In this document: positions 1-57,691 of the stretch, in pieces
How positions within the stretch are numbered: position 1 is the first letter of the stretch
How the letters are laid out: each line of letters starts with the position of its first letter
Source of the DNA: Proteocatella sphenisci DSM 23131
Lineage (GTDB): Bacteria; Bacillota; Clostridia; Peptostreptococcales; Filifactoraceae
Direction of reading: 5' to 3'
DNA length: 57,691 nucleotides
NCBI RefSeq assembly: GCF_000423525.1
Contig: NZ_AUID01000019.1
Span: forward strand, 1 to 57,691
Notes under the pieces: model-generated
Told to the model about the DNA's origin: nothing
Databases searched by the model: none
Seen by the model: only the letters and a program-made list of their open reading frames with translations
Translations under genes and position numbers: made by a program

Positions 1-7
1 TCAGTGC

Positions 8-23
8 TCTACATTTTTGTAGA
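8..23. promoter_or_regulatory. TCTACA-N4-TGTAGA dyad, possible operator
   Basis: A perfect 6-bp inverted repeat with a 4-base T spacer. A closely related dyad (TCTACA-N6-TGTACA) occurs twice in tandem upstream of the symporter and amidohydrolase genes (1632-1670). Binding by a common regulator is inference only. Confidence 0.3.
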
Positions 24-130
24 TGTTGAATAATCTAGGATTTTTAATTATTAAAGTTTAGGGGTCAAAAAACGTCATTCTCCGACAGCCCCTTAGATAA
101 AGGATAAAGATAATAAATAAATATTTAATT

Positions 131-1513
131 TTAACTGATTTTTTCATTTTCATATTCTGAATCCTTGTTTTTCAAGAAATTACATTCAAAGTCATTAGCT
201 ATTTTAAATACTAAGGATCCCATTGCAAGGAGTGCTATAAGGTTTGGGAAAACCATAAGGGCATTAAACATATCGGCAAGTTCCCATACAAGAGGTACCT
301 TTATAACTGTACCAAATACTATAACAGTACTAACAAGCACTCTATAAGGAAGGATACCTATTTTGCCAAACAAGTATTTAACATTTGCTTCACCAAAGAA
401 ATACCATCCTATGATTGTAGAGAAAGCAAAGAAGAAAAGGCATATAGCTACAAACTTTGTACCAAAACTACCAAAACCATAAGTAAAAGCAGCTTGAGTA
501 AGTTCAGCACCTGTAAATCCACTGTCGAGCGCACCTGTTGTTAAAATTACAAGAGCAGTCATAGTACATATTATGCCAGTATCTATTATTACACCAAGAG
601 TTGCAGTAAGGCCTTGCTCGGCAGGGTGGTTAACTTTTGCAAGAGCATGAGAGTGAGGAGTAGAACCCATACCAGCCTCGTTTGAAAACAGACCTCTTGC
701 AACCCCGTATCTGAAGGCTTCTTTTATACTCACACCAATAATACCACCACCTAAAGCCTTAGGGTTAAATGCACCAACAAATATCATTTTAAAAGCTGGG
801 ATTATCATATCGGCATTTAATATTATAATAATAGAGCTTCCTATGATATAAAACAGGGCCATAAAAGGAACAACCTTTTCAGTAACCGAGTTTATCCTGC
901 TTACACCCCCAACCACAATGAGCATTACCAGTACTGCAACAAAAACACCAGTCACAATCTTGGGAATTTTAAAAGCTGTGTAGACAGAGGCAGCAATAGA
1001 GTTTGCCTGAACCACATTACCCATAAGTCCCAGTGCCAGTATTATTGCAATTGCAAAAAAAGCGGCAAGAAATTTGTTGTTAAGTCCGTAACGTATGTAA
1101 TATGCAGGTCCTCCGACTTTTTCACCATCTTTTACTTGTACAAACCTTTGAGCTATTACAGCCTCAGCAAAGATTGTACCCATTCCAAAGAACCCACTTA
1201 TCCACATCCAGAACACTGCGCCAGGTCCACCGGAAACAATAGCTCCGGCAACTCCGGCAAGGTTACCTGTTCCAACTTGAGCAGCTATTGCAGTTGCAAG
1301 TGACTGGAATGAAGAAACCTCACCTTTTACCTTCACTTTTTTTTCTTTTTCAAAAAGGAAACCAAAAGTTTGCTTAAATGCTAATTTTACCTTTCTTACC
1401 TGGATAAATCGCATTTTTAATGAGAAATAAATCCCTGTACCAAGTAACAGGAAAAGCATAAAAGGTCCCCAAAGAACCTTGTTGATGGAAACTACAATTT
1501 CCATAATATCCAT
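131..1513 (-). CDS. Alanine/glycine:cation symporter family protein (AGCS)
   Basis: A 460-residue polytopic membrane protein of the sodium:alanine symporter family, expected to import alanine, glycine or a similar small amino acid with Na+ across the cytoplasmic membrane. It shows about ten hydrophobic segments, a Gly/Ala-rich block GTGNLAGVAGA near residue 83 and the motif LFSNEAGMGSTPHSHA near residue 275, both typical of AGCS. The length is normal for the family. The start at 1513 has an AGGGGG ribosome site, and a sigma-A promoter (TTGAAA-17-TATAAT, reverse strand) lies just upstream. It is divergent from the amidohydrolase gene. The exact substrate cannot be read from sequence. Confidence 0.93.
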   Translation of the reverse strand: MDIMEIVVSINKVLWGPFMLFLLLGTGIYFSLKMRFIQVRKVKLAFKQTFGFLFEKEKKVKVKGEVSSFQSLATAIAAQVGTGNLAGVAGAIVSGGPGAVFWMWISGFFGMGTIFAEAVIAQRFVQVKDGEKVGGPAYYIRYGLNNKFLAAFFAIAIILALGLMGNVVQANSIAASVYTAFKIPKIVTGVFVAVLVMLIVVGGVSRINSVTEKVVPFMALFYIIGSSIIIILNADMIIPAFKMIFVGAFNPKALGGGIIGVSIKEAFRYGVARGLFSNEAGMGSTPHSHALAKVNHPAEQGLTATLGVIIDTGIICTMTALVILTTGALDSGFTGAELTQAAFTYGFGSFGTKFVAICLFFFAFSTIIGWYFFGEANVKYLFGKIGILPYRVLVSTVIVFGTVIKVPLVWELADMFNALMVFPNLIALLAMGSLVFKIANDFECNFLKNKDSEYENEKIS

Positions 1514-1577
1514 GACAATACCCCCTTAAATAAATAAATAAAAATAAATGAACAATGATATTAATTTCACTAATTAT

Positions 1578-1606
1578 ATTATATTACAATAAATGATTAA
1601 TTTCAA
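1578..1606 (-). promoter_or_regulatory. Sigma-A promoter of the AGCS symporter gene
   Basis: On the reverse strand, TTGAAA (1606-1601) and TATAAT (1583-1578) are separated by exactly 17 bases, about 65 bases upstream of the symporter start codon. Confidence 0.65.
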
Positions 1607-1631
1607 GTAATATAAAAAATAGTAAAAATAC

Positions 1632-1687
1632 TCTACATTAAACTGTACAAAATCTACATTAAACTGTACAAAATCTACATTTTGTAA
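1632..1687. repeat. Tandem 21-bp repeat (2.4 copies) in the divergent intergenic region
   Basis: Two perfect 21-base units (1632-1652 and 1653-1673) are followed by a partial third. Each contains TCTACA-N6-TGTACA. The 21-base period would put successive dyads on the same face of the helix. The third copy overlaps a possible -35 (TTGTAA, 1682-1687) paired with TAATAT at 1704-1709 for the amidohydrolase gene. This fits an operator array controlling one or both divergent genes. Confidence 0.6.
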
Positions 1688-1737
1688 TAAAATCATTATA
1701 AGGTAATATTATGATTTCTTTTTTCGAGGGAGCAGAC

Positions 1738-2889
1738 ATGATAATCAGAAATGGATTAGTTTTTTTAATCGAGAATGAAGGTTTTATAAAGAAAGATATT
1801 GAATTTAAAGGTGGAAAGATAGAACGAATAGGAAAAAATCTTTCCAATGACTCAAATACTGAGGAGTTTGATGCTGAAGGAATGTACATAACTCCCGGAC
1901 TCATTGATGCTCACTCACATATAGGGCTTTTCAATGAATCCATAAGATGGGAAGGCGAAGATGGAAATGAAGAATTTGATCCGGTGACTCCAGATATGAA
2001 TGCACTTGATGGAATAAATCCGTTTGATATTGCATTTGATGAAGCGCTTGAAGGTGGAGTAACCACAGTATCAACAGGTCCTGGAAGTGCAAATGTGGTA
2101 GGAGGAAGTTTTACGACAATTTCACTCTATGGGAACATAGTAGATAATATGGTAATTCAAAATCCTGCATCTATGAAATGTGCTTTTGGAGAAAACCCCA
2201 AAGGTGTATATGGTCAGAAGGGAAAAGCGCCCGTGACCAGAATGGGAGTTGCTGCAATTTTGAGAGAAACCCTTATTAAAGCAGAAAATTATATTGCCAG
2301 AAAAGAAGACGCAGAGTACAAAGGCGAACATTTCGATATAGACCCTAAAATGGAGGCCATGTGCCCTGTAATAGAAAAGGAAATACCTCTCAAAGCCCAT
2401 GTTCACAGAGCCGATGATATATGCACTGCTATAAGGATTGCAAAAGAATTTAATATAAGGCTGACTCTCGAACATTGTACAGAAGGCCACCTCATTGCGG
2501 ACTATATAGCCCAAGAGGGAGTTAGTGCCCAGGTAGGACCTACTTTTGGTTCAAGGACAAAACCAGAGCTTACAAACAAGAGTTTTGAAACAGCTAAAAT
2601 CCTCAGTGAGAAAGGGGTAAAAGTCTCAATTATAACGGATCATCCAGTTATACCACAGCAGTCCCTTAATATGTGTGCTGCAATGGCTGTAAAAGCAGGC
2701 ATGGATGAATTCGAAGCACTAAAGGCAATAACACTAAACCCAGCCCAGACTCTGAGTATAGACCATGTAAAAGGCTCTATAAAAGAAGGGCTCGATGCAG
2801 ATATAGCAATATGGAACCTTCATCCTCTGGATCTTCAGGCATCAACTGTAAGAGTCTTTGTAAAAGGTGAAGAAGTATTTGGAAGATAG
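1738..2889 (+). CDS. Amidohydrolase family protein (imidazolonepropionase-like)
   Basis: A 383-residue metal-dependent amidohydrolase of the TIM-barrel superfamily (HutI/dihydroorotase-like branch). Visible metal-site motifs, in order, are DAHSHIG near residue 57, KAHVHRADD near 220, LEHCTEGH near 245 and the Asp in ITDHP near 301. The C-terminus has the usual composite-domain pattern (GSIKEGLDADIAIW). I chose the ATG at 1738 because GAGGGA precedes it; an in-frame ATG at 1711 has no ribosome site. It is divergent from the amino-acid symporter. The substrate is unknown; it could be a cyclic amide or an N-acyl or heterocyclic amino-acid derivative. Confidence 0.85.
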   Translation: MIIRNGLVFLIENEGFIKKDIEFKGGKIERIGKNLSNDSNTEEFDAEGMYITPGLIDAHSHIGLFNESIRWEGEDGNEEFDPVTPDMNALDGINPFDIAFDEALEGGVTTVSTGPGSANVVGGSFTTISLYGNIVDNMVIQNPASMKCAFGENPKGVYGQKGKAPVTRMGVAAILRETLIKAENYIARKEDAEYKGEHFDIDPKMEAMCPVIEKEIPLKAHVHRADDICTAIRIAKEFNIRLTLEHCTEGHLIADYIAQEGVSAQVGPTFGSRTKPELTNKSFETAKILSEKGVKVSIITDHPVIPQQSLNMCAAMAVKAGMDEFEALKAITLNPAQTLSIDHVKGSIKEGLDADIAIWNLHPLDLQASTVRVFVKGEEVFGR

Positions 2890-2903
2890 GAAATTACAAA
2901 AAA

Positions 2904-2945
2904 GCTGACGGACATTTATAGCAAATGATCCAGTCAGTTTTTTTT
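2904..2945 (+). terminator. Rho-independent terminator after the amidohydrolase
   Basis: A stem of CTGAC/GTCAG extended by GGA/TCC and ATTT/AAAT, followed by eight T residues (2938-2945). Confidence 0.75.
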
Positions 2946-3035
2946 GTATGAATTAACTGTTTGAATAAAAAAAAAGTAATTGGGTATAGTAAATAGAAAT
3001 GATACTTAGGAAAATTGGATGCATGGAGGTGCAAG

Positions 3036-5426
3036 ATGAGCAATGCAAGCAAGTGGAAACTGAGTAAAGAAGACATGGAAATTAACGTAAAATTCGAGAA
3101 TTTTGATTTTAAAACAACTAAGGAGATAGAAAAACTCAATGGTATAATAGGGCAGGTAAGAGCCGTAGAAGCCCTTGATTTTGGGATTCATATTCAAAAT
3201 GACGGATATAACATATATGTTTCTGGTGAATCAGGAACAGGAAGAAAGAGTTATTCATTATCCCTTATAGAAAAAGTTGCAAAGAACAAAAAAATCCATA
3301 AAGATTATGTTTATGTATTCAATTTTCTAAAACCGGATGAACCCATTGCTCTTTCATTCTCTCCAGGAGAGGGAAAAATATTTAAAAAGGATATGGAATT
3401 TTTTATAAATAGAATAATAAAAGAAATTCCAAAGTCATTTTCTGGTTCTGAATATGAATCCAGATATCAGGATATAGTAATGAAATTTGAGCAACTGAGT
3501 ACTGCTTATATAGCAGAACTTAACCTTGTAGCCCAGGACAAAGGAATAAAATTTGTACCCTCACCAAAAGGGCTCATGTCATTTCCAATAAAAGAAGATG
3601 GAAGTATTTATCAGGAAGAAGAATACAAGACACTTGAACCTGAAAAGGTAGAAGAAATTCAGGAAAATAGCAAAACTCTTTCTAAAGATTTTAACGAATA
3701 TATGACCAAGATGAAAGAACTGGATCTTAAGATATCTGACAAAATAGCCCATCTTGAACAGCAGGTAGTGGATAAAATTGTAAGTTATTACATTTCAGAC
3801 ATGAAAGAAAAACATGCTGATAATAAGAAAGTAATAGACTATATTGATGAACTACAGGAAGATATAATTAATCACACAAGCTTTTTTAAAGGAAAAGAGA
3901 AAGAAGAAACAGCCAATCCACTGGCATTCTTCAGAAGAGAAGATCCTAAACAGTTTATCACAAGATATGATGTGAACCTATTCATAGACAATACGAATAT
4001 AGAAACTGCTCCCGTAGTCCTTGAACGAAATCCAAGCTATTACAACATTATAGGTTTTGCAGAATACAGAAACGAAAATGGAATGTACACGACGGACTTC
4101 ATGAGTATAAAACCAGGGGCTCTCCACAAGGCTAACGGAGGATTTCTCATTATAAACGCAAAAGATATGCTAATGAATACACTTGCCTGGGAGGGACTTA
4201 AAAGAAGCATCAAGACAAAAAAGATAATGATAGAGAATCCTTTCAAACAAAGTCTTGCTCTAATGACAACAGGGCTTAAACCTGAACCCATAGACCTTGA
4301 TATAAAAGTAGTTCTTATTGGGGACATGCACATATATTCACTTCTTTATTACTATGACGACGACTTTAGAGAACTATTTAGAATAATGGCAGACTTTGAC
4401 ATAGAAATAGAAAAAAACAACGAAAATGAGATCAAATTCGCCAAATTTATAGCCGATTTTTGTGAAGTCAAAAATCTTAAGCATTTCGAAAAAGAAGCAG
4501 TAATAGAAACCTTAAAATACTCAATCAAGCTGGCGTCAGAAAAAAACAAGATAAGCGCCAGATTTAATAAAATCACAGAGATTATATATGAATCTAATGC
4601 TCTTTGTGATGAAAGCCAAGAATTTATAAAGGTAAAAGATGTACAAAAGGCTATTCAAAAAAAGAGAATAAGAAACAGTAAAATTGAAGACAGAATGAAT
4701 GAAATGTACAAAGATGGAAGTTATCTTATTGATGTTGATGGTAAAAAAGTAGGACAGATAAATGGGCTTGCAGTAATGCAGGTGGGTGAATCTATGTTTG
4801 GAAAACCTTCAAGAATAACAGCATCGAGCTATAAAGGTAGATACGGGATACTCAACATAGAAAGAGAAGTAGCACATTCGGGAAGCATACACGACAAAGG
4901 AGTCCTCATATTAAATGGATACATTGGGAACAGGTATGCAAAAGAGGATATACCCGCTATAACTACATCAATAACTTTTGAACAGAATTATTCGGGCATA
5001 GATGGGGACAGCGCATCTTCAACAGAACTCTATGTTATTATTTCAAGTATAGCAGGAATACCAGTAAGTCAAGGGATTGCCGTGACGGGATCCATGTCTC
5101 AAAAGGGTGAAATACAGCCAATAGGAGGAGTAAATGAAAAGATAGAAGGTTACTATGATGTCTGCAAAATAAAAGGGATTACAGGAAAACAGGGAGTAAT
5201 AATACCCATCCAAAACGTGAAGAATCTCATGCTCAGAGACGACATAATAAAAGCTGTTGAAGATGGACAGTTTGATATATACGCAATAAGTAATGTTGAA
5301 GAAGGCTTGCAGATACTGACCGGGCTTTCAATGGCAAAAATAGATGAGAAAGTTAAAGATGCATTCAAGAAATTCAGTGAAAACTGTGATGAAAAGAAGC
5401 GTCAAAAGTGTGAGGACGTGGAGTGA
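3036..5426 (+). CDS. Lon-like ATP-dependent protease (AAA+ plus Lon C-terminal domain)
   Basis: A 796-residue cytoplasmic AAA+ protease of the Lon-related group. The Walker A motif GESGTGRKS lies near residue 65. A long charged insertion follows, and the C-terminal Lon protease domain carries the Ser-Lys dyad: Ser in GDSAS near residue 659 and Lys in GGVNEKI near residue 701. No transmembrane segment or Lon LAN domain is seen, which separates it from classical LonA. The ATG at 3036 has GGAGGT five bases upstream; the upstream TTG at 3015 would place that ribosome site inside the gene. Its targets are unknown. Confidence 0.88.
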   Translation: MSNASKWKLSKEDMEINVKFENFDFKTTKEIEKLNGIIGQVRAVEALDFGIHIQNDGYNIYVSGESGTGRKSYSLSLIEKVAKNKKIHKDYVYVFNFLKPDEPIALSFSPGEGKIFKKDMEFFINRIIKEIPKSFSGSEYESRYQDIVMKFEQLSTAYIAELNLVAQDKGIKFVPSPKGLMSFPIKEDGSIYQEEEYKTLEPEKVEEIQENSKTLSKDFNEYMTKMKELDLKISDKIAHLEQQVVDKIVSYYISDMKEKHADNKKVIDYIDELQEDIINHTSFFKGKEKEETANPLAFFRREDPKQFITRYDVNLFIDNTNIETAPVVLERNPSYYNIIGFAEYRNENGMYTTDFMSIKPGALHKANGGFLIINAKDMLMNTLAWEGLKRSIKTKKIMIENPFKQSLALMTTGLKPEPIDLDIKVVLIGDMHIYSLLYYYDDDFRELFRIMADFDIEIEKNNENEIKFAKFIADFCEVKNLKHFEKEAVIETLKYSIKLASEKNKISARFNKITEIIYESNALCDESQEFIKVKDVQKAIQKKRIRNSKIEDRMNEMYKDGSYLIDVDGKKVGQINGLAVMQVGESMFGKPSRITASSYKGRYGILNIEREVAHSGSIHDKGVLILNGYIGNRYAKEDIPAITTSITFEQNYSGIDGDSASSTELYVIISSIAGIPVSQGIAVTGSMSQKGEIQPIGGVNEKIEGYYDVCKIKGITGKQGVIIPIQNVKNLMLRDDIIKAVEDGQFDIYAISNVEEGLQILTGLSMAKIDEKVKDAFKKFSENCDEKKRQKCEDVE

Positions 5427-5501
5427 TATTAATTTATGATGCAAAAAAAACTCATATATGATATATTTACAATATAACTTTTGAGATTTGGAGGCATCAA
5501 G

Positions 5502-6272
5502 ATGAATGCAGAAATATTGGCAGTAGGTACTGAACTTTTACATGGAGATATTGTAAACACAAACGCACAGTATATTAGTAAAAAATTTGCGAAAATAGGC
5601 ATAGATGTTCACTTTCATACCGTTGTAGGAGACAATGCACAAAGGATGAAGATGGCTTTTGAGACAGCACTTGGCAGAGCGGACATAGTGGTTTGTACTG
5701 GGGGTCTTGGACCGACACAAGATGATATGACAAAAGACATTCTTGCAGATTACCTTGGCAGGAAAATGATAATGGATGAAGACAGTAAAATACACCTTGA
5801 ACAAAGGTTTGCCATGAGAAACAGGATAATGACTCAAAATAATCTTAGGCAGGTTTATTTTCCAGAAGGATCCTTAATATTAAAAAATGATAATGGTACA
5901 GCCAATGGATGTATATTAGAAGAAAAAGGAAAGACTGTTATACTGCTTCCGGGACCTCCAAGAGAAGTAAATCCTTTGATGGATGAATATGTGGTTGATT
6001 TTTTGATGAAATATTCAAATGAAGTTGTAGTATGCTCAAAAATCAGAGTGTATAATCTTGGAGAATCCACAGCAGAAACTCTTATTATGGATCTTATAGA
6101 AAACCAGACAAATCCAACCATAGCATCTTATGCAGGAGACTCCAGTGTGGTCTTTAGGATAACGGCAAAAGCAGGATCAAAAGAAGAAGCAATAGAGCTT
6201 ATAAAACCATTAGAAAAACAACTTTTAACCCGATTTGGAGATAATGGACAAATCGTTGAGGAGGAAGTATAG
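5502..6272 (+). CDS. CinA N-terminal (molybdopterin-binding-like) domain protein, stand-alone
   Basis: A 256-residue protein matching the N-terminal half of CinA. It begins with AEILAVGTELLHGDIVNTN and has GGLGPTQDD near residue 75 and a PGPPRE motif near residue 155. Full CinA is about 410 residues and adds a nicotinamide-nucleotide deamidase (PncC) domain. Here the protein stops at a TAG two bases before the patatin start, and no deamidase sequence follows in any frame. ADP-ribose pyrophosphatase-type activity is known for the N-domain family. The start at 5502 has GGAGG upstream. It is probably cotranscribed with the patatin. Confidence 0.85.
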   Translation: MNAEILAVGTELLHGDIVNTNAQYISKKFAKIGIDVHFHTVVGDNAQRMKMAFETALGRADIVVCTGGLGPTQDDMTKDILADYLGRKMIMDEDSKIHLEQRFAMRNRIMTQNNLRQVYFPEGSLILKNDNGTANGCILEEKGKTVILLPGPPREVNPLMDEYVVDFLMKYSNEVVVCSKIRVYNLGESTAETLIMDLIENQTNPTIASYAGDSSVVFRITAKAGSKEEAIELIKPLEKQLLTRFGDNGQIVEEEV

Positions 6273-6274
6273 CC

Positions 6275-7567
6275 ATGAAAAAAACTGCACTTGTTCTTGG
6301 TGGAGGAGGAGCTAGGGGCGCATATGAAATGGGAGTATGGAAAGCATTGATAGAGCTTGATGTACCTATCCATATCGTGTGTGGGACATCTATTGGAGCA
6401 ATAAATGGAGCAATGATAGCTCAAGGTGACTTTTTGCAAGCGCAGAAAATGTGGGATACTGTGGATACAAGTGGAGTTTTTGCAGTACCTGTGACAGAAG
6501 ACCAGAAACTTATGGAAAAGGTGGTAAAGACATACGGGACATTTGCCAAAGATTTCTTTCAAGGCGGGACTGATACGAGCCCCCTTAAAGCGACACTGGA
6601 AAAGTACTTTGATGAAGATGCAATCAGAAAATCAGATATCGAATATGGGCTTGTCACAGTCGAAAAAAGCAATCTTAAGCCATGGGAAATGTTTATAGAA
6701 GATATACCAAAGGGAAGACTTGTAGATTTTGTCCTTGCAAGCGCGTCTATATTTCCCGCAGTAAGACCATATAATATAGACGGAAGAGAGTTTATAGATG
6801 GAACCTATCATGATAACATTCCAGTTCATATGGCACTTAAAAAAGGAGCACAAAGAGTAATTGCAGTAGATCTGGGGACTTTTGGAAAAGTCAAAAAAGA
6901 TGTACTCGATTCAGTAGAGGACCTTATATATATAAAGAGTTACTGGGATCTTGGAGTAACGCTTGTATTTGACAGACCTAAGATAAAACAGATAGAGCGC
7001 TATGGATATCTTGACTGCATGAAGGCTTTTGGAGTTTTTGACGGATATGCTTATACCTTTGTAAAAAACAGTACTATTGAGATTGACGCAGAATTTAAAA
7101 AAGATGGAAATCTTGAAAAAAAACTGGGAATATATTCTGGTAAAAGCAGATATTCTATAGCAGACAATATTTTATCCGCAAAATGGAAGAAGATAATTAA
7201 TGACAGGGCGGCCAGAAAAGGATCCAGGATTTCAGAGATACTCGTAAGTGGAGAACTCGCAGCGGAAATACTTGGTATAGACCCTTCCAAAATTTATACG
7301 ATTGAAAGAATCGACGATAAGATAAAAGAAGAACTTTCTAAGATAGAAGCATACCCTATGGACAGTGAAGCTAAGGGAGCAAAGCGTCTAAAATCATTTT
7401 TGGAGACTCTGGCACTGGTAGATAAAAAGCAGAGGCTCAAGAATATGGCCACAGAAATAAGACGTATAATCGATGAAGACGATGAAATATCCGCGGCAAG
7501 AGTAGCAAGTTTATATACAGAGGATTTTTTTGCTGCAATTTACGTCGCTCTAAAAGGTCTTTTATAG
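6275..7567 (+). CDS. Patatin-like phospholipase family protein
   Basis: A 430-residue predicted serine acyl hydrolase. The oxyanion motif GGGGARG lies at residues 9-15, the nucleophile is Ser39 in GTSIG, and the catalytic Asp lies in the DGT motif near residue 174, so the Ser-Asp dyad is complete. The C-terminal 170 residues, rich in Lys and Glu, have no assignment I can make. There is no signal peptide, so it is probably a cytoplasmic or membrane-associated lipase. It starts three bases after the CinA-like gene, with GAGGAAG just upstream. Confidence 0.88.
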   Translation: MKKTALVLGGGGARGAYEMGVWKALIELDVPIHIVCGTSIGAINGAMIAQGDFLQAQKMWDTVDTSGVFAVPVTEDQKLMEKVVKTYGTFAKDFFQGGTDTSPLKATLEKYFDEDAIRKSDIEYGLVTVEKSNLKPWEMFIEDIPKGRLVDFVLASASIFPAVRPYNIDGREFIDGTYHDNIPVHMALKKGAQRVIAVDLGTFGKVKKDVLDSVEDLIYIKSYWDLGVTLVFDRPKIKQIERYGYLDCMKAFGVFDGYAYTFVKNSTIEIDAEFKKDGNLEKKLGIYSGKSRYSIADNILSAKWKKIINDRAARKGSRISEILVSGELAAEILGIDPSKIYTIERIDDKIKEELSKIEAYPMDSEAKGAKRLKSFLETLALVDKKQRLKNMATEIRRIIDEDDEISAARVASLYTEDFFAAIYVALKGLL

Positions 7568-7616
7568 CGGGAAAATGTTTTCTTTGAAAATAGTTTTGAA
7601 AAAAATCAAAAAAGTG

Positions 7617-7645
7617 TTGACAATTATTTTGTTTGCCTTTATAGT
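7617..7645 (+). promoter_or_regulatory. Sigma-A promoter of the T-box operon
   Basis: TTGACA (7617-7622), a 17-base spacer and TATAGT (7640-7645), just upstream of the T-box leader. Confidence 0.7.
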
Positions 7646-7651
7646 ATTGAT

Positions 7652-8014
7652 TACGAAAAAGAAATAAAAATATAATTATAAAAACAGTCAGGAGGTATCA
7701 GCGATGAGGTATAGCTACAGGCAAAACAGGCGCAGTAAAATCAAAAACTTAATATCAAGTATCGTTGATACAGAGAGTAGCTATGCTAGTAATCAAAGCG
7801 AGCCAGTGAAGGTGTAAGACTGGCATTACAAACATGAGCGAAAAGGACTGTTGAGATTGAATCGACAAAGCTTCGGCAAGTATCGATCACGCGGCATGCG
7901 TTAAATGTAATCAAGTGAGTTATTTTTCTGAATGATTTTTAAAACAGATAATAACTAATTAGAGTGGTACCACGGGTTATAATACTCGTCTCTTTTATAG
8001 GGGCGAGTTTTTTT
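7652..8014 (+). promoter_or_regulatory. T-box leader (riboswitch), specifier probably AGG (Arg)
   Basis: A tRNA-sensing leader. Visible parts are: the AGTA of the specifier loop near 7734; an AGAGAG bulge near 7772; a GTGTAAG-containing apical arm closed by GCCAGT/ACTGGC; the 3' specifier strand GCGAAAAGGACTGTTGAG; the T-box AGAGTGGTACCACGG at 7961-7975; and a terminator (CTCGTCTC/GGGGCGAG, then seven T) at 7985-8014. By register with glyQS-type leaders (GAAA-NNN-A) the specifier is AGG at 7844-7846, arginine. GGA (Gly) is the alternative frame. The UGGU bulge demands discriminator A73, which fits tRNA-Arg better than the usual U73 of Firmicute tRNA-Gly. It controls the five downstream genes. 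Confidence 0.85.
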
Positions 8015-8086
8015 ATTGGCAAAAAAAGATCATAATCTTTAAAAAAATATGTAAATTTTAATTTTATTTTAAATAAGGAGAGAAAA

Positions 8087-8902
8087 ATGAAAAAATTACT
8101 AAGTATTATAATTACAGGAATCATGGCATTATCATTAATGACAGGGTGTGGAAGCACTCAGGCAACAGAACCAGAAAACAAGCTTGAAGCGATAAAATCA
8201 GCAGGTAAATTGATAGTGGGAACATCCGCAGACTATCCGCCATATGAGTTTCATATGATAATAGATGGAGTGGATACGATAGTAGGATTTGATGTAGAGA
8301 TTGCAAAAGAGATAGCAGCGGGTCTTGGAGTGGAGCTGGAAATAAAAGATATGGCATTTGATGCAGTGCTTGCCGGAGTAGGAACGGGAATGATAGACCT
8401 TGGAGTAGCAGGAATAAACCCTACACCAGAAAGAGAAGCTGCAATGGACTTTAGTGATGTATATTATAAAGCCAGCCACACAATCGTTGTAAAATCAGAG
8501 AACGTTTCTCAGTATAAATCACAAGAAGACCTTAAAGGCAAGGTTATAGGAGCTCAGACAGGAACACTTCAAGAAGGAGTTGCTCAGGAGATAGAAGGTG
8601 TTACAGTGAAATCTCTTGGAAAAGTAACAGACCTTATACTTGAACTTAAGACAGGTAAAATTGACGCAGTAATATTGGAGCTTCCAGTTGCAAATTCTTA
8701 TGCAAACCAGAATGAAGATCTTTCTGCAGTAAAAGAAGTAGTTTTTGAAAAAATGGAAGGTGGATCATCAGTAATCACAGCAGAAGGGGAAAAAGAACTT
8801 ATGGCAGCCGTAAATGAGATAATAGCAAAGCTTATAAAAGAAGGTAAAATAGATACTTTTGTAGCAGACGCAACAATGCTTGCTGAAAAACTTGCTAACT
8901 AA
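8087..8902 (+). CDS. Polar amino-acid ABC transporter, substrate-binding lipoprotein
   Basis: A 271-residue extracellular solute-binding protein of family 3. The N-terminus is a lipoprotein signal with lipobox LMTGC (Cys about residue 21). The core has SADYPPYEF, GFDVEIAKEIA and GKVIGAQTGT, typical of Arg/Lys/Gln-type binding proteins. It is first in the T-box operon and followed by its permease and ATPase. The T-box specifier suggests arginine as ligand, which is inference. Ribosome site AAGGAG. Confidence 0.92.
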   Translation: MKKLLSIIITGIMALSLMTGCGSTQATEPENKLEAIKSAGKLIVGTSADYPPYEFHMIIDGVDTIVGFDVEIAKEIAAGLGVELEIKDMAFDAVLAGVGTGMIDLGVAGINPTPEREAAMDFSDVYYKASHTIVVKSENVSQYKSQEDLKGKVIGAQTGTLQEGVAQEIEGVTVKSLGKVTDLILELKTGKIDAVILELPVANSYANQNEDLSAVKEVVFEKMEGGSSVITAEGEKELMAAVNEIIAKLIKEGKIDTFVADATMLAEKLAN

Positions 8903-8919
8903 AGACAATGGAGGAATAA

Positions 8920-9570
8920 ATGCTCGAAATATTAATAAAATATTCATCATATTTCATAACAGGATTAAAATCTACACTGGGATTATCAATAATTTCGGTT
9001 TTTATAGGGACCATCATAGGGTCGCTCCTGGCACTGATGAAGCTCTCAAAGCACAAACCTTTGAAATGGATATCAGCAATATATATCGAAATCGTAAGAG
9101 GAACTCCTATGATAACCCAGCTCTTTATAGTATACTTCGGATCTTATGTGCTCTTTGGGCTGGATATGAATCCCTTCGTTGCGGGGATAATAGCGGTTAG
9201 TCTTAACAGTGGGGCATATGTTGCTGAAATAATAAGATCGGGCATACAGTCAATAGACAAGGGTCAGATGGAGGCGGGAAGAAGCCTTGGAATGTCGCAG
9301 GGAATGACTATGAAGGAGATAGTGATGCCACAGGCGGTAAAAAACATTCTGCCATCCCTGTGCAATGAATTTATTACTGTAATAAAAGAAACATCCATAG
9401 TTTCGGTAATAGGAGTGACCGATCTGATGTACAATGTAAACATTGTAAGGGGAATAAGCTTTAAACCTCTGGAACCTCTCCTTATAGCAGCAGTCATATA
9501 TTTTGTACTGACATTTGGACTTTCAAAGGCAGTAAATATTCTAGAAGGGAAGATGAAGCAGAGTGATTAA
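8920..9570 (+). CDS. Polar amino-acid ABC transporter, permease
   Basis: A 216-residue inner-membrane permease of the His/Glu/Gln/Arg family, with about five transmembrane segments. The conserved EAA loop reads [20 protein letters not shown] near residues 118-140. GGAGG precedes the start. Its last eight bases overlap the ATPase gene, indicating translational coupling. It forms the channel for the binding protein encoded upstream. Confidence 0.93.
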
Positions 9571-10285
9571 GATAAATAATTTAAAAAAGAGCTTTGGAAA
9601 AAAAGTAGTCCTGAAAGGAATAGACCTCCAGGTTACACAAGGTCAAGTGATGGTAATAATAGGACCATCGGGAAGTGGCAAGAGTACTCTTCTCAGATGC
9701 CTCAACCTTTTAGAAAAACCTGACAGTGGAGACATGTATCTAGATGATGAGTTAATCACAGCTCCAGATGCAAATGTGGATAAGGTAAGAGAAAAAATGG
9801 GAATGGTGTTTCAAAACTTCAATCTTTTTCCACATAAAACTGTCATTCAAAATATAATGCTGTCGCCTTTAAAAGTCAAGAAGGTGTCATACAAAGAAGC
9901 AGAAGAACAGGCAATAGCACTGCTTGAAAAAATGGGTCTTACCGAAAAAAAAGATGTTTATCCTAATTCACTGTCTGGAGGCCAGAAACAAAGAGTTGCA
10001 ATTGCAAGAGCGCTTGAAATGAACCCAGAAGTCATGCTTTTTGATGAAGCTACATCGGCGCTGGACCCAGAAATGGTGGGAGATGTGCTTTCTGTAATGA
10101 AAGAACTGGCAAGAGACGGAATGACAATGGTAGTAGTTACTCACGAAATGGGATTTGCAAAAGAAGTAGCTGATGATGTTATCTTTATGGAAGATGGGCT
10201 GATAGTGGATGAAGGAACTCCGGAACATATATTTGAAAAGACTGATAATGAAAGAACAAAGGAGTTTCTTTCAAAGGTACTCTAG
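9563..10285 (+). CDS. Polar amino-acid ABC transporter, ATP-binding protein
   Basis: A 240-residue ABC ATPase of the GlnQ/HisP/ArtM type. Walker A is GPSGSGKST near residue 34, the signature is LSGGQKQR near residue 136, Walker B is [11 protein letters not shown] near residue 158, and the H-loop is [10 protein letters not shown]. It starts at GTG (9563), inside the end of the permease gene. It powers uptake by the T-box-controlled transporter. Confidence 0.95.
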
Positions 10286-10302
10286 AGAAAGGATGGAAAA
10301 AT

Positions 10303-11571
10303 ATGTCAAAATACATCTTTGATTACGGCAAAGGAAAGATAGACCTTGAACTCAAGGAAGGCAATATAATTGGAGAATTGAGCGGAAATACCAGGCTGCC
10401 ACTTGAAGACATTAAAGAGGAGTTATATAATACATTTGAAAATCCAATAGACAGTAAAGCTCTAAAAGACCTTGTAAAGAGCGGAGACGAGATAACGCTT
10501 GTAATAAGCGACATGACAAGATTTTGGATGAGACAAGACCTTGTCATTCCTCACGTAATAAACTATCTTAATAAATGCGGAATAAAAGATGGGGACATAA
10601 GCATTCTGATTGCAAATGGGACGCATCTGCCCGCACCGCTGTCAGATATAGAAATACTTGTAACAAAAGAAATTGCAAAGAGAGTAAAAGTGATAAATCA
10701 TTACTGCGAGGCAAAGGATCTTGTATGCCTTGGAAAAACTTCAAGAGGAACAGTAGTAGAGCTTAATCCACTTGTGGTAAATCAAAAGACTATATGCCTT
10801 GGAGCGGCTGCGCATCACCTGATGGCGGGATTTGGAGGAGGAAGAAAGAGTATACTCCCAGGTGTAGCATCAGGGAAGTCTATAGCGCAGAATCATATTC
10901 ACGCGCTTTCTCCAAATCAACCATGCTCAAATCCACTCATAGGCAACAGTAAGCTGGACGGGAATCCTCTCAACGAAGACATGTGTGAAGCAGCCGCCAT
11001 GGTAAATCCGATTTTTATTATAAATCTTGCCATGAATCCAGAAGGCAAGCTGTGCAGGATATTTTCTGGAAACTGGATGAACTCATGGCTGGAGTGTTGT
11101 AAATATGTAGATGAAATGTACAGCGTGCAAATACCCGAAAAAGTTGATGTGGTTTTTGCCGGTTGTGGAGGTTATCCCAAAGACATGTCCATGTATCAGT
11201 CAACGAAGGTAATTGATAACGTAGAATCAGCCGTAAAACCAGGAGGGACAATAATACTTATTTCACAGTGTATAGACGGCGGCGGGCCTGATGAGTACTT
11301 TGGATGGAGTAAGCATATTGAAAAGGGGAGGCTCGATGAAGAGCTGAGAAAGAACTTTACTATCCCTGGATACATTTTTTACCAGAATTGTGAAATAGCC
11401 GAAAGAATAAAAATATATATGATCTCCAGTATAGATCCCGAATTGCTGGAGCCTATGGGAATTGTTAGTTTCAAGACAGCGCAAGAGCTTATGGAAAATC
11501 TCGATCTCAAAGACAAGAGCATTTATATAATAAAAAAAGGTGGGACGGTTATTCCAAAAGTCAAAGAATAG
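10303..11571 (+). CDS. LarA-like nickel-dependent 2-hydroxyacid racemase family protein
   Basis: A 422-residue member of the LarA (DUF2088) family, whose founder is lactate racemase with a nickel-pincer cofactor. By position the key residues are intact: His108 (GTH), His172, Lys182 (GGGRKS, the cofactor-attaching Lys) and His198 (QNH), in nearly the same register as LarA His108/His174/Lys184/His200. It lies 17 bases after the ABC ATPase and 31 bases before an aminotransferase in the T-box operon. The substrate is therefore more likely a 2-hydroxy acid derived from the transported amino acid than lactate. Cofactor maturation genes (larB, larC, larE) are not in the window. Confidence 0.85.
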   Translation: MSKYIFDYGKGKIDLELKEGNIIGELSGNTRLPLEDIKEELYNTFENPIDSKALKDLVKSGDEITLVISDMTRFWMRQDLVIPHVINYLNKCGIKDGDISILIANGTHLPAPLSDIEILVTKEIAKRVKVINHYCEAKDLVCLGKTSRGTVVELNPLVVNQKTICLGAAAHHLMAGFGGGRKSILPGVASGKSIAQNHIHALSPNQPCSNPLIGNSKLDGNPLNEDMCEAAAMVNPIFIINLAMNPEGKLCRIFSGNWMNSWLECCKYVDEMYSVQIPEKVDVVFAGCGGYPKDMSMYQSTKVIDNVESAVKPGGTIILISQCIDGGGPDEYFGWSKHIEKGRLDEELRKNFTIPGYIFYQNCEIAERIKIYMISSIDPELLEPMGIVSFKTAQELMENLDLKDKSIYIIKKGGTVIPKVKE

Positions 11572-11602
11572 AGGATTTAAACATATAGAAAGAGGCTAAG
11601 AT

Positions 11603-12760
11603 ATGAAGAATATGATATCTCGCAGATACCAGGAAACTGAAAAAACAGCTATGGGAGAAGTCTTTGATTTTCTTGAAAAATATGATGATATAATAAATCT
11701 GAGCATTGGAGACCCGGACCTTGTAACTGACTCAGGAGTAATTGATAAGATGGCAGAGGATGCAAAAGCCGGGCATACCAAGTACACGGACTATAGAGGT
11801 TATCCTGAGCTGAGAGCAGAAATTGCCAAGTTCTACAAGGAAGAATATGCAGTTGAAATTGAAGATTCTGAGATATTCGTGTCAACTGGAGGTTGCGTAA
11901 GCATGTACCTTGTTATGGAAGCCATACTTGATGATGGAGATGAGGTAATAATACCAGACCCATATTTTGCACCATACCCATCCCAGGTAAAACTAGCAAG
12001 AGGAAAAGCGGTAATGCTCTCAACCTATGAAGAAGAAGGTTTTCAGATAAATATTGAAAGACTTGAAAAACTTGTGACAGACAGGACCAAAGCAATTATA
12101 CTAAACACTCCAAACAACCCTACAGGAGCATGTCTTAGCTTGGAGACTATGAATAAAATTGCAGATTTTTGTGAAAAGCATGATATTTTGGTTGTCGCAG
12201 ATGATATATATACAGCTTTTTCATTTGATACAGAATTTGTACCAATTATGAAAATAGGGTCTATGAGAAAGAGAACAATAACCATTAACAGCTTTTCCAA
12301 GAATTTCGTTATGACAGGATTCAGGGTAGCTAACATAATAGGTCCAGAAGAGGTAATCCAGGCAATTCAAAAGATAAATGAGAATGTAGTATTTACGACT
12401 CCTTCCATTTCTCAAAGAGCTGCCTTGCACGCACTGAAAATGAGACATGAGATACAGCCTGCAATAGTAGAGGAGTTTAAGTCAAGAGTGCAATATTGCA
12501 AAAAGAGGATTGAGGGAATAAATAATATGAGTGTGCTCGATGGAGGAGGAAGCTTTTATGTATTCCCAAATATAAAGTCGACTGGACTTTCCTCAAAAGA
12601 AGTTACCAGGCTTATAATGCAAGAAGCCCATGTGCTCGTGCTTCCTGGCAATGCATTTGGTGAGTGCGGGGAAGGATATATCAGAATTTCATGTACAGTT
12701 GGAATTGAAAAGCTTTCGGAAGCTTTTGACAGAATAGAAAAAATGAATATGTTTGTATAA
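11603..12760 (+). CDS. Class I/II pyridoxal-phosphate aminotransferase
   Basis: A 385-residue aspartate-aminotransferase-fold enzyme. It shows NTPNNPTGA near residue 168, the PLP-binding Lys in NSFSKNF near residue 233, and the substrate Arg in GYIRISC near the C-terminus. It is the last gene of the T-box operon, so it probably converts the imported amino acid (or a product) to its 2-oxo acid. The omega-amidase-like gene 100 bases downstream hints at glutamine-type transamination. Its last five codons lie inside the terminator palindrome. Confidence 0.9.
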   Translation: MKNMISRRYQETEKTAMGEVFDFLEKYDDIINLSIGDPDLVTDSGVIDKMAEDAKAGHTKYTDYRGYPELRAEIAKFYKEEYAVEIEDSEIFVSTGGCVSMYLVMEAILDDGDEVIIPDPYFAPYPSQVKLARGKAVMLSTYEEEGFQINIERLEKLVTDRTKAIILNTPNNPTGACLSLETMNKIADFCEKHDILVVADDIYTAFSFDTEFVPIMKIGSMRKRTITINSFSKNFVMTGFRVANIIGPEEVIQAIQKINENVVFTTPSISQRAALHALKMRHEIQPAIVEEFKSRVQYCKKRIEGINNMSVLDGGGSFYVFPNIKSTGLSSKEVTRLIMQEAHVLVLPGNAFGECGEGYIRISCTVGIEKLSEAFDRIEKMNMFV

Positions 12761-12801
12761 AAAAAGAAGGAATTTTTCCTTCTTTTTTTATACAAACATA
12801 T
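12747..12801 (+). terminator. 25-bp perfect palindromic terminator overlapping the aminotransferase stop
   Basis: The arms 12747-12771 and 12777-12801 are perfect reverse complements around a 5-base loop, with long A and T runs inside, so it can work in both directions. The left arm contains the last codons and stop of the aminotransferase. Confidence 0.8.
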
Positions 12802-12861
12802 CTATATTATAGAAAATAAAGTATAATAAAATGATTAAAGAATAGTAATAAGGAGGGAAAT

Positions 12862-13668
12862 ATGAAATTTAAAATTGGCTTGGCCCAGATAAATGTATCT
12901 CTTATAAAGGAAGATAATATTAAAAAAGCCGAAAATGCAATAGAATCACTTGCATCTGGAGGAGCGGATATGGTGATCCTTCCAGAGATGTTTTCATGTC
13001 CATATAATACAGCCTTCTTTCCAAAATTTGCAGAAAAAGAAGGTGGAGAGACCTGGCAAAGAATGTCCGCAGCTTCGCTAAAAAACAAGGTCACTCTTAT
13101 AGCTGGATCTATTCCGGAAAAAGACAAAGGTAATATATACAACACATCTTTTGTTTTTTCAAAAGACGGTACGCAGATAGGAAAACATAGAAAAGCTCAT
13201 CTTTTTGATATTGATATTAAAAATGGTCAGTATTTCAAGGAATCAGATATTCTTTCTCCGGGGGACAGTCATAGCGTTATCGATACTGAATTTGGGAAGA
13301 TAGGACTTGCAATATGTTATGATTTTAGATTTCCAGAGTTTTCAAGAAAAATGGCAATGGAAGGAGCAAAAATACTTATAGTACCAGGGGCCTTTAATAT
13401 GACAACCGGACCCGCTCACTGGGAATTGCTTTTCAGGCAGCGAGCAGTCGATAATCAGGTGTTTTGTGTGGGGGTTGCACCTGCCAGAGACTATGATGGA
13501 GTATATGTATCTTACGCCAATTCGATGGTTACATCACCGTGGGGAGATGTGATTGAAAGGCTGGGCGAATCAGAGCAACTGATGATTACAGAGATAGATC
13601 TAGATTACATAGACCAGATAAGAGACCAGCTTCCACTGCTAAAACACAGGAGAGAAGAAATTTATTGA
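12862..13668 (+). CDS. Carbon-nitrogen hydrolase, omega-amidase (Nit2)-like
   Basis: A 268-residue nitrilase-superfamily enzyme. The Glu-Lys-Cys triad is visible: Glu in LPEMFSCPYN near residue 41, Lys in HRKAHLFDID near residue 113, and Cys152 in AICYDFRFPE. The stretches HLFDID and PGAFNMTTGPAHWELL closely follow omega-amidase (Nit2), which hydrolyses 2-oxoglutaramate or 2-oxosuccinamate. It follows an aminotransferase gene, and transaminase plus omega-amidase is a known pairing for Gln/Asn salvage. It has its own ribosome site (AGGAGG) after the strong terminator, so it is probably a separate transcript. Confidence 0.87.
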   Translation: MKFKIGLAQINVSLIKEDNIKKAENAIESLASGGADMVILPEMFSCPYNTAFFPKFAEKEGGETWQRMSAASLKNKVTLIAGSIPEKDKGNIYNTSFVFSKDGTQIGKHRKAHLFDIDIKNGQYFKESDILSPGDSHSVIDTEFGKIGLAICYDFRFPEFSRKMAMEGAKILIVPGAFNMTTGPAHWELLFRQRAVDNQVFCVGVAPARDYDGVYVSYANSMVTSPWGDVIERLGESEQLMITEIDLDYIDQIRDQLPLLKHRREEIY

Positions 13669-13739
13669 AAATTATCAAAATTTAAAAAATAAAAAAATAA
13701 CAATAAATATATAATATGTTATAATTATAAGGAGAAGAT

Positions 13740-14420
13740 ATGTTAACAGGTACAATAGTCAATACAATTGCAATAATAGCAGGAGCACTTATAGGAGTAA
13801 TAGCTAAAAAGGCTATACCACAAAGGGTTGGAGATTTGATAATGAGCGCTATACCCATAGTGGTAATGGTGCTGGGAGTACAATTTGCAATGGCAAGCTC
13901 TAATATACTTATAGTTATAGTGAGTCTTGTAATTGGGGGTATAATTGGAGAATGGATTGATATAGATAAGAAACTTGATGATTTTGGAACAAAAATACAG
14001 TCCAGGATAAAGGGCAAAGATGCAAATTTTTCGGTAGCTTTTGTTTCGACTACACTCATATACTGCGTAGGATCTATGGCGATATTGGGTTCTATTGAGA
14101 GTGGAATAAATAACAATCATACTATTTTATATACAAAAGCTTTGATGGACGGAATTTCTGCTATATTTTTTGCGTCTACTCTGGGGACTGGTGTTATTTT
14201 TTCGGGCATAAGCGTATTTATATATCAGGGGATACTGACAGTACTTGCTGGGTATGTAAGCCCATATCTCTCCCCGGCGGTCGTAACGGAGATGAGTGCA
14301 AGTGGGGGCATACTTTTAATAGCATTAGCATTTACAATACTTGGAATTAAAAAAATCAAAGTTGCCAATCTTCTTCCTGCCATATTTCTTCCTATAATAT
14401 TGATGTTTTTTATAAGATAG
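13740..14420 (+). CDS. DUF554 family membrane protein
   Basis: A 226-residue protein with about six hydrophobic segments, an early GTIVNT motif, an internal GGIIGEWIDI and a later GSMAILGSIESG that mark the DUF554 (YdfK-like) family of putative transporters. Function unknown. The start has AGGAG upstream. It lies 28 bases before the sigma-54 activator gene and may be cotranscribed with it. Confidence 0.85.
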   Translation: MLTGTIVNTIAIIAGALIGVIAKKAIPQRVGDLIMSAIPIVVMVLGVQFAMASSNILIVIVSLVIGGIIGEWIDIDKKLDDFGTKIQSRIKGKDANFSVAFVSTTLIYCVGSMAILGSIESGINNNHTILYTKALMDGISAIFFASTLGTGVIFSGISVFIYQGILTVLAGYVSPYLSPAVVTEMSASGGILLIALAFTILGIKKIKVANLLPAIFLPIILMFFIR

Positions 14421-14447
14421 CAAAAAGGCTTTTAGAAAGGAATAAGA

Positions 14448-16157
14448 ATGTTTGAAGAAAGTTTAAAAAAATCTTTTGATGGTATGTTGTCAAACTTCAC
14501 ACCACCTTCGATGATTGTTTCACAAGACGGCGAAATACTGACTCAAAATAGTAAAATTAAAGATATTTTAGATAGTTTTGGAATAGACCAGATCAGGCAT
14601 ATAAAAGAAATCGATGACTCTTTTGACAGTGACCTTCATTTGTGCGGGGAGTTTTACTCGAGTATTGTTAAAATGAGTGGGTTGAGGTGCAAAGTTGCAG
14701 CCCCTGAGAATAAAACTTATTTTCTGTATGTTTTCAATCAGTATATTAAAGAAGAAATCCTAATAGAAAGCCTTATTGAACATATTGATGAGGTAGTTGT
14801 GATATTTGATGAAAATGGAAAAATCCAGAAAATGAATTCAGTATGCGATGAAATACTGCCATTTACCAGAGCTGAAGTAATTGGAAAAGACATATACGAG
14901 CTCATGGATTCTGGAGAAGTGAGTGAACCTGTAATAATTAAAATGCTCGAAGCAAAAAAGAAAGTATACAAAAACATTATATACCCTAGTGGTAAAATGA
15001 TTGCATATACGGCTATCCCCTTATTTGATTCAGACGAAAATATAAAAGGGGGAGTTTTGACAGGCAGAGACATTTCAAGGATTGCAAAACTTGATGTAGT
15101 AAAGAGATATGATGAAAATGATAATGTTGAAATTGAAGAGGTTCAAGAAGCCAAAGAGTATGTCAGCGTAAGTAAAGAAATGAAGAAGGTAAAGAAAATA
15201 ATACTCAGAGCAGCAAGGTCTGATTCATCAATATTTATAACAGGAGAAACGGGAGTTGGAAAAGAAGTTGTTGCAAGGTATATACACAATAATAGTTCTA
15301 GAAGTGAGAAACCTTTTATTGCTGTAAACTGTGGAGCCATTCCAGCTGAATTAATAGAATCGGAACTGTTTGGATATGAAGAAGGCGCTTTTTCAGGAGC
15401 AAGAAAACGCGGAAAAGAAGGAATTGTAGAGCTGGTGGACGGAGGTACACTTTTTCTGGACGAAATAGGAGAACTCCCTTACGATATGCAGAAAAAACTA
15501 CTAAGGGTAATTCAGGAAAATGAAGTTACAAGAGTCGGAGGCCTTAAACCTAAAAAAATAGATGTAAGATATGTAAGTGCTACCAATATAACATCAGAAG
15601 AACTTCACAATCCCAAAAAATTCAGGCAGGATTTATACTTCAGACTAAGTGTGATCCCTATTGGAGTCCCACCGCTTCGAAGCAGAAAAGACGATATAGT
15701 TCCCATGTGCAATCATTTTCTTGAGATATTTAATGAAAAATATCAACGTAACATAAGGATAACCAAGAAAGTGGGAGATATTCTCACAAACAATCCATGG
15801 TATGGCAATGTAAGAGAGCTGAAAAATCTTGTTGAGAGACTGGTTGTACTCTCTAACAAAGATCTGGTAGGTGAAGATCAGCTTCAAATACTTATGAATC
15901 TGGACAATATGATGCAAGAAAACGAATCCGTTAACAATATAAAGGATATAAACATTCATGATTTTGAAGAAGTATCAAGAGAACCTATTACTATTAACTC
16001 AGATATAATGCTTGATGAAGCTATAAGATATATTGAACAAAAAATGATAAAGGATGCAATCGACAAACATGGAAGTATCCAAAAAGCAGCAAGGGCAATC
16101 GGAATAGATCCTAGTACAATACACAGAAAAATAAAAAGTGGTCAGATAGAAATATAG
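14448..16157 (+). CDS. Sigma-54-dependent transcriptional activator with PAS domain
   Basis: A 569-residue enhancer-binding protein. The N-terminal about 115 residues are unassigned, followed by a PAS-like domain (about 115-215). The AAA+ domain is intact: Walker A GETGVGKE near 265, GAFSGA (sigma-54 contact loop variant of GAFTGA) near 315, Walker B LFLDEIGE near 340, and arginine-finger region FRQDLYFRL near 400. The C-terminal Fis-type helix-turn-helix is QKAARAIGIDPSTIHRKI. A -24/-12 promoter lies 200 bases downstream, in front of the transporter/leucine-fermentation genes, so it is the likely activator of that operon. The PAS domain may sense a metabolite. Confidence 0.92.
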   Translation: MFEESLKKSFDGMLSNFTPPSMIVSQDGEILTQNSKIKDILDSFGIDQIRHIKEIDDSFDSDLHLCGEFYSSIVKMSGLRCKVAAPENKTYFLYVFNQYIKEEILIESLIEHIDEVVVIFDENGKIQKMNSVCDEILPFTRAEVIGKDIYELMDSGEVSEPVIIKMLEAKKKVYKNIIYPSGKMIAYTAIPLFDSDENIKGGVLTGRDISRIAKLDVVKRYDENDNVEIEEVQEAKEYVSVSKEMKKVKKIILRAARSDSSIFITGETGVGKEVVARYIHNNSSRSEKPFIAVNCGAIPAELIESELFGYEEGAFSGARKRGKEGIVELVDGGTLFLDEIGELPYDMQKKLLRVIQENEVTRVGGLKPKKIDVRYVSATNITSEELHNPKKFRQDLYFRLSVIPIGVPPLRSRKDDIVPMCNHFLEIFNEKYQRNIRITKKVGDILTNNPWYGNVRELKNLVERLVVLSNKDLVGEDQLQILMNLDNMMQENESVNNIKDINIHDFEEVSREPITINSDIMLDEAIRYIEQKMIKDAIDKHGSIQKAARAIGIDPSTIHRKIKSGQIEI

Positions 16158-16166
16158 AACTGTGTC

Positions 16167-16219
16167 AAAATGCCATTGCAACATGCAAGAAACACTTGCA
16201 TGTTGCAATGGCATTTTTT
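16167..16219 (+). terminator. 23-bp-stem terminator containing two TTGCA-N3-TGCAA dyads
   Basis: The arms 16167-16189 and 16195-16217 are perfectly complementary around a 5-base loop, with a run of six T (16214-16219). Each arm contains a 13-bp dyad, TTGCAACATGCAA (16176-16188) and TTGCATGTTGCAA (16196-16208), with centres 20 bp apart. It terminates the regulator gene and may also serve as the upstream activator site for the promoter at 16363. Confidence 0.85.
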
Positions 16220-16362
16220 GATCCAAAAACACTTGATAATTAAAAAATAAACAAATAAGGCTCATATAGATTATTTTTTAACAAGATTATAGAGCGCAGG
16301 AACATTGATAAATGAATGTTAATTAAAAAACAATATAAAAAAATAAGATTTATTTTGAAAGT

Positions 16363-16377
16363 TGGCACGACAATTGC
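16363..16377 (+). promoter_or_regulatory. Sigma-54 (-24/-12) promoter
   Basis: TGGCAC (16363-16368), five bases, then TTGC (16374-16377): a full match to the sigma-54 consensus with the obligatory spacing. It lies about 30 bases before the YkvI-like gene and directly downstream of an intact sigma-54 activator gene. Confidence 0.9.
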
Positions 16378-16407
16378 AATATATATGGGCAAGAAGGAGG
16401 TGCGGTG

Positions 16408-17535
16408 ATGAACACACAAAAAAAGAATTCATTAGTATTATCTTTTTCGGTAGCATCGGTATGGTTTGGTGCACACGTTGGAGGAGGATTTGCAACAGGC
16501 AGTCAAGAAGTCAACTTTTTTGTTAAATTCGGCTGGATGTCACTTTTCTTACCAATTATAGCGGTCATATTTTTAGGGCTCTCATATAGAGAATCGCTCA
16601 TAATGGCCAGGAACCACGAAACTTATAATTACAGGTCATGGGCAATAAAGATGTATGAACCCTATGACAAAGTTTTTGCAGTACTATTTGAAATGTGTTA
16701 TCTGGTAATTGTTTTACTTGGGACCGGTGGTACTATAGCTGGATCTGCAGCTTTGATGCAAGAATGGGGACTCCCATATATAGCTGGAGTAATCTTAACC
16801 GGAGCAATATTCTACATATTAACAATATTTGGAGCGGGATTGATAAGAAAGATATCGAGTATTTTGACGATAATTATCTTTGTAGTATTGATGACCTTAT
16901 GCATAGTTGGAATAACGGCAAACTTTGAAAATCTCAAAAATATTGTATCCACTCGTTATCAGCCTGTTTCGATAGGTAAATCATTATATATGGCGTTAAA
17001 ATACGCAGGGTTTCAATCGGTTGTAATCGCAATAATATTAAGTGCGAGTGATTCTTTAAAAACGGACAGGGATGTTAACTGGACTATTATATTAGGAGTA
17101 ATAATGAATGGTATAATGTTAACTCTTGCATGTGCAATGCTTTTGTCATGGATGCCTGCAGTTGAAAATGAGACACTTCCTATTTTATATATATGTAAAC
17201 AGTTAAACATAGCATGGTTATATAATGCATATTCGATTGTACTTTTTGCAGCATTTGTTACAACTGGAATTAGTTGTATTTTCGGGGCTGTAGCAAGATT
17301 TGAAAATGTGTTTACAAAGCCTAGTGACATTAAAAAAAGAAGAGGAATAATATCTCTTATAGCGATGATAGTTTCTATGGGAGTATCATTGTTTGGCCTT
17401 ACCAAGATAGTACAAATAGGATATGGATATCTTGGAATAGTAGGTATATTTGCGGTTATCTTACCTTGTATAATAGTTGGAAGAATAAAGAATAAACGCT
17501 TTGAAATAGAATTAAAGAAAAAAACAGTTGCTTAA
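16408..17535 (+). CDS. YkvI-family membrane transporter
   Basis: A 375-residue protein with about ten transmembrane helices of the YkvI-like branch of the amino-acid transporter (APC) superfamily. The N-terminal GAHVGGGFATGSQEV is characteristic. It is the first gene behind the -24/-12 promoter, 77 bases before hadA with no terminator between. It is therefore likely a transporter serving leucine fermentation, but whether it imports amino acid or exports acid is unknown. The start could be ATG 16408 or the adjacent GTG 16405; both follow AAGGAGG. Confidence 0.85.
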   Translation: MNTQKKNSLVLSFSVASVWFGAHVGGGFATGSQEVNFFVKFGWMSLFLPIIAVIFLGLSYRESLIMARNHETYNYRSWAIKMYEPYDKVFAVLFEMCYLVIVLLGTGGTIAGSAALMQEWGLPYIAGVILTGAIFYILTIFGAGLIRKISSILTIIIFVVLMTLCIVGITANFENLKNIVSTRYQPVSIGKSLYMALKYAGFQSVVIAIILSASDSLKTDRDVNWTIILGVIMNGIMLTLACAMLLSWMPAVENETLPILYICKQLNIAWLYNAYSIVLFAAFVTTGISCIFGAVARFENVFTKPSDIKKRRGIISLIAMIVSMGVSLFGLTKIVQIGYGYLGIVGIFAVILPCIIVGRIKNKRFEIELKKKTVA

Positions 17536-17612
17536 GAAAAACATTAATACGCAAGAAATATATCGCTAAGATATATATTCATAAATAATAATAATTTTAG
17601 GAGGCTTTTATA

Positions 17613-18824
17613 ATGGAAAACGAAAAATTGATGTTAAAAGGTGTCAAGGTAGTGGAACTGGCGACGTTTGTTGCAGCACCAAGCTGTACAAAGCTAATGG
17701 CAGACTGGGGAGCTGATGTAATAAAGGTAGAGGCTCTTTTTGGAGATGCAATCAGAGGCATGGGAGGAACTTTCAATTCGCCTATGACTGAAGATGAAAA
17801 TCCGATGTATGAGCTTGAAAATGGAAACAAACTTGGAATCGCAATAGATATTAAAGACGAAAAAGGTATGGAAGTACTTTTTAAACTTCTTGAAAATGCT
17901 GATGTTTTTGTAACAAATATAAGAGAACAGTCGCTTGCAAAGAGTGGACTTTCATATAGTCAGCTTAAAGATAAATTTCCAAAGCTTATACATGCACATA
18001 TACTTGGTTACGGAGAAGCTGGACCATTAAAAGATAAGCCAGGATTTGACTATACTGCTTATTTTGCAAGAGGTGGAGTAAGTATGTCACTTATGGAAAA
18101 GGGCACTTCTCCAGCAAATACTGCAGCAGGTTTTGGAGATCACTATGCAGGGATGGGTCTTGCAGCAGGTATCCTGGCAGCGCTTTACAAGCAGGCTAAG
18201 ACAGGTCAGGGAGAAAGAGTTACATTAAGTCTTTATCACGCAGCTCTTTTTGGTATGGGTCTTATGATAACTACTTCTCAATATGGAAATGAAATGCCTT
18301 TATCAAGAAAAGTTCCAAATAATCCGCTTATGACAACATATCAGTGCGGTGACGGAAGATGGATACAGCTTGCACTTATACAGTACAACAAATGGTTCCC
18401 GAAATTCTGTAAGGTAATAGACAGAGAAGACCTTATAAATGAAACCAGGTTCAACACTATAACAGCGGTAGTAAACTGCACAGACGAGTTGGTTTCAATA
18501 GTTGAAAAAGAAATGATGAAGAAGAATTTGGATGAATGGTCAGCGTTACTTGAAGAAGCAGACCTTCCATTTGAAAAACTTCAGACAGTTAATGACATAC
18601 TAGAATGTGAACAGGCATGGGCAAACAATTATCTGTTCAAAACTAAATACTCAAATGGAAACGAAGGTATCCTTGTAGATACTCCAGTAAGATTTGAAAC
18701 AATGGGAATAAAGGAATATATGCCTGCACCAAAGCTGGGAGAGCATTCAGCACAAATTCTTGAAAATATAGGCTATACAGCTGATCAAATTTCAGAGCTT
18801 CAAAACAGTGGTGTAATAAAGTAA
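17613..18824 (+). CDS. hadA: 2-hydroxyisocaproate CoA-transferase (HadA-like, class III)
   Basis: A 403-residue CaiB/BaiF-family CoA-transferase. In leucine fermentation HadA moves CoA from isocaprenoyl-CoA to (R)-2-hydroxyisocaproate. The N-terminus (GVKVVELATFVAAPSCTKL, ADWGADVIKVE) is typical, and the candidate catalytic Asp is in PGFDYTAY near residue 148. The gene order hadA-hadI-hadB-hadC-acdB-etfB-etfA matches the known clostridial cluster, which makes the assignment firm. Strong AGGAGG site. Confidence 0.93.
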   Translation: MENEKLMLKGVKVVELATFVAAPSCTKLMADWGADVIKVEALFGDAIRGMGGTFNSPMTEDENPMYELENGNKLGIAIDIKDEKGMEVLFKLLENADVFVTNIREQSLAKSGLSYSQLKDKFPKLIHAHILGYGEAGPLKDKPGFDYTAYFARGGVSMSLMEKGTSPANTAAGFGDHYAGMGLAAGILAALYKQAKTGQGERVTLSLYHAALFGMGLMITTSQYGNEMPLSRKVPNNPLMTTYQCGDGRWIQLALIQYNKWFPKFCKVIDREDLINETRFNTITAVVNCTDELVSIVEKEMMKKNLDEWSALLEEADLPFEKLQTVNDILECEQAWANNYLFKTKYSNGNEGILVDTPVRFETMGIKEYMPAPKLGEHSAQILENIGYTADQISELQNSGVIK

Positions 18825-18847
18825 GTTTAAAGATGAGGGTGAATTTA

Positions 18848-19627
18848 ATGTATACAATGGGATTAGATATAGGATCAACGGCTTCTAAAGGAGTTATTCT
18901 CAAAGATGGTAAAGAAATAGTAGCAACATCTGTAGTAGCTTCTGGGACAGGAACTAGCGGACCGGAGAAAGTCAGGATAGAGCTTATGGAAAAAAGTTCT
19001 ATTAAAATAGAAGACATCGAAAAAATAGTAGTTACAGGATACGGAAGAATGAATTACAAAGATGCTGACAAACAGATAAGCGAACTTAGCTGCCATGCAA
19101 AAGGAACAAATTTTCTTGTAGAGGGAGTTAGAACTATCATAGACATTGGGGGTCAAGATGCTAAGGCACTCGTACTGGACCAGTCAGGAATACTTCAAAA
19201 CTTTGTAATGAATGACAAATGTGCAGCAGGAACAGGGAGATTTTTGGATGTTATGGCAAAAGTGCTTGAAACAGAAGTTTCGCAGCTCGGAAAGCTTTCT
19301 TCCAAGTCTACAAAAGAAGTTTCTATAAGCAGCACTTGTACAGTATTTGCAGAATCAGAGGTAATATCTCATCTTTCAGCAGGGGAAGCGACAGAAGATA
19401 TTGTAGCAGGTATTCACAATTCGATAGCAAAAAGGGTTTCAAGTCTTGCAAAAAGAGCAGGGATCAAAGATAAGGTTGTCATGGTAGGCGGAGTTGCCAG
19501 AAACGAAGGGGTTGTGGAGGCAATGAAAAATGCTATAGGAATGGATATAATAGTTCCTGAAAATGCTCAGCTCACAGGAGCGCTTGGAGCAGCAATATAT
19601 GCATACAATGAAATAAATAAAAAATAA
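18848..19627 (+). CDS. hadI: 2-hydroxyisocaproyl-CoA dehydratase activator (HadI)
   Basis: A 259-residue ATPase of the BadF/BcrA/HgdC family. It injects an electron into the dehydratase at the cost of ATP. The phosphate-binding motif GLDIGSTASKG starts at residue 4. The two Cys that bridge the homodimer's single [4Fe-4S] cluster are in NDKCAAGTGRF and SSTCTVFAESE. I place the start at ATG 18848: the ATG at 18833 would put the GAGGGTG ribosome site inside the gene. Confidence 0.93.
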   Translation: MYTMGLDIGSTASKGVILKDGKEIVATSVVASGTGTSGPEKVRIELMEKSSIKIEDIEKIVVTGYGRMNYKDADKQISELSCHAKGTNFLVEGVRTIIDIGGQDAKALVLDQSGILQNFVMNDKCAAGTGRFLDVMAKVLETEVSQLGKLSSKSTKEVSISSTCTVFAESEVISHLSAGEATEDIVAGIHNSIAKRVSSLAKRAGIKDKVVMVGGVARNEGVVEAMKNAIGMDIIVPENAQLTGALGAAIYAYNEINKK

Positions 19628-19638
19628 GGAGAGTTAAA

Positions 19639-20862
19639 ATGAGCGATAAAAAGAATGCAAAAACAGTCATAAATGAACTTTTAGCTGAGCAGTATGATAA
19701 TGCATTTAAGGCAAAAGAAAAAGGTATACCAGTAGGTTGGTCAACTTCGGTTTTTCCACAGGAACTTGCTGAGGCATTTGATCTATGTCTTCTTTATCCG
19801 GAAAATCATGCAGCTGGGGTAGCTGCAAAAAAAGAATCACTGGAGCTTTGTGAGCTTGCAGAAGAGCAGGGATATTCAAACGACCTGTGCGCATATGCAA
19901 GAACAAACTTTGGGTTACTTATAAAAGGACACTCAGATGCATTGCCTATGCCAACACCAGATTTTCTATGCTGCTGTAACAACATATGCAACGAGGTAAT
20001 TAAGTGGTATGAAAACATTTCAAGAGAACTGAATATACCTCTTATAATGGTTGATACTGCATACAACAATGAAACTATGGCCACAGAAAACAGGATAAAA
20101 TATTTAAGAGGACAGTTTGAAGAAGCAATAAAGCAGCTTGAAATAATTTCAGGAAAAACATTTGATCCAAAGAAGCTTGAGGAAGTAATGAAAATATCTG
20201 CAGAAAATGGAAGACTGTGGAAATATTCAATGAGCCTTCCTTCTAATTCATATCCATCACCAATGAACGGATTCGATCTTTTCTCATACATGGCTGTAAT
20301 AGTATGTGCAAGAGGAAAAAAAGAAACTACAGAAGCTTTCAAACTACTTGTTGAAGAATTAGAAGATAATGTAAAAACTGGAAATACGAGCTTCAGAGGC
20401 GAAGAAAAATACAGAATTATGATGGAAGGAATTCCATGCTGGCCATATATAGGATACAAGATGAAGACTCTTGCAAAATATGGAGTCAACATGACAGGAA
20501 GCGTTTATCCACACGCATGGGCTCTTCAATATGAAGTAAACGACCTTGATGGCATGGCACAGGCTTACACAATGATGTTTAACAATGTAAATATCGAAAC
20601 TATGATAGATTACAGAGTTAACTCACTAATCGATGGAAACTGCGATGGAGCACTTTATCATATGAACAGAAGCTGCAAACTTATGAGTTTCATTCAGTAT
20701 GAAATGCAGAGAAAAGTAGGGGAAATAACAGGCATTCCGTATTCAGGTTTTGACGGAGACCAGGCAGACCCAAGAAACTTTACAGATGCTCAGTTTGAAA
20801 CAAGAGTACAAGGACTTGTAGAAGTAATGGAAGAAAGAAAAAATCAGGGAGGTGTTAAGTAA
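19639..20862 (+). CDS. hadB: 2-hydroxyisocaproyl-CoA dehydratase alpha subunit (HadB)
   Basis: A 407-residue iron-sulfur subunit of the 2-hydroxyacyl-CoA dehydratase family (HgdB-like). It has [15 protein letters not shown] near residue 35, a Cys cluster [13 protein letters not shown] near residue 113 for the [4Fe-4S] cluster, and a Gly-Trp-Pro region in the core. It eliminates water from (R)-2-hydroxyisocaproyl-CoA to form isocaprenoyl-CoA, with HadC and activated by HadI. Its stop shares one base with the hadC start (TAATG), indicating coupled translation. Confidence 0.93.
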
Positions 20863-21989
20863 TGGATATCAAAAAAATGTTCGACAGATTTGAAGAAATA
20901 GCAGAAGCGCCTTCAAAACATGTAGATAAATATATTGAAGAGACTAAAAGCAAGGCAATAGGGTGTTTCCCAGTATATACACCAGAAGAAATAGTTCATG
21001 CAGCTGGAATGCTTCCAGTTGGAATGTGGGGAGGACAGACTGAGGTAGATCTTGCAAAACAATATTTTCCAGCATTTGCATGTTCAATAATGCAGTCTTG
21101 TATGGAGCTGGGACTAAGAGGATCATATTCTAATCTTTCAGCTGTTATAATACCAGGAATGTGTGACACCCTTATATGTATGGGACAAAACTGGAAATCG
21201 GGAATAAAAGATATTCCTATGATAACTTTTGTTCATCCACAAAACAGAAAAATTCAAGCTGGAGTAGAGTATCTTGCTGAAGAGTATAAGAGTGTAAAAA
21301 AGAAAATTGAAGAGATAAGAGGATGCGAAATAACTGAAGCAGAACTTATAGATAGTATAGATGTATACAACAAACATAGAGCAGCGATGAGAGAATTTAC
21401 TGAACTTACAGTAACTCACCTTAACACAATTAATTCAACTATGAGAAGCAACGTTATAAAAAGTGGATATTTCATGAGAAAAGAAGATCATACAGTGCTT
21501 GTTAATGAACTTAATGATATGCTTAAATCTATGCCTGAAGAAGAATACTCAGGAAAAACTGTACTTGTAACTGGAATTTCAATGGATTCCAAAGAAATGC
21601 TGGATATTTTTGAAGAAAACAATATAAGAATAGCATACGATAACCTAGCACAGGAGACAAGACAGTTTAGGACAGATGTGCCTCAAGGAGGAACAGCGCT
21701 GGAAAGACTTGCAATGCAATGGAGAGACATAGAAGGCTGCTCACTGGCATATGATCCAAAGAAAAAAAGAGGACAGATAATAGTAGAGGATGTTAAAAAG
21801 AGAAAAATTGACGGTGTAGTTTATGCCATGATGAAATTCTGTGATCCAGAAGAGTATGATTATCCAATAATCAAAAAAGATATAGATCAAGCTGGAATAC
21901 CAAATCTTTACATCGAGATAGATCAGCAGACAACCAATGACGAGCAGGTAAGAACAAGAATACAGACTTTTGCTGAGATACTTGGCTAA
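20862..21989 (+). CDS. hadC: 2-hydroxyisocaproyl-CoA dehydratase beta subunit (HadC)
   Basis: A 375-residue partner subunit of the same family as HadB, with its own candidate cluster cysteines in [12 protein letters not shown] and PGMCDTL in the first third. It begins on the last base of the hadB stop codon. Together the subunits form the radical dehydratase that uses ketyl radicals; one electron from HadI supports many turnovers. Confidence 0.92.
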
Positions 21990-22047
21990 TAATTTTTAGG
22001 TAGTTATATTTTTAAATATATAAAAAACATTATAATTGGAGGAAACT

Positions 22048-23181
22048 ATGATATTCAAGAAAGAACACCTGTTACTGCAAAAGGCAGTAAGAAAATTTGC
22101 AGAAGAGGAAGTGCAACCTTATGCAGCTGAAAGAGAGAAAGAGGGAGCGATTTCCAGAGATTTAATGGAAAAACTGGCGAAATACAAATATACAAGTCCG
22201 ATAGTTCCAAAAGAATACGGTGGAGCAGGAGCTGACTATACATCATATGTGATTATAATGGAAGAGATAAGCAAAAAATGCGCATCTACAGGAACATTCA
22301 CAACAGCAGCAGCATCTCTTGTATCAAGTCCTCTTCTTAACTTCGGAACAGAAGAGCAAAAACAGAAATACCTTACAAGAATAACATCTGGAGAAGCTAT
22401 AGGAGCATTTGGACTTACAGAGCCAGGCGCTGGATCAGATGCAAGTGGACAGACTACAAACGCAGTACTTGTTGGAGATAACTACGTACTTAATGGAAGA
22501 AAAACTTTTATAACAAACGCTCCAATAGCTGACTTTGCAATTGTAATTGCAGTTACAGAAAGAGGAAAAGGCGTTAAAGGAACTTCAGCATTTATAGTAG
22601 ATATGAATCTTGAAGGAGTATCATGTGGAGCACACGAAGACAAGATGGGAATACGCGCTACAGAAACTTCAGACCTTATAATGGAAAATGTAAAAGTTCC
22701 TAAAGAAAACATACTTGGAAAAGAAGGTCAAGGATTCAAGATAGCTATGCATACTCTTGACACAGGAAGAATTGGAGTTGCGGCTCAAGCTCTTGGTGTA
22801 GCTCAAGGCGCTATGGATGAGGCTGTAAAATATTCAAAAGAAAGAGTACAGTTTGGAAAATCACTTTCAAAATTCCAGGATATTCAATTTAAACTTGCAA
22901 ATATGGAAACAAAAATATGCGCAGTAAGAGCTCTACTTTACAAGACAGCAGAGATGAAAGAAGCAGGAATGTCTATAACAAAAGAATCTGCAATGTGTAA
23001 ATACATGGCTGCAGAAGTTGCCAATGAAGTTGCATACGATGCGCTTCAGATACATGGAGGATATGGATTTATAAAAGATTATCCAATCGAGAGAATATAC
23101 AGAGACGCAAGAATCATGTCAATATATGAAGGAACATCTCAAGTTCAACAAATGGTAATAGCAGGAAGCTTATTGAAATAA
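22048..23181 (+). CDS. acdB: Acyl-CoA dehydrogenase (isocaprenoyl-CoA reductase, AcdB)
   Basis: A 377-residue flavoprotein of the acyl-CoA dehydrogenase family. It has TEPGAGSDASG for FAD/substrate binding near residue 126 and the catalytic Glu in the C-terminal IYEGTSQ. With EtfBA it reduces isocaprenoyl-CoA to isocaproyl-CoA, in relatives as an electron-bifurcating complex that also reduces ferredoxin. The ATG at 22048 has GGAGG directly upstream; the TTG at 22036 is not needed. Confidence 0.92.
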   Translation: MIFKKEHLLLQKAVRKFAEEEVQPYAAEREKEGAISRDLMEKLAKYKYTSPIVPKEYGGAGADYTSYVIIMEEISKKCASTGTFTTAAASLVSSPLLNFGTEEQKQKYLTRITSGEAIGAFGLTEPGAGSDASGQTTNAVLVGDNYVLNGRKTFITNAPIADFAIVIAVTERGKGVKGTSAFIVDMNLEGVSCGAHEDKMGIRATETSDLIMENVKVPKENILGKEGQGFKIAMHTLDTGRIGVAAQALGVAQGAMDEAVKYSKERVQFGKSLSKFQDIQFKLANMETKICAVRALLYKTAEMKEAGMSITKESAMCKYMAAEVANEVAYDALQIHGGYGFIKDYPIERIYRDARIMSIYEGTSQVQQMVIAGSLLK

Positions 23182-23201
23182 AAATTGGAGGAAAGTTAAA
23201 C

Positions 23202-23990
23202 ATGAAGATTATTGTTTGCGTAAAGCAAGTACCAGATACAACAGAAGTTAAGATAAACAAAGAGACAGGAACTCTTATAAGAGACGGAGTACCAAGCATA
23301 CTAAACCCTGATGATGCAAATGCGCTTGAAGAAGCATTAAGAATGAAGGATGCTAATAAGGATGTTCACATTACAGTAGTAAGTATGGGACCTCCTCAAG
23401 CAGAAGAAATGCTTAGAGAGTGTATGGCAATGGGAGCTGATGAAGCAGTTCTTCTAAGTGACAGAGCGTTTGGAGGATCAGATACATGGTCTACATCAAA
23501 TGCAATAGCTGCTGGAATAAAGACTTTAGGCGAGTTTGATATAATATTTGCAGGAAGACAGGCAATTGACGGAGATACAGCTCAAGTAGGACCACAGATA
23601 TCAGAAAAACTTGGAATACCTCAGGTAACATATGTACAAAACTTTGAAATAAAAGAAAATAAAGAAGTAATAGTACAAAGACAACTTGAAGATGGACATG
23701 AAATGATAAAGGTAAAAACTCCAGTACTACTTACAGCAGTAAAAGAGTTAAATCAGCCTAGATACATGGCACTTGACAAAATATTTGAAGCATATACAAA
23801 AGAAATAAAAGTACTTGGAATAAATGATTTAGATATAACAACAGATGATGTTGGACTTAAAGCATCTCCTACAAGAGTTTTCCGTTCATTCTCACCTGAC
23901 ATGAAAACTGCAGGAGTAATGATAGACAAAGCGCCAAAAGAAGCAGCTTTAGAACTTCTAGGACACTTAAAAAGTAAACATTTCATATAA
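23202..23990 (+). CDS. etfB: Electron-transfer flavoprotein beta subunit
   Basis: A 262-residue EtfB. It opens with MKIIVCVKQVPDTTEVKIN, has an AGRQAIDGDTAQVGP nucleotide-binding segment near residue 118, and ends with the family's usual tail. It lies between acdB and etfA. In the clostridial caproyl/butyryl-CoA systems this subunit binds the bifurcating flavin and NADH. Confidence 0.94.
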   Translation: MKIIVCVKQVPDTTEVKINKETGTLIRDGVPSILNPDDANALEEALRMKDANKDVHITVVSMGPPQAEEMLRECMAMGADEAVLLSDRAFGGSDTWSTSNAIAAGIKTLGEFDIIFAGRQAIDGDTAQVGPQISEKLGIPQVTYVQNFEIKENKEVIVQRQLEDGHEMIKVKTPVLLTAVKELNQPRYMALDKIFEAYTKEIKVLGINDLDITTDDVGLKASPTRVFRSFSPDMKTAGVMIDKAPKEAALELLGHLKSKHFI

Positions 23991-24019
23991 AAAACAGAAT
24001 ATAATTTAAGGAGAACAAT

Positions 24020-25033
24020 ATGGGAAAGCAAGATATAAATAAGTACAAAAATATTTGGGTTTTTGCAGAGCAACGCCATGGAAAATTAATGCCAGTAGTA
24101 GTTGAGCTCGTAGGAGAAGGACGAAAGCTTGCCAAAGAACGTAATGTAGAGCTTAACGCAGTACTTCTTGGAGAAAACATAGAAGAAATGACAAAAGAAC
24201 TTATTGCTTACGGAGTTCAAAATGTATATACAGCAGATCATGAACTTCTTAAAAACTATACTACAGACGGTTATACAAAAATAATCTCTGAGGCAATACA
24301 TGAGTATAAACCAGAAATTATGCTTATAGGAGCTACACATATAGGAAGAGACCTTGCTCCAAGAATAGCATCAAGAGTAGATACTGGTCTTACAGCAGAC
24401 TGTACAAAACTAGAAATAGATCCAGAAGATGGAAAAATAAAGCAGACAAGACCAGCATTTGGCGGAAACATAATGGCTACTATAGTTTGTCCAGAGAACA
24501 GACCTCAGATGTCTACAGTAAGACCAGGCGTTATGGACAAGGCAGATGTAGACAATTCAAGAAAAGGAAATATAGTTCCTCTTAACTTCTCAATTAAAAA
24601 AGAAGATATAAGAACAGAAGTTCTTGAAATTGTTAAGAGTGACAAAGAAATAGTTTCTCTTATAGATGCAAACTTCATAATATCAGGTGGACTTGGTCTT
24701 CAGTCTCCAGATGGATTTGATCTTCTTAAGCAACTTGCAGAAAAGCTTGATGGAGTTATAGGATCATCAAGAGCAGCAGTAGACAAGGGATGGATAGATC
24801 ATTCTCATCAGGTTGGACAAACTGGTGTTACTGTAAAGCCAAACATATACTTCGCATGTGGTATATCAGGAGCAATCCAGCATCTTGCAGGAATGAATCA
24901 GTCAGACATAATAATTGCTATAAACAAAGATCCAAACGCTCCAATATTCTCAGTTGCAGATTATGGTATAGTAGGAGACCTGTTTGAGGTAGTTCCACAG
25001 ATCATAAGCCAGTTAGATAGTGTAAGAGGATAA
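24020..25033 (+). CDS. etfA: Electron-transfer flavoprotein alpha subunit
   Basis: A 337-residue EtfA. The C-terminal FAD-binding motif is clear: [20 protein letters not shown] near residue 253, followed by [16 protein letters not shown] and [10 protein letters not shown]. The N-terminal extension (about 20 residues, [11 protein letters not shown]) is usual for bifurcating clostridial EtfA. It is the last of the acdB-etfBA group; a GC-rich hairpin follows. Confidence 0.94.
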
Positions 25034-25080
25034 ATAAATATAAAATCAGCAGAATCCTAAGTTAAAGTAATATTTTTATG

Positions 25081-25126
25081 TAGCATCACCTCTGCCGGTC
25101 TAGAGCTCCGGCAGGGAGCGATGTTA
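25081..25126 (+). other. GC-rich stem-loop between etfA and ldhA
   Basis: Outer stem TAGCATC/GATGTTA (7 pairs), small internal loop, inner stem CTGCCGG/CCGGCAG extended by two pairs, 9-base loop. There is no T run on either strand, so it is not an ordinary terminator. In an operon it may stabilise the upstream mRNA end or mark a processing point. Confidence 0.6.
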
Positions 25127-25202
25127 GCATGAAAAAAATTTAGCCACATAATAAATTAAATAATTTATTAAAATACATTTTGAAAGGGAAAAGGTGGGTA
25201 AG

Positions 25203-26198
25203 ATGAAAGTATTAATATACGGAGTGAGAGACTACGAAGAAGAAGTAATGAAAGAGTGCCTGAAATCAGCTGATATGAACGCAGACATGATTAAGGAAGA
25301 CCTGACAGAAGATACTATAGGAAAAGCGAAGGGGTATGACGGGATATCAATTCAACAGGTAAGAGAAGTAAAAGACGAAAGACTATTTGAGCAGCTGAAA
25401 GAGTATGGAATAAAAGTAATTTCTTCGCGTACTGCAGGGGTTGACATGATAAACTTGGAAGCTGCATCAAAAAATGGTATAATAGTAACGAATGTGCCTA
25501 GATATTCACCAAATGCAATAGCTGAGCTTGCTGTTTCACACTCTCTTAATCTTCTTAGAAAATGTGATAAAGTTGACGAAAGAATGAAAAAGAATGACTT
25601 TAGATGGAAAGCAGACCTTCTTGGAAGAGAGATTAGAAGCCTTAATGTAGGTATAATCGGGACTGGAAAAATAGGAATGACATCAGCAAAACTTTTTAAA
25701 GGCTTTGGAGCAAATGTAATTGGTTACGATGTTTTCAAATCTAAAGATGCAGAAGGAGTGCTTACATATTGTGATAGTATCGAAGAACTTCTTAAAGAAG
25801 CGGATCTTGTAAGTATACACACACCATCTTTGGACTCTACAAGACATATGATAAACAAAGACAGACTTAAGCTTATGAAAAAAAGTGCACTTCTGATTAA
25901 TACTAGCAGAGGAGATGTAATAAACACACAAGATCTATTAGAAGCACTTCAAAATGGAGAAATAGCTGGCGCAGGACTGGATACACTGGAAAATGAAGGT
26001 GTATTTATTAACAAAACTGTAACTCATGAAATGATTGATGGAAGTGCGATTGACATACTACAAAAAATGGAGAACGTAATAGTTACTCCACACGTAGGAT
26101 TCTTTACAGAAACTGCGATTGAAAATATAGTTAGTAAGGCAATTGAAAACGTACAAGACGTTATCTTGAATGGAAACAGTGACTGTAGAGTAAACTGA
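25203..26198 (+). CDS. ldhA: (R)-2-hydroxyisocaproate dehydrogenase (LdhA-like)
   Basis: A 331-residue D-isomer-specific 2-hydroxyacid dehydrogenase. The NAD-binding motif GIIGTGKIG lies near residue 149. The catalytic Arg is in NTSRGD near 232, Glu in DTLENEG near 261 and His in TPHVGF near 296. It reduces 2-oxoisocaproate to (R)-2-hydroxyisocaproate, the HadA substrate. In some relatives it precedes hadA; here it is downstream of etfA. The ATG at 25203 is preferred over the GTG at 25194 because AAGGTGG then sits in a ribosome-site position. Confidence 0.9.
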   Translation: MKVLIYGVRDYEEEVMKECLKSADMNADMIKEDLTEDTIGKAKGYDGISIQQVREVKDERLFEQLKEYGIKVISSRTAGVDMINLEAASKNGIIVTNVPRYSPNAIAELAVSHSLNLLRKCDKVDERMKKNDFRWKADLLGREIRSLNVGIIGTGKIGMTSAKLFKGFGANVIGYDVFKSKDAEGVLTYCDSIEELLKEADLVSIHTPSLDSTRHMINKDRLKLMKKSALLINTSRGDVINTQDLLEALQNGEIAGAGLDTLENEGVFINKTVTHEMIDGSAIDILQKMENVIVTPHVGFFTETAIENIVSKAIENVQDVILNGNSDCRVN

Positions 26199-26232
26199 TA
26201 AACAGTAGGGTCTTATGGCCGAGGAGGTATAT

Positions 26233-27537
26233 GTGAATAAAAAGAGCGATGTTGTAGTTGTAGGATTTGCATTATTTGCAATGTTTTTTGGAGCGGGAAA
26301 CTTGATTTTCCCGCCTTATCTGGGAGTTATATCTGGAAGTAACTGGCCACTTGCTATGGGTGGATTTTTGATTACAGGAATTGGACTTACACTAATGGGA
26401 ATAGTTGCAATAGCTATTTCAGGGACATCGATCAACGATATGGCAGACAGGGTCCATCCTAAATTTGGAGCAATACTTGGATCTGTAATAATGATAATAA
26501 TTGGACCACTTTTTGCAATACCGCGTACAGCAGCAACTACGTTTGAAATTGCAATAGTACCAACTATGCCAGGATTTAGTAATCTATTATTTATAATTAT
26601 TTTCTTTGCAATAACACTTTATTTTGCAATAAAACCGGCAAGCGTAGTAGACAACATAGGAAAAGTATTGACTCCAATTCTGCTTGTAGTATTGCTTATA
26701 ATAATAGGAAAAGGTATAATAAGCCCTATAGGCGAAATAGCTAAGCTTCCAGAAAGCGCAGGTTTTTCAAGAGGTTTTACAGAAGGTTATCAGACCATGG
26801 ATGCCCTGGGATCCGTTATACTTGCGAGTATAATAATTGAGTCAATAATGGCAAAAGGATATACAGACAAAAAGACGAGAGTAGGCATGACGATAAAAGC
26901 TGGTATAATAGCAGCTGTTGGCCTTACTATAGTATATGTAGGACTTATGTATGTAGGATCTACAGTATCAGGAGCATTTGATGCAGGCGTTGAAAGAACT
27001 ACGCTTATGATAGTTATCACAGAAGCAATTCTTGGAAGCTTTGGAAAATATGCACTTGCAGTTACAATAGGACTTGCATGTCTTACGACATCAATTGGAC
27101 TTACTGCAGCAGCAGGAAAATTCTTCAATGACCTGAGCAAGGGGAAACTTTCTTATAATGCTATTGTTATAACAACTGTAGTAGCATCAGCGCTTATTGC
27201 AAGTATGGGAGTTGAAAAGATTATATCTTTCTCAGTTCCAATATTATGCCTGGTTTATCCAGTAGTAATAGTACTTATAGTTATGACAGTATTTCTCAGA
27301 GAGAGAATTACATCAAGAGCTCCATATGCAGGAGCGGTTTTTGGAGCATTTGTAGTAAGCTTTTTAGAATTTCTTACAAGTGTAGGAGCAAAATCTCCAA
27401 TGCTTGTATCTATTCAAAGCTCGCTGCCTTTTGCATCAGCTGGATTTGGATGGGTAGTTCCTGCTATAGCAATGTCTCTTATATTCGTAGCAGTAGATAA
27501 AATGATTCAAAAAGATACAGTACAGGAAAATGCTTAG
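26233..27537 (+). CDS. brnQ: Branched-chain amino-acid:cation symporter (BrnQ/LIVCS)
   Basis: A 434-residue protein with about twelve transmembrane helices. It begins with the family signature FGAGNLIFPPYLG and has TGIGLTLMGI shortly after. It imports leucine, isoleucine and valine with Na+ or H+, matching the leucine-fermentation genes around it. The start is probably GTG 26233, since GAGGAGG at 26221-26227 would be its ribosome site; the ATG at 26215 would encode that site as residues. Confidence 0.93.
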   Translation: MNKKSDVVVVGFALFAMFFGAGNLIFPPYLGVISGSNWPLAMGGFLITGIGLTLMGIVAIAISGTSINDMADRVHPKFGAILGSVIMIIIGPLFAIPRTAATTFEIAIVPTMPGFSNLLFIIIFFAITLYFAIKPASVVDNIGKVLTPILLVVLLIIIGKGIISPIGEIAKLPESAGFSRGFTEGYQTMDALGSVILASIIIESIMAKGYTDKKTRVGMTIKAGIIAAVGLTIVYVGLMYVGSTVSGAFDAGVERTTLMIVITEAILGSFGKYALAVTIGLACLTTSIGLTAAAGKFFNDLSKGKLSYNAIVITTVVASALIASMGVEKIISFSVPILCLVYPVVIVLIVMTVFLRERITSRAPYAGAVFGAFVVSFLEFLTSVGAKSPMLVSIQSSLPFASAGFGWVVPAIAMSLIFVAVDKMIQKDTVQENA

Positions 27538-27584
27538 GATTATGATAACATATTTAGTTTACAGAGTTAAAAAGGAGAAATGAA

Positions 27585-28769
27585 ATGTCAGTAGAATTTG
27601 CAAGCATAATGAGCAAGCTGGGAGCATCAGAGATTCGTGAACTATTAAAACTTACAGCAAGAAAAGAAGTTATATCATTTGCAGGTGGACTTCCTGCACC
27701 AGAACTCTTCCCAGTAAAAGAATTTATGGCAGCATCAGCAGCTGTTATGACAGAGTCAGGACAAGACGCACTTCAGTATTCAACAACAGAAGGTTTTCCA
27801 CCGCTTAGAAAACAGATAGCTGAAAGAATGAACTCTAAGCTGCTTACAAATGTAGGAGCAGACGACATACTTGTTACAAATGGATCTCAGCAAGGACTTG
27901 ATTTTTCAGGAAAAGTATTCCTTGATCCAGGCGACATAGTAATATGCGAAAGCCCATCATATCTTGGAGCTATAAACGCTTTTAAATCATATGATCCTAA
28001 ATTTATAGAAGCACCAACAGATGAGCACGGAATGATAATGGAAGAACTTGAAAAGATACTTGAAGCTAACGATAGAGTTAAGATGATATATGTTATTCCA
28101 GATTTCCAAAACCCAACAGGCAGAACATGGCCTCTTGAGAGAAGAAAGAAATTTATGGAGATCATAAACAAGCACAATATAGTAGCTATAGAAGACAATC
28201 CTTATGGAGAACTTAGATTTGAAGGTGAAATGCTTCCATCACTAAAATCACTTGACACTAAGGGACTTGTAGTATTCCTTGGAACTTTCTCAAAAACATT
28301 TGCTCCAGGACTTAGAATTGGCTGGGTAGCAGCTTCAAATGAAATTTTAGAAAAATATATCATAATCAAACAGAGTGCAGACCTTCAGTCTTCGACTGTT
28401 TCACAAAGAGAACTTTCAAAATTCATAGATATGTATGACTTTGATGCTCACATAGCAAAAATAATCAAAGTATATAGATCAAGAAGAGACCTTATGTTAG
28501 ATGGCATAAAGAAATATTTCCCAGAAAATATAAGTGTTACGCATCCTGAAGGCGGCCTGTTTATGTGGGTTACTCTTCCAGAGCATTGCAATACAAAAGA
28601 TATAATGGTTAAATGTCTTGAAGGAAATGTAGCTTATGTTCCAGGTGGATCATTCTATCCAAATGGGGGAGTAGACAATACATTTAGACTTAACTACTCA
28701 AATATGACTGAAGAAAGAATCGTAGAAGGTATAAAGAAACTTGGAGAAATACTGAAAGCGAATATGTAA
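27585..28769 (+). CDS. PLP-dependent aminotransferase, probable leucine transaminase
   Basis: A 394-residue aminotransferase of the class I family related to 2-aminoadipate/MocR-type enzymes, without the GntR DNA-binding domain. It has IPDFQNPTGRTW near residue 168, the PLP Lys in GTFSKTFAPGLRIGW near residue 237, and the Arg in FRLNYSN near the C-terminus. It is the last gene of the leucine cluster, so converting leucine to 2-oxoisocaproate is the obvious role, by context. A strong terminator follows. Confidence 0.88.
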   Translation: MSVEFASIMSKLGASEIRELLKLTARKEVISFAGGLPAPELFPVKEFMAASAAVMTESGQDALQYSTTEGFPPLRKQIAERMNSKLLTNVGADDILVTNGSQQGLDFSGKVFLDPGDIVICESPSYLGAINAFKSYDPKFIEAPTDEHGMIMEELEKILEANDRVKMIYVIPDFQNPTGRTWPLERRKKFMEIINKHNIVAIEDNPYGELRFEGEMLPSLKSLDTKGLVVFLGTFSKTFAPGLRIGWVAASNEILEKYIIIKQSADLQSSTVSQRELSKFIDMYDFDAHIAKIIKVYRSRRDLMLDGIKKYFPENISVTHPEGGLFMWVTLPEHCNTKDIMVKCLEGNVAYVPGGSFYPNGGVDNTFRLNYSNMTEERIVEGIKKLGEILKANM

Positions 28770-28794
28770 TATAATAAAATAATAATAAAATAAG

Positions 28795-28844
28795 AAAACA
28801 TCCACAATCTGGTATTGAGTATTCCAGATTGTGGATGTTTTTTT
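28795..28844 (+). terminator. Rho-independent terminator ending the leucine operon
   Basis: An 18-bp perfect stem (28795-28812 with 28824-28841), an 11-base loop and seven T. It is the only strong terminator seen between the sigma-54 promoter at 16363 and here. Confidence 0.9.
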
Positions 28845-28918
28845 GCAAAAACAGTCCACTTTATAGCAACTCTACTGTATAATTATGAATAAGAACAAAT
28901 TGAAGCGGAGGAATTTCT

Positions 28919-31900
28919 ATGCTAAAGATAACAATGTCAAAGCATGTAAGAGATATAGAAAATGAGATTTTTGAAAGAGCCAGAAAAGATCATAGTGAAG
29001 CTAATAAAGCATATATAGTTGTACCAGAACAATTTACGCTTCAAAATGAGATAAAGCTAATGCAAGCACTGGATATAACAGCAGTAATGGACATTCGGAT
29101 AATGAGTTTTAACAGACTCTCAATAGAAGCTATGAACATATCGGGAGGGCTTAAACGGAAATTTTTAGATGATATAGGAAAAGCGATGGCAGTAAAGCGC
29201 ATATTTCAAAGTGACAGTTCGCAACTTATGCTTTACAAAGGAAGTATTGATAAAGAAGGATTTGTGACATCACTTGTAAAACTCATATCAGAAATGAAAA
29301 GGACAATGATAAGTCCGGCTCAGCTCATAGAGGCCTCTGATGAAAACAGTAATAATATTCTTATGTCACAAAAATTAAGGGAACTGGCACTTATATATGA
29401 AAAATTTGAAGCAGCCCTTAGTGGAAAGTACATAGATAATGAAGATCGCATAGGCCAGCTTGCAGACACTGGGGATATGACCTATCTTGAGGGCACAAAG
29501 CTTTATTTTTATAGTTTTTTCAGTTTTACAGAGATAGAGAATCAGGTTATTAAAAACATGTTAGAATCAGGTCTTGACGTAGAGGTGTTTCTTAATATGG
29601 ATTATGAACATTTAAATGATAATCTTGATGATACCTTTGTAATCACAAAAAATACACTAAAAAAGCTGACTGCTATGTGCCAGGAAACAGGTTTGAATTA
29701 TGAAGCAGTAAAACTTGAAGAAGGACTTTGTAAAAACAATGAAATAAGGTATTTGGGAGATAATATATTCAAGACACTTCCAGATGTAAATCAAGCGCTT
29801 CCATCTAGTATTGATATATATCATGCACACAATGTAGAAGAGGAGATTAGAAGAACCGCCATAGATATAAGCCACAAAATCATGAATGAGGGCTATCGTT
29901 ACATGGATATAACAGTTGTTCCGTGTGACCTGCAAAGATATAACAACAATATAAAATTCGTTTTTAAAGAATATGCAATACCTTTTTTTATAGATGAAAA
30001 AAGAAGTATAATGTCAAGTCCTGTTATAAAAACTATAATTTCGGTGCTTAATCTTATAGACACTAAATTCAGGATTGAAGACATACTCCTGTTTCTAAAG
30101 AGTGGTTTCAGTGAAATTAGCGAAAATGAAATTAATATTTTTGAAAATCATATCATAAAAAGAAAATTAAAGGGGGAGATGTTTTTTGAAGATAAATATT
30201 TTGAACCTGAATATTTTTATGAAGATGAAATAGAAAGAAAAACAGTGGAATCGGTAAGAAATCAGCTGTGCTTAATTTTTGGACCACTTAGAAATACTTC
30301 ACAGATAAATATGACAGCAAAAGAATTCGCAAAAAAGATATTTGATATCCTCTTTGATATAAGGCTGCCAGAAAACTTACAGAAGTTTGTCGAAAATCTC
30401 AAGGAAAGAGAGTTTTATGATGAGGCAAATGAAAACGGACAGATATGGAATGTCTTTTTAAGAATAGCAGACCAGAGCGTAGACCTGCTTGGAGATGAAA
30501 AAATAAGTTTCTCATACTACAAGGATATACTTGAGCAGGGAATGGTTAGTTATCAGCTTTCAGTTATTCCTCCTTCAAAAGATCAGGTGGTAATAGGAGA
30601 CATCGAAAGAAGCAGGAGCATGGATAAGAAGATAGTATATGTTCTGGGGGCAGACAGCTCAGGTATGCCAAGAGTTTCAAAAGAAAATGGACTTCTTTCA
30701 AAAGAAGAAAAAGAATTACTCGTAAATCAGGGGATAGAGCTGCCTTCTAATCAGGATTATATAGATAGCAATGAAGCACTTCTTATATATAACCTTATTA
30801 CAAAACCATCCCATCATTTATACATGAGCTTTGCAGCCGATACTGGAAGTGGAAGCGCAATCCCTTCAAGCATCATGAATCAGATAAGTGTGATATATCC
30901 AAAAGTGAAGATAAATAATATGAGAGATTATGATGCATCATATTACATTACAGTTCCTGATCCAACCATATCCATAATGGCAAGAGAAATAAAACGTTAT
31001 GTATATGGAGAAGACGTGGAAGAGATATGGTTTGATCTTTTAAGATATTATCTAAGCAATGAAATTCATGGTAAAAGAGTAAGCGCGGCTCTTTCAGGAA
31101 TATTTTATGATAACACTAGACTGCCAATAGGTAAAAACCTTGCATCAGACCTCTACAAGGCCCCTCTCAAAGTAAGCACAACCAGAATTGATAACTTTGC
31201 CAGATGCCCTTTTAGCCATTTTATAAAATATGGACTGAAGGCAAGACCTAGAAGAGTTTATGAGATAGACCCCGCAGAAATGGGTCAGGTGCTCCACCTT
31301 ACAGTAGAAGAATTTATAGCAAAGCTAAAAGAAAATCTTCCTGAGCTTGGGACTTTGACCAGAGAAGAATCAGATGCTATCATAGGAGAAATTTTTGAAA
31401 AATCAGCTCAGGAATTATTCAAAGAACATGATCTTAAAGAAAAACGAAATCAGCATATACTTGGGAAACTCAAAAAAACAGCATTTGTAGCAGGCTACAG
31501 CTGTTTAGAGCAGTTAAGGACAGGCAGCTTCAAGCTTATGTACCAGGAAGAAAAATTTGCGCAAGGAAGTGAAATTCCACCTGTGGTATTTGTTATAGAT
31601 GGTGAAAAGATAATCCTTGAAGGAACCATAGACAGAGTCGATGTTCTCGAAGATGGGGAAAGAAAATTCATAAAAGTCATAGACTACAAGACCAGGTCTA
31701 AGTCTTTTAGCCTTTCTGATGCCTACAATGGATTAGATATACAACTTATGATATATCTCAAGGCAGCAATGAAAAGCAAGGCTTTTATAAAAAATGAGAC
31801 CTATCCAGCAGGCGTTTTTTATTTTCCAGTGATAAACCCTTTAATAAATACACAGACAAGAGACAAGGAAAAGATAGAAGAACTCATAAAATCTCAGATG

Positions 31901-32269
31901 AAGATGGATGGGATAGTGCTCCATGATTTAAAAGTAATTGAAGCCATAAACGGTAAAGACGGAGATGATGCTGTAAAAACAAAAGGAAAAACCAAAACAG
32001 AACATATGCTTGAACTTGAAGAATTTAATGCCTTGATTTCAAGGGTAGAAAATAACATAAGCAATTATCTTGAGGAAATGATAGCGGGTATTATAGAGGC
32101 GAGTCCTGTTATTATCCCAAAAACAAAGGCAAAGGCATGTGATTACTGCAGATACAGTTCAATATGCAGATTTGATGAAGAGCTGGAAACAAATAATTAC
32201 AGAAAGATACCTCAGTACAGCAATGAAGAGATAATAAATAAACTTGGAGAGGAGCAGATAAATGAGTAA
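28919..32269 (+). CDS. addB: AddB subunit of the AddAB helicase-nuclease
   Basis: A 1116-residue AddB/RexB, acting with AddA on double-strand DNA ends for recombinational repair. The C-terminal RecB-type nuclease is intact (KVIDYKTRS near residue 919, then LDIQLMIYLKA). The four iron-sulfur Cys are visible: one in FARCPFSHF near 762 and three in ACDYCRYSSIC near 1077. The N-terminus is unusual: where AddB normally has a GRxGSGK(S/T) Walker A just after the first strand, this protein reads LKITMSKHVRDIE. GGAGG upstream. It overlaps addA by eight bases. Confidence 0.93.
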   Translation: MLKITMSKHVRDIENEIFERARKDHSEANKAYIVVPEQFTLQNEIKLMQALDITAVMDIRIMSFNRLSIEAMNISGGLKRKFLDDIGKAMAVKRIFQSDSSQLMLYKGSIDKEGFVTSLVKLISEMKRTMISPAQLIEASDENSNNILMSQKLRELALIYEKFEAALSGKYIDNEDRIGQLADTGDMTYLEGTKLYFYSFFSFTEIENQVIKNMLESGLDVEVFLNMDYEHLNDNLDDTFVITKNTLKKLTAMCQETGLNYEAVKLEEGLCKNNEIRYLGDNIFKTLPDVNQALPSSIDIYHAHNVEEEIRRTAIDISHKIMNEGYRYMDITVVPCDLQRYNNNIKFVFKEYAIPFFIDEKRSIMSSPVIKTIISVLNLIDTKFRIEDILLFLKSGFSEISENEINIFENHIIKRKLKGEMFFEDKYFEPEYFYEDEIERKTVESVRNQLCLIFGPLRNTSQINMTAKEFAKKIFDILFDIRLPENLQKFVENLKEREFYDEANENGQIWNVFLRIADQSVDLLGDEKISFSYYKDILEQGMVSYQLSVIPPSKDQVVIGDIERSRSMDKKIVYVLGADSSGMPRVSKENGLLSKEEKELLVNQGIELPSNQDYIDSNEALLIYNLITKPSHHLYMSFAADTGSGSAIPSSIMNQISVIYPKVKINNMRDYDASYYITVPDPTISIMAREIKRYVYGEDVEEIWFDLLRYYLSNEIHGKRVSAALSGIFYDNTRLPIGKNLASDLYKAPLKVSTTRIDNFARCPFSHFIKYGLKARPRRVYEIDPAEMGQVLHLTVEEFIAKLKENLPELGTLTREESDAIIGEIFEKSAQELFKEHDLKEKRNQHILGKLKKTAFVAGYSCLEQLRTGSFKLMYQEEKFAQGSEIPPVVFVIDGEKIILEGTIDRVDVLEDGERKFIKVIDYKTRSKSFSLSDAYNGLDIQLMIYLKAAMKSKAFIKNETYPAGVFYFPVINPLINTQTRDKEKIEELIKSQMKMDGIVLHDLKVIEAINGKDGDDAVKTKGKTKTEHMLELEEFNALISRVENNISNYLEEMIAGIIEASPVIIPKTKAKACDYCRYSSICRFDEELETNNYRKIPQYSNEEIINKLGEEQINE

Positions 32270-35200
32270 CAACTGGACTAGCGATCAACAAAGAGCAATA
32301 GATATAAGAGAGAAAAACATACTGGTTTCGGCAGCCGCAGGTTCAGGAAAAACAGCGGTTTTAGTAGAACGAATACTTAATATGCTGGAAAATGACCGTG
32401 AGGACATAGACTCCATGCTCATTGTTACCTTTACAAATGCTGCAGCAAAAGAAATGAAAGACAGGGTACAAAAAAAACTTCACAGCAGGATAGGCGACTT
32501 GACCAGGGGAGGCAAAGACCTGAGCGATGAGGATCTGCAAAAAGCGATTTTTCTTAAAAAACAGATAAAAAACTTATCCAGAGCATCGATTAGTACAGTG
32601 CACTCATTTTGCATAGACATATTGAGACAGAACTTTCAAATGGCAGGGATAGATCCGTCATTTAAAATTGCAAACGAATCACTGGCTCTGATGCTGAAAA
32701 ACAGAGCTGCAGAAAACACATTCGACAAGATGTATGAAAAAGAAGACCAGGGTTTTTTGGACCTTGTGGATGCATTTGGAGGGGCCAAGAGTGACCGAGG
32801 ATTGCTAGATCAGATGTTTCAGCTCCACCGCTTTATACAGGCCCATCCCTATCCTCAAAAGTGGCTTAAAAGCCAGGCTGACAACTACAAGATGGCAGAC
32901 ATAGATGAAAGCGAAGATGTAAAAACAGAGGCCTTTGCAAAAAGCATATGGGCGCATGAAATGAAGCATCACAGCCTAATACAGATGCGAAGAGCTCTGG
33001 GGCAATGCGAAAAGGCAATATATTTGTGTAAGAAATATGAAAATCCGATTGCATATATAGAAAACATAGAAGATGACCAATTAATTATACACGAAATTAT
33101 AAAGAGTCTTGAGTCTGAAGATTGGATGGGTTTTCATGAGCAAATTACAAATTTCAAGCAGACCAGACTGAAAACAGTGAGCAAAAAGAGTGCAGAGCAG
33201 AATAACTATGATCAGATTATATTAGATCGTATAAAAGACATAAGAAAAAATGGCATAAAAGAAGAATTGCAGAGCATAGCTAAGATATTTGCAGATGCAG
33301 GTATGATCCAGCTTATAGATGATATAGGATATATGCATAAACATGTTATTAGCCTCACAGACCTTGTCTTAGAATTTGACAAAGAATTGATGGCCCTTAA
33401 AAAAGAAAATGGAGTATTAGATTTTTCAGATCTTGAGCATTTCACACTCAAAGTACTCGAAGACGATGGAGTAAGACAAAGTCTCCAAAATAAGTATAAA
33501 CATATTTTTTTTGATGAATATCAAGATAGCAATTTAGTTCAAGAAACAATAATAAACGCTATAAAAAGAGAGAACAATTTATTTTTTGTAGGAGATGTCA
33601 AGCAGTCTATATACAGATTCCGGCTTTCTGACCCTACGCTTTTTAATAACAGGTACAAGGTGTATGCAAAAGAAGCATCAGAAGAATCAGAGAAAATAGA
33701 CCTGTCAAAAAACTTCAGGAGCAGAAGAGAAATACTCGATTTTTGCAATTTGATATTTAGCAATATAATGAGTGAAGAACTTGGAGAAGTTGACTATAGT
33801 CATATATCACATCAGCTGGTTGCGGGAAAAGATGCAGCAGATTATGATAACAACATAGAGCTGGCTATAATAGAGAAAAACTCTGCTTCAGACACCAGTG
33901 ATTATGCAGACGATGAAGACGGTTTTTCATCTGGAGAAGAATCTGTAATAGATAAAGATGAACTTGAAGCAATTTATTGCGGAGGAAAGATATCAAAGCT
34001 GGTATCTACAGGGAAGGTAAGATATAAAGATATAGTTATACTCATGAGGTCTCCCAAAGCCAAAGCTAAATTGTTTGAAAAAGTTTTAAGCAGGTTTAAC
34101 ATACCTTGTTATGTGGATTTCAGGAGCTCCAGCTTTGACAAAGTTGAGATAAAATGTCTGCTTGATTATCTTAGAATAATAGACAATCGTAATCAGGACG
34201 AGGCTCTAATAGGAGCAATGAGTTCTGTCTTTGGAGGATTTGAGATAGAAGAACTTATTGAAATCAGGACATCATATCCAAATGCTTCATTTTACAGTGC
34301 TACTCAGGATTATTCTTATGAAAAAAAAGATCATATTTCACAAAAACTCAATGATTTCTATTCAAAAATAGATACTTTGAAAATGTTTGAAAATATGTGG
34401 CGACTTGCAGATTTCATATGGTATGTAGTTGAAAATTCAGACTACAGTACCTATGTATCAGGTATGACAGATGGAAAACAGCGCATGATAAATATAAAGA
34501 GCTTTATAGAAAAGGCCAGTGAATATGAAGAAAGTGAGTCTATGGGCCTTTTTGGATTTCTAAGGCAGGTAGAACGCATACTAAAAGAAAAAGGAGACAG
34601 CCCGGAGAAGAGTGTGCTTGTAGAATCAGAGGACGCGGTTACCATAATGTCCGTTCACAAGAGCAAGGGACTCGAATTTAATACAGTATTCCTTTGCGAC
34701 CTGGGCAAAAGAATAAATGAAGCAGATATAAGATCTGACATAATCCTTCACAATAAACTTGGGATAGGAATGAAATATAAAAATACTGATGAAAACATAC
34801 AGTCGGATTCAATACCAAGGAATCAAATTAAAATAAGAAAAAGTCTGGAAAATATATCAGAAGAGATAAGGATACTTTATGTTGCCCTTACAAGAGCAGT
34901 AGACAGGCTATACCTCACAGGAATGGTTGCTGATGCAGAAAAATTTGTCACAAAAATAATGAAGGGTGATATAGACGCTAATATCAGAAAGCATAAGAAT
35001 TATCTGGCCTGGATAGGAAGTGTACTAGTCAGAGACAGGGCCGGAGCAGCACTTAGAAGTATCAGTGAGAACATAATTTCAGAAGAAGAAATGTTCGACT
35101 CAGGACTTAAATACAACATAAGCATATATAGAGCAGAAGATCTTGAAAAGGCTGGACTACAGCCAGATCTAGGCCTAAAAGAACTCAAAGAAAAGATATA

Positions 35201-35864
35201 TGGAGACAAAGATGCAGGCAGTAACAGATATAGTGAATTTAAGAATATAGAAGACTTTGAGTATAAATATATAGAAGATACCAGAACACCTGGGAAAAGA
35301 TCAGTAACAGATATAACTAAATCCTATATAAAAGAAGATGCTCAGTATCATACCCAAGATATAAAACTAAATAAAATCCCACTTTTCATGCAAGAAAAAA
35401 AGATGTTTTCCAAAACAGACATAGGGACAATTGTCCATATGGTAATGGAAAAGATAAGTATAAGGCCTCATACCATAGAATCAGTAGGAGAAGAAATAAA
35501 GAAACTGGTAGATTTAGAATTGTTAACCGCTGAAGAAGCTGAGGTTGCAGACGCTTTGCTGGTAGCAGAATTCTTTGAAAGTGAAATTGGAAAGCGAATG
35601 ATAGATTCAAAAAGAGTATACAGAGAAAAGCAGTTCCTCATGCGTTATGAAGACGCTATAGTAGAAGGTATAATAGACTGTTTTTTCTTTGAAGAAGATG
35701 GTATAGTGCTAATAGATTACAAAACTGACGAATTGCCAGATGCGCAAAAATATGGTCCCCAGCTGCAAATGTACAAAGACGCTCTGGAGAGCATATATAA
35801 AGAAAAAGTCAAAGAAACATATATATACTGGCTAAATAAAGGAATAAGCACAAAGATTCAGTAA
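32262..35864 (+). CDS. addA: AddA helicase-nuclease subunit
   Basis: A 1200-residue UvrD-family helicase with RecB-type nuclease. Walker A is SAAAGSGKTAV near residue 24, Walker B is HIFFDEYQDSN near residue 414, later helicase motifs include MSVHKSKGLEF near 797 and LYVALTRAVDRLYL near 875, and the nuclease motif is VLIDYKTDE near 1154. Length is normal. With AddB it unwinds and resects double-strand breaks. Its ATG lies inside the end of addB, so the two are translationally coupled. Confidence 0.96.
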   Translation: MSNNWTSDQQRAIDIREKNILVSAAAGSGKTAVLVERILNMLENDREDIDSMLIVTFTNAAAKEMKDRVQKKLHSRIGDLTRGGKDLSDEDLQKAIFLKKQIKNLSRASISTVHSFCIDILRQNFQMAGIDPSFKIANESLALMLKNRAAENTFDKMYEKEDQGFLDLVDAFGGAKSDRGLLDQMFQLHRFIQAHPYPQKWLKSQADNYKMADIDESEDVKTEAFAKSIWAHEMKHHSLIQMRRALGQCEKAIYLCKKYENPIAYIENIEDDQLIIHEIIKSLESEDWMGFHEQITNFKQTRLKTVSKKSAEQNNYDQIILDRIKDIRKNGIKEELQSIAKIFADAGMIQLIDDIGYMHKHVISLTDLVLEFDKELMALKKENGVLDFSDLEHFTLKVLEDDGVRQSLQNKYKHIFFDEYQDSNLVQETIINAIKRENNLFFVGDVKQSIYRFRLSDPTLFNNRYKVYAKEASEESEKIDLSKNFRSRREILDFCNLIFSNIMSEELGEVDYSHISHQLVAGKDAADYDNNIELAIIEKNSASDTSDYADDEDGFSSGEESVIDKDELEAIYCGGKISKLVSTGKVRYKDIVILMRSPKAKAKLFEKVLSRFNIPCYVDFRSSSFDKVEIKCLLDYLRIIDNRNQDEALIGAMSSVFGGFEIEELIEIRTSYPNASFYSATQDYSYEKKDHISQKLNDFYSKIDTLKMFENMWRLADFIWYVVENSDYSTYVSGMTDGKQRMINIKSFIEKASEYEESESMGLFGFLRQVERILKEKGDSPEKSVLVESEDAVTIMSVHKSKGLEFNTVFLCDLGKRINEADIRSDIILHNKLGIGMKYKNTDENIQSDSIPRNQIKIRKSLENISEEIRILYVALTRAVDRLYLTGMVADAEKFVTKIMKGDIDANIRKHKNYLAWIGSVLVRDRAGAALRSISENIISEEEMFDSGLKYNISIYRAEDLEKAGLQPDLGLKELKEKIYGDKDAGSNRYSEFKNIEDFEYKYIEDTRTPGKRSVTDITKSYIKEDAQYHTQDIKLNKIPLFMQEKKMFSKTDIGTIVHMVMEKISIRPHTIESVGEEIKKLVDLELLTAEEAEVADALLVAEFFESEIGKRMIDSKRVYREKQFLMRYEDAIVEGIIDCFFFEEDGIVLIDYKTDELPDAQKYGPQLQMYKDALESIYKEKVKETYIYWLNKGISTKIQ

Positions 35865-35871
35865 AACTCAA

Positions 35872-36714
35872 TTAGCCCGATATGACATGTTTTAGATCTT
35901 TTAAAAAGGGAAAGCTTATGCATGCTGCCATGATCCAGAGGTTTAAAAATTCGGTGACCATGCCATGGCCAACAGCCAGTATAATAAGGGATATGAGAAG
36001 GAGTAAAGCAGAGGCCTTTACCCTTCTTGGGCTTATAAGATTCGTTTCAAGGTCGTTCATAGAAAGTATGGCTTTTAAAAGTGAAAGTCTCAGGATATAT
36101 GCAATGCCAATAATAAGGACCATCATTGATGAGAAAGCATCAAGAGAAACAGTCATAACACCAAATCCTCTGAAGAACCATAAAAGCGACATCATAAAAG
36201 ATATTACTATAAAAGGTAAATTTTGTTTATTATCAGGCTTTAACTTGTAATCAACAAATAAAGCCGTGCCAAAAAACAGCGGATAGATAAATGGCGAAAT
36301 AAAATATTGGACTATAGTAAATATAGTCATTGCAGATAACTCAGCAAGAGAAGACCTGTATCCGCTGCTTTTTATAAGAAGGCGGATAGTAAAGAGGAAG
36401 AAAAAAGTGGTCATTAGGTGTACTTCTCTTATCCCAATGATAAAGAGACTGGTAAGTATAAAAGATGGAAGATATATATTCACGCTGTCTGGAGAAAGTT
36501 CTACCATTATAAGATATGTTACATAACAAAGAATGGTTTTTCTAAAGGCGTCGATAACTGATAAAAACATACCTGTATCAATTATAAAATAAGAATATAT
36601 AAAGGAAGTCAAAGCCAAAAGAATACATAAAGGTATTATGAATTTATCAAAATTGTTTTTTTTCCTGTTTAACCTTATCGTGGTTGGGAATAAAGATTCT
36701 ATAGTACTTTGCAT
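35872..36714 (-). CDS. Unrecognised polytopic membrane protein
   Basis: A 280-residue protein with seven or eight hydrophobic segments after a basic N-terminal stretch (residues 1-25). I see no conserved motif that names a family. It is read toward addA, with only seven bases between the two stop codons, and a GGAGG ribosome site supports the start at 36714. Its start is 73 bases from the divergently transcribed lipoprotein gene, so the two may share a control region. Confidence 0.75.
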   Translation of the reverse strand: MQSTIESLFPTTIRLNRKKNNFDKFIIPLCILLALTSFIYSYFIIDTGMFLSVIDAFRKTILCYVTYLIMVELSPDSVNIYLPSFILTSLFIIGIREVHLMTTFFFLFTIRLLIKSSGYRSSLAELSAMTIFTIVQYFISPFIYPLFFGTALFVDYKLKPDNKQNLPFIVISFMMSLLWFFRGFGVMTVSLDAFSSMMVLIIGIAYILRLSLLKAILSMNDLETNLISPRRVKASALLLLISLIILAVGHGMVTEFLNLWIMAACISFPFLKDLKHVISG

Positions 36715-36787
36715 AAAATTGTTTCCTCCAATGTAGTTATATTGTCAGTTTACACCAGCGGGAACACTATATCAAGGAGAAAAGATT

Positions 36788-37963
36788 ATGAGAGTAAAAA
36801 TAAAAAACTATATATTAATAATAACCATGGCTCTTTCAGTAATGGTTATTATTAATGGGTGCAATATAAAAGCTGACATTCAAGAAGACTCAGAATTGGA
36901 AGTGATAAAAATAGGGGTTCTGGAACCCCTAAGTGGAGCAAATGCAGAGGGCGGGAAACTCGAGCTCGAAGGAATAAAGCTTGCAAACGAGATGTACCCA
37001 AAAGTGCTTGGAAGAAAAGTACAGCTGGTAATAGCAGATAATAAATCAGACAAAGAAACATCTGCACAGCTTGCAGACAGGCTGGTAAATGAATATGGAG
37101 TATCAGCAATTATAGGTTCATGGGGATCTGGATTATCCATGGGAGCAGGAGAGGTTATTAAAGCGGCGAAAATTCCTATGATTGCACCTTCAGCTACAAA
37201 TCCCAAAGTCACAAAGGACAACGACTATTATTTTAGAGCATGTTTTATAGATCCTTTTCAAGGGGAAGTCCTTGCAAAAATGGCATACGAAAGATTAGAA
37301 GCTAAGACGGCATTTATAATATACGAAAAATCCAATGAATATTCACAGGGCCTGGCAGTTTTCTTTGAAAATGAATTTGTCAAGCTGACTGAAAAAAAAT
37401 CAAGTGTAGTGGCTGTAACAGGTTATGACCAGGGAACCCTTGATTTTACTGGAATTCTTGAAGAAGTTGCAGCTCAAGATCCAGATGTAATATTTGCGCC
37501 AGGCAATTTTACAGAATCGGCAATGCTAATAAAACAAGCCAGGCGAATGGGGATCAAAACAGATTTTCTGGGAGGAGACACATGGGAGAATCCTGAATTC
37601 CTAAACGTGGGCTTAGAGTCAGTAGAAGGGGCTATGATAACAACCTCGTTTTCCGCTGAAAAACCCGCAAACTGGGCATCCAGAGACTTTATATCCAAAT
37701 ATACCAAGAGATACAGCCGAAAACCACTTTCACTTTCAGCTCTTGGATTTGATTCATACAGGATTATAATAGATGCTATAAAAAGAGCAGGCACTGCAGA
37801 AGACAGTGAAAAACTAAGGCAGGCTATTGCATCTACCCAAAATTTCAAAGGAACGACGGGGAAGATAAGTCTTGATAAAAATGGAGATGCAATAAAAGAT
37901 GTGGTAGTACTAAAAGTGAAAAACGGAAAGTTTGTTTATCAAACTACTGTAAGGTATAAATAA
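36788..37963 (+). CDS. Branched-chain-type amino-acid-binding lipoprotein (LivJ-like), orphan
   Basis: A 391-residue receptor of the Peripla_BP_6/LivJ family. A lipoprotein signal ends at lipobox IINGC (Cys about residue 25). The core begins KIGVLEPLSGANAEGGK, with later GSWGSGLSMG and APSATNPKVT. No permease or ATPase genes adjoin it. It lies directly upstream of the PrdR-like regulator, so it could supply an ABC transporter encoded elsewhere or have a sensing role. The ligand is unknown. GGAGAAA ribosome site. Confidence 0.85.
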   Translation: MRVKIKNYILIITMALSVMVIINGCNIKADIQEDSELEVIKIGVLEPLSGANAEGGKLELEGIKLANEMYPKVLGRKVQLVIADNKSDKETSAQLADRLVNEYGVSAIIGSWGSGLSMGAGEVIKAAKIPMIAPSATNPKVTKDNDYYFRACFIDPFQGEVLAKMAYERLEAKTAFIIYEKSNEYSQGLAVFFENEFVKLTEKKSSVVAVTGYDQGTLDFTGILEEVAAQDPDVIFAPGNFTESAMLIKQARRMGIKTDFLGGDTWENPEFLNVGLESVEGAMITTSFSAEKPANWASRDFISKYTKRYSRKPLSLSALGFDSYRIIIDAIKRAGTAEDSEKLRQAIASTQNFKGTTGKISLDKNGDAIKDVVVLKVKNGKFVYQTTVRYK

Positions 37964-37985
37964 ATTCTTCTTTAAAAAGACCGGG

Positions 37986-38048
37986 ATAAATTTATATAAA
38001 AACTTGATCCGTGGTATAATTGTCCCAAGGATTAAATAAATTTATATA
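37986..38048 (+). promoter_or_regulatory. Promoter of the PrdR-like gene flanked by a 13-base direct repeat
   Basis: Extended -10 TGGTATAAT (38012-38020). The identical sequence ATAAATTTATATA occurs on both sides (37986-37998 and 38036-38048), 50 bases apart, and could be an operator pair. No good -35 is seen. Confidence 0.45.
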
Positions 38049-38062
38049 GCGCGGAGGTTTTG

Positions 38063-39457
38063 ATGAATAAAAAGTTTGAAGTGTTCCTGGATACAGCGGC
38101 AAGAGACTTTATACTGGACGTTATGGACGAAGCCATATGTATAGTTGATAATGATGGGATTGTGCATGTATGGAATGAAAAATCAGAAAAAATATATGAT
38201 GTAAAAAAAGCAGAACTGATTGGGAAAAAAATGGATTCGGTACTTAAAGATACCGTGATAATAAAAGTCCTTGAATCCGGAGAAGACATGGAGAATATAT
38301 ATCAGTCTACCAGGACGGGGTGCAGCATACTTGTAAATGCCAAGATAATATATATAGATGGAGAAAAAGTTGGAGCACTTTGTGTAGACAAAGACTTGAG
38401 CGAGATTGACAGGCTTAACATACAGGTGGACAAGCTTAAGGATAAGATTAACTACCTTGAAATACAAAGAAAAGCTGAAATGAACAAAAGTACAATGATA
38501 GCTGGAAACAGCATACAAATGGAAGAACTCATGTACAAGGCTGGCAAGGTCGCAAAAACAGATACGCCATTAATGATACTTGGAGAAAGTGGAGTGGGTA
38601 AAAAAGCTCTTGCCAGACGTATACATGAAATGAGTCAGAGAAAAGGCCCTTTTGTACATGTAAACTGCGGAGCTATTCCAAATGAAATCTTTGAAAGCGA
38701 GTTTTTTGGAAGTACAGATATAAATACAGGTAAAAACAGACCGGGTCTTTTTGAAATAGTGGATCAGGGAACCATATTTCTTGGAGAGATAACAGATATG
38801 CCCATAAATATGCAAGCTAAATTGCTTAATCTGATGCAGAAAAATGAAATTGTAAGAGCCAGTGATGGAAAACATATTAAGATAAATACAAGAATTATAA
38901 GTGGCACTAATAAAAACATAGAAGAAATGATAGAAGAAGGGACTTTTCTTGAAGAATTGTATTACAGTCTCAATGTAATTGAGCTCATAGTTGCTTCCTT
39001 AAGAGAACGAAAATCAGATATACCACTTCTTGCAGATCTTTTTATGAAAGAAATGTGTGACAAATACAATCTGGAGATACCAAAACTGGATTCTGAAGTA
39101 GTTGATATACTAATGCAATATAGTTGGAAGGGAAATATAAGGGAGTTACAAAACGTTATTGAACACGTAGTTGTAATGAGTGGAGGAAAGACTATAACTA
39201 CCGATATGTTGCCAATTTCCATAAAAGAAAGCGTTAAAACCTACATGAGGGCTAATATTCAGGTAAATGACCTTGCAAAGAGTGTTGGCGAATTTGAAAG
39301 AGACATAATAGAAAACATTATGAAAAAGTCTGACTGGAACAAATCTGAGGCGGCAAGGATGCTTAATATTCCAAGAACTACACTAATATATAAAATAGAC
39401 CTGTATGGTATAAAAGATAAAAAAGAAAGAAAAACAAAGAAAAGCAAAACTGTCTAA
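38063..39457 (+). CDS. prdR: PrdR-like regulator with degenerate sigma-54 activator domain
   Basis: A 464-residue protein with an N-terminal PAS domain (about 15-120), an AAA+ domain (about 155-395) and a C-terminal Fis-type helix-turn-helix (NKSEAARMLNIPRTTL). It sits directly upstream of prdC, the position of PrdR, the proline-responsive regulator. Walker A (GESGVGKK) is present. GAFTGA is replaced by DINTGK, the Walker B LFLDEI reads IFLGEI, and the arginine-finger region FREDLYYRL reads FLEELYYSL. It therefore probably cannot hydrolyse ATP to remodel sigma-54 holoenzyme and may act at a sigma-A promoter. ATG 38063 follows GGAGG. Confidence 0.85.
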   Translation: MNKKFEVFLDTAARDFILDVMDEAICIVDNDGIVHVWNEKSEKIYDVKKAELIGKKMDSVLKDTVIIKVLESGEDMENIYQSTRTGCSILVNAKIIYIDGEKVGALCVDKDLSEIDRLNIQVDKLKDKINYLEIQRKAEMNKSTMIAGNSIQMEELMYKAGKVAKTDTPLMILGESGVGKKALARRIHEMSQRKGPFVHVNCGAIPNEIFESEFFGSTDINTGKNRPGLFEIVDQGTIFLGEITDMPINMQAKLLNLMQKNEIVRASDGKHIKINTRIISGTNKNIEEMIEEGTFLEELYYSLNVIELIVASLRERKSDIPLLADLFMKEMCDKYNLEIPKLDSEVVDILMQYSWKGNIRELQNVIEHVVVMSGGKTITTDMLPISIKESVKTYMRANIQVNDLAKSVGEFERDIIENIMKKSDWNKSEAARMLNIPRTTLIYKIDLYGIKDKKERKTKKSKTV

Positions 39458-39467
39458 TATCCGACTA

Positions 39468-39483
39468 TGTCGAAAAAGCGACA
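39468..39483. promoter_or_regulatory. Candidate PrdR operator 1: TGTCG-N6-CGACA
   Basis: A perfect 5-bp inverted repeat (TGTCGAAAAAGCGACA). Its first ten bases recur exactly at 39567-39576, next to the prdC promoter. Binding by PrdR is inference. Confidence 0.45.
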
Positions 39484-39566
39484 ACTCGTGTAAAATATAC
39501 GACCACAGCGAAAGTTGTTTAATTGCAAGGGTTATAATACATGAACAAAACCTGATAACGATCATG

Positions 39567-39582
39567 TGTCGAAAAACAAACA
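39567..39582. promoter_or_regulatory. Candidate PrdR operator 2 abutting the prdC -35
   Basis: TGTCGAAAAACAAACA repeats the left half and the terminal ACA of operator 1, 99 bases downstream of it, and ends two bases before the -35. This spacing suits an activator touching sigma-A polymerase. Confidence 0.4.
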
Positions 39583-39583
39583 C

Positions 39584-39612
39584 TTGCGTTAAATAATTAT
39601 TTATCATATAAT
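39584..39612 (+). promoter_or_regulatory. Sigma-A promoter of prdC
   Basis: TTGCGT (39584-39589), a 17-base spacer and a perfect TATAAT (39607-39612). No -24/-12 element is seen in the 266-base prdR-prdC gap. Confidence 0.65.
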
Positions 39613-39644
39613 TGATATAGAGAAATCAAATATAATCATTTATA

Positions 39645-39668
39645 AATATCAATATCAATATCAATATA
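39645..39668. repeat. Four tandem AATATC hexamers in the prdC leader
   Basis: Three exact and one near-exact copy of AATATC between the promoter and the ribosome site. It may be a regulatory repeat or simple slippage. Confidence 0.6.
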
Positions 39669-39723
39669 AATATAGGAAATGTACTGATGTTCTATATGAA
39701 AAATAATAACAGGAGGTGGAAAT

Positions 39724-41001
39724 ATGAAGTTAGTTTTACCGTTAAAACAACATGTTGGTGCACCTTGCACACCAGTTGTCAAAGTTGGCGATGAAGTAAA
39801 ACGTGGTCAGTTGATAGCAAAACCAGCTGGTCTTGGTGCGAACATTCATGCCAGTGCTAATGGAAAAATAGTTGAAGTTAGTGAAAATGAAATCGCTATA
39901 GAAGCGACAGGAGAAATCAACAAGGATGAGTATGTGAGATTGACATCACAAGACAACTTGTCACTTATAGAAGAAGCTGGAATAGTAGGTTCTGGTGGAG
40001 CTGGTTTCCCAGCACATGTGAAATTCAAGGCTAAATTAGAAGGTGGATATGTACTTGCAAACGCAGCAGAATGTGAGCCTTTACTGGCACACAACATGCA
40101 TCTTCTTGAAAATGAGCCAGAGCTTGTAGTAAGAGGTATTAAATATGTAATGGAAATTACAGGAGCTACTCATGGTTATATAGCTATAAAGACAAAACAT
40201 CAAAAAGCTATGATATCAGTTGCCAAAGCATGTAAAAATGTAGAAGGCGTGGAGGTTAAATTCCTTTCTGATATGTATCCTGCAGGAGATGAGAGGGTTA
40301 TCGTAAGAGAACTTCTTGGAATCGAATTGCCGCTTGGAGCACTTCCAAGTGAAGCAAACGCAGTCGTAAGTAACGTTGAAACACTTAAAAATGTAACTTA
40401 TGCCATTGAGAAAAAAATGCCAGTAATTACAAAAGATATAACAGTGGGCGGCAGAGTTTCAAAACCTTCCGTTTACAGAGAAGTACCAATAGGAATGCAG
40501 GTGAAGGACTATATAGATCTTTCGGGTGGATATGTAGAGCCTCATGGAGAAATTGTTCTTGGAGGACCCTTTACTGGGAAACATGGTGAAGAGTCAGCAA
40601 GAATAGTAAAAACTCTTGGAGGAATACTTGTTGCTATACCATTCCCTGTAGACCACAGAAAATTCGGAATGATAGAATGCGAATGTGGAGCAGAAAAAGG
40701 AAGACTTACAGAAATTGCAGAAGCTATGGGTGGGACAGTAGTTGCCTCAGTAAAATGCAAGAGAATGGAAGAAATCAACGGGAGATTCCGTTGTACCCTA
40801 CCTGGCATATGCCCAGGCCAGGCAGAAAAAGTACTTGAGCTTAGAAAACAAGGTGCAGAGGCAATAATTGTCGGCACTTGTGAAGACTGAACTAATACAG
40901 TTATGGAAGTGGCGCCTAGGTTAGGTATTGCCGTATATCATAGTTCAGATCACACTTTAAGAGCAGGTGGACACAGATTGTATAGAAAAAAGAAAAGCTA
41001 A
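39724..41001 (+). CDS. prdC: PrdC, RnfC-like electron carrier of proline reductase (selenoprotein)
   Basis: A 425-residue protein with UGA (40888-40890) read as selenocysteine at residue 389. It delivers electrons to D-proline reductase. The RnfC-like part has GSGGAGFPAHVKFKAKLE and NAAECEPLLAHN near residues 92-120. A simple reading stops at GTCED-stop. Past the UGA the frame continues 36 codons with protein-like sequence (TNTVMEVAPRLGIAVYHSSD) to TAA at 40999, giving the GTCxDU motif known at the PrdC C-terminus. A candidate SECIS hairpin lies at 40911-40932. AGGAGG ribosome site. Confidence 0.93.
40911..40932 (+). promoter_or_regulatory. Candidate SECIS hairpin of prdC
   Basis: GGC/GCC and CCT/AGG stems around an AGGTT loop, 20 bases after the UGA. 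It is shorter and less perfect than the prdB element. Confidence 0.45.
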
Positions 41002-41066
41002 TACTGAATTTCTTTTTTATATAAAATAAACAAAAAATTATTAAATCCAAAAAGGAGGAACGTGTA

Positions 41067-42923
41067 ATGTCAATAACTTTAGAAACAGCTAAGGCTCATG
41101 CTAAAGACCCTGCAGTTTCTTGCTGTAGATTTGAAGCAGGAACTGTTATTGAAGTATCAAACCTTGAAGACCCAGCAATATTTGCTGATTTACAAGACTC
41201 AGGACTTCTTAATATATCAGATGATTGTTTAACAATCGAGCAAGCATTAGGAGCAAAATTAACTAAAACAGTTGATGCTCTTACTCCACTTACAGCAGCA
41301 GTAGTAGATGGAATAACAGCAGTAGCAGCAGCACCAGTAGTAGAAGAGGTGGCTGAGGTTGCAGCAGCACCAGCACCAGCACCACAAATGATGCCTTTAT
41401 CAAATGGTGGAGCAGTAAGAATCCACATAGGTGAAGGAAAGAACATAGATCTTGAAATACCTCTTGGTGTAGCAACTCAAATGGGTGTAGCACCAGCGGC
41501 TATGACATCAGCGGCTATCGTAGAAGCTCCAGCAGCAGTAGCGGCAGCAGCAGAAGAAAAAGTTCTTAGAAGTCTTACAAGAAAGCACTTCAAAATAGAA
41601 AAAGTTGAGTTTGGACCAGAAACTAAAATAGAAGGAACTACTCTATACATCAGAGAAGGAATCGAAAAAGAAGCTGTAGATTCAGAGAATCTAGTAGTTT
41701 CACTAAAAGTAGAAATAATCACTCCTGACAAATATGATACTCATTCAGAAACTATAATGGACGTACAACCTATCGCAACTAAAGAAGAAGGCGAATTAGG
41801 AACAGGTATTACAAGAATGCTTGATGGCGTTATTATGATGGTAACTGGAGTAGATGAAGGCGGAGTACAAATCGGAGAGTTTGGATCATCAGAAGGACCA
41901 CTTGACAGAAATATCATGTGGGGAAGACCAGGAGCTCCTGATAAAGGCGAAATCTTTATAAAGACAGAAGTTGTTATAAAAGCACATACTAATATGGAAA
42001 GACCAGGACCTCTTGCAGCACACAAGGCTTCTGACTTCATCACTGATGAAATTAGAAAAGCACTTAAAGCAGCGGATGCTGCCCTATGTGTAAACGAAGA
42101 AACTTTCGTTCAAAAAAGAAGACCAGGAAAGAAAAAAGTAGTAGTAATAAAAGAAATAATGGGACAGGGCGCAATGCATGACAATCTTATCCTTCCAGTT
42201 GAGCCAGTAGGAACACTTGGAGCTAAGCCAAACGTTGACCTTGGAAACCTTCCAGTAGTTCTTTCACCACTTGAGGTGCTTGATGGAGGAATCCATGCAC
42301 TTACTTGTATAGGACCTGCTTCAAAAGAGTGTTCAAGACATTACTTCAGAGAGCCGCTTGTACTTAAGGCTATGCAAGATGAAGAGCTTGATCTTTGTGG
42401 AGTAATATTTATAGGATCACCACAGGTAAACTCAGAGAAATTCTATGTATCAAACAGACTTGGAATGATGGTAGAAGCTATGGACGTAGACGGAGCTATC
42501 ATAACAACTGAAGGATTCGGAAACAACCATATAGACTTTGCATCTCACCACGAGCAAATAGGATCAAGAGGAGTTGCGGTAGTAGGAGTATCTTACTCAG
42601 CAGTTCAAGGAGCCCTAGTTGTTGGAAACGAATACATGAAGTTCATGGTAGACAACAACAAGTCTAAGCAAGGAATCGAAAACGAGATACTTGCAAACAA
42701 TACTTTATCACCAGAAGATGCAATAAGAGCAGTTGTAATGCTTAAAAATGTAATGGCTGGAGAAGAAGTTAAGACTGCAGAAAGAAAATGGAACGCAAAC
42801 GTAAAGCTTAACAACGTAGAACTGATTGAAAAATCTCAGGGAATTAAAATAGTTCTTGAAGATAATGAGCAATCACTTGTAAAGAGTAAAAAAAGAGCAG
42901 AAATCTACGAAGTAGAAGCGTAA
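41067..42923 (+). CDS. prdA: D-proline reductase proprotein PrdA
   Basis: A 618-residue precursor. In this family self-cleavage before a Cys makes a large subunit and a small subunit with an N-terminal pyruvoyl group that binds proline. The site here is Thr413|Cys414 (GIHALT|CIGPASKE; codon 42306-42308). With the selenoprotein PrdB it reductively opens D-proline to 5-aminovalerate. Residues about 83-107 and 141-164 are Ala/Pro/Val-rich, resembling flexible linkers around a small domain. AAAGGAGG precedes the start. Length is as expected. Confidence 0.96.
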   Translation: MSITLETAKAHAKDPAVSCCRFEAGTVIEVSNLEDPAIFADLQDSGLLNISDDCLTIEQALGAKLTKTVDALTPLTAAVVDGITAVAAAPVVEEVAEVAAAPAPAPQMMPLSNGGAVRIHIGEGKNIDLEIPLGVATQMGVAPAAMTSAAIVEAPAAVAAAAEEKVLRSLTRKHFKIEKVEFGPETKIEGTTLYIREGIEKEAVDSENLVVSLKVEIITPDKYDTHSETIMDVQPIATKEEGELGTGITRMLDGVIMMVTGVDEGGVQIGEFGSSEGPLDRNIMWGRPGAPDKGEIFIKTEVVIKAHTNMERPGPLAAHKASDFITDEIRKALKAADAALCVNEETFVQKRRPGKKKVVVIKEIMGQGAMHDNLILPVEPVGTLGAKPNVDLGNLPVVLSPLEVLDGGIHALTCIGPASKECSRHYFREPLVLKAMQDEELDLCGVIFIGSPQVNSEKFYVSNRLGMMVEAMDVDGAIITTEGFGNNHIDFASHHEQIGSRGVAVVGVSYSAVQGALVVGNEYMKFMVDNNKSKQGIENEILANNTLSPEDAIRAVVMLKNVMAGEEVKTAERKWNANVKLNNVELIEKSQGIKIVLEDNEQSLVKSKKRAEIYEVEA

Positions 42924-42954
42924 AATTTCAAACTAGCAATAAAGGAGAACTTAG

Positions 42955-43209
42955 ATGGATAAATTAAGATATACTTCTACGGAAAGATATGTGGAAGGCG
43001 TAATAGTTGATGTTAAAGACGGTTCTGTAGGAATAGATCTTAAAGGTAGACTGGGTCACCTGAGTGTACCGATGAGAATGCTCATAACAGATTATGAACC
43101 ACAATTAGGACTAGAGGTAGGATTCTTAATGAGTTATCCTGAAGTGATAGGACCTGAAATAAACGAAAAATACGCTCAAAATTTAGAACATAAAAAAAAT
43201 AGAGAATAA
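42955..43209 (+). CDS. Small conserved prd-operon protein (CBO2463/CBO2479-type)
   Basis: An 84-residue protein between prdA and prdB, where proline-reductase clusters carry a short conserved gene. Its centre (GSVGIDLKGRLGHLSVPMRM) looks like a small beta-barrel. It has no Cys and no membrane segment. I recognise it by position and by resemblance to the CBO2463/CBO2479 family; its function is unknown. An assembly or maturation role for PrdAB is plausible but unproven. AAGGAG ribosome site. Confidence 0.8.
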   Translation: MDKLRYTSTERYVEGVIVDVKDGSVGIDLKGRLGHLSVPMRMLITDYEPQLGLEVGFLMSYPEVIGPEINEKYAQNLEHKKNRE

Positions 43210-43233
43210 ATAAGGAAAAGGAGGAATATAATA

Positions 43234-43959
43234 ATGAGTCTTACAGTAGTCAAAGGACTTCAGTCAGAAATATTTGTTCCAGTAACTCCGCAACCAGTGT
43301 GGACTCCAGTTACAAAAGAACTTAAAGATTCAGTAGTTGCCCTTGCAACAGCAGCGGGTGTTCATCTGAAAACAGATAAAAGATTTAATCTTGCAGGAGA
43401 TTTCTCATTCAGAGCAATTCCTGGAAATACAAAAGGTACAGATTTAATGGTATCACACGGTGGATACGATAACGGAGATGTTAATAAAGACGTAAACTGT
43501 ATGTTCCCTATCGAAAGATTACAAGAACTTGCAGCAGAAGGATTTATAAAAGCAGTTGCTCCGATGCACTTCGGATTCATGGGTGGTGGAGGAGACCAGG
43601 CGAAATTCACTGAAGAGACTGGCCCAGAAATCGCTAAGCAACTATTAGCAGAAAACGTAGATGCAGTTCTTCTTACAGCAGGCTGAGGTACATGCCACCG
43701 CTCTGCCGTGATCGTGCAGAGAGCAATCGAATCAGCTGGAATACCTACTATAATTATAGCAGCGCTACCTCCAGTAGTTAGACAAAACGGAACTCCAAGA
43801 GCAGTTGCACCACTAGTACCAATGGGAGCAAACGCAGGAGAGCCAAACAACATAGAAATGCAGACAGCAATAGTTAAAGCAACGCTTGAGCAATTAATAA
43901 AAATACCAAGTGCAGGAAAGATAGTACCATTACCATTCGAGTACCACGCACACGTATAA
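43234..43959 (+). CDS. prdB: D-proline reductase PrdB subunit (selenoprotein)
   Basis: A 241-residue catalytic selenoprotein with UGA (43684-43686) as Sec at residue 151 in the motif TAGUGTCHRS. The frame is open through the UGA to TAA at 43957, and the part after it (AALPPVVRQNGTPRAVAPL, MGANAGEPNN) is the conserved PrdB C-terminus. The selenol attacks proline bound to the PrdA pyruvoyl group. A strong SECIS hairpin begins 14 bases after the UGA. An annotation without recoding would split it into a 150-residue protein and a fragment starting at 43708. Confidence 0.96.
43701..43721 (+). promoter_or_regulatory. SECIS hairpin of prdB
   Basis: A perfect 6-bp stem CTCTGC/GCAGAG around the 9-base loop CGTGATCGT, 14 bases after the UGA. 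This is the right distance for a bacterial SelB-binding element. Confidence 0.75.
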
Positions 43960-43983
43960 TAAATAGAACTCACAATATAAAAA

Positions 43984-44018
43984 TATACACAGGAGAGGTT
44001 CTCCCTTTCCTGTGTATA
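43984..44018 (+). other. Intercistronic hairpin between prdB and prdD
   Basis: An 11-bp perfect stem (TATACACAGGA/TCCTGTGTATA) with a 13-base loop that can itself pair (GAG/CTC). No T run follows. It may protect the prdAB mRNA end and lower prdDE expression. Confidence 0.6.
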
Positions 44019-44039
44019 AAACAATAAGCAGGTGTAAAA

Positions 44040-44798
44040 ATGGAAACTGTAGATTTGCGTAGATTAGTAATAAGATCTTTTCACGTAAAAAAAGTCGAGT
44101 TTGCTGATAAGTTTGAGTTTTTGAATGGCACACTCAAAATTGATAAAAAAATAACAAATAAATTAATAGCTCAGGATCCAATAATCAAGGACGTAAGAAT
44201 AGAAATCATAAATCCTTATGACCATGATAGAGAAATAAACACTATTATGGACATTGTGCCTATGTCAGTTAAAGTGCTTGGAAGCCTTGGAGAAGGCATT
44301 ACATATACGATGACAGGTGCGTATGTTATGTTGACAGGTTGTGATGACGACGGTAGACAGATGCATGAATTTGGATCATCAGAAGGAAATCTTAGTGAAC
44401 AGATGGTATTTGGAAGAGCTGGGACTCCAGCAAAGTCTGATTATATTATCCATGTGGATGTACTTGTTGAAGGTGGGCTACCCTACGATAGGAAATTGCC
44501 AATATCAGCATTCAAGGCATGTGATGAGATTATAGATTCAATAAGAGCTGAGCTTAAGAAACTTGAACCAAGAGAAGCGGACGAAGTTCATGAGTTTTAT
44601 GATCGCATAAGAAAAGATTCTAAAAAAGTAGCGCTGGTAAAACAGATTGCAGGACAGGGAGCTATGTATGACAATCAGCTATTCCCTGAACAACCTTTTG
44701 GTTACACTGGTGGAATTTCAATAATTGATATGGCGAATATGCCAGTTGTACTGTCTCCTAATGAATACCGAGATGGTGCACTCAGATCAATGACCTAA
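44040..44798 (+). CDS. prdD: PrdD, paralogue of the PrdA large subunit
   Basis: A 252-residue protein aligned by eye with PrdA residues about 167-413. Shared blocks include LRxL...FxxxKVEF, EFGSSEG, GQGAM.DN and the NxPVVLSP block. It ends in RSMT, exactly where PrdA has HALT before its cleavage Cys. It lacks the PrdA N-terminal Ala-rich part. PrdD proteins are conserved in prd clusters without an assigned reaction. With PrdE it may form an uncleaved-type companion of PrdA. It has a weak ribosome site (CAGGTG). Confidence 0.9.
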   Translation: METVDLRRLVIRSFHVKKVEFADKFEFLNGTLKIDKKITNKLIAQDPIIKDVRIEIINPYDHDREINTIMDIVPMSVKVLGSLGEGITYTMTGAYVMLTGCDDDGRQMHEFGSSEGNLSEQMVFGRAGTPAKSDYIIHVDVLVEGGLPYDRKLPISAFKACDEIIDSIRAELKKLEPREADEVHEFYDRIRKDSKKVALVKQIAGQGAMYDNQLFPEQPFGYTGGISIIDMANMPVVLSPNEYRDGALRSMT

Positions 44799-44810
44799 TG
44801 GAGGTATAAA

Positions 44811-45278
44811 ATGGGTATAGGACCATCGACAAAAGAGACAAGTCTGCATCATTTTAGAGATCCATTACTGGATATATTATCAAACGATACAGATATAGAT
44901 CTTGTAGGAATAATGCTTGTAGGCACACCGCAAGACAATAAAGAAAAAGAAAGAGTTGGACAAAGGGCAGCGCAGTTGCTTGAAGCGATGAGAGTGGATG
45001 GATGTATAGTTTCTTGTGACGGTTGGGGAAATTCGCATGTTGATTATGCGAATACACTCGAAGAAATAGGAAAGAGAAATATTCCACTTGTTGGAGTAAC
45101 ATTCAACGGAGTCCAGGCCAAATTTGTTGTAACTAATAAATACATGGATACAATCGTAGATATAAACAAGTCTAAAGAAGGTATTGAAACCGAGGTAGTA
45201 GGTGAAAATACAACAAGCACGCTGGATGCAAAAAAAGCAACAGCATTTTTGAAACTTAAAATGAGAAAGCGAGGATAA
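44811..45278 (+). CDS. prdE: PrdE, paralogue of the PrdA pyruvoyl subunit
   Basis: A 155-residue protein matching the PrdA small subunit from its first residues (MGIGPSTKE versus CIGPASKE), then HHFRDPL, DLVGIMLVGTPQ, EAMRVDG and NxHVDxA blocks. The Cys that becomes the pyruvoyl group is replaced by Gly, so it cannot carry the prosthetic group. It starts 12 bases after prdD with a good GGAGG site. It lacks about 40 C-terminal residues of PrdA. Role unknown; perhaps structural or regulatory. Confidence 0.9.
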   Translation: MGIGPSTKETSLHHFRDPLLDILSNDTDIDLVGIMLVGTPQDNKEKERVGQRAAQLLEAMRVDGCIVSCDGWGNSHVDYANTLEEIGKRNIPLVGVTFNGVQAKFVVTNKYMDTIVDINKSKEGIETEVVGENTTSTLDAKKATAFLKLKMRKRG

Positions 45279-45280
45279 CT

Positions 45281-46285
45281 ATGATTTTTTCAAGAGGAAT
45301 ACAGGCAATAGATTCTCATACAGCAGGAGAACCAACAAGAATAGTTACAGGGGGAATTCCTAACATAAAAGGAAAAACAATGCCAGAAAAGAAAGAGTAT
45401 CTTGAGAAAGAACTTGATTATTTAAGAACGGCTATAATGCTTGAGCCAAGAGGACATAATGATATGTTTGGTTCAATAATCACAGCACCTACAACAGACG
45501 AAGCGGATCTTGGAATTATATTCATGGACGGTGGCGGATACCTTAACATGTGCGGACATGGTACTATAGGTGCGGTTACTGCTGCTATAGAAACAGGGAT
45601 GGTTCCAATGGTAGAGCCAATTACTACTGTTGTACTTGAAGCGCCAGCTGGAATAATAAAAGCAGAAGCTCAAGTGGAAAATGGCAGAGTTAAGAGTGTT
45701 TCTTTTGTAAACGTACCAGCATTCCACTACAAAAAAGAGCAAAAAGTTAATTTTGATGGAAAAGAGATCACTTTTGATATTTCTTTTGGAGGAAGTTTCT
45801 TTGCAATAGTTCATGCTAAGCAACTTGGTCTTGAAATTAAGCCTGAAAACACAGGAAAACTTACAGAAATTGCGCTTAAACTTAGAGATATAATAAACGC
45901 AGAAATCGAAATTCAGCATCCACTTCTACCGCATATTAAGACAGTAGATCTAGTTGAAATATATGATGAGCCTACTCATCCAGAAGCAACATATAAGAAC
46001 GTTGTTATATTTGGACAAGGACAAGTTGACAGATCACCTTGTGGTACTGGAACTTCTGCAAAACTTGCAACACTTCACTCAAAAGGCGAAATAGCAGTAG
46101 GTGAAAAATTTGTATATGAAAGTATTCTTGGAACACTTTTCTACGGAGAAATCGTAGGGACTACAAAAGTTGGAGAATTTGATGCAGTAATTCCAAAAAT
46201 AGCTGGATCTGCATATATTACTGGATTCAACCACTTTGTAATTGATGAGTGCGACCCTCTGAAGCATGGATTTATTTTAAGATAA
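45281..46285 (+). CDS. prdF: Proline racemase
   Basis: A 334-residue cofactor-independent racemase that converts L-proline to D-proline for PrdAB. Both catalytic Cys are present: Cys91 in MCGHGTIG and Cys254 in SPCGTGTSA, in contrast to hydroxyproline epimerase/dehydratase variants that replace one. It starts two bases after the prdE stop. Length is typical. Confidence 0.95.
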   Translation: MIFSRGIQAIDSHTAGEPTRIVTGGIPNIKGKTMPEKKEYLEKELDYLRTAIMLEPRGHNDMFGSIITAPTTDEADLGIIFMDGGGYLNMCGHGTIGAVTAAIETGMVPMVEPITTVVLEAPAGIIKAEAQVENGRVKSVSFVNVPAFHYKKEQKVNFDGKEITFDISFGGSFFAIVHAKQLGLEIKPENTGKLTEIALKLRDIINAEIEIQHPLLPHIKTVDLVEIYDEPTHPEATYKNVVIFGQGQVDRSPCGTGTSAKLATLHSKGEIAVGEKFVYESILGTLFYGEIVGTTKVGEFDAVIPKIAGSAYITGFNHFVIDECDPLKHGFILR

Positions 46286-46299
46286 GTTTTAAAACTTAT

Positions 46300-46346
46300 G
46301 TTAATCTCGAGTGCAATTTGAATCATAAAAAACACTCGAGATTAAC
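46300..46346 (+). terminator. 14-bp hairpin after prdF, weak terminator
   Basis: A perfect inverted repeat GTTAATCTCGAGTG/CACTCGAGATTAAC around a 19-base loop, 15 bases after the prdF stop. No T run follows, so termination would be inefficient or it is an mRNA-end stabiliser. Confidence 0.5.
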
Positions 46347-46455
46347 TAAAAATTAACAAAAAATGAACAATATTAGACCTGTATTAAATGCGTTTAAAAA
46401 ACAATGGAATCATTGATTTTACTGAATAAATTATAAAAAAAAAGACGATATGTAT

Positions 46456-46483
46456 TTGTTTTTTTTACAAAATATGCTATAAT
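46456..46483 (+). promoter_or_regulatory. Promoter of the TSUP gene
   Basis: TTGTTT (46456-46461) and extended -10 TGCTATAAT (46475-46483) with a 16-base spacer. Confidence 0.6.
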
Positions 46484-46539
46484 AAAGATATATTAAATGT
46501 TAAAATTTTAATATAAAAACTACTTAGGAGGAATTATTT

Positions 46540-47403
46540 ATGAACGCATCACTAGTACTACTTAGCGTACTCGCTCTACTTCTTGCAGGATTCTCTTTTA
46601 TATTTGTAAAAGATTATGTTGCACACAAAGATCAACTTGAATCAGAAACAAATTTTGTAACATCAGGAATTATAGGTATGGTAGTAAACTTCTTCGATAC
46701 ACTGGGAATAGGATCATTTGCTCCTACAACAGCGCTTCTTAGAACATTCAAGCAAATAGATGACAGGGTTCTTCCTGGAACACTTAACGTTGCTTGTACA
46801 ATCCCAGTTATAGTAGAAGCATTTGCTTTTATAAGAGCTGTAGAGGTTGAGCCAATAACACTTACATCTATGCTTGTGGCAGCATCTGTAGGATCATACT
46901 TTGGAGCAGGATTTATGTCTAAACTTCCAAAAGCTACAGTGCAAAGAGTAATGGCAGTAGCACTTGGACTTGCAGGTCTTGTAATGCTTGCACAGATGCT
47001 TGGAATCTTCCCAGGTGGAGGAGAAGCTATTGGTCTTACAGGAGTAGCTCTTGTAATAGGAGTTGTTGGTAATATGATACTTGGTGCTCTTATGACAGCA
47101 GGAGTTGGACTTTATGCTCCATGTATGGCACTTGTATACCTTCTTGGAATGAGCCCAGCAGTTGCTTTCCCAATAATGATGGGATCATGTGCATACCTTA
47201 TGCCAATATGCTCAGTGAAATTCATAAAAGAAGGAGCATATAACAGAAAAGCATCAATGGCAATAGCTGTGTTTGGGGTAGTAGGAGTTCTTATAGCTGT
47301 ATTCCTTGTAACATCACTTCCGCTTACAGTTCTTAAATGGCTTGTAGTGTGTGTTATAGCTTATACTTCAATATCAATGTTCAAAGCTTCAAAAACTGCA
47401 TAA
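46540..47403 (+). CDS. TSUP (TauE/SafE) family membrane protein downstream of prd
   Basis: A 287-residue protein with about eight transmembrane helices. The N-terminal half has IGMVVNFFDTLGIGSFAPTT and the second half NMILGALMTAGVGLYAPCMA, the repeated motif pattern of TSUP transporters, which move sulfur or organic anions. It has its own promoter and terminator. Its position next to the proline-reductase operon suggests a role with proline or its product 5-aminovalerate, which is inference. Confidence 0.85.
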   Translation: MNASLVLLSVLALLLAGFSFIFVKDYVAHKDQLESETNFVTSGIIGMVVNFFDTLGIGSFAPTTALLRTFKQIDDRVLPGTLNVACTIPVIVEAFAFIRAVEVEPITLTSMLVAASVGSYFGAGFMSKLPKATVQRVMAVALGLAGLVMLAQMLGIFPGGGEAIGLTGVALVIGVVGNMILGALMTAGVGLYAPCMALVYLLGMSPAVAFPIMMGSCAYLMPICSVKFIKEGAYNRKASMAIAVFGVVGVLIAVFLVTSLPLTVLKWLVVCVIAYTSISMFKASKTA

Positions 47404-47443
47404 TATTTTATATTAAAATAATAGCTGTTAAATGATATAATAT

Positions 47444-47477
47444 AAAAAAGTTGTTGATTAAATCAGCAACTTTTTTT
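47444..47477 (+). terminator. Rho-independent terminator after the TSUP gene
   Basis: AAAAAAGTTGTTGA pairs with TCAGCAACTTTTTTT, one G-U pair, ending in seven T. Confidence 0.85.
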
Positions 47478-47499
47478 ATCCTTTTATTCTGAGAATACC

Positions 47500-47565
47500 C
47501 CTGCTCTAAGTTGCTCTTCTCGCTTTAAGGAGAACAAAGGCGGCGGGAGCGTTCAATCTTATAAT
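47500..47565 (+). promoter_or_regulatory. GC-rich leader/promoter region before ornithine cyclodeaminase
   Basis: An unusually GC-rich 50-base stretch in AT-rich surroundings. TTCTC/GAGAA and CGCTTT/AAAGGCG can pair but exclude each other. TATAAT lies at 47560-47565 without a clear -35. No known riboswitch is recognised. Confidence 0.35.
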
Positions 47566-47588
47566 GTATGTAAATGAGGAGGTAAGAA

Positions 47589-48602
47589 ATGCTAATTTTA
47601 ACAAGAAAAGATATTGATCAATTCTATACGATGGAGGACTGCATAGAGTCGGTAATGGAAGCGTTTGCGCTGAGTTCTTCTAAAAAGGTAAAGGCACCTG
47701 TTAGAACCAAGCTTACAGTAGAGCATGTGCAAGGTAATGCGCTTTTTATGCCGGGGCTGGTAGAGGAGAAAGGTTATTTAGGAGCTAAGATAGTCTCTGT
47801 ATTTCCTCAAAATTCATCAAAAGGAAAACCTGTTGTAAATGCTACTATAGTAATGCTGGATGTTGAAACTGGAGAAGTAAAGGCTCTTATAGATGGGACT
47901 TACGTAACTAAGATGAGGACGGGAGCTGCAACTGGGGCTTCAATTAAATTACTCGCAAGAGAAAATGTTAAGATTGGCGTACTTTTTGGTACTGGAGGTC
48001 AGTCGGAGAAACAACTTGAGGCAATGATAGCTACAAGACATTTTGAAGAAATAAGAGTAGTGGGAAGAAACTTCGAAAAGACACTTGATTTTTGCGAAAA
48101 GATGAGCTTACTTATTCCGGAAATGAAAGTTAAAGAAGACCATAAAAATGTTGAAATAACTGCATATAAAGATGGGAATGATGCAGTTGCAGAAGCTGAT
48201 ATAATAGTACTTGCAACGACATCAACCAAGGGATTGTTTGATGGGAATCTGCTTAAGAATGGAGTCCATATATCTGGAGTAGGTTCTTATACCAAAGAAA
48301 TGTGTGAAATGGATAAGACTACTGTCCTCACTGCGGATAAAGTATACATTGATGACAGAGATTCTATGCTTGAAGAAGCTGGAGAATTTACCCAGCTGAT
48401 TGACCAGGGTATAATAAGCGAGGACTTCTACACAGGCGAAATTGGAGATCTCATACTTGGGAAAGTACCAGGAAGAGAAAACGAAGACGAAATAACTATA
48501 TTTAAAAGTGTTGGAATATCTGCCCAGGATTTAGTATCTGCAGAAAATATTTACAGAAAAGCAATTGAACTGGGAATTGGTCAAGTTATAGACTTTGATT
48601 AA
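47589..48602 (+). CDS. Ornithine cyclodeaminase family protein
   Basis: A 337-residue enzyme of the ornithine cyclodeaminase/mu-crystallin family. Ornithine cyclodeaminase makes L-proline and ammonia from L-ornithine using bound NAD. It has KMRTGAATGASIKLLAREN near residue 108, then GVLFGTGGQ as the dinucleotide site and the conserved Asp in VYIDDRDSM near 255. Family members can also act on alanine or cyclic imines. The neighbouring proline-reductase operon makes ornithine to proline the best reading. GAGGAGG ribosome site. Confidence 0.85.
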   Translation: MLILTRKDIDQFYTMEDCIESVMEAFALSSSKKVKAPVRTKLTVEHVQGNALFMPGLVEEKGYLGAKIVSVFPQNSSKGKPVVNATIVMLDVETGEVKALIDGTYVTKMRTGAATGASIKLLARENVKIGVLFGTGGQSEKQLEAMIATRHFEEIRVVGRNFEKTLDFCEKMSLLIPEMKVKEDHKNVEITAYKDGNDAVAEADIIVLATTSTKGLFDGNLLKNGVHISGVGSYTKEMCEMDKTTVLTADKVYIDDRDSMLEEAGEFTQLIDQGIISEDFYTGEIGDLILGKVPGRENEDEITIFKSVGISAQDLVSAENIYRKAIELGIGQVIDFD

Positions 48603-48651
48603 CATTAAACGCTTTATGTGCTAAAATATAACTAACAAGGAGGTATTTATT

Positions 48652-49299
48652 ATGAATTTTAAAGACGCAGCAAAAAAATGTGAGGATTTAAAGATCCAAA
48701 GAACTATTAAAGCTTTACATAAAAACAATATTGAAGGATATTACGCAAAAGATGCAGAAGAAGCTATAAAAACATTCAGGAGCCTGGTAAAAGAGAATTC
48801 AGTTGTCACAGCTGGAGGATCTATGTCCTGTGTTGAAACAGGAATCATGGATTTGTTAAGAAGCGGAGCATATGACTATAGAGATAGAGAAAGATCTGGA
48901 ATAACGCATGAAGAAGTGCAGCAGGTTCTTAGAGATGCGTTTACTTCTGATTATTTTATTACAAGCACAAATGCCATAACAGAAAATGGAGAACTGTTCA
49001 ATATAGATGGAAACGGGAACCGCGTTGCCGCAATATCTTTTGGACCTAAAGAAGTTATAGTAATAACCGGCTCAAACAAAATAGTCAGAGACTCAGAAGA
49101 AGCAAGAAAACGTGTAAAAGCGATTTCGGCACCTGCAAATGCAATGAGACTTGATTGTGAGACACCGTGCACGATAGATGGAATTTGCAGAAACTGTGCA
49201 TCTGAGAAAAGAATCTGTTGTACAGAGGTACTCACTGGGTTTCAAAGAATAAAGAATAGGATAAAGGTAATCATAATTGATGGGGATTTTGGATTCTAA
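48652..49299 (+). CDS. LUD-domain (LutC/YkgG-like) protein
   Basis: A 215-residue single-domain protein of the LUD (DUF162) family. It has VTAGGSMSCVETGIMDLLRSGAYD near residue 51, then TSTNAITENGELFNIDGNGNRV and a Cys-rich tail (CETPCTIDGICRNC) that could bind metal. LUD proteins with partner iron-sulfur proteins oxidise lactate, but stand-alone clostridial members have unknown roles. It follows ornithine cyclodeaminase by 49 bases and precedes a strong terminator, so the two are probably cotranscribed. Confidence 0.85.
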   Translation: MNFKDAAKKCEDLKIQRTIKALHKNNIEGYYAKDAEEAIKTFRSLVKENSVVTAGGSMSCVETGIMDLLRSGAYDYRDRERSGITHEEVQQVLRDAFTSDYFITSTNAITENGELFNIDGNGNRVAAISFGPKEVIVITGSNKIVRDSEEARKRVKAISAPANAMRLDCETPCTIDGICRNCASEKRICCTEVLTGFQRIKNRIKVIIIDGDFGF

Positions 49300-49328
49300 T
49301 AGTATGGATATATCAAAAATAATGTATT

Positions 49329-49365
49329 AATCAAAAAAAACCACAGCTTGTGGTTTTTTTTGATT
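49329..49365. terminator. Bidirectional terminator between convergent genes
   Basis: Perfect 17-bp arms (49329-49345 and 49349-49365) around GCT, with eight A and eight T at the flanks of a CCACA/TGTGG core. It serves both the LUD gene and the MscS gene. Confidence 0.92.
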
Positions 49366-49375
49366 AAAGAAGTTT

Positions 49376-50488
49376 TTATAAGTTTTCCATATAAACGCTT
49401 GTAGAAGGAAATGCAAAGCTTGAATTATGTCTTTGCAAGATGTCAAGTATTTCATAATTGACTTCTTCTCTTACTCGTTTAAGTTCAAAGAGAGATGTCT
49501 GATTTGTATAAAAGGTGACCATGATACTAATAGAACTTTCGGCAAATTCGTCGAGTTTAACCAAGGCTGTTTCTGTAATTATGTCTTTATGAATTTCAAG
49601 ATACATCTGTATATCATGGATGATGCTCTTTATCTGAGAAGGAGAAGTAGCGTATGTGATACCAAAATTAAATTTGACCCTACGTTTGTTCATCTTAGAC
49701 CAGTTAGTTATAGAGGCGCTTGAAAGAGTGGAATTTGGAACCACGAGCATAGCATCGTCAAAAGTTCTTATGCGAGTACTCCTGAAAGAAATATCTTCTA
49801 CGACGCCTTCTATAGAGTCGGATTGTATCCAGTCTCCTACAGCAAAGGGCTTATCAGATATGATTACAAGTCCTCCAAAAATATTAGAGGCAGTGTCTTG
49901 AGCGGCAAGAGCAAATGTAAGACCGCCGAGTCCCACTCCTGTGATAAGTCCATTTATATTTACTCCAAATTCCCCAAGCACTATCAAGATTGCAATTACA
50001 AAAATTACAACTTTTATGATTTTTGTAAAGAACATCATAAGGGTATCATCGAGCAGAGTAGAACTTGGATTTTTAATCCGACTGAAGGCTTCCATTATAA
50101 TGGGAATTGCTGTGTATATAAAATATATTACGCACAGTATAATAGCAAGTCTGTAAAATTTTCTTACAAAAGCAAGCATCATAGGATAATCAGTTATCAA
50201 AGTTTTTTGAGCCATGAATGATATAAACATCAAGGTTGATACAAATATAAGACGTAATGGCTTTTTCAAAAAAAACATGGAAGATATTTCAACATTTAAC
50301 TTGGTTTTTTTCGTTAATCTATGCATAAAATTAATTATGATGTTTGCAAAATAGCTCTTAAAAATATGAGCGAGTATGAATACTATTATTAATATGAAAA
50401 TATTCGCAAAGTATCTTGCAAAGAAATCATAAATACTGTAAAATAAATTGTTAAAAATGGCAGAAAATGCGTAAATGAGCCTTTCCAT
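49376..50488 (-). CDS. MscS-family mechanosensitive ion channel
   Basis: A 370-residue membrane channel. About five hydrophobic segments in the N-terminal half are followed by the pore-lining helix (GVGLGGLTFALAAQDTASN, near residue 185) and the beta domain with GGLVIISDKPFAVGDWI. It opens under hypo-osmotic stress to release solutes. The start at 50488 has GGGAGG upstream on the reverse strand. It faces away from glmS. Confidence 0.92.
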   Translation of the reverse strand: MERLIYAFSAIFNNLFYSIYDFFARYFANIFILIIVFILAHIFKSYFANIIINFMHRLTKKTKLNVEISSMFFLKKPLRLIFVSTLMFISFMAQKTLITDYPMMLAFVRKFYRLAIILCVIYFIYTAIPIIMEAFSRIKNPSSTLLDDTLMMFFTKIIKVVIFVIAILIVLGEFGVNINGLITGVGLGGLTFALAAQDTASNIFGGLVIISDKPFAVGDWIQSDSIEGVVEDISFRSTRIRTFDDAMLVVPNSTLSSASITNWSKMNKRRVKFNFGITYATSPSQIKSIIHDIQMYLEIHKDIITETALVKLDEFAESSISIMVTFYTNQTSLFELKRVREEVNYEILDILQRHNSSFAFPSTSVYMENL

Positions 50489-50633
50489 AAAACCTCCCTG
50501 GTAAAATAAAATAAATTGCTTGCATAGTATAAATGATATCAGTAGACTAATTTTTTGTCAAACAAGACTCCAAAATTCCAACTATTTGCTCTTTTTCAAA
50601 AACAGCAAATCCATGTACGTAAATAAAAAAATG

Positions 50634-50642
50634 TGTTATAAT
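50634..50642 (+). promoter_or_regulatory. glmS promoter (extended -10)
   Basis: TGTTATAAT at 50634-50642, with only a weak -35. Transcription would start about 26 bases before the ribozyme cleavage site. Confidence 0.55.
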
Positions 50643-50674
50643 GTAATCTACCCAGTATATGTACAGCAAAATAC

Positions 50675-50812
50675 AGCGCCAGAGCCTTTTATAAGGCTGA
50701 CGAGGATAAGAGTTATCGAAAATTCGGCGGATGCTCTTAGGGCTTCACAGTCCAAGAAACACACAAAACTACTGAGCAATCAGGAGGACAAAAAATGTTT
50801 CATGTGATATAG
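50675..50812 (+). ncRNA. glmS ribozyme (glucosamine-6-phosphate-sensing)
   Basis: The leader of glmS contains the conserved pieces of the self-cleaving glmS ribozyme. These are AGCGCCAGAGCC with the cleavage expected between A50675 and G50676, GGCTGACGAGGA, the ATCGAAAATTCGGCGGATGC core, and the 3' pseudoknot part GAGGACAAAAAATG. Glucosamine-6-phosphate triggers cleavage and mRNA decay, so the cell lowers GlmS when product is abundant. It fills most of the 379-base gap upstream of glmS. Confidence 0.93.
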
Positions 50813-50867
50813 CAATGCTATAGTTGCGTCTACTATCTGGGAATATAATTTAAGGAGACACAAAAAA

Positions 50868-52694
50868 ATGTGCGGAATAGTAGGATATGTAGGTAGCAGA
50901 CAAGCCCAAAATGTAATAATAGAGGGGCTTGAAAAACTTGAGTACAGAGGATATGATTCCTCGGGAATAGCAGTGGTTCATGAAAACAGTATAAATACTG
51001 CAAAATTCAAAGGAAGACTTTCGGTGCTAGATAATTTCACAAAAGAAAATCCGATAACAGGTAATGTTGGTATAGGCCACACAAGATGGGCGACTCATGG
51101 AGCACCCTCTGATATAAACTCCCACCCTCACCTTAACAACAAAGAGACCATAGCGGTTGTACACAATGGTATAATCGAAAATTACCTTACCCTCAAAGAA
51201 GAACTTCAGAGCAAGGGTTACCAGTTTGTGTCTGAGACAGACACAGAGGTCATAGCCCATATCGTAGATTACTACTATGAAGGAGACCTTATGGAGGCGG
51301 TATTTAAGGCTATCAAAAAACTTAAGGGTGCATATGCACTTGGAGTAATTGCCAAGGACAGCCCTGGTGAGATGATTGCTGTAAGAAAAGAATCTCCTCT
51401 TATAGTAGGGCTTAGTGAGGATGGAAATTATATAGCTTCAGATGTACCTGCAATACTTAATTATACAAGAGATGTATACTTCCTGGATAATGGAGAAGTT
51501 GTGAGACTAAAACCTTCTGGAGTGGAAATTTTCGATTTTGATAAAAACCCCGTAGACAAAGAGGTTCATACTGTGGAGTGGTCTGTGGAGGCTGCAACAA
51601 AGGGTGGATACGAGCATTTCATGCTCAAAGAAGTTTATGAACAGCCACAAGCTATAAAAGAAACCCTGACAAGAAGAATAGATGAAGACGGTTATATAAA
51701 ACTTGATGATATAAAACTGTCTGCCGAAGATTTAAATAGTATAAATAAAATATATATAGTTGCATGTGGAACGGCGTATCATGCTGGTAAAATTGGTAAA
51801 CTTGCTATTGAAAAACTGGCAAAGATACCTGTTGAGACAGACATAGCTTCAGAATTCAGATACTCTGATCCTTTCGTAGACAAGAATACACTACTGATAC
51901 TTGTCAGCCAGTCTGGTGAGACGGCAGACACACTTGCCGCCCTTAGAGAAGCAAAGAGAAAGGGAGCAAGAGTTCTTTCGATAACAAACGTAGTAGGATC
52001 ATCAATAGCAAGGGAATCAGATGACGTGTTTTATACATGGGCTGGCCCTGAGGTTGCGGTAGCCAGCACAAAAGCTTATACGACGCAGCTGATTGCATTT
52101 TATATGGTTGCACTCAATATGGCAATTAAAAAAGGAACTATAACAAAAGAACTTTATTTCGAAGTTTTGGATGAGATGAAGACGCTTTCTTCAAAGGTGG
52201 AAAGTCTTCTTGAAAATGTTGACGCTGAAAAATCTATTGCAGAAAGAATTAAAGACAAAAGTTCTCTTTTCTATCTAGGTAGAGGAGCTGATTATCAGAC
52301 TGCTCTGGAAGGCTCATTAAAATTAAAAGAAATCTCATATATATTTACAGAAGCATTTGCAGCAGGAGAACTTAAACATGGGACCATAGCTCTTATAGAA
52401 GAGGGTACACCTGTGGTTGCAATTGCTACTCAAAAAGATCTTGTGGGAAAAATGATTTCAAATATAAAAGAAGTCAAAGCCAGAGGGGCCTATGTGTATG
52501 CCATCGCCACTGAAGGTGAGACTGAAATAAAAAAGGTTGCTGATGAGGTTATATATATCCCTGAGACACTGGATATATTAAAACCTGTGCTTTCGGTAAT
52601 ACCAACACAACTGATTGCGTATTATACCTCCCTTGCAAAAGGCATAGATGTAGACAAGCCAAGAAACCTTGCTAAATCTGTAACGGTTGAATAA
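50868..52694 (+). CDS. glmS: Glutamine--fructose-6-phosphate aminotransferase (isomerizing)
   Basis: A 608-residue enzyme making glucosamine-6-phosphate from fructose-6-phosphate and glutamine, the first step to UDP-GlcNAc and peptidoglycan. The N-terminal glutaminase has the nucleophile Cys2 (MCGIVGYVG). Two SIS sugar-isomerase domains follow (SQSGETADTLAAL near residue 348; GRGADYQTALEGSLKLKEISY near 465). The C-terminus ends KSVTVE as usual. It is controlled by the upstream ribozyme. Confidence 0.98.
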   Translation: MCGIVGYVGSRQAQNVIIEGLEKLEYRGYDSSGIAVVHENSINTAKFKGRLSVLDNFTKENPITGNVGIGHTRWATHGAPSDINSHPHLNNKETIAVVHNGIIENYLTLKEELQSKGYQFVSETDTEVIAHIVDYYYEGDLMEAVFKAIKKLKGAYALGVIAKDSPGEMIAVRKESPLIVGLSEDGNYIASDVPAILNYTRDVYFLDNGEVVRLKPSGVEIFDFDKNPVDKEVHTVEWSVEAATKGGYEHFMLKEVYEQPQAIKETLTRRIDEDGYIKLDDIKLSAEDLNSINKIYIVACGTAYHAGKIGKLAIEKLAKIPVETDIASEFRYSDPFVDKNTLLILVSQSGETADTLAALREAKRKGARVLSITNVVGSSIARESDDVFYTWAGPEVAVASTKAYTTQLIAFYMVALNMAIKKGTITKELYFEVLDEMKTLSSKVESLLENVDAEKSIAERIKDKSSLFYLGRGADYQTALEGSLKLKEISYIFTEAFAAGELKHGTIALIEEGTPVVAIATQKDLVGKMISNIKEVKARGAYVYAIATEGETEIKKVADEVIYIPETLDILKPVLSVIPTQLIAYYTSLAKGIDVDKPRNLAKSVTVE

Positions 52695-52705
52695 TATACA
52701 GGATA

Positions 52706-52766
52706 AAAATGAGCCCCGAGGGTCTAGTCAGTACTAATTTCTGGCTAGACCCTCGGGGCTCATTTG
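52706..52766. terminator. Long hairpin terminator after glmS, probably bidirectional
   Basis: A perfect 19-bp stem (52709-52727 with 52745-52763), extended inward by four pairs and outward by A/T pairs, with a 9-base loop. It lies between glmS and the convergent acetyltransferase gene. The outer A/T flanks are short, so the T run is weak. Confidence 0.8.
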
Positions 52767-52782
52767 ATTATATAAAAAATAA

Positions 52783-53211
52783 TTATCCCAAAAACACCAG
52801 TTCAAAGCTTCCTTGGCCATCAGTTTTAAAGCCCTGGTTTTCAAGAGCCCTAAGTGAAGATACATTTGAAGATCTTACAAGAGCGCTGATAAACTCTGAA
52901 GACGGATGGTATTCATTCATATAGTTTTTCACATAGCCAATCATTTCAGTAGCCACGCCATTGTTTTGATAATCTGGACTTACTGCCATAAGATCTATCC
53001 AGTGAGCCTCATAGTGGGGGGTACAGACATGCATTGTGGAAATGAAGCCTGATGGAACATCATTTATGTATTTTATGAAAATTTCATAGGAAGGATTTCT
53101 GCTCATCCTTTTGGCGAGTTCATCAGAGGATAAGGTTATAGATTTAAATGTAGAAGTGTCTATGCTTATGAGATCCCTGGACATTTCAATGCTGTAGTCG
53201 TATTTTTTCAT
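52783..53211 (-). CDS. GNAT-family N-acetyltransferase
   Basis: A 142-residue protein of the GCN5-related acetyltransferase fold. It has STMHVCTPHYEAHWIDLMAV leading into DYQNNGVATEM, the acetyl-CoA loop (Q-x-x-G-x-A type) near residue 86, and a C-terminal ALENQGFK. The substrate is unknown. Start 53211 has AAAGGAG. It is convergent with glmS. Confidence 0.85.
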   Translation of the reverse strand: MKKYDYSIEMSRDLISIDTSTFKSITLSSDELAKRMSRNPSYEIFIKYINDVPSGFISTMHVCTPHYEAHWIDLMAVSPDYQNNGVATEMIGYVKNYMNEYHPSSEFISALVRSSNVSSLRALENQGFKTDGQGSFELVFLG

Positions 53212-53317
53212 GGCTACTCCTTTTTATTAAAAATTGGAAATATAACAAATCCCTGTGCTTATACATAAATTTTACAGCGACTGGACGAAAAATACAATAG
53301 AATATAATGAATTAATC

Positions 53318-53347
53318 TTGTTAAAAATGCTTTATTTGATGTAAAAT
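53318..53347 (+). promoter_or_regulatory. Possible promoter of the racemase gene
   Basis: TTGTTA (53318-53323), an 18-base spacer and TAAAAT (53342-53347). A moderate match. Confidence 0.4.
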
Positions 53348-53401
53348 AGGAGAAGAGCGAAAGAAAGCGAAAATTTAAATATAAATATGGAGGAAAAAGA
53401 T

Positions 53402-54469
53402 ATGAAAGACAGATACCCATGTTTGACAATAGACACACAAAAACTTATACATAACACAAAAGCAGTGATAGAAATCTGCAAAAAGAACAATATAAAGGTA
53501 ATGGCTGTAACAAAGCTGTTTCAGGGGAATACCCGTATGGCTCAGATGATGGTAGATTCTGGAGTAGAGTGTATAGGAGATGCAAGAATACAAAACCTCA
53601 TAAGACTCAAAGACATAAAAGTTGAAAAAGCACTCATCAGACTGCCTATGCTAAGTGAAATAGACCTTTTAGTGGAATATGCAGACATAAGTCTCAATTC
53701 TGAGATAGAGACTATAAGAGCCATTTCAGATTACTGCCTGGAACATGACAAAAAGCATAAAATAGTGCTTATGGTAGATATGGGAGACAGAAGAGAAGGG
53801 GTTAATGAAGAAGATGTATTTTCAACTGCCCAGCAAATAGCAGAGTGCAAGGGAGTAGAACTGGTAGGACTTGGCGTGAATTTTGGATGCTTTGGAGGAG
53901 TCGTGCCTGATAAAGAATCCATGGAATCTTTTATGAATCATGTAGAGACTATTGAAGAAAAACTAAATCTTAAATTTACCCATATTACAGGAGGGAGTTC
54001 ACTTCATCTTCATATGATATGGGAGGGCAGTCTACCTGAGGGAATAACCCATCTTAGGATAGGTCAGTCAATAAACCTTGGAGTAGAAGACAAGTATGGA
54101 GACGTTATAGATGGACTCTATGGCGATGTATACAAGCTTCATGCCCAGGTTATAGAAAAAAAGACCAAACCCTCAGTTCCAAAGGGCCAGATAGGTATTG
54201 ATGCATTTGGGAATGTACCAGTATTTAAAGAAAGAGGCAATCTAAAGAGGCTTATACTTGGGATAGGGAGGCAGGATGTTTTGCTCGATGGCCTTACTCC
54301 TGAAGACAGGGAAATAGAAATTATGGGTGGGAGCAGTGACCACATGATTCTTAATGTTACACCTTGCACCAAAGAATACAGTATTGGAGACATAGTGAGC
54401 TTTGAGATGAATTACAGTTCACTCCTTAGCGTATTTAATTCAGAGTACGTATACAAAAGATTCATCTAA
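53402..54469 (+). CDS. Ornithine/alanine racemase-family PLP enzyme (Orr-like)
   Basis: A 355-residue PLP enzyme with the alanine-racemase N-domain fold. The PLP Lys is in VMAVTKLF near residue 36. Later motifs are LMVDMGDRREG near 124, THITGGSSLHL near 197 and LRIGQSINLG near 222. This arrangement is that of the alanine/ornithine racemase group that includes Orr, which makes D-ornithine for the oxidative ornithine pathway. The upstream ATG at 53387 contains the GGAGG site, so the start is 53402. The substrate is inferred from family and from the ornithine/proline genes nearby. Confidence 0.82.
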   Translation: MKDRYPCLTIDTQKLIHNTKAVIEICKKNNIKVMAVTKLFQGNTRMAQMMVDSGVECIGDARIQNLIRLKDIKVEKALIRLPMLSEIDLLVEYADISLNSEIETIRAISDYCLEHDKKHKIVLMVDMGDRREGVNEEDVFSTAQQIAECKGVELVGLGVNFGCFGGVVPDKESMESFMNHVETIEEKLNLKFTHITGGSSLHLHMIWEGSLPEGITHLRIGQSINLGVEDKYGDVIDGLYGDVYKLHAQVIEKKTKPSVPKGQIGIDAFGNVPVFKERGNLKRLILGIGRQDVLLDGLTPEDREIEIMGGSSDHMILNVTPCTKEYSIGDIVSFEMNYSSLLSVFNSEYVYKRFI

Positions 54470-54539
54470 TAGTGTATAATGATACTTTGCAGATTTAATA
54501 ATTTATTATATTTAAAATAAAGAAAGAAGAGGATAAATA

Positions 54540-56015
54540 ATGAATGTAGTACGTTTTGCACCATCACCGACAGGATTTGTTCACATAGGAAGCTTGAGGA
54601 CCGCTCTTTACAACTATCTTTTTGCAAAAAAAACAGGAGGCAAGTATCTCCTGAGAGTTGAAGATACTGATCAGAGTAGACTTGTAGAAGGCGCGCTCGA
54701 AGGAATGCTTAATGCTATGGCATGGGCAGGAATCGATCACTCAGAAGGCGTAATGATAGATGAAAATCAGAATATATATCAAAGTGGAGAAAATGGACCC
54801 TATATACAGTCTCAGAGACTTGAAATATACAAAACATATATGAAGCAGCTGATAGATTCTGGTCATGCATATTACTGTTTCTGTACTAAAGACAGACTAG
54901 ACAGCCTCAGAGAGTCACAAAAATCAGAAGGAAACACAGCCAAATATGATGGTCACTGCAAATCACTTACAAAAGAACAAGTTGAAGAAAACCTTAAGAA
55001 CAATGTACCACATGTAATAAGGCTAAAACTTCCAGAAAACTATGATATAACGTTCAACGATATAGTAAGAGGCCAGGTTACAGTAAACACTAATGACATA
55101 GATGATCAAGTTCTCATGAAGACAGACGGATTTCCCACCTACCACATGGCAGTAATAGTAGATGACCATCTTATGGGTGTGACTCATGTAATAAGAGGAG
55201 AAGAATGGCTGCCATCAACACCAAAGCATGTATATTTGTACCAGGCTTTAGGTTGGGAAGCGCCTACATTTGTCCATCTTCCAAACATACTCAATAATGA
55301 CAGGAAAAAACTTTCCAAACGTCAGGGAGACGTTGCAGTTGAAGATTTCAAAAAGAAAGGCTATCTTAAAGAAGCACTTGTTAATTATGTTGCACTTCTT
55401 GGATGGTCGCCAGATGATAACCAGGAAATATTTACAATGCAAGAACTTGAGCAGGCCTTCAACCTGGAAAAAGTTTCAAAGAGCGGTGGAGTTTTTGACG
55501 TGGCAAAGCTTAACTGGATGAACAACCAGTATATAAAGGCATATGATCTGGACCAGCTCACCGAGCTATGCATACCCTTTGTAGTTGAAGCAGGTCTCAT
55601 GGCAAAAGAAGAAGCGGATTCAAAAAAAGACTGGTTAAAGCTTGCTGTAGATACTGTAAGAGAATCAATGGATTATCTGATGATATTCCCTGAAAAGATA
55701 AAACTTTTGCTTGAAGATCACGTTGGTGAAATAGAGCCAGACGCAATGGAGTTTTTCAAATTAGATCATATGGCCCAACTTTCTGATGCACTTGAGGCAA
55801 AGATATCTGCGGCTGATGTAATCACAGAAGACTTTGTAGGAGTTATGTTTAAAGAAATTCAAAAAGAAAACTCAATAAAAGGCAAGGATCTTTTTATGGG
55901 AACCAGAGTTCTCCTTACAGGGCAGATGCATGGACCGGATATAAAAAAATTATTGACATTACTTGGAAAAGAAAGACTATTAGTTAGAATTAAAGAGTCA
56001 AGAAAAAATCTGTAA
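54540..56015 (+). CDS. gltX: Glutamyl-tRNA synthetase
   Basis: A 491-residue class I aminoacyl-tRNA synthetase. The HIGH motif reads HIGS within [17 protein letters not shown], and the KMSKS motif reads KLSKRQGD near residue 259. Length matches bacterial GltX. It charges tRNA-Glu (and often tRNA-Gln in organisms with GatCAB). A gap of 70 bases separates it from the racemase gene. Confidence 0.97.
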
Positions 56016-56053
56016 TTTTATAAGACCAGAGTTGATAATAGAAATGGAGCAAG

Positions 56054-57073
56054 ATGTTTGATTTAGGAAAGATATTAATGTACAAGGCAGTAATACACAC
56101 ATTTAGCAAAGAAAGCGAATATCCCGTGTGCTCTACCTACGAAATAGATCATGAAGAAGAACTCACATTTGAGATACTAAAAAGAAATATTGAAAAAATA
56201 CATGGGTCATCAGAAATGAAATGGTCATCATTCAAAGAAAACTCTATTGTAGAAAAGATGCTGGAAAATCTTGACGATGACCTCAATCTCTTTATGGAAG
56301 TAACCAAGGATCTCAGCTATATGATTCATAAAAATATATTTGAAAACAGAGAAGCCCTGACTTCTTGTGACATAGCATTTGTGCTCTTTGAGATGGATGA
56401 GCTGATGTATTTTGCATGCATAAAATTCAATTACAAAGATTTGCTTGTCAGAAAACTTGAAGAAACAAGAGATGGTTCTATAGCTATGATAACAAAGAGC
56501 AATGATCTGTATCTAAGTCCTAAATCAAAAACTGAAGAAGGATTTCTTGTACATCTTAAATTCATGGATATTGCACTTTTAGACAAAACTTACACAGTAA
56601 AAGGCGAAAAACAGAGTTTTTTTGGAGATCTAGTACTAGGGCTCAGTAGCGCAATGTCAGAAAAAGAAAAACTTAAGGCCTTTAATCAGGTTAATAAAAG
56701 AGTTCAGGAAAAGTTCATAGGAGAAGATATTCAGCAAAAAGCTCATATAAAAAAAGCCATAGCAGATACAATTGTAGAAGAAGGCACTATTGAAATAGAT
56801 AAAGTCCTGGATCGTGCGTTTGAAGACGACCAGGAAGTAAAAGGAATTTACAAAGAAGCATTTAAGAAGGCCAAGCTCGAAAAAGCAGAAATAAAAGTGG
56901 GCGAAATCATGGCCAGAAAATTTGACAGACAAAAAATTATCACAGGAAATGGAATAGAAATATCTATTCCTGTGGATTATTATAAAGATACTGACAAGAT
57001 TGAAATAATTTCAAACAGCGATGGTACCATTACTATAGTTGTTAAAAATATAGAAGAATACAAATCTGTATAA
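56054..57073 (+). CDS. Nucleoid-associated protein (NdpA/YejK family)
   Basis: A 339-residue soluble protein matching the 37-kDa nucleoid-associated family. It has a charged N-terminus with an MYKAVIHTF start, an LVLGLSSAMSEKEKLKAF segment near residue 196 and a basic C-terminal domain containing GIEISIPVDYYKD. Members associate with the nucleoid; their molecular role is not settled. A poor ribosome site (GGAGCAAG) precedes the start. A terminator follows. Confidence 0.8.
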   Translation: MFDLGKILMYKAVIHTFSKESEYPVCSTYEIDHEEELTFEILKRNIEKIHGSSEMKWSSFKENSIVEKMLENLDDDLNLFMEVTKDLSYMIHKNIFENREALTSCDIAFVLFEMDELMYFACIKFNYKDLLVRKLEETRDGSIAMITKSNDLYLSPKSKTEEGFLVHLKFMDIALLDKTYTVKGEKQSFFGDLVLGLSSAMSEKEKLKAFNQVNKRVQEKFIGEDIQQKAHIKKAIADTIVEEGTIEIDKVLDRAFEDDQEVKGIYKEAFKKAKLEKAEIKVGEIMARKFDRQKIITGNGIEISIPVDYYKDTDKIEIISNSDGTITIVVKNIEEYKSV

Positions 57074-57121
57074 GACCCTCGTATTCTTGTCTTATACCAG
57101 GACTTTGAGTAACATAATAAT

Positions 57122-57162
57122 AAAGCGTTTATAACTGGTGAAAACCTTGTTATAGACGCTTT
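57122..57162 (+). terminator. Terminator after the nucleoid-associated protein gene
   Basis: AAAGCGTTTATAAC pairs with GTTATAGACGCTTT (one T-G pair) around a 13-base loop. It insulates the rRNA promoters from upstream reading. Confidence 0.75.
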
Positions 57163-57241
57163 TATGTATAGAAAACCTGTTTTTGGAAAATAAAGGCATT
57201 AAATCAACGAAAAAAACTCATTAAAACTCATAAAAAATATA

Positions 57242-57270
57242 TTGACGAAATGCATCCCAGATGGTATATT
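57242..57270 (+). promoter_or_regulatory. rRNA promoter P1
   Basis: TTGACG, exactly 17 bases, TATATT. First of three tandem promoters before the 16S gene. Confidence 0.75.
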
Positions 57271-57347
57271 AATATACGTCCTCAAAAACGGATTGAAAAG
57301 ACCCATCGTCGAATGAGGCAGTTCAAGACTTGAAGATGAAAAAAGTG

Positions 57348-57376
57348 TTGACAAAGAAAGCACAAAATGATAATAT
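57348..57376 (+). promoter_or_regulatory. rRNA promoter P2
   Basis: TTGACA, exactly 17 bases, TAATAT. Confidence 0.8.
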
Positions 57377-57449
57377 TAAAAAGCACCAAAAAGCTCATCA
57401 GAGCTAAGCGGGCAGCCAGAAAAGTCAAATCAATACTTGAAAAAAAATA

Positions 57450-57478
57450 TTGACAAAAAAAACTTTCTGGAGTATACT
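57450..57478 (+). promoter_or_regulatory. rRNA promoter P3
   Basis: TTGACA, exactly 17 bases, TATACT. Closest to the 16S gene. About 190 bases of leader follow, including the ACCTTGAAAACTAAACA element (57520-57536) common in Firmicute rRNA leaders. Confidence 0.85.
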
Positions 57479-57668
57479 AATAAAAGTCACCACAAGGTGG
57501 CAGAATAATCAAATAATGAACCTTGAAAACTAAACAGCAGAATATACAAACCATTTATAGGTGTGAGCCGCAAGGCAATCATCTACAAAAAGAAACAAAC
57601 CGTAATTTCAATTAATTGAGATAACAAAAATAGATATGTCGGATGTTTAATCCGGCCAGTCAAACATT

Positions 57669-57691
57669 AAATTTAAGAGTTTGATCCTGGC
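57669..57691 (+). rRNA. 16S rRNA, 5' end only
   Basis: AAATTTAAGAG followed by TTTGATCCTGGC is the universal 5' end of bacterial 16S rRNA. Only about 23 bases lie in the window. Confidence 0.95.

Follow-up and report, generated by a model that had tools for sequence, protein, structure and literature searches.

PrdD and PrdE of a clostridial proline reductase operon match the core of PrdA divided at its self-cleavage point

The DNA analysed here is a 57,691-nt stretch of contig NZ_AUID01000019.1 from Proteocatella sphenisci DSM 23131 (referred to below as the window), which carries a prd operon comprising a prdR-type regulator, prdC, prdA, a small CBO2463-domain gene, prdB, prdD, prdE and prdF (Table 1). 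The genes prdA, prdB, prdD and the small CBO2463 gene were identified by family scan, and prdR, prdC and prdF were named by gene order after PMC3091704 and PMC6311696. The prdB frame is interrupted by an in-frame UGA at 43684-43686 (residue 151, the Sec position). The prdC frame likewise has an in-frame UGA at its end (40888-40890), directly after the residues C-E-D, which fits the CxxU centre reported for PrdC (PMC3091704). A scan of positions 36000-50000 with Rfam gave no matches at the gathering score. The junction of prdD and prdE consists of a TAA stop (44796-44798), a GGAGG ribosome site and an ATG (44811), with both genes in one frame and 12 nt between them.

Table 1. Features of the proline reductase locus in the window
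Feature	Position	Strand	Evidence
prdA proprotein	41067..42923	+	TIGR04480, 1005 bits (cut-off 700)
prdA cleavage Cys codon TGT (C414)	42306-42308	+	sequence
CBO2463/CBO2479-domain small protein, between prdA and prdB	42955..43209	+	NF041553
prdB selenoprotein subunit	43234..43959	+	TIGR04483, 416 bits with UGA read through
15-bp hairpin in the prdB-prdD gap, ahead of the accessory part of the operon	43984..44018	+	fold z -5.8 for the gap
prdD, counterpart of PrdA core residues 167-413, putatively without catalytic function	44040..44798	+	TIGR04482 and gap-free alignment
PrdD stop, ribosome site and PrdE start	44796..44813	+	same frame; occupies the place of PrdA self-cleavage
prdE, counterpart of the C-terminal subunit of PrdA, putatively without catalytic function; begins Met-Gly	44811..45278	+	alignment
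prdF, proline racemase, gene after prdE	45281..46285	+	ORF; name from gene order

The prdD product (252 aa) aligns without gaps with residues 167-413 of PrdA (38% identity, E 6e-54), its last residue T252 falling opposite T413, and the prdE product (155 aa) aligns, equally gap-free, with PrdA from I415 onwards (47% identity, E 1e-46), which places G2 of PrdE opposite C414. These alignments identify the pair as homologous to the PrdA core. A Cys-derived N-terminal pyruvoyl group has been characterised in the PrdA of C. difficile (PMC9908766). The pair itself does not have the layout of a PrdA proprotein, as a Gly and a stop/start stand where PrdA has the Cys within a continuous chain, and the scores of PrdD (250 bits) and PrdE (186 bits) with the PrdA model TIGR04480 are far below its cut-off of 700. 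PrdD is on the other hand a full-length match (1-246) to the equivalog model TIGR04482, with 364 bits at a cut-off of 320.

The initial annotation of this DNA had proposed that prdD ends opposite the residue preceding the cleavage Cys of PrdA, that prdE begins where the cleaved PrdA subunit begins, with Gly for the pyruvoyl-forming Cys, and that the gene boundary thus copies a post-translational one. The loci bearing on this proposal were gathered by a whole-genome profile search and by a scan of named genomes (one of the two patterns used in the latter contained the N-terminus of PrdE, so that those loci are biased for it), and every frame of at least 80 residues was read with profiles of the D half and the E half. 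There were 166 distinct E-only frames, from which we excluded three of GrdE type and 21 not spanning the N-terminus (17 located at locus ends, one broken PrdA, two truncated C. difficile PrdE-like copies and one decayed remnant). All of the remaining 142 PrdE frames have a start codon (134 ATG, 8 GTG) followed by Gly at the C414 column, and none of them has a Cys there; for the profile-found loci only, the count is 111 of 111. The coincidence of the boundary with the cleavage point is not due to chance. The Cys itself is kept in each of the 166 PrdA frames spanning the junction. The distinct D-only frames number 172. The C-terminal part is present in 140, and 139 of these end at the column of T413, the remaining one being a broken PrdA; the 32 frames falling short of the C-terminus are all located at locus ends (31) except for one, a piece of a PrdA with a broken frame (L135). 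Both proposed ends were thereby confirmed, in 139 of 139 PrdD frames reaching this point and in 142 of 142 PrdE frames, and the alignments put the boundary nowhere else, which lends strong support to the view that it copies the post-translational cut. What did not hold up is a fixed last residue of PrdD: its position is conserved, while the residue is free (T in 67 frames, N in 23, H in 19, V in 17, Q in 9, D in 3 and C in 1; n=139), and the Gly of PrdE is invariant. The distance from the last PrdD sense codon to the PrdE start is mostly 11-18 nt including the stop. Genuine exceptions to the boundary are confined to one genome (G017) with a decayed remnant and to the two PrdE-like copies of C. 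difficile that are truncated. When the 42 long frames of the window, not all of them genes, are read from the first Met, just one has Gly as second residue.

Several loci called for separate comment. An apparently split unit inside the PrdA clade (L254) turned out to be a PrdA broken by a stop, and a presumed single uncut frame of 435 residues joining PrdD and PrdE in natural order (G806) resolved into separate frames of 256 and 156 residues and was taken as split. In C. difficile, a third, PrdE-like gene follows prdE at three loci (L072, L076 and L139) with a likely GTG start directly before a Gly (MGISTSMK), by which this diverged copy would also keep Gly at position 2; at two other C. difficile loci (L190 and L195) the PrdE-like copies are truncated.

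Some PrdD matches were found to sit in single frames of about 420 residues, in which the PrdE half comes first and is followed by a linker (2 to 22 residues among the matches listed) and the PrdD half, the arrangement of a circular permutant of the PrdA core. There are 16 such frames (15 distinct), each holding both halves in one frame and in reverse order. In all 15 distinct sequences the chain begins with a start codon (ATG in 14, GTG in 1) followed by a Gly that falls on the C414 column, and the C-terminus falls on the same last alignment column, that of T413, in all 15; it is therefore the cut point, and not the gene order, that is conserved. A one-family search of 194 genomes returned four full-length matches to the permutant, of which two came from additional genomes, bringing the total to 17 genomes. 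One host is Aedoeadaptatus ivorii, with a complete named chromosome, which excludes an assembly error as the cause of the permuted form. The permutants are absent from the window itself and occur in a second operon of related genomes. At one such locus (L151) this operon comprises a separate prdC-like gene, a PrdA of reduced length, a CBO2463 gene, a PrdB without interruption and a proline racemase; this locus, L149 and the other permutant loci are second-set prd operons of a putative proline reductase type without Sec in PrdB. The permuted partner accompanies a Cys-type PrdB at 16 of 16 loci (two from the same genome), and the split partner a Sec-type PrdB at 181 of 181 (140 distinct D frames; some loci share a genome). 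Another 14 loci (12 Sec, 2 Cys) were scored as having no partner nearby, a count that overstates absence since in Terrisporobacter loci such as L116 prdDE is located at a greater distance; absence was therefore judged at the level of whole genomes (see below). At this Terrisporobacter petrolearius locus, prdDE is located apart from prdA-prdB, on the opposite strand and not directly downstream of prdB. NCBIfam names PrdD; in the family scans performed here, neither PrdE nor the permuted form matched a model of its own. Since the L149 permutant passes the TIGR04482 cut-off of 320 with 349 bits (that of L151 fails with 267), current family models can mislabel the permuted protein as plain PrdD.

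To the phylogeny we brought 51 rows, having removed near-copies by shared words, the broken L254, and the long rows L155 (permutant) and L168 (PrdA); the last two were also dropped from the AU tests and from the tree that includes f128. The 51-row tree divides PrdA from the split and permuted forms (support 100/100) and unites the permutants in one clade (100/99). A phylum-wide search of 398 genomes added a third lineage, f128, found in six genomes (two of which were read), and in the tree that includes it PrdA is again separated from all forms of the PrdDE side (100/99). At both f128 loci (L307 and L308) a split PrdD with a longer N-terminus and a PrdE accompany a short PrdA and a PrdB of Sec type; their PrdD ends in HSMT or HSVT and their PrdE starts with MGVGPSTK or MGIGPSTK. 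On the PrdDE side this lineage branches deepest (100/99, with 100/100 at the fork that follows), and a tree grouping all split forms, f128 included, without the permutants was rejected (p-AU 0.00017). With PrdA as the outer group, this rejection implies that fission came first and the reverse-order fusion later. Whether the f128 fission is a shared event or a repeat depends on the root.

Our first reading, that the permutants arose inside the split forms, was given up as the AU tests lent the nesting no support. Trees holding the split forms as one clade gave p-AU values of 0.353 and, with L229 and L095 dropped, 0.838 (in this second run the constrained tree was 20 log units above the quick free tree); with f128 added, and L229 again dropped from both the tree and its AU test, the value for the later split forms was 0.193. 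The point among the later split forms at which the permutants arose is thus not firm. A GrdE outgroup was of little use, its branches having a length of 5, and in the tree that included it two split forms (L229 and L235) fell outside both main groups.

The pattern of conservation is that of a protein under selection. Out of the 118 core columns fixed in PrdA (at least 95%), 68 hold the same residue in at least 90% of split PrdDE, 16 are fixed to another residue and 34 vary; the changed and fixed columns include E363Q, M365A, H410R, A418S and R424L, beside C414G. The combination of kept columns with columns fixed to a new residue argues for a kept but changed function and against decay. The permutants share only part of the changes of the split forms, H410 being retained in 73% of them.

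In both halves, the secondary-structure elements predicted for the L149 permutant (pLDDT 81.4, pTM 0.85) nearly match the helices and strands in the model of the window PrdA (pLDDT 80.8, pTM 0.75), apart from two extra short strands (372-375 and 409-412) and the lack of the PrdA helix 423-427. Its first 15 residues, among the most conserved, have pLDDT <50, so the pseudo-active site is unmodelled there; this segment may become ordered only with a partner. A sequence search of solved structures with PrdA gave no hits at E 1, Foldseek comparison of the permutant and PrdA models with the PDB gave none at E 0.001 or better, and VIA-align gave an uninformative best Z of 5.7 for the permutant model. 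The interpretation first attached to the two genes, a catalytically silent heteromer that copies the mature PrdA fold, fits this evidence, with the permuted single chain ending at the same point and the nearly matching predicted secondary structure in its favour. As a description of architecture and ancestry the silent copy of mature PrdA is well supported, and to this extent the interpretation is partly supported; scaffold, allosteric partner, chaperone and decoy are candidate roles for it.

Among the genomes checked there was no robust case of PrdDE without PrdA. Two candidates (G095 and G249) were rejected, both matches lying at contig ends. In 26 further genomes, PrdA scored over the cut-off in 24; in the remaining two it was cut by the contig start (G739) or present in pieces, one at a contig edge (G886). 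The latter genome has, in addition to an intact prdDE elsewhere, adjoining short frames that match portions of PrdD and PrdE (G886:C10:35544-36231); judging from the sequence, they are an additional PrdA-family copy that has been damaged. The converse, PrdA with no PrdDE match, was seen in seven genomes of 95-100% completeness, out of 13 queried (most of these chosen as suspects). A decayed prdDE remnant with deletions is located beside an intact prdA-prdB at L237:12024-12416, a natural loss of the partner. Taken together, the PrdA genomes without PrdDE and the remnant indicate a partner that is optional rather than essential. Both PrdD and PrdE proteins have been detected in C. difficile (PMC6311696).

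The gap between prdB and prdD has a recurrent potential to fold. Its largest stem has at least 9 bp in 112 of the 119 distinct gaps of at least 30 nt (123 gaps in total), and the median fold z of gaps of at least 40 nt (n=114) is -5.2. In the permuted type, each of the 10 loci that have prdB upstream likewise shows a hairpin ahead of the permuted gene (prdB is elsewhere in 5 more). The stems differ in sequence among relatives in the matches listed, and a T-tract (at least 5 T in 8) accompanies the split-type hairpin in only 3 of 119 cases. With the T-tract mostly missing, the hairpin may reflect an altered level or stability of the mRNA and not transcription termination, which leaves room for a helper protein made in lower amount.

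The explanation that we consider probable is that PrdDE is a pyruvoyl-free paralogue of PrdA, encoded already cut, which co-folds and acts as a non-catalytic partner stabilising or activating PrdA-PrdB. It draws on the invariant ends, the linkage to prdA-prdB, the presence in two operon types, the lack of a robust PrdA-less case among the genomes checked and the detection of the proteins in C. difficile. PrdA has to cut itself between T413 and C414 to form the pyruvoyl group, and in PrdDE the chain is broken at this place by the stop codon of prdD, the ribosome site and the start of prdE. With Gly for Cys in PrdE, neither that cut nor a Cys-derived pyruvoyl can form. According to this scheme, the PrdD and PrdE chains, the latter presumably after removal of its initiator Met, would fold together into a shape like that of mature PrdA and sit with PrdA and PrdB, and in the Cys-type sister operon the two chains would later have been re-joined by a linker in reverse order with their ends kept. 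Purified proline reductase has been described as consisting of PrdA-derived subunits and PrdB only, which speaks against PrdDE being a tight stoichiometric subunit. An additional and improbable proposal is that the free N-terminal Gly of PrdE, either as an amine or as a Gly oxidised to glyoxylyl, is itself a functional group, forming a second active or regulatory site or reaching the pyruvoyl of PrdA. A working chain end of this kind would explain both why Gly alone is used among the residues allowing Met removal and why fission and later permutation kept the end at the same residue.

Other roles have to be weighed against this partner function. PrdDE could be a low-amount assembly or maturation helper that assists PrdA/PrdB folding, self-cleavage or selenoprotein insertion and then leaves. 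The hairpin in most operons, and before the permuted gene as well, is what one would expect if less PrdDE were made, and PrdDE is missing in some genomes. However, given the rarity of the T-tract at the split type, reduced expression of PrdDE is a guess, PrdA is reportedly processed in vitro (according to the title of Bednarski 2001), and a chaperone would have no obvious need for chain ends fixed at the cleavage point; a helper role therefore seems rather unlikely to us. Quite unlikely, in our estimate, is that PrdDE is a second substrate-specific catalytic subunit working without a Schiff base on a proline derivative unable to form one. Such an enzyme would have precedents in the superfamily members FarE and GrdI, which are without the Cys and are not proproteins (PMC10838667), and in Cys-less GrdE-type paralogues of the window genome and its family, and many core residues are retained in PrdDE. 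The Cys-less subunits of GrdE, GrdI and FarE type nevertheless stay one chain whereas PrdDE is cut, no genome shown to be without PrdA yielded it, and the operons read contain no separate PrdB for it. The hydrazine-probe study of C. difficile also does not name PrdD and PrdE in its main text, but a subunit without a carbonyl would go unlabelled by such a probe. The GrdE-type paralogues in question have Phe for Cys (SGSFMP) and were seen at six loci (L031, which is in the window's own genome, L032, L033, L019, L027 and L030); those of L019 and L033 adjoin GrdH-like (betaine reductase) frames ending at UGA.

An allosteric proline sensor, with a substrate pocket that performs no chemistry and tunes PrdA-PrdB, would be in line with the core motifs kept in both PrdA and PrdDE, including K420, the Lys after the junction, but at several positions close to the junction PrdDE has a different fixed residue, and we hold this role to be very improbable. 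The idea that PrdDE is a neutral relic of a prdA duplication, which its loss or decay in some genomes might suggest, is contradicted by invariant ends and Gly in more than 100 sequences, by the occurrence in two operon types and by the detection of the proteins, and hardly deserves credence.

The resemblance of PrdD and PrdE to the middle and C-terminal parts of PrdA was already known, together with a proposed stabilising role (Fonknechten 2010, PMC3091704); the available parts of that paper make no mention of a boundary at the cleavage residue, of the Gly or of a permuted form. Our literature search found neither the exact boundary, the invariant Gly and the permutant, nor a proline reductase with a circular permutation or a cryo-EM structure, although theses and subscription papers (Bednarski 2001, Kabisch 1999) may hold the boundary. 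What emerges is a post-translational cut turned into a gene boundary and a reverse-order fusion in which neither chain end moved from that residue. Fission with a subsequent circular permutation is seen here in a clean natural example, which is at the same time a natural test of the purpose of self-cleavage, as the break is kept though the cofactor is gone. A silent copy with its ends at the PrdA cut point suggests that an already-cut, catalytically dead partner may be useful to proline reductase, and PrdDE would be a concrete putative partner for this important energy enzyme of amino-acid-fermenting clostridia.

With respect to known systems, PrdDE shares with PrdA (TIGR04480) gap-free homology over the whole core and a break at the same residue, and differs from it in lacking the Cys and the N-terminal 160-residue domain and in being encoded by two genes or as a reverse-order fusion. 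The betaine subunit GrdI and the fluoroacetate subunit FarE belong to the same superfamily and have likewise lost the Cys without being proproteins (PMC10838667). They form one continuous chain and are thought to be catalytic, in contrast to the split PrdDE, and they illustrate that the loss of Cys by itself needs no cut chain. The prozyme of AdoMet decarboxylase, a partner that stabilises or activates the enzyme, is not known to be processed, whereas PrdDE is encoded already cut. In trypanosomes it is a pyruvoyl-less dead paralogue kept beside a self-cleaving pyruvoyl enzyme (PMC5201418), and PrdDE, a paralogue without the pyruvoyl-forming residue, resembles it in this respect. The prozyme is an unrelated protein, and an activating role of PrdDE would follow by analogy only; with this qualification, the prozyme offers the closest working analogy for PrdDE.
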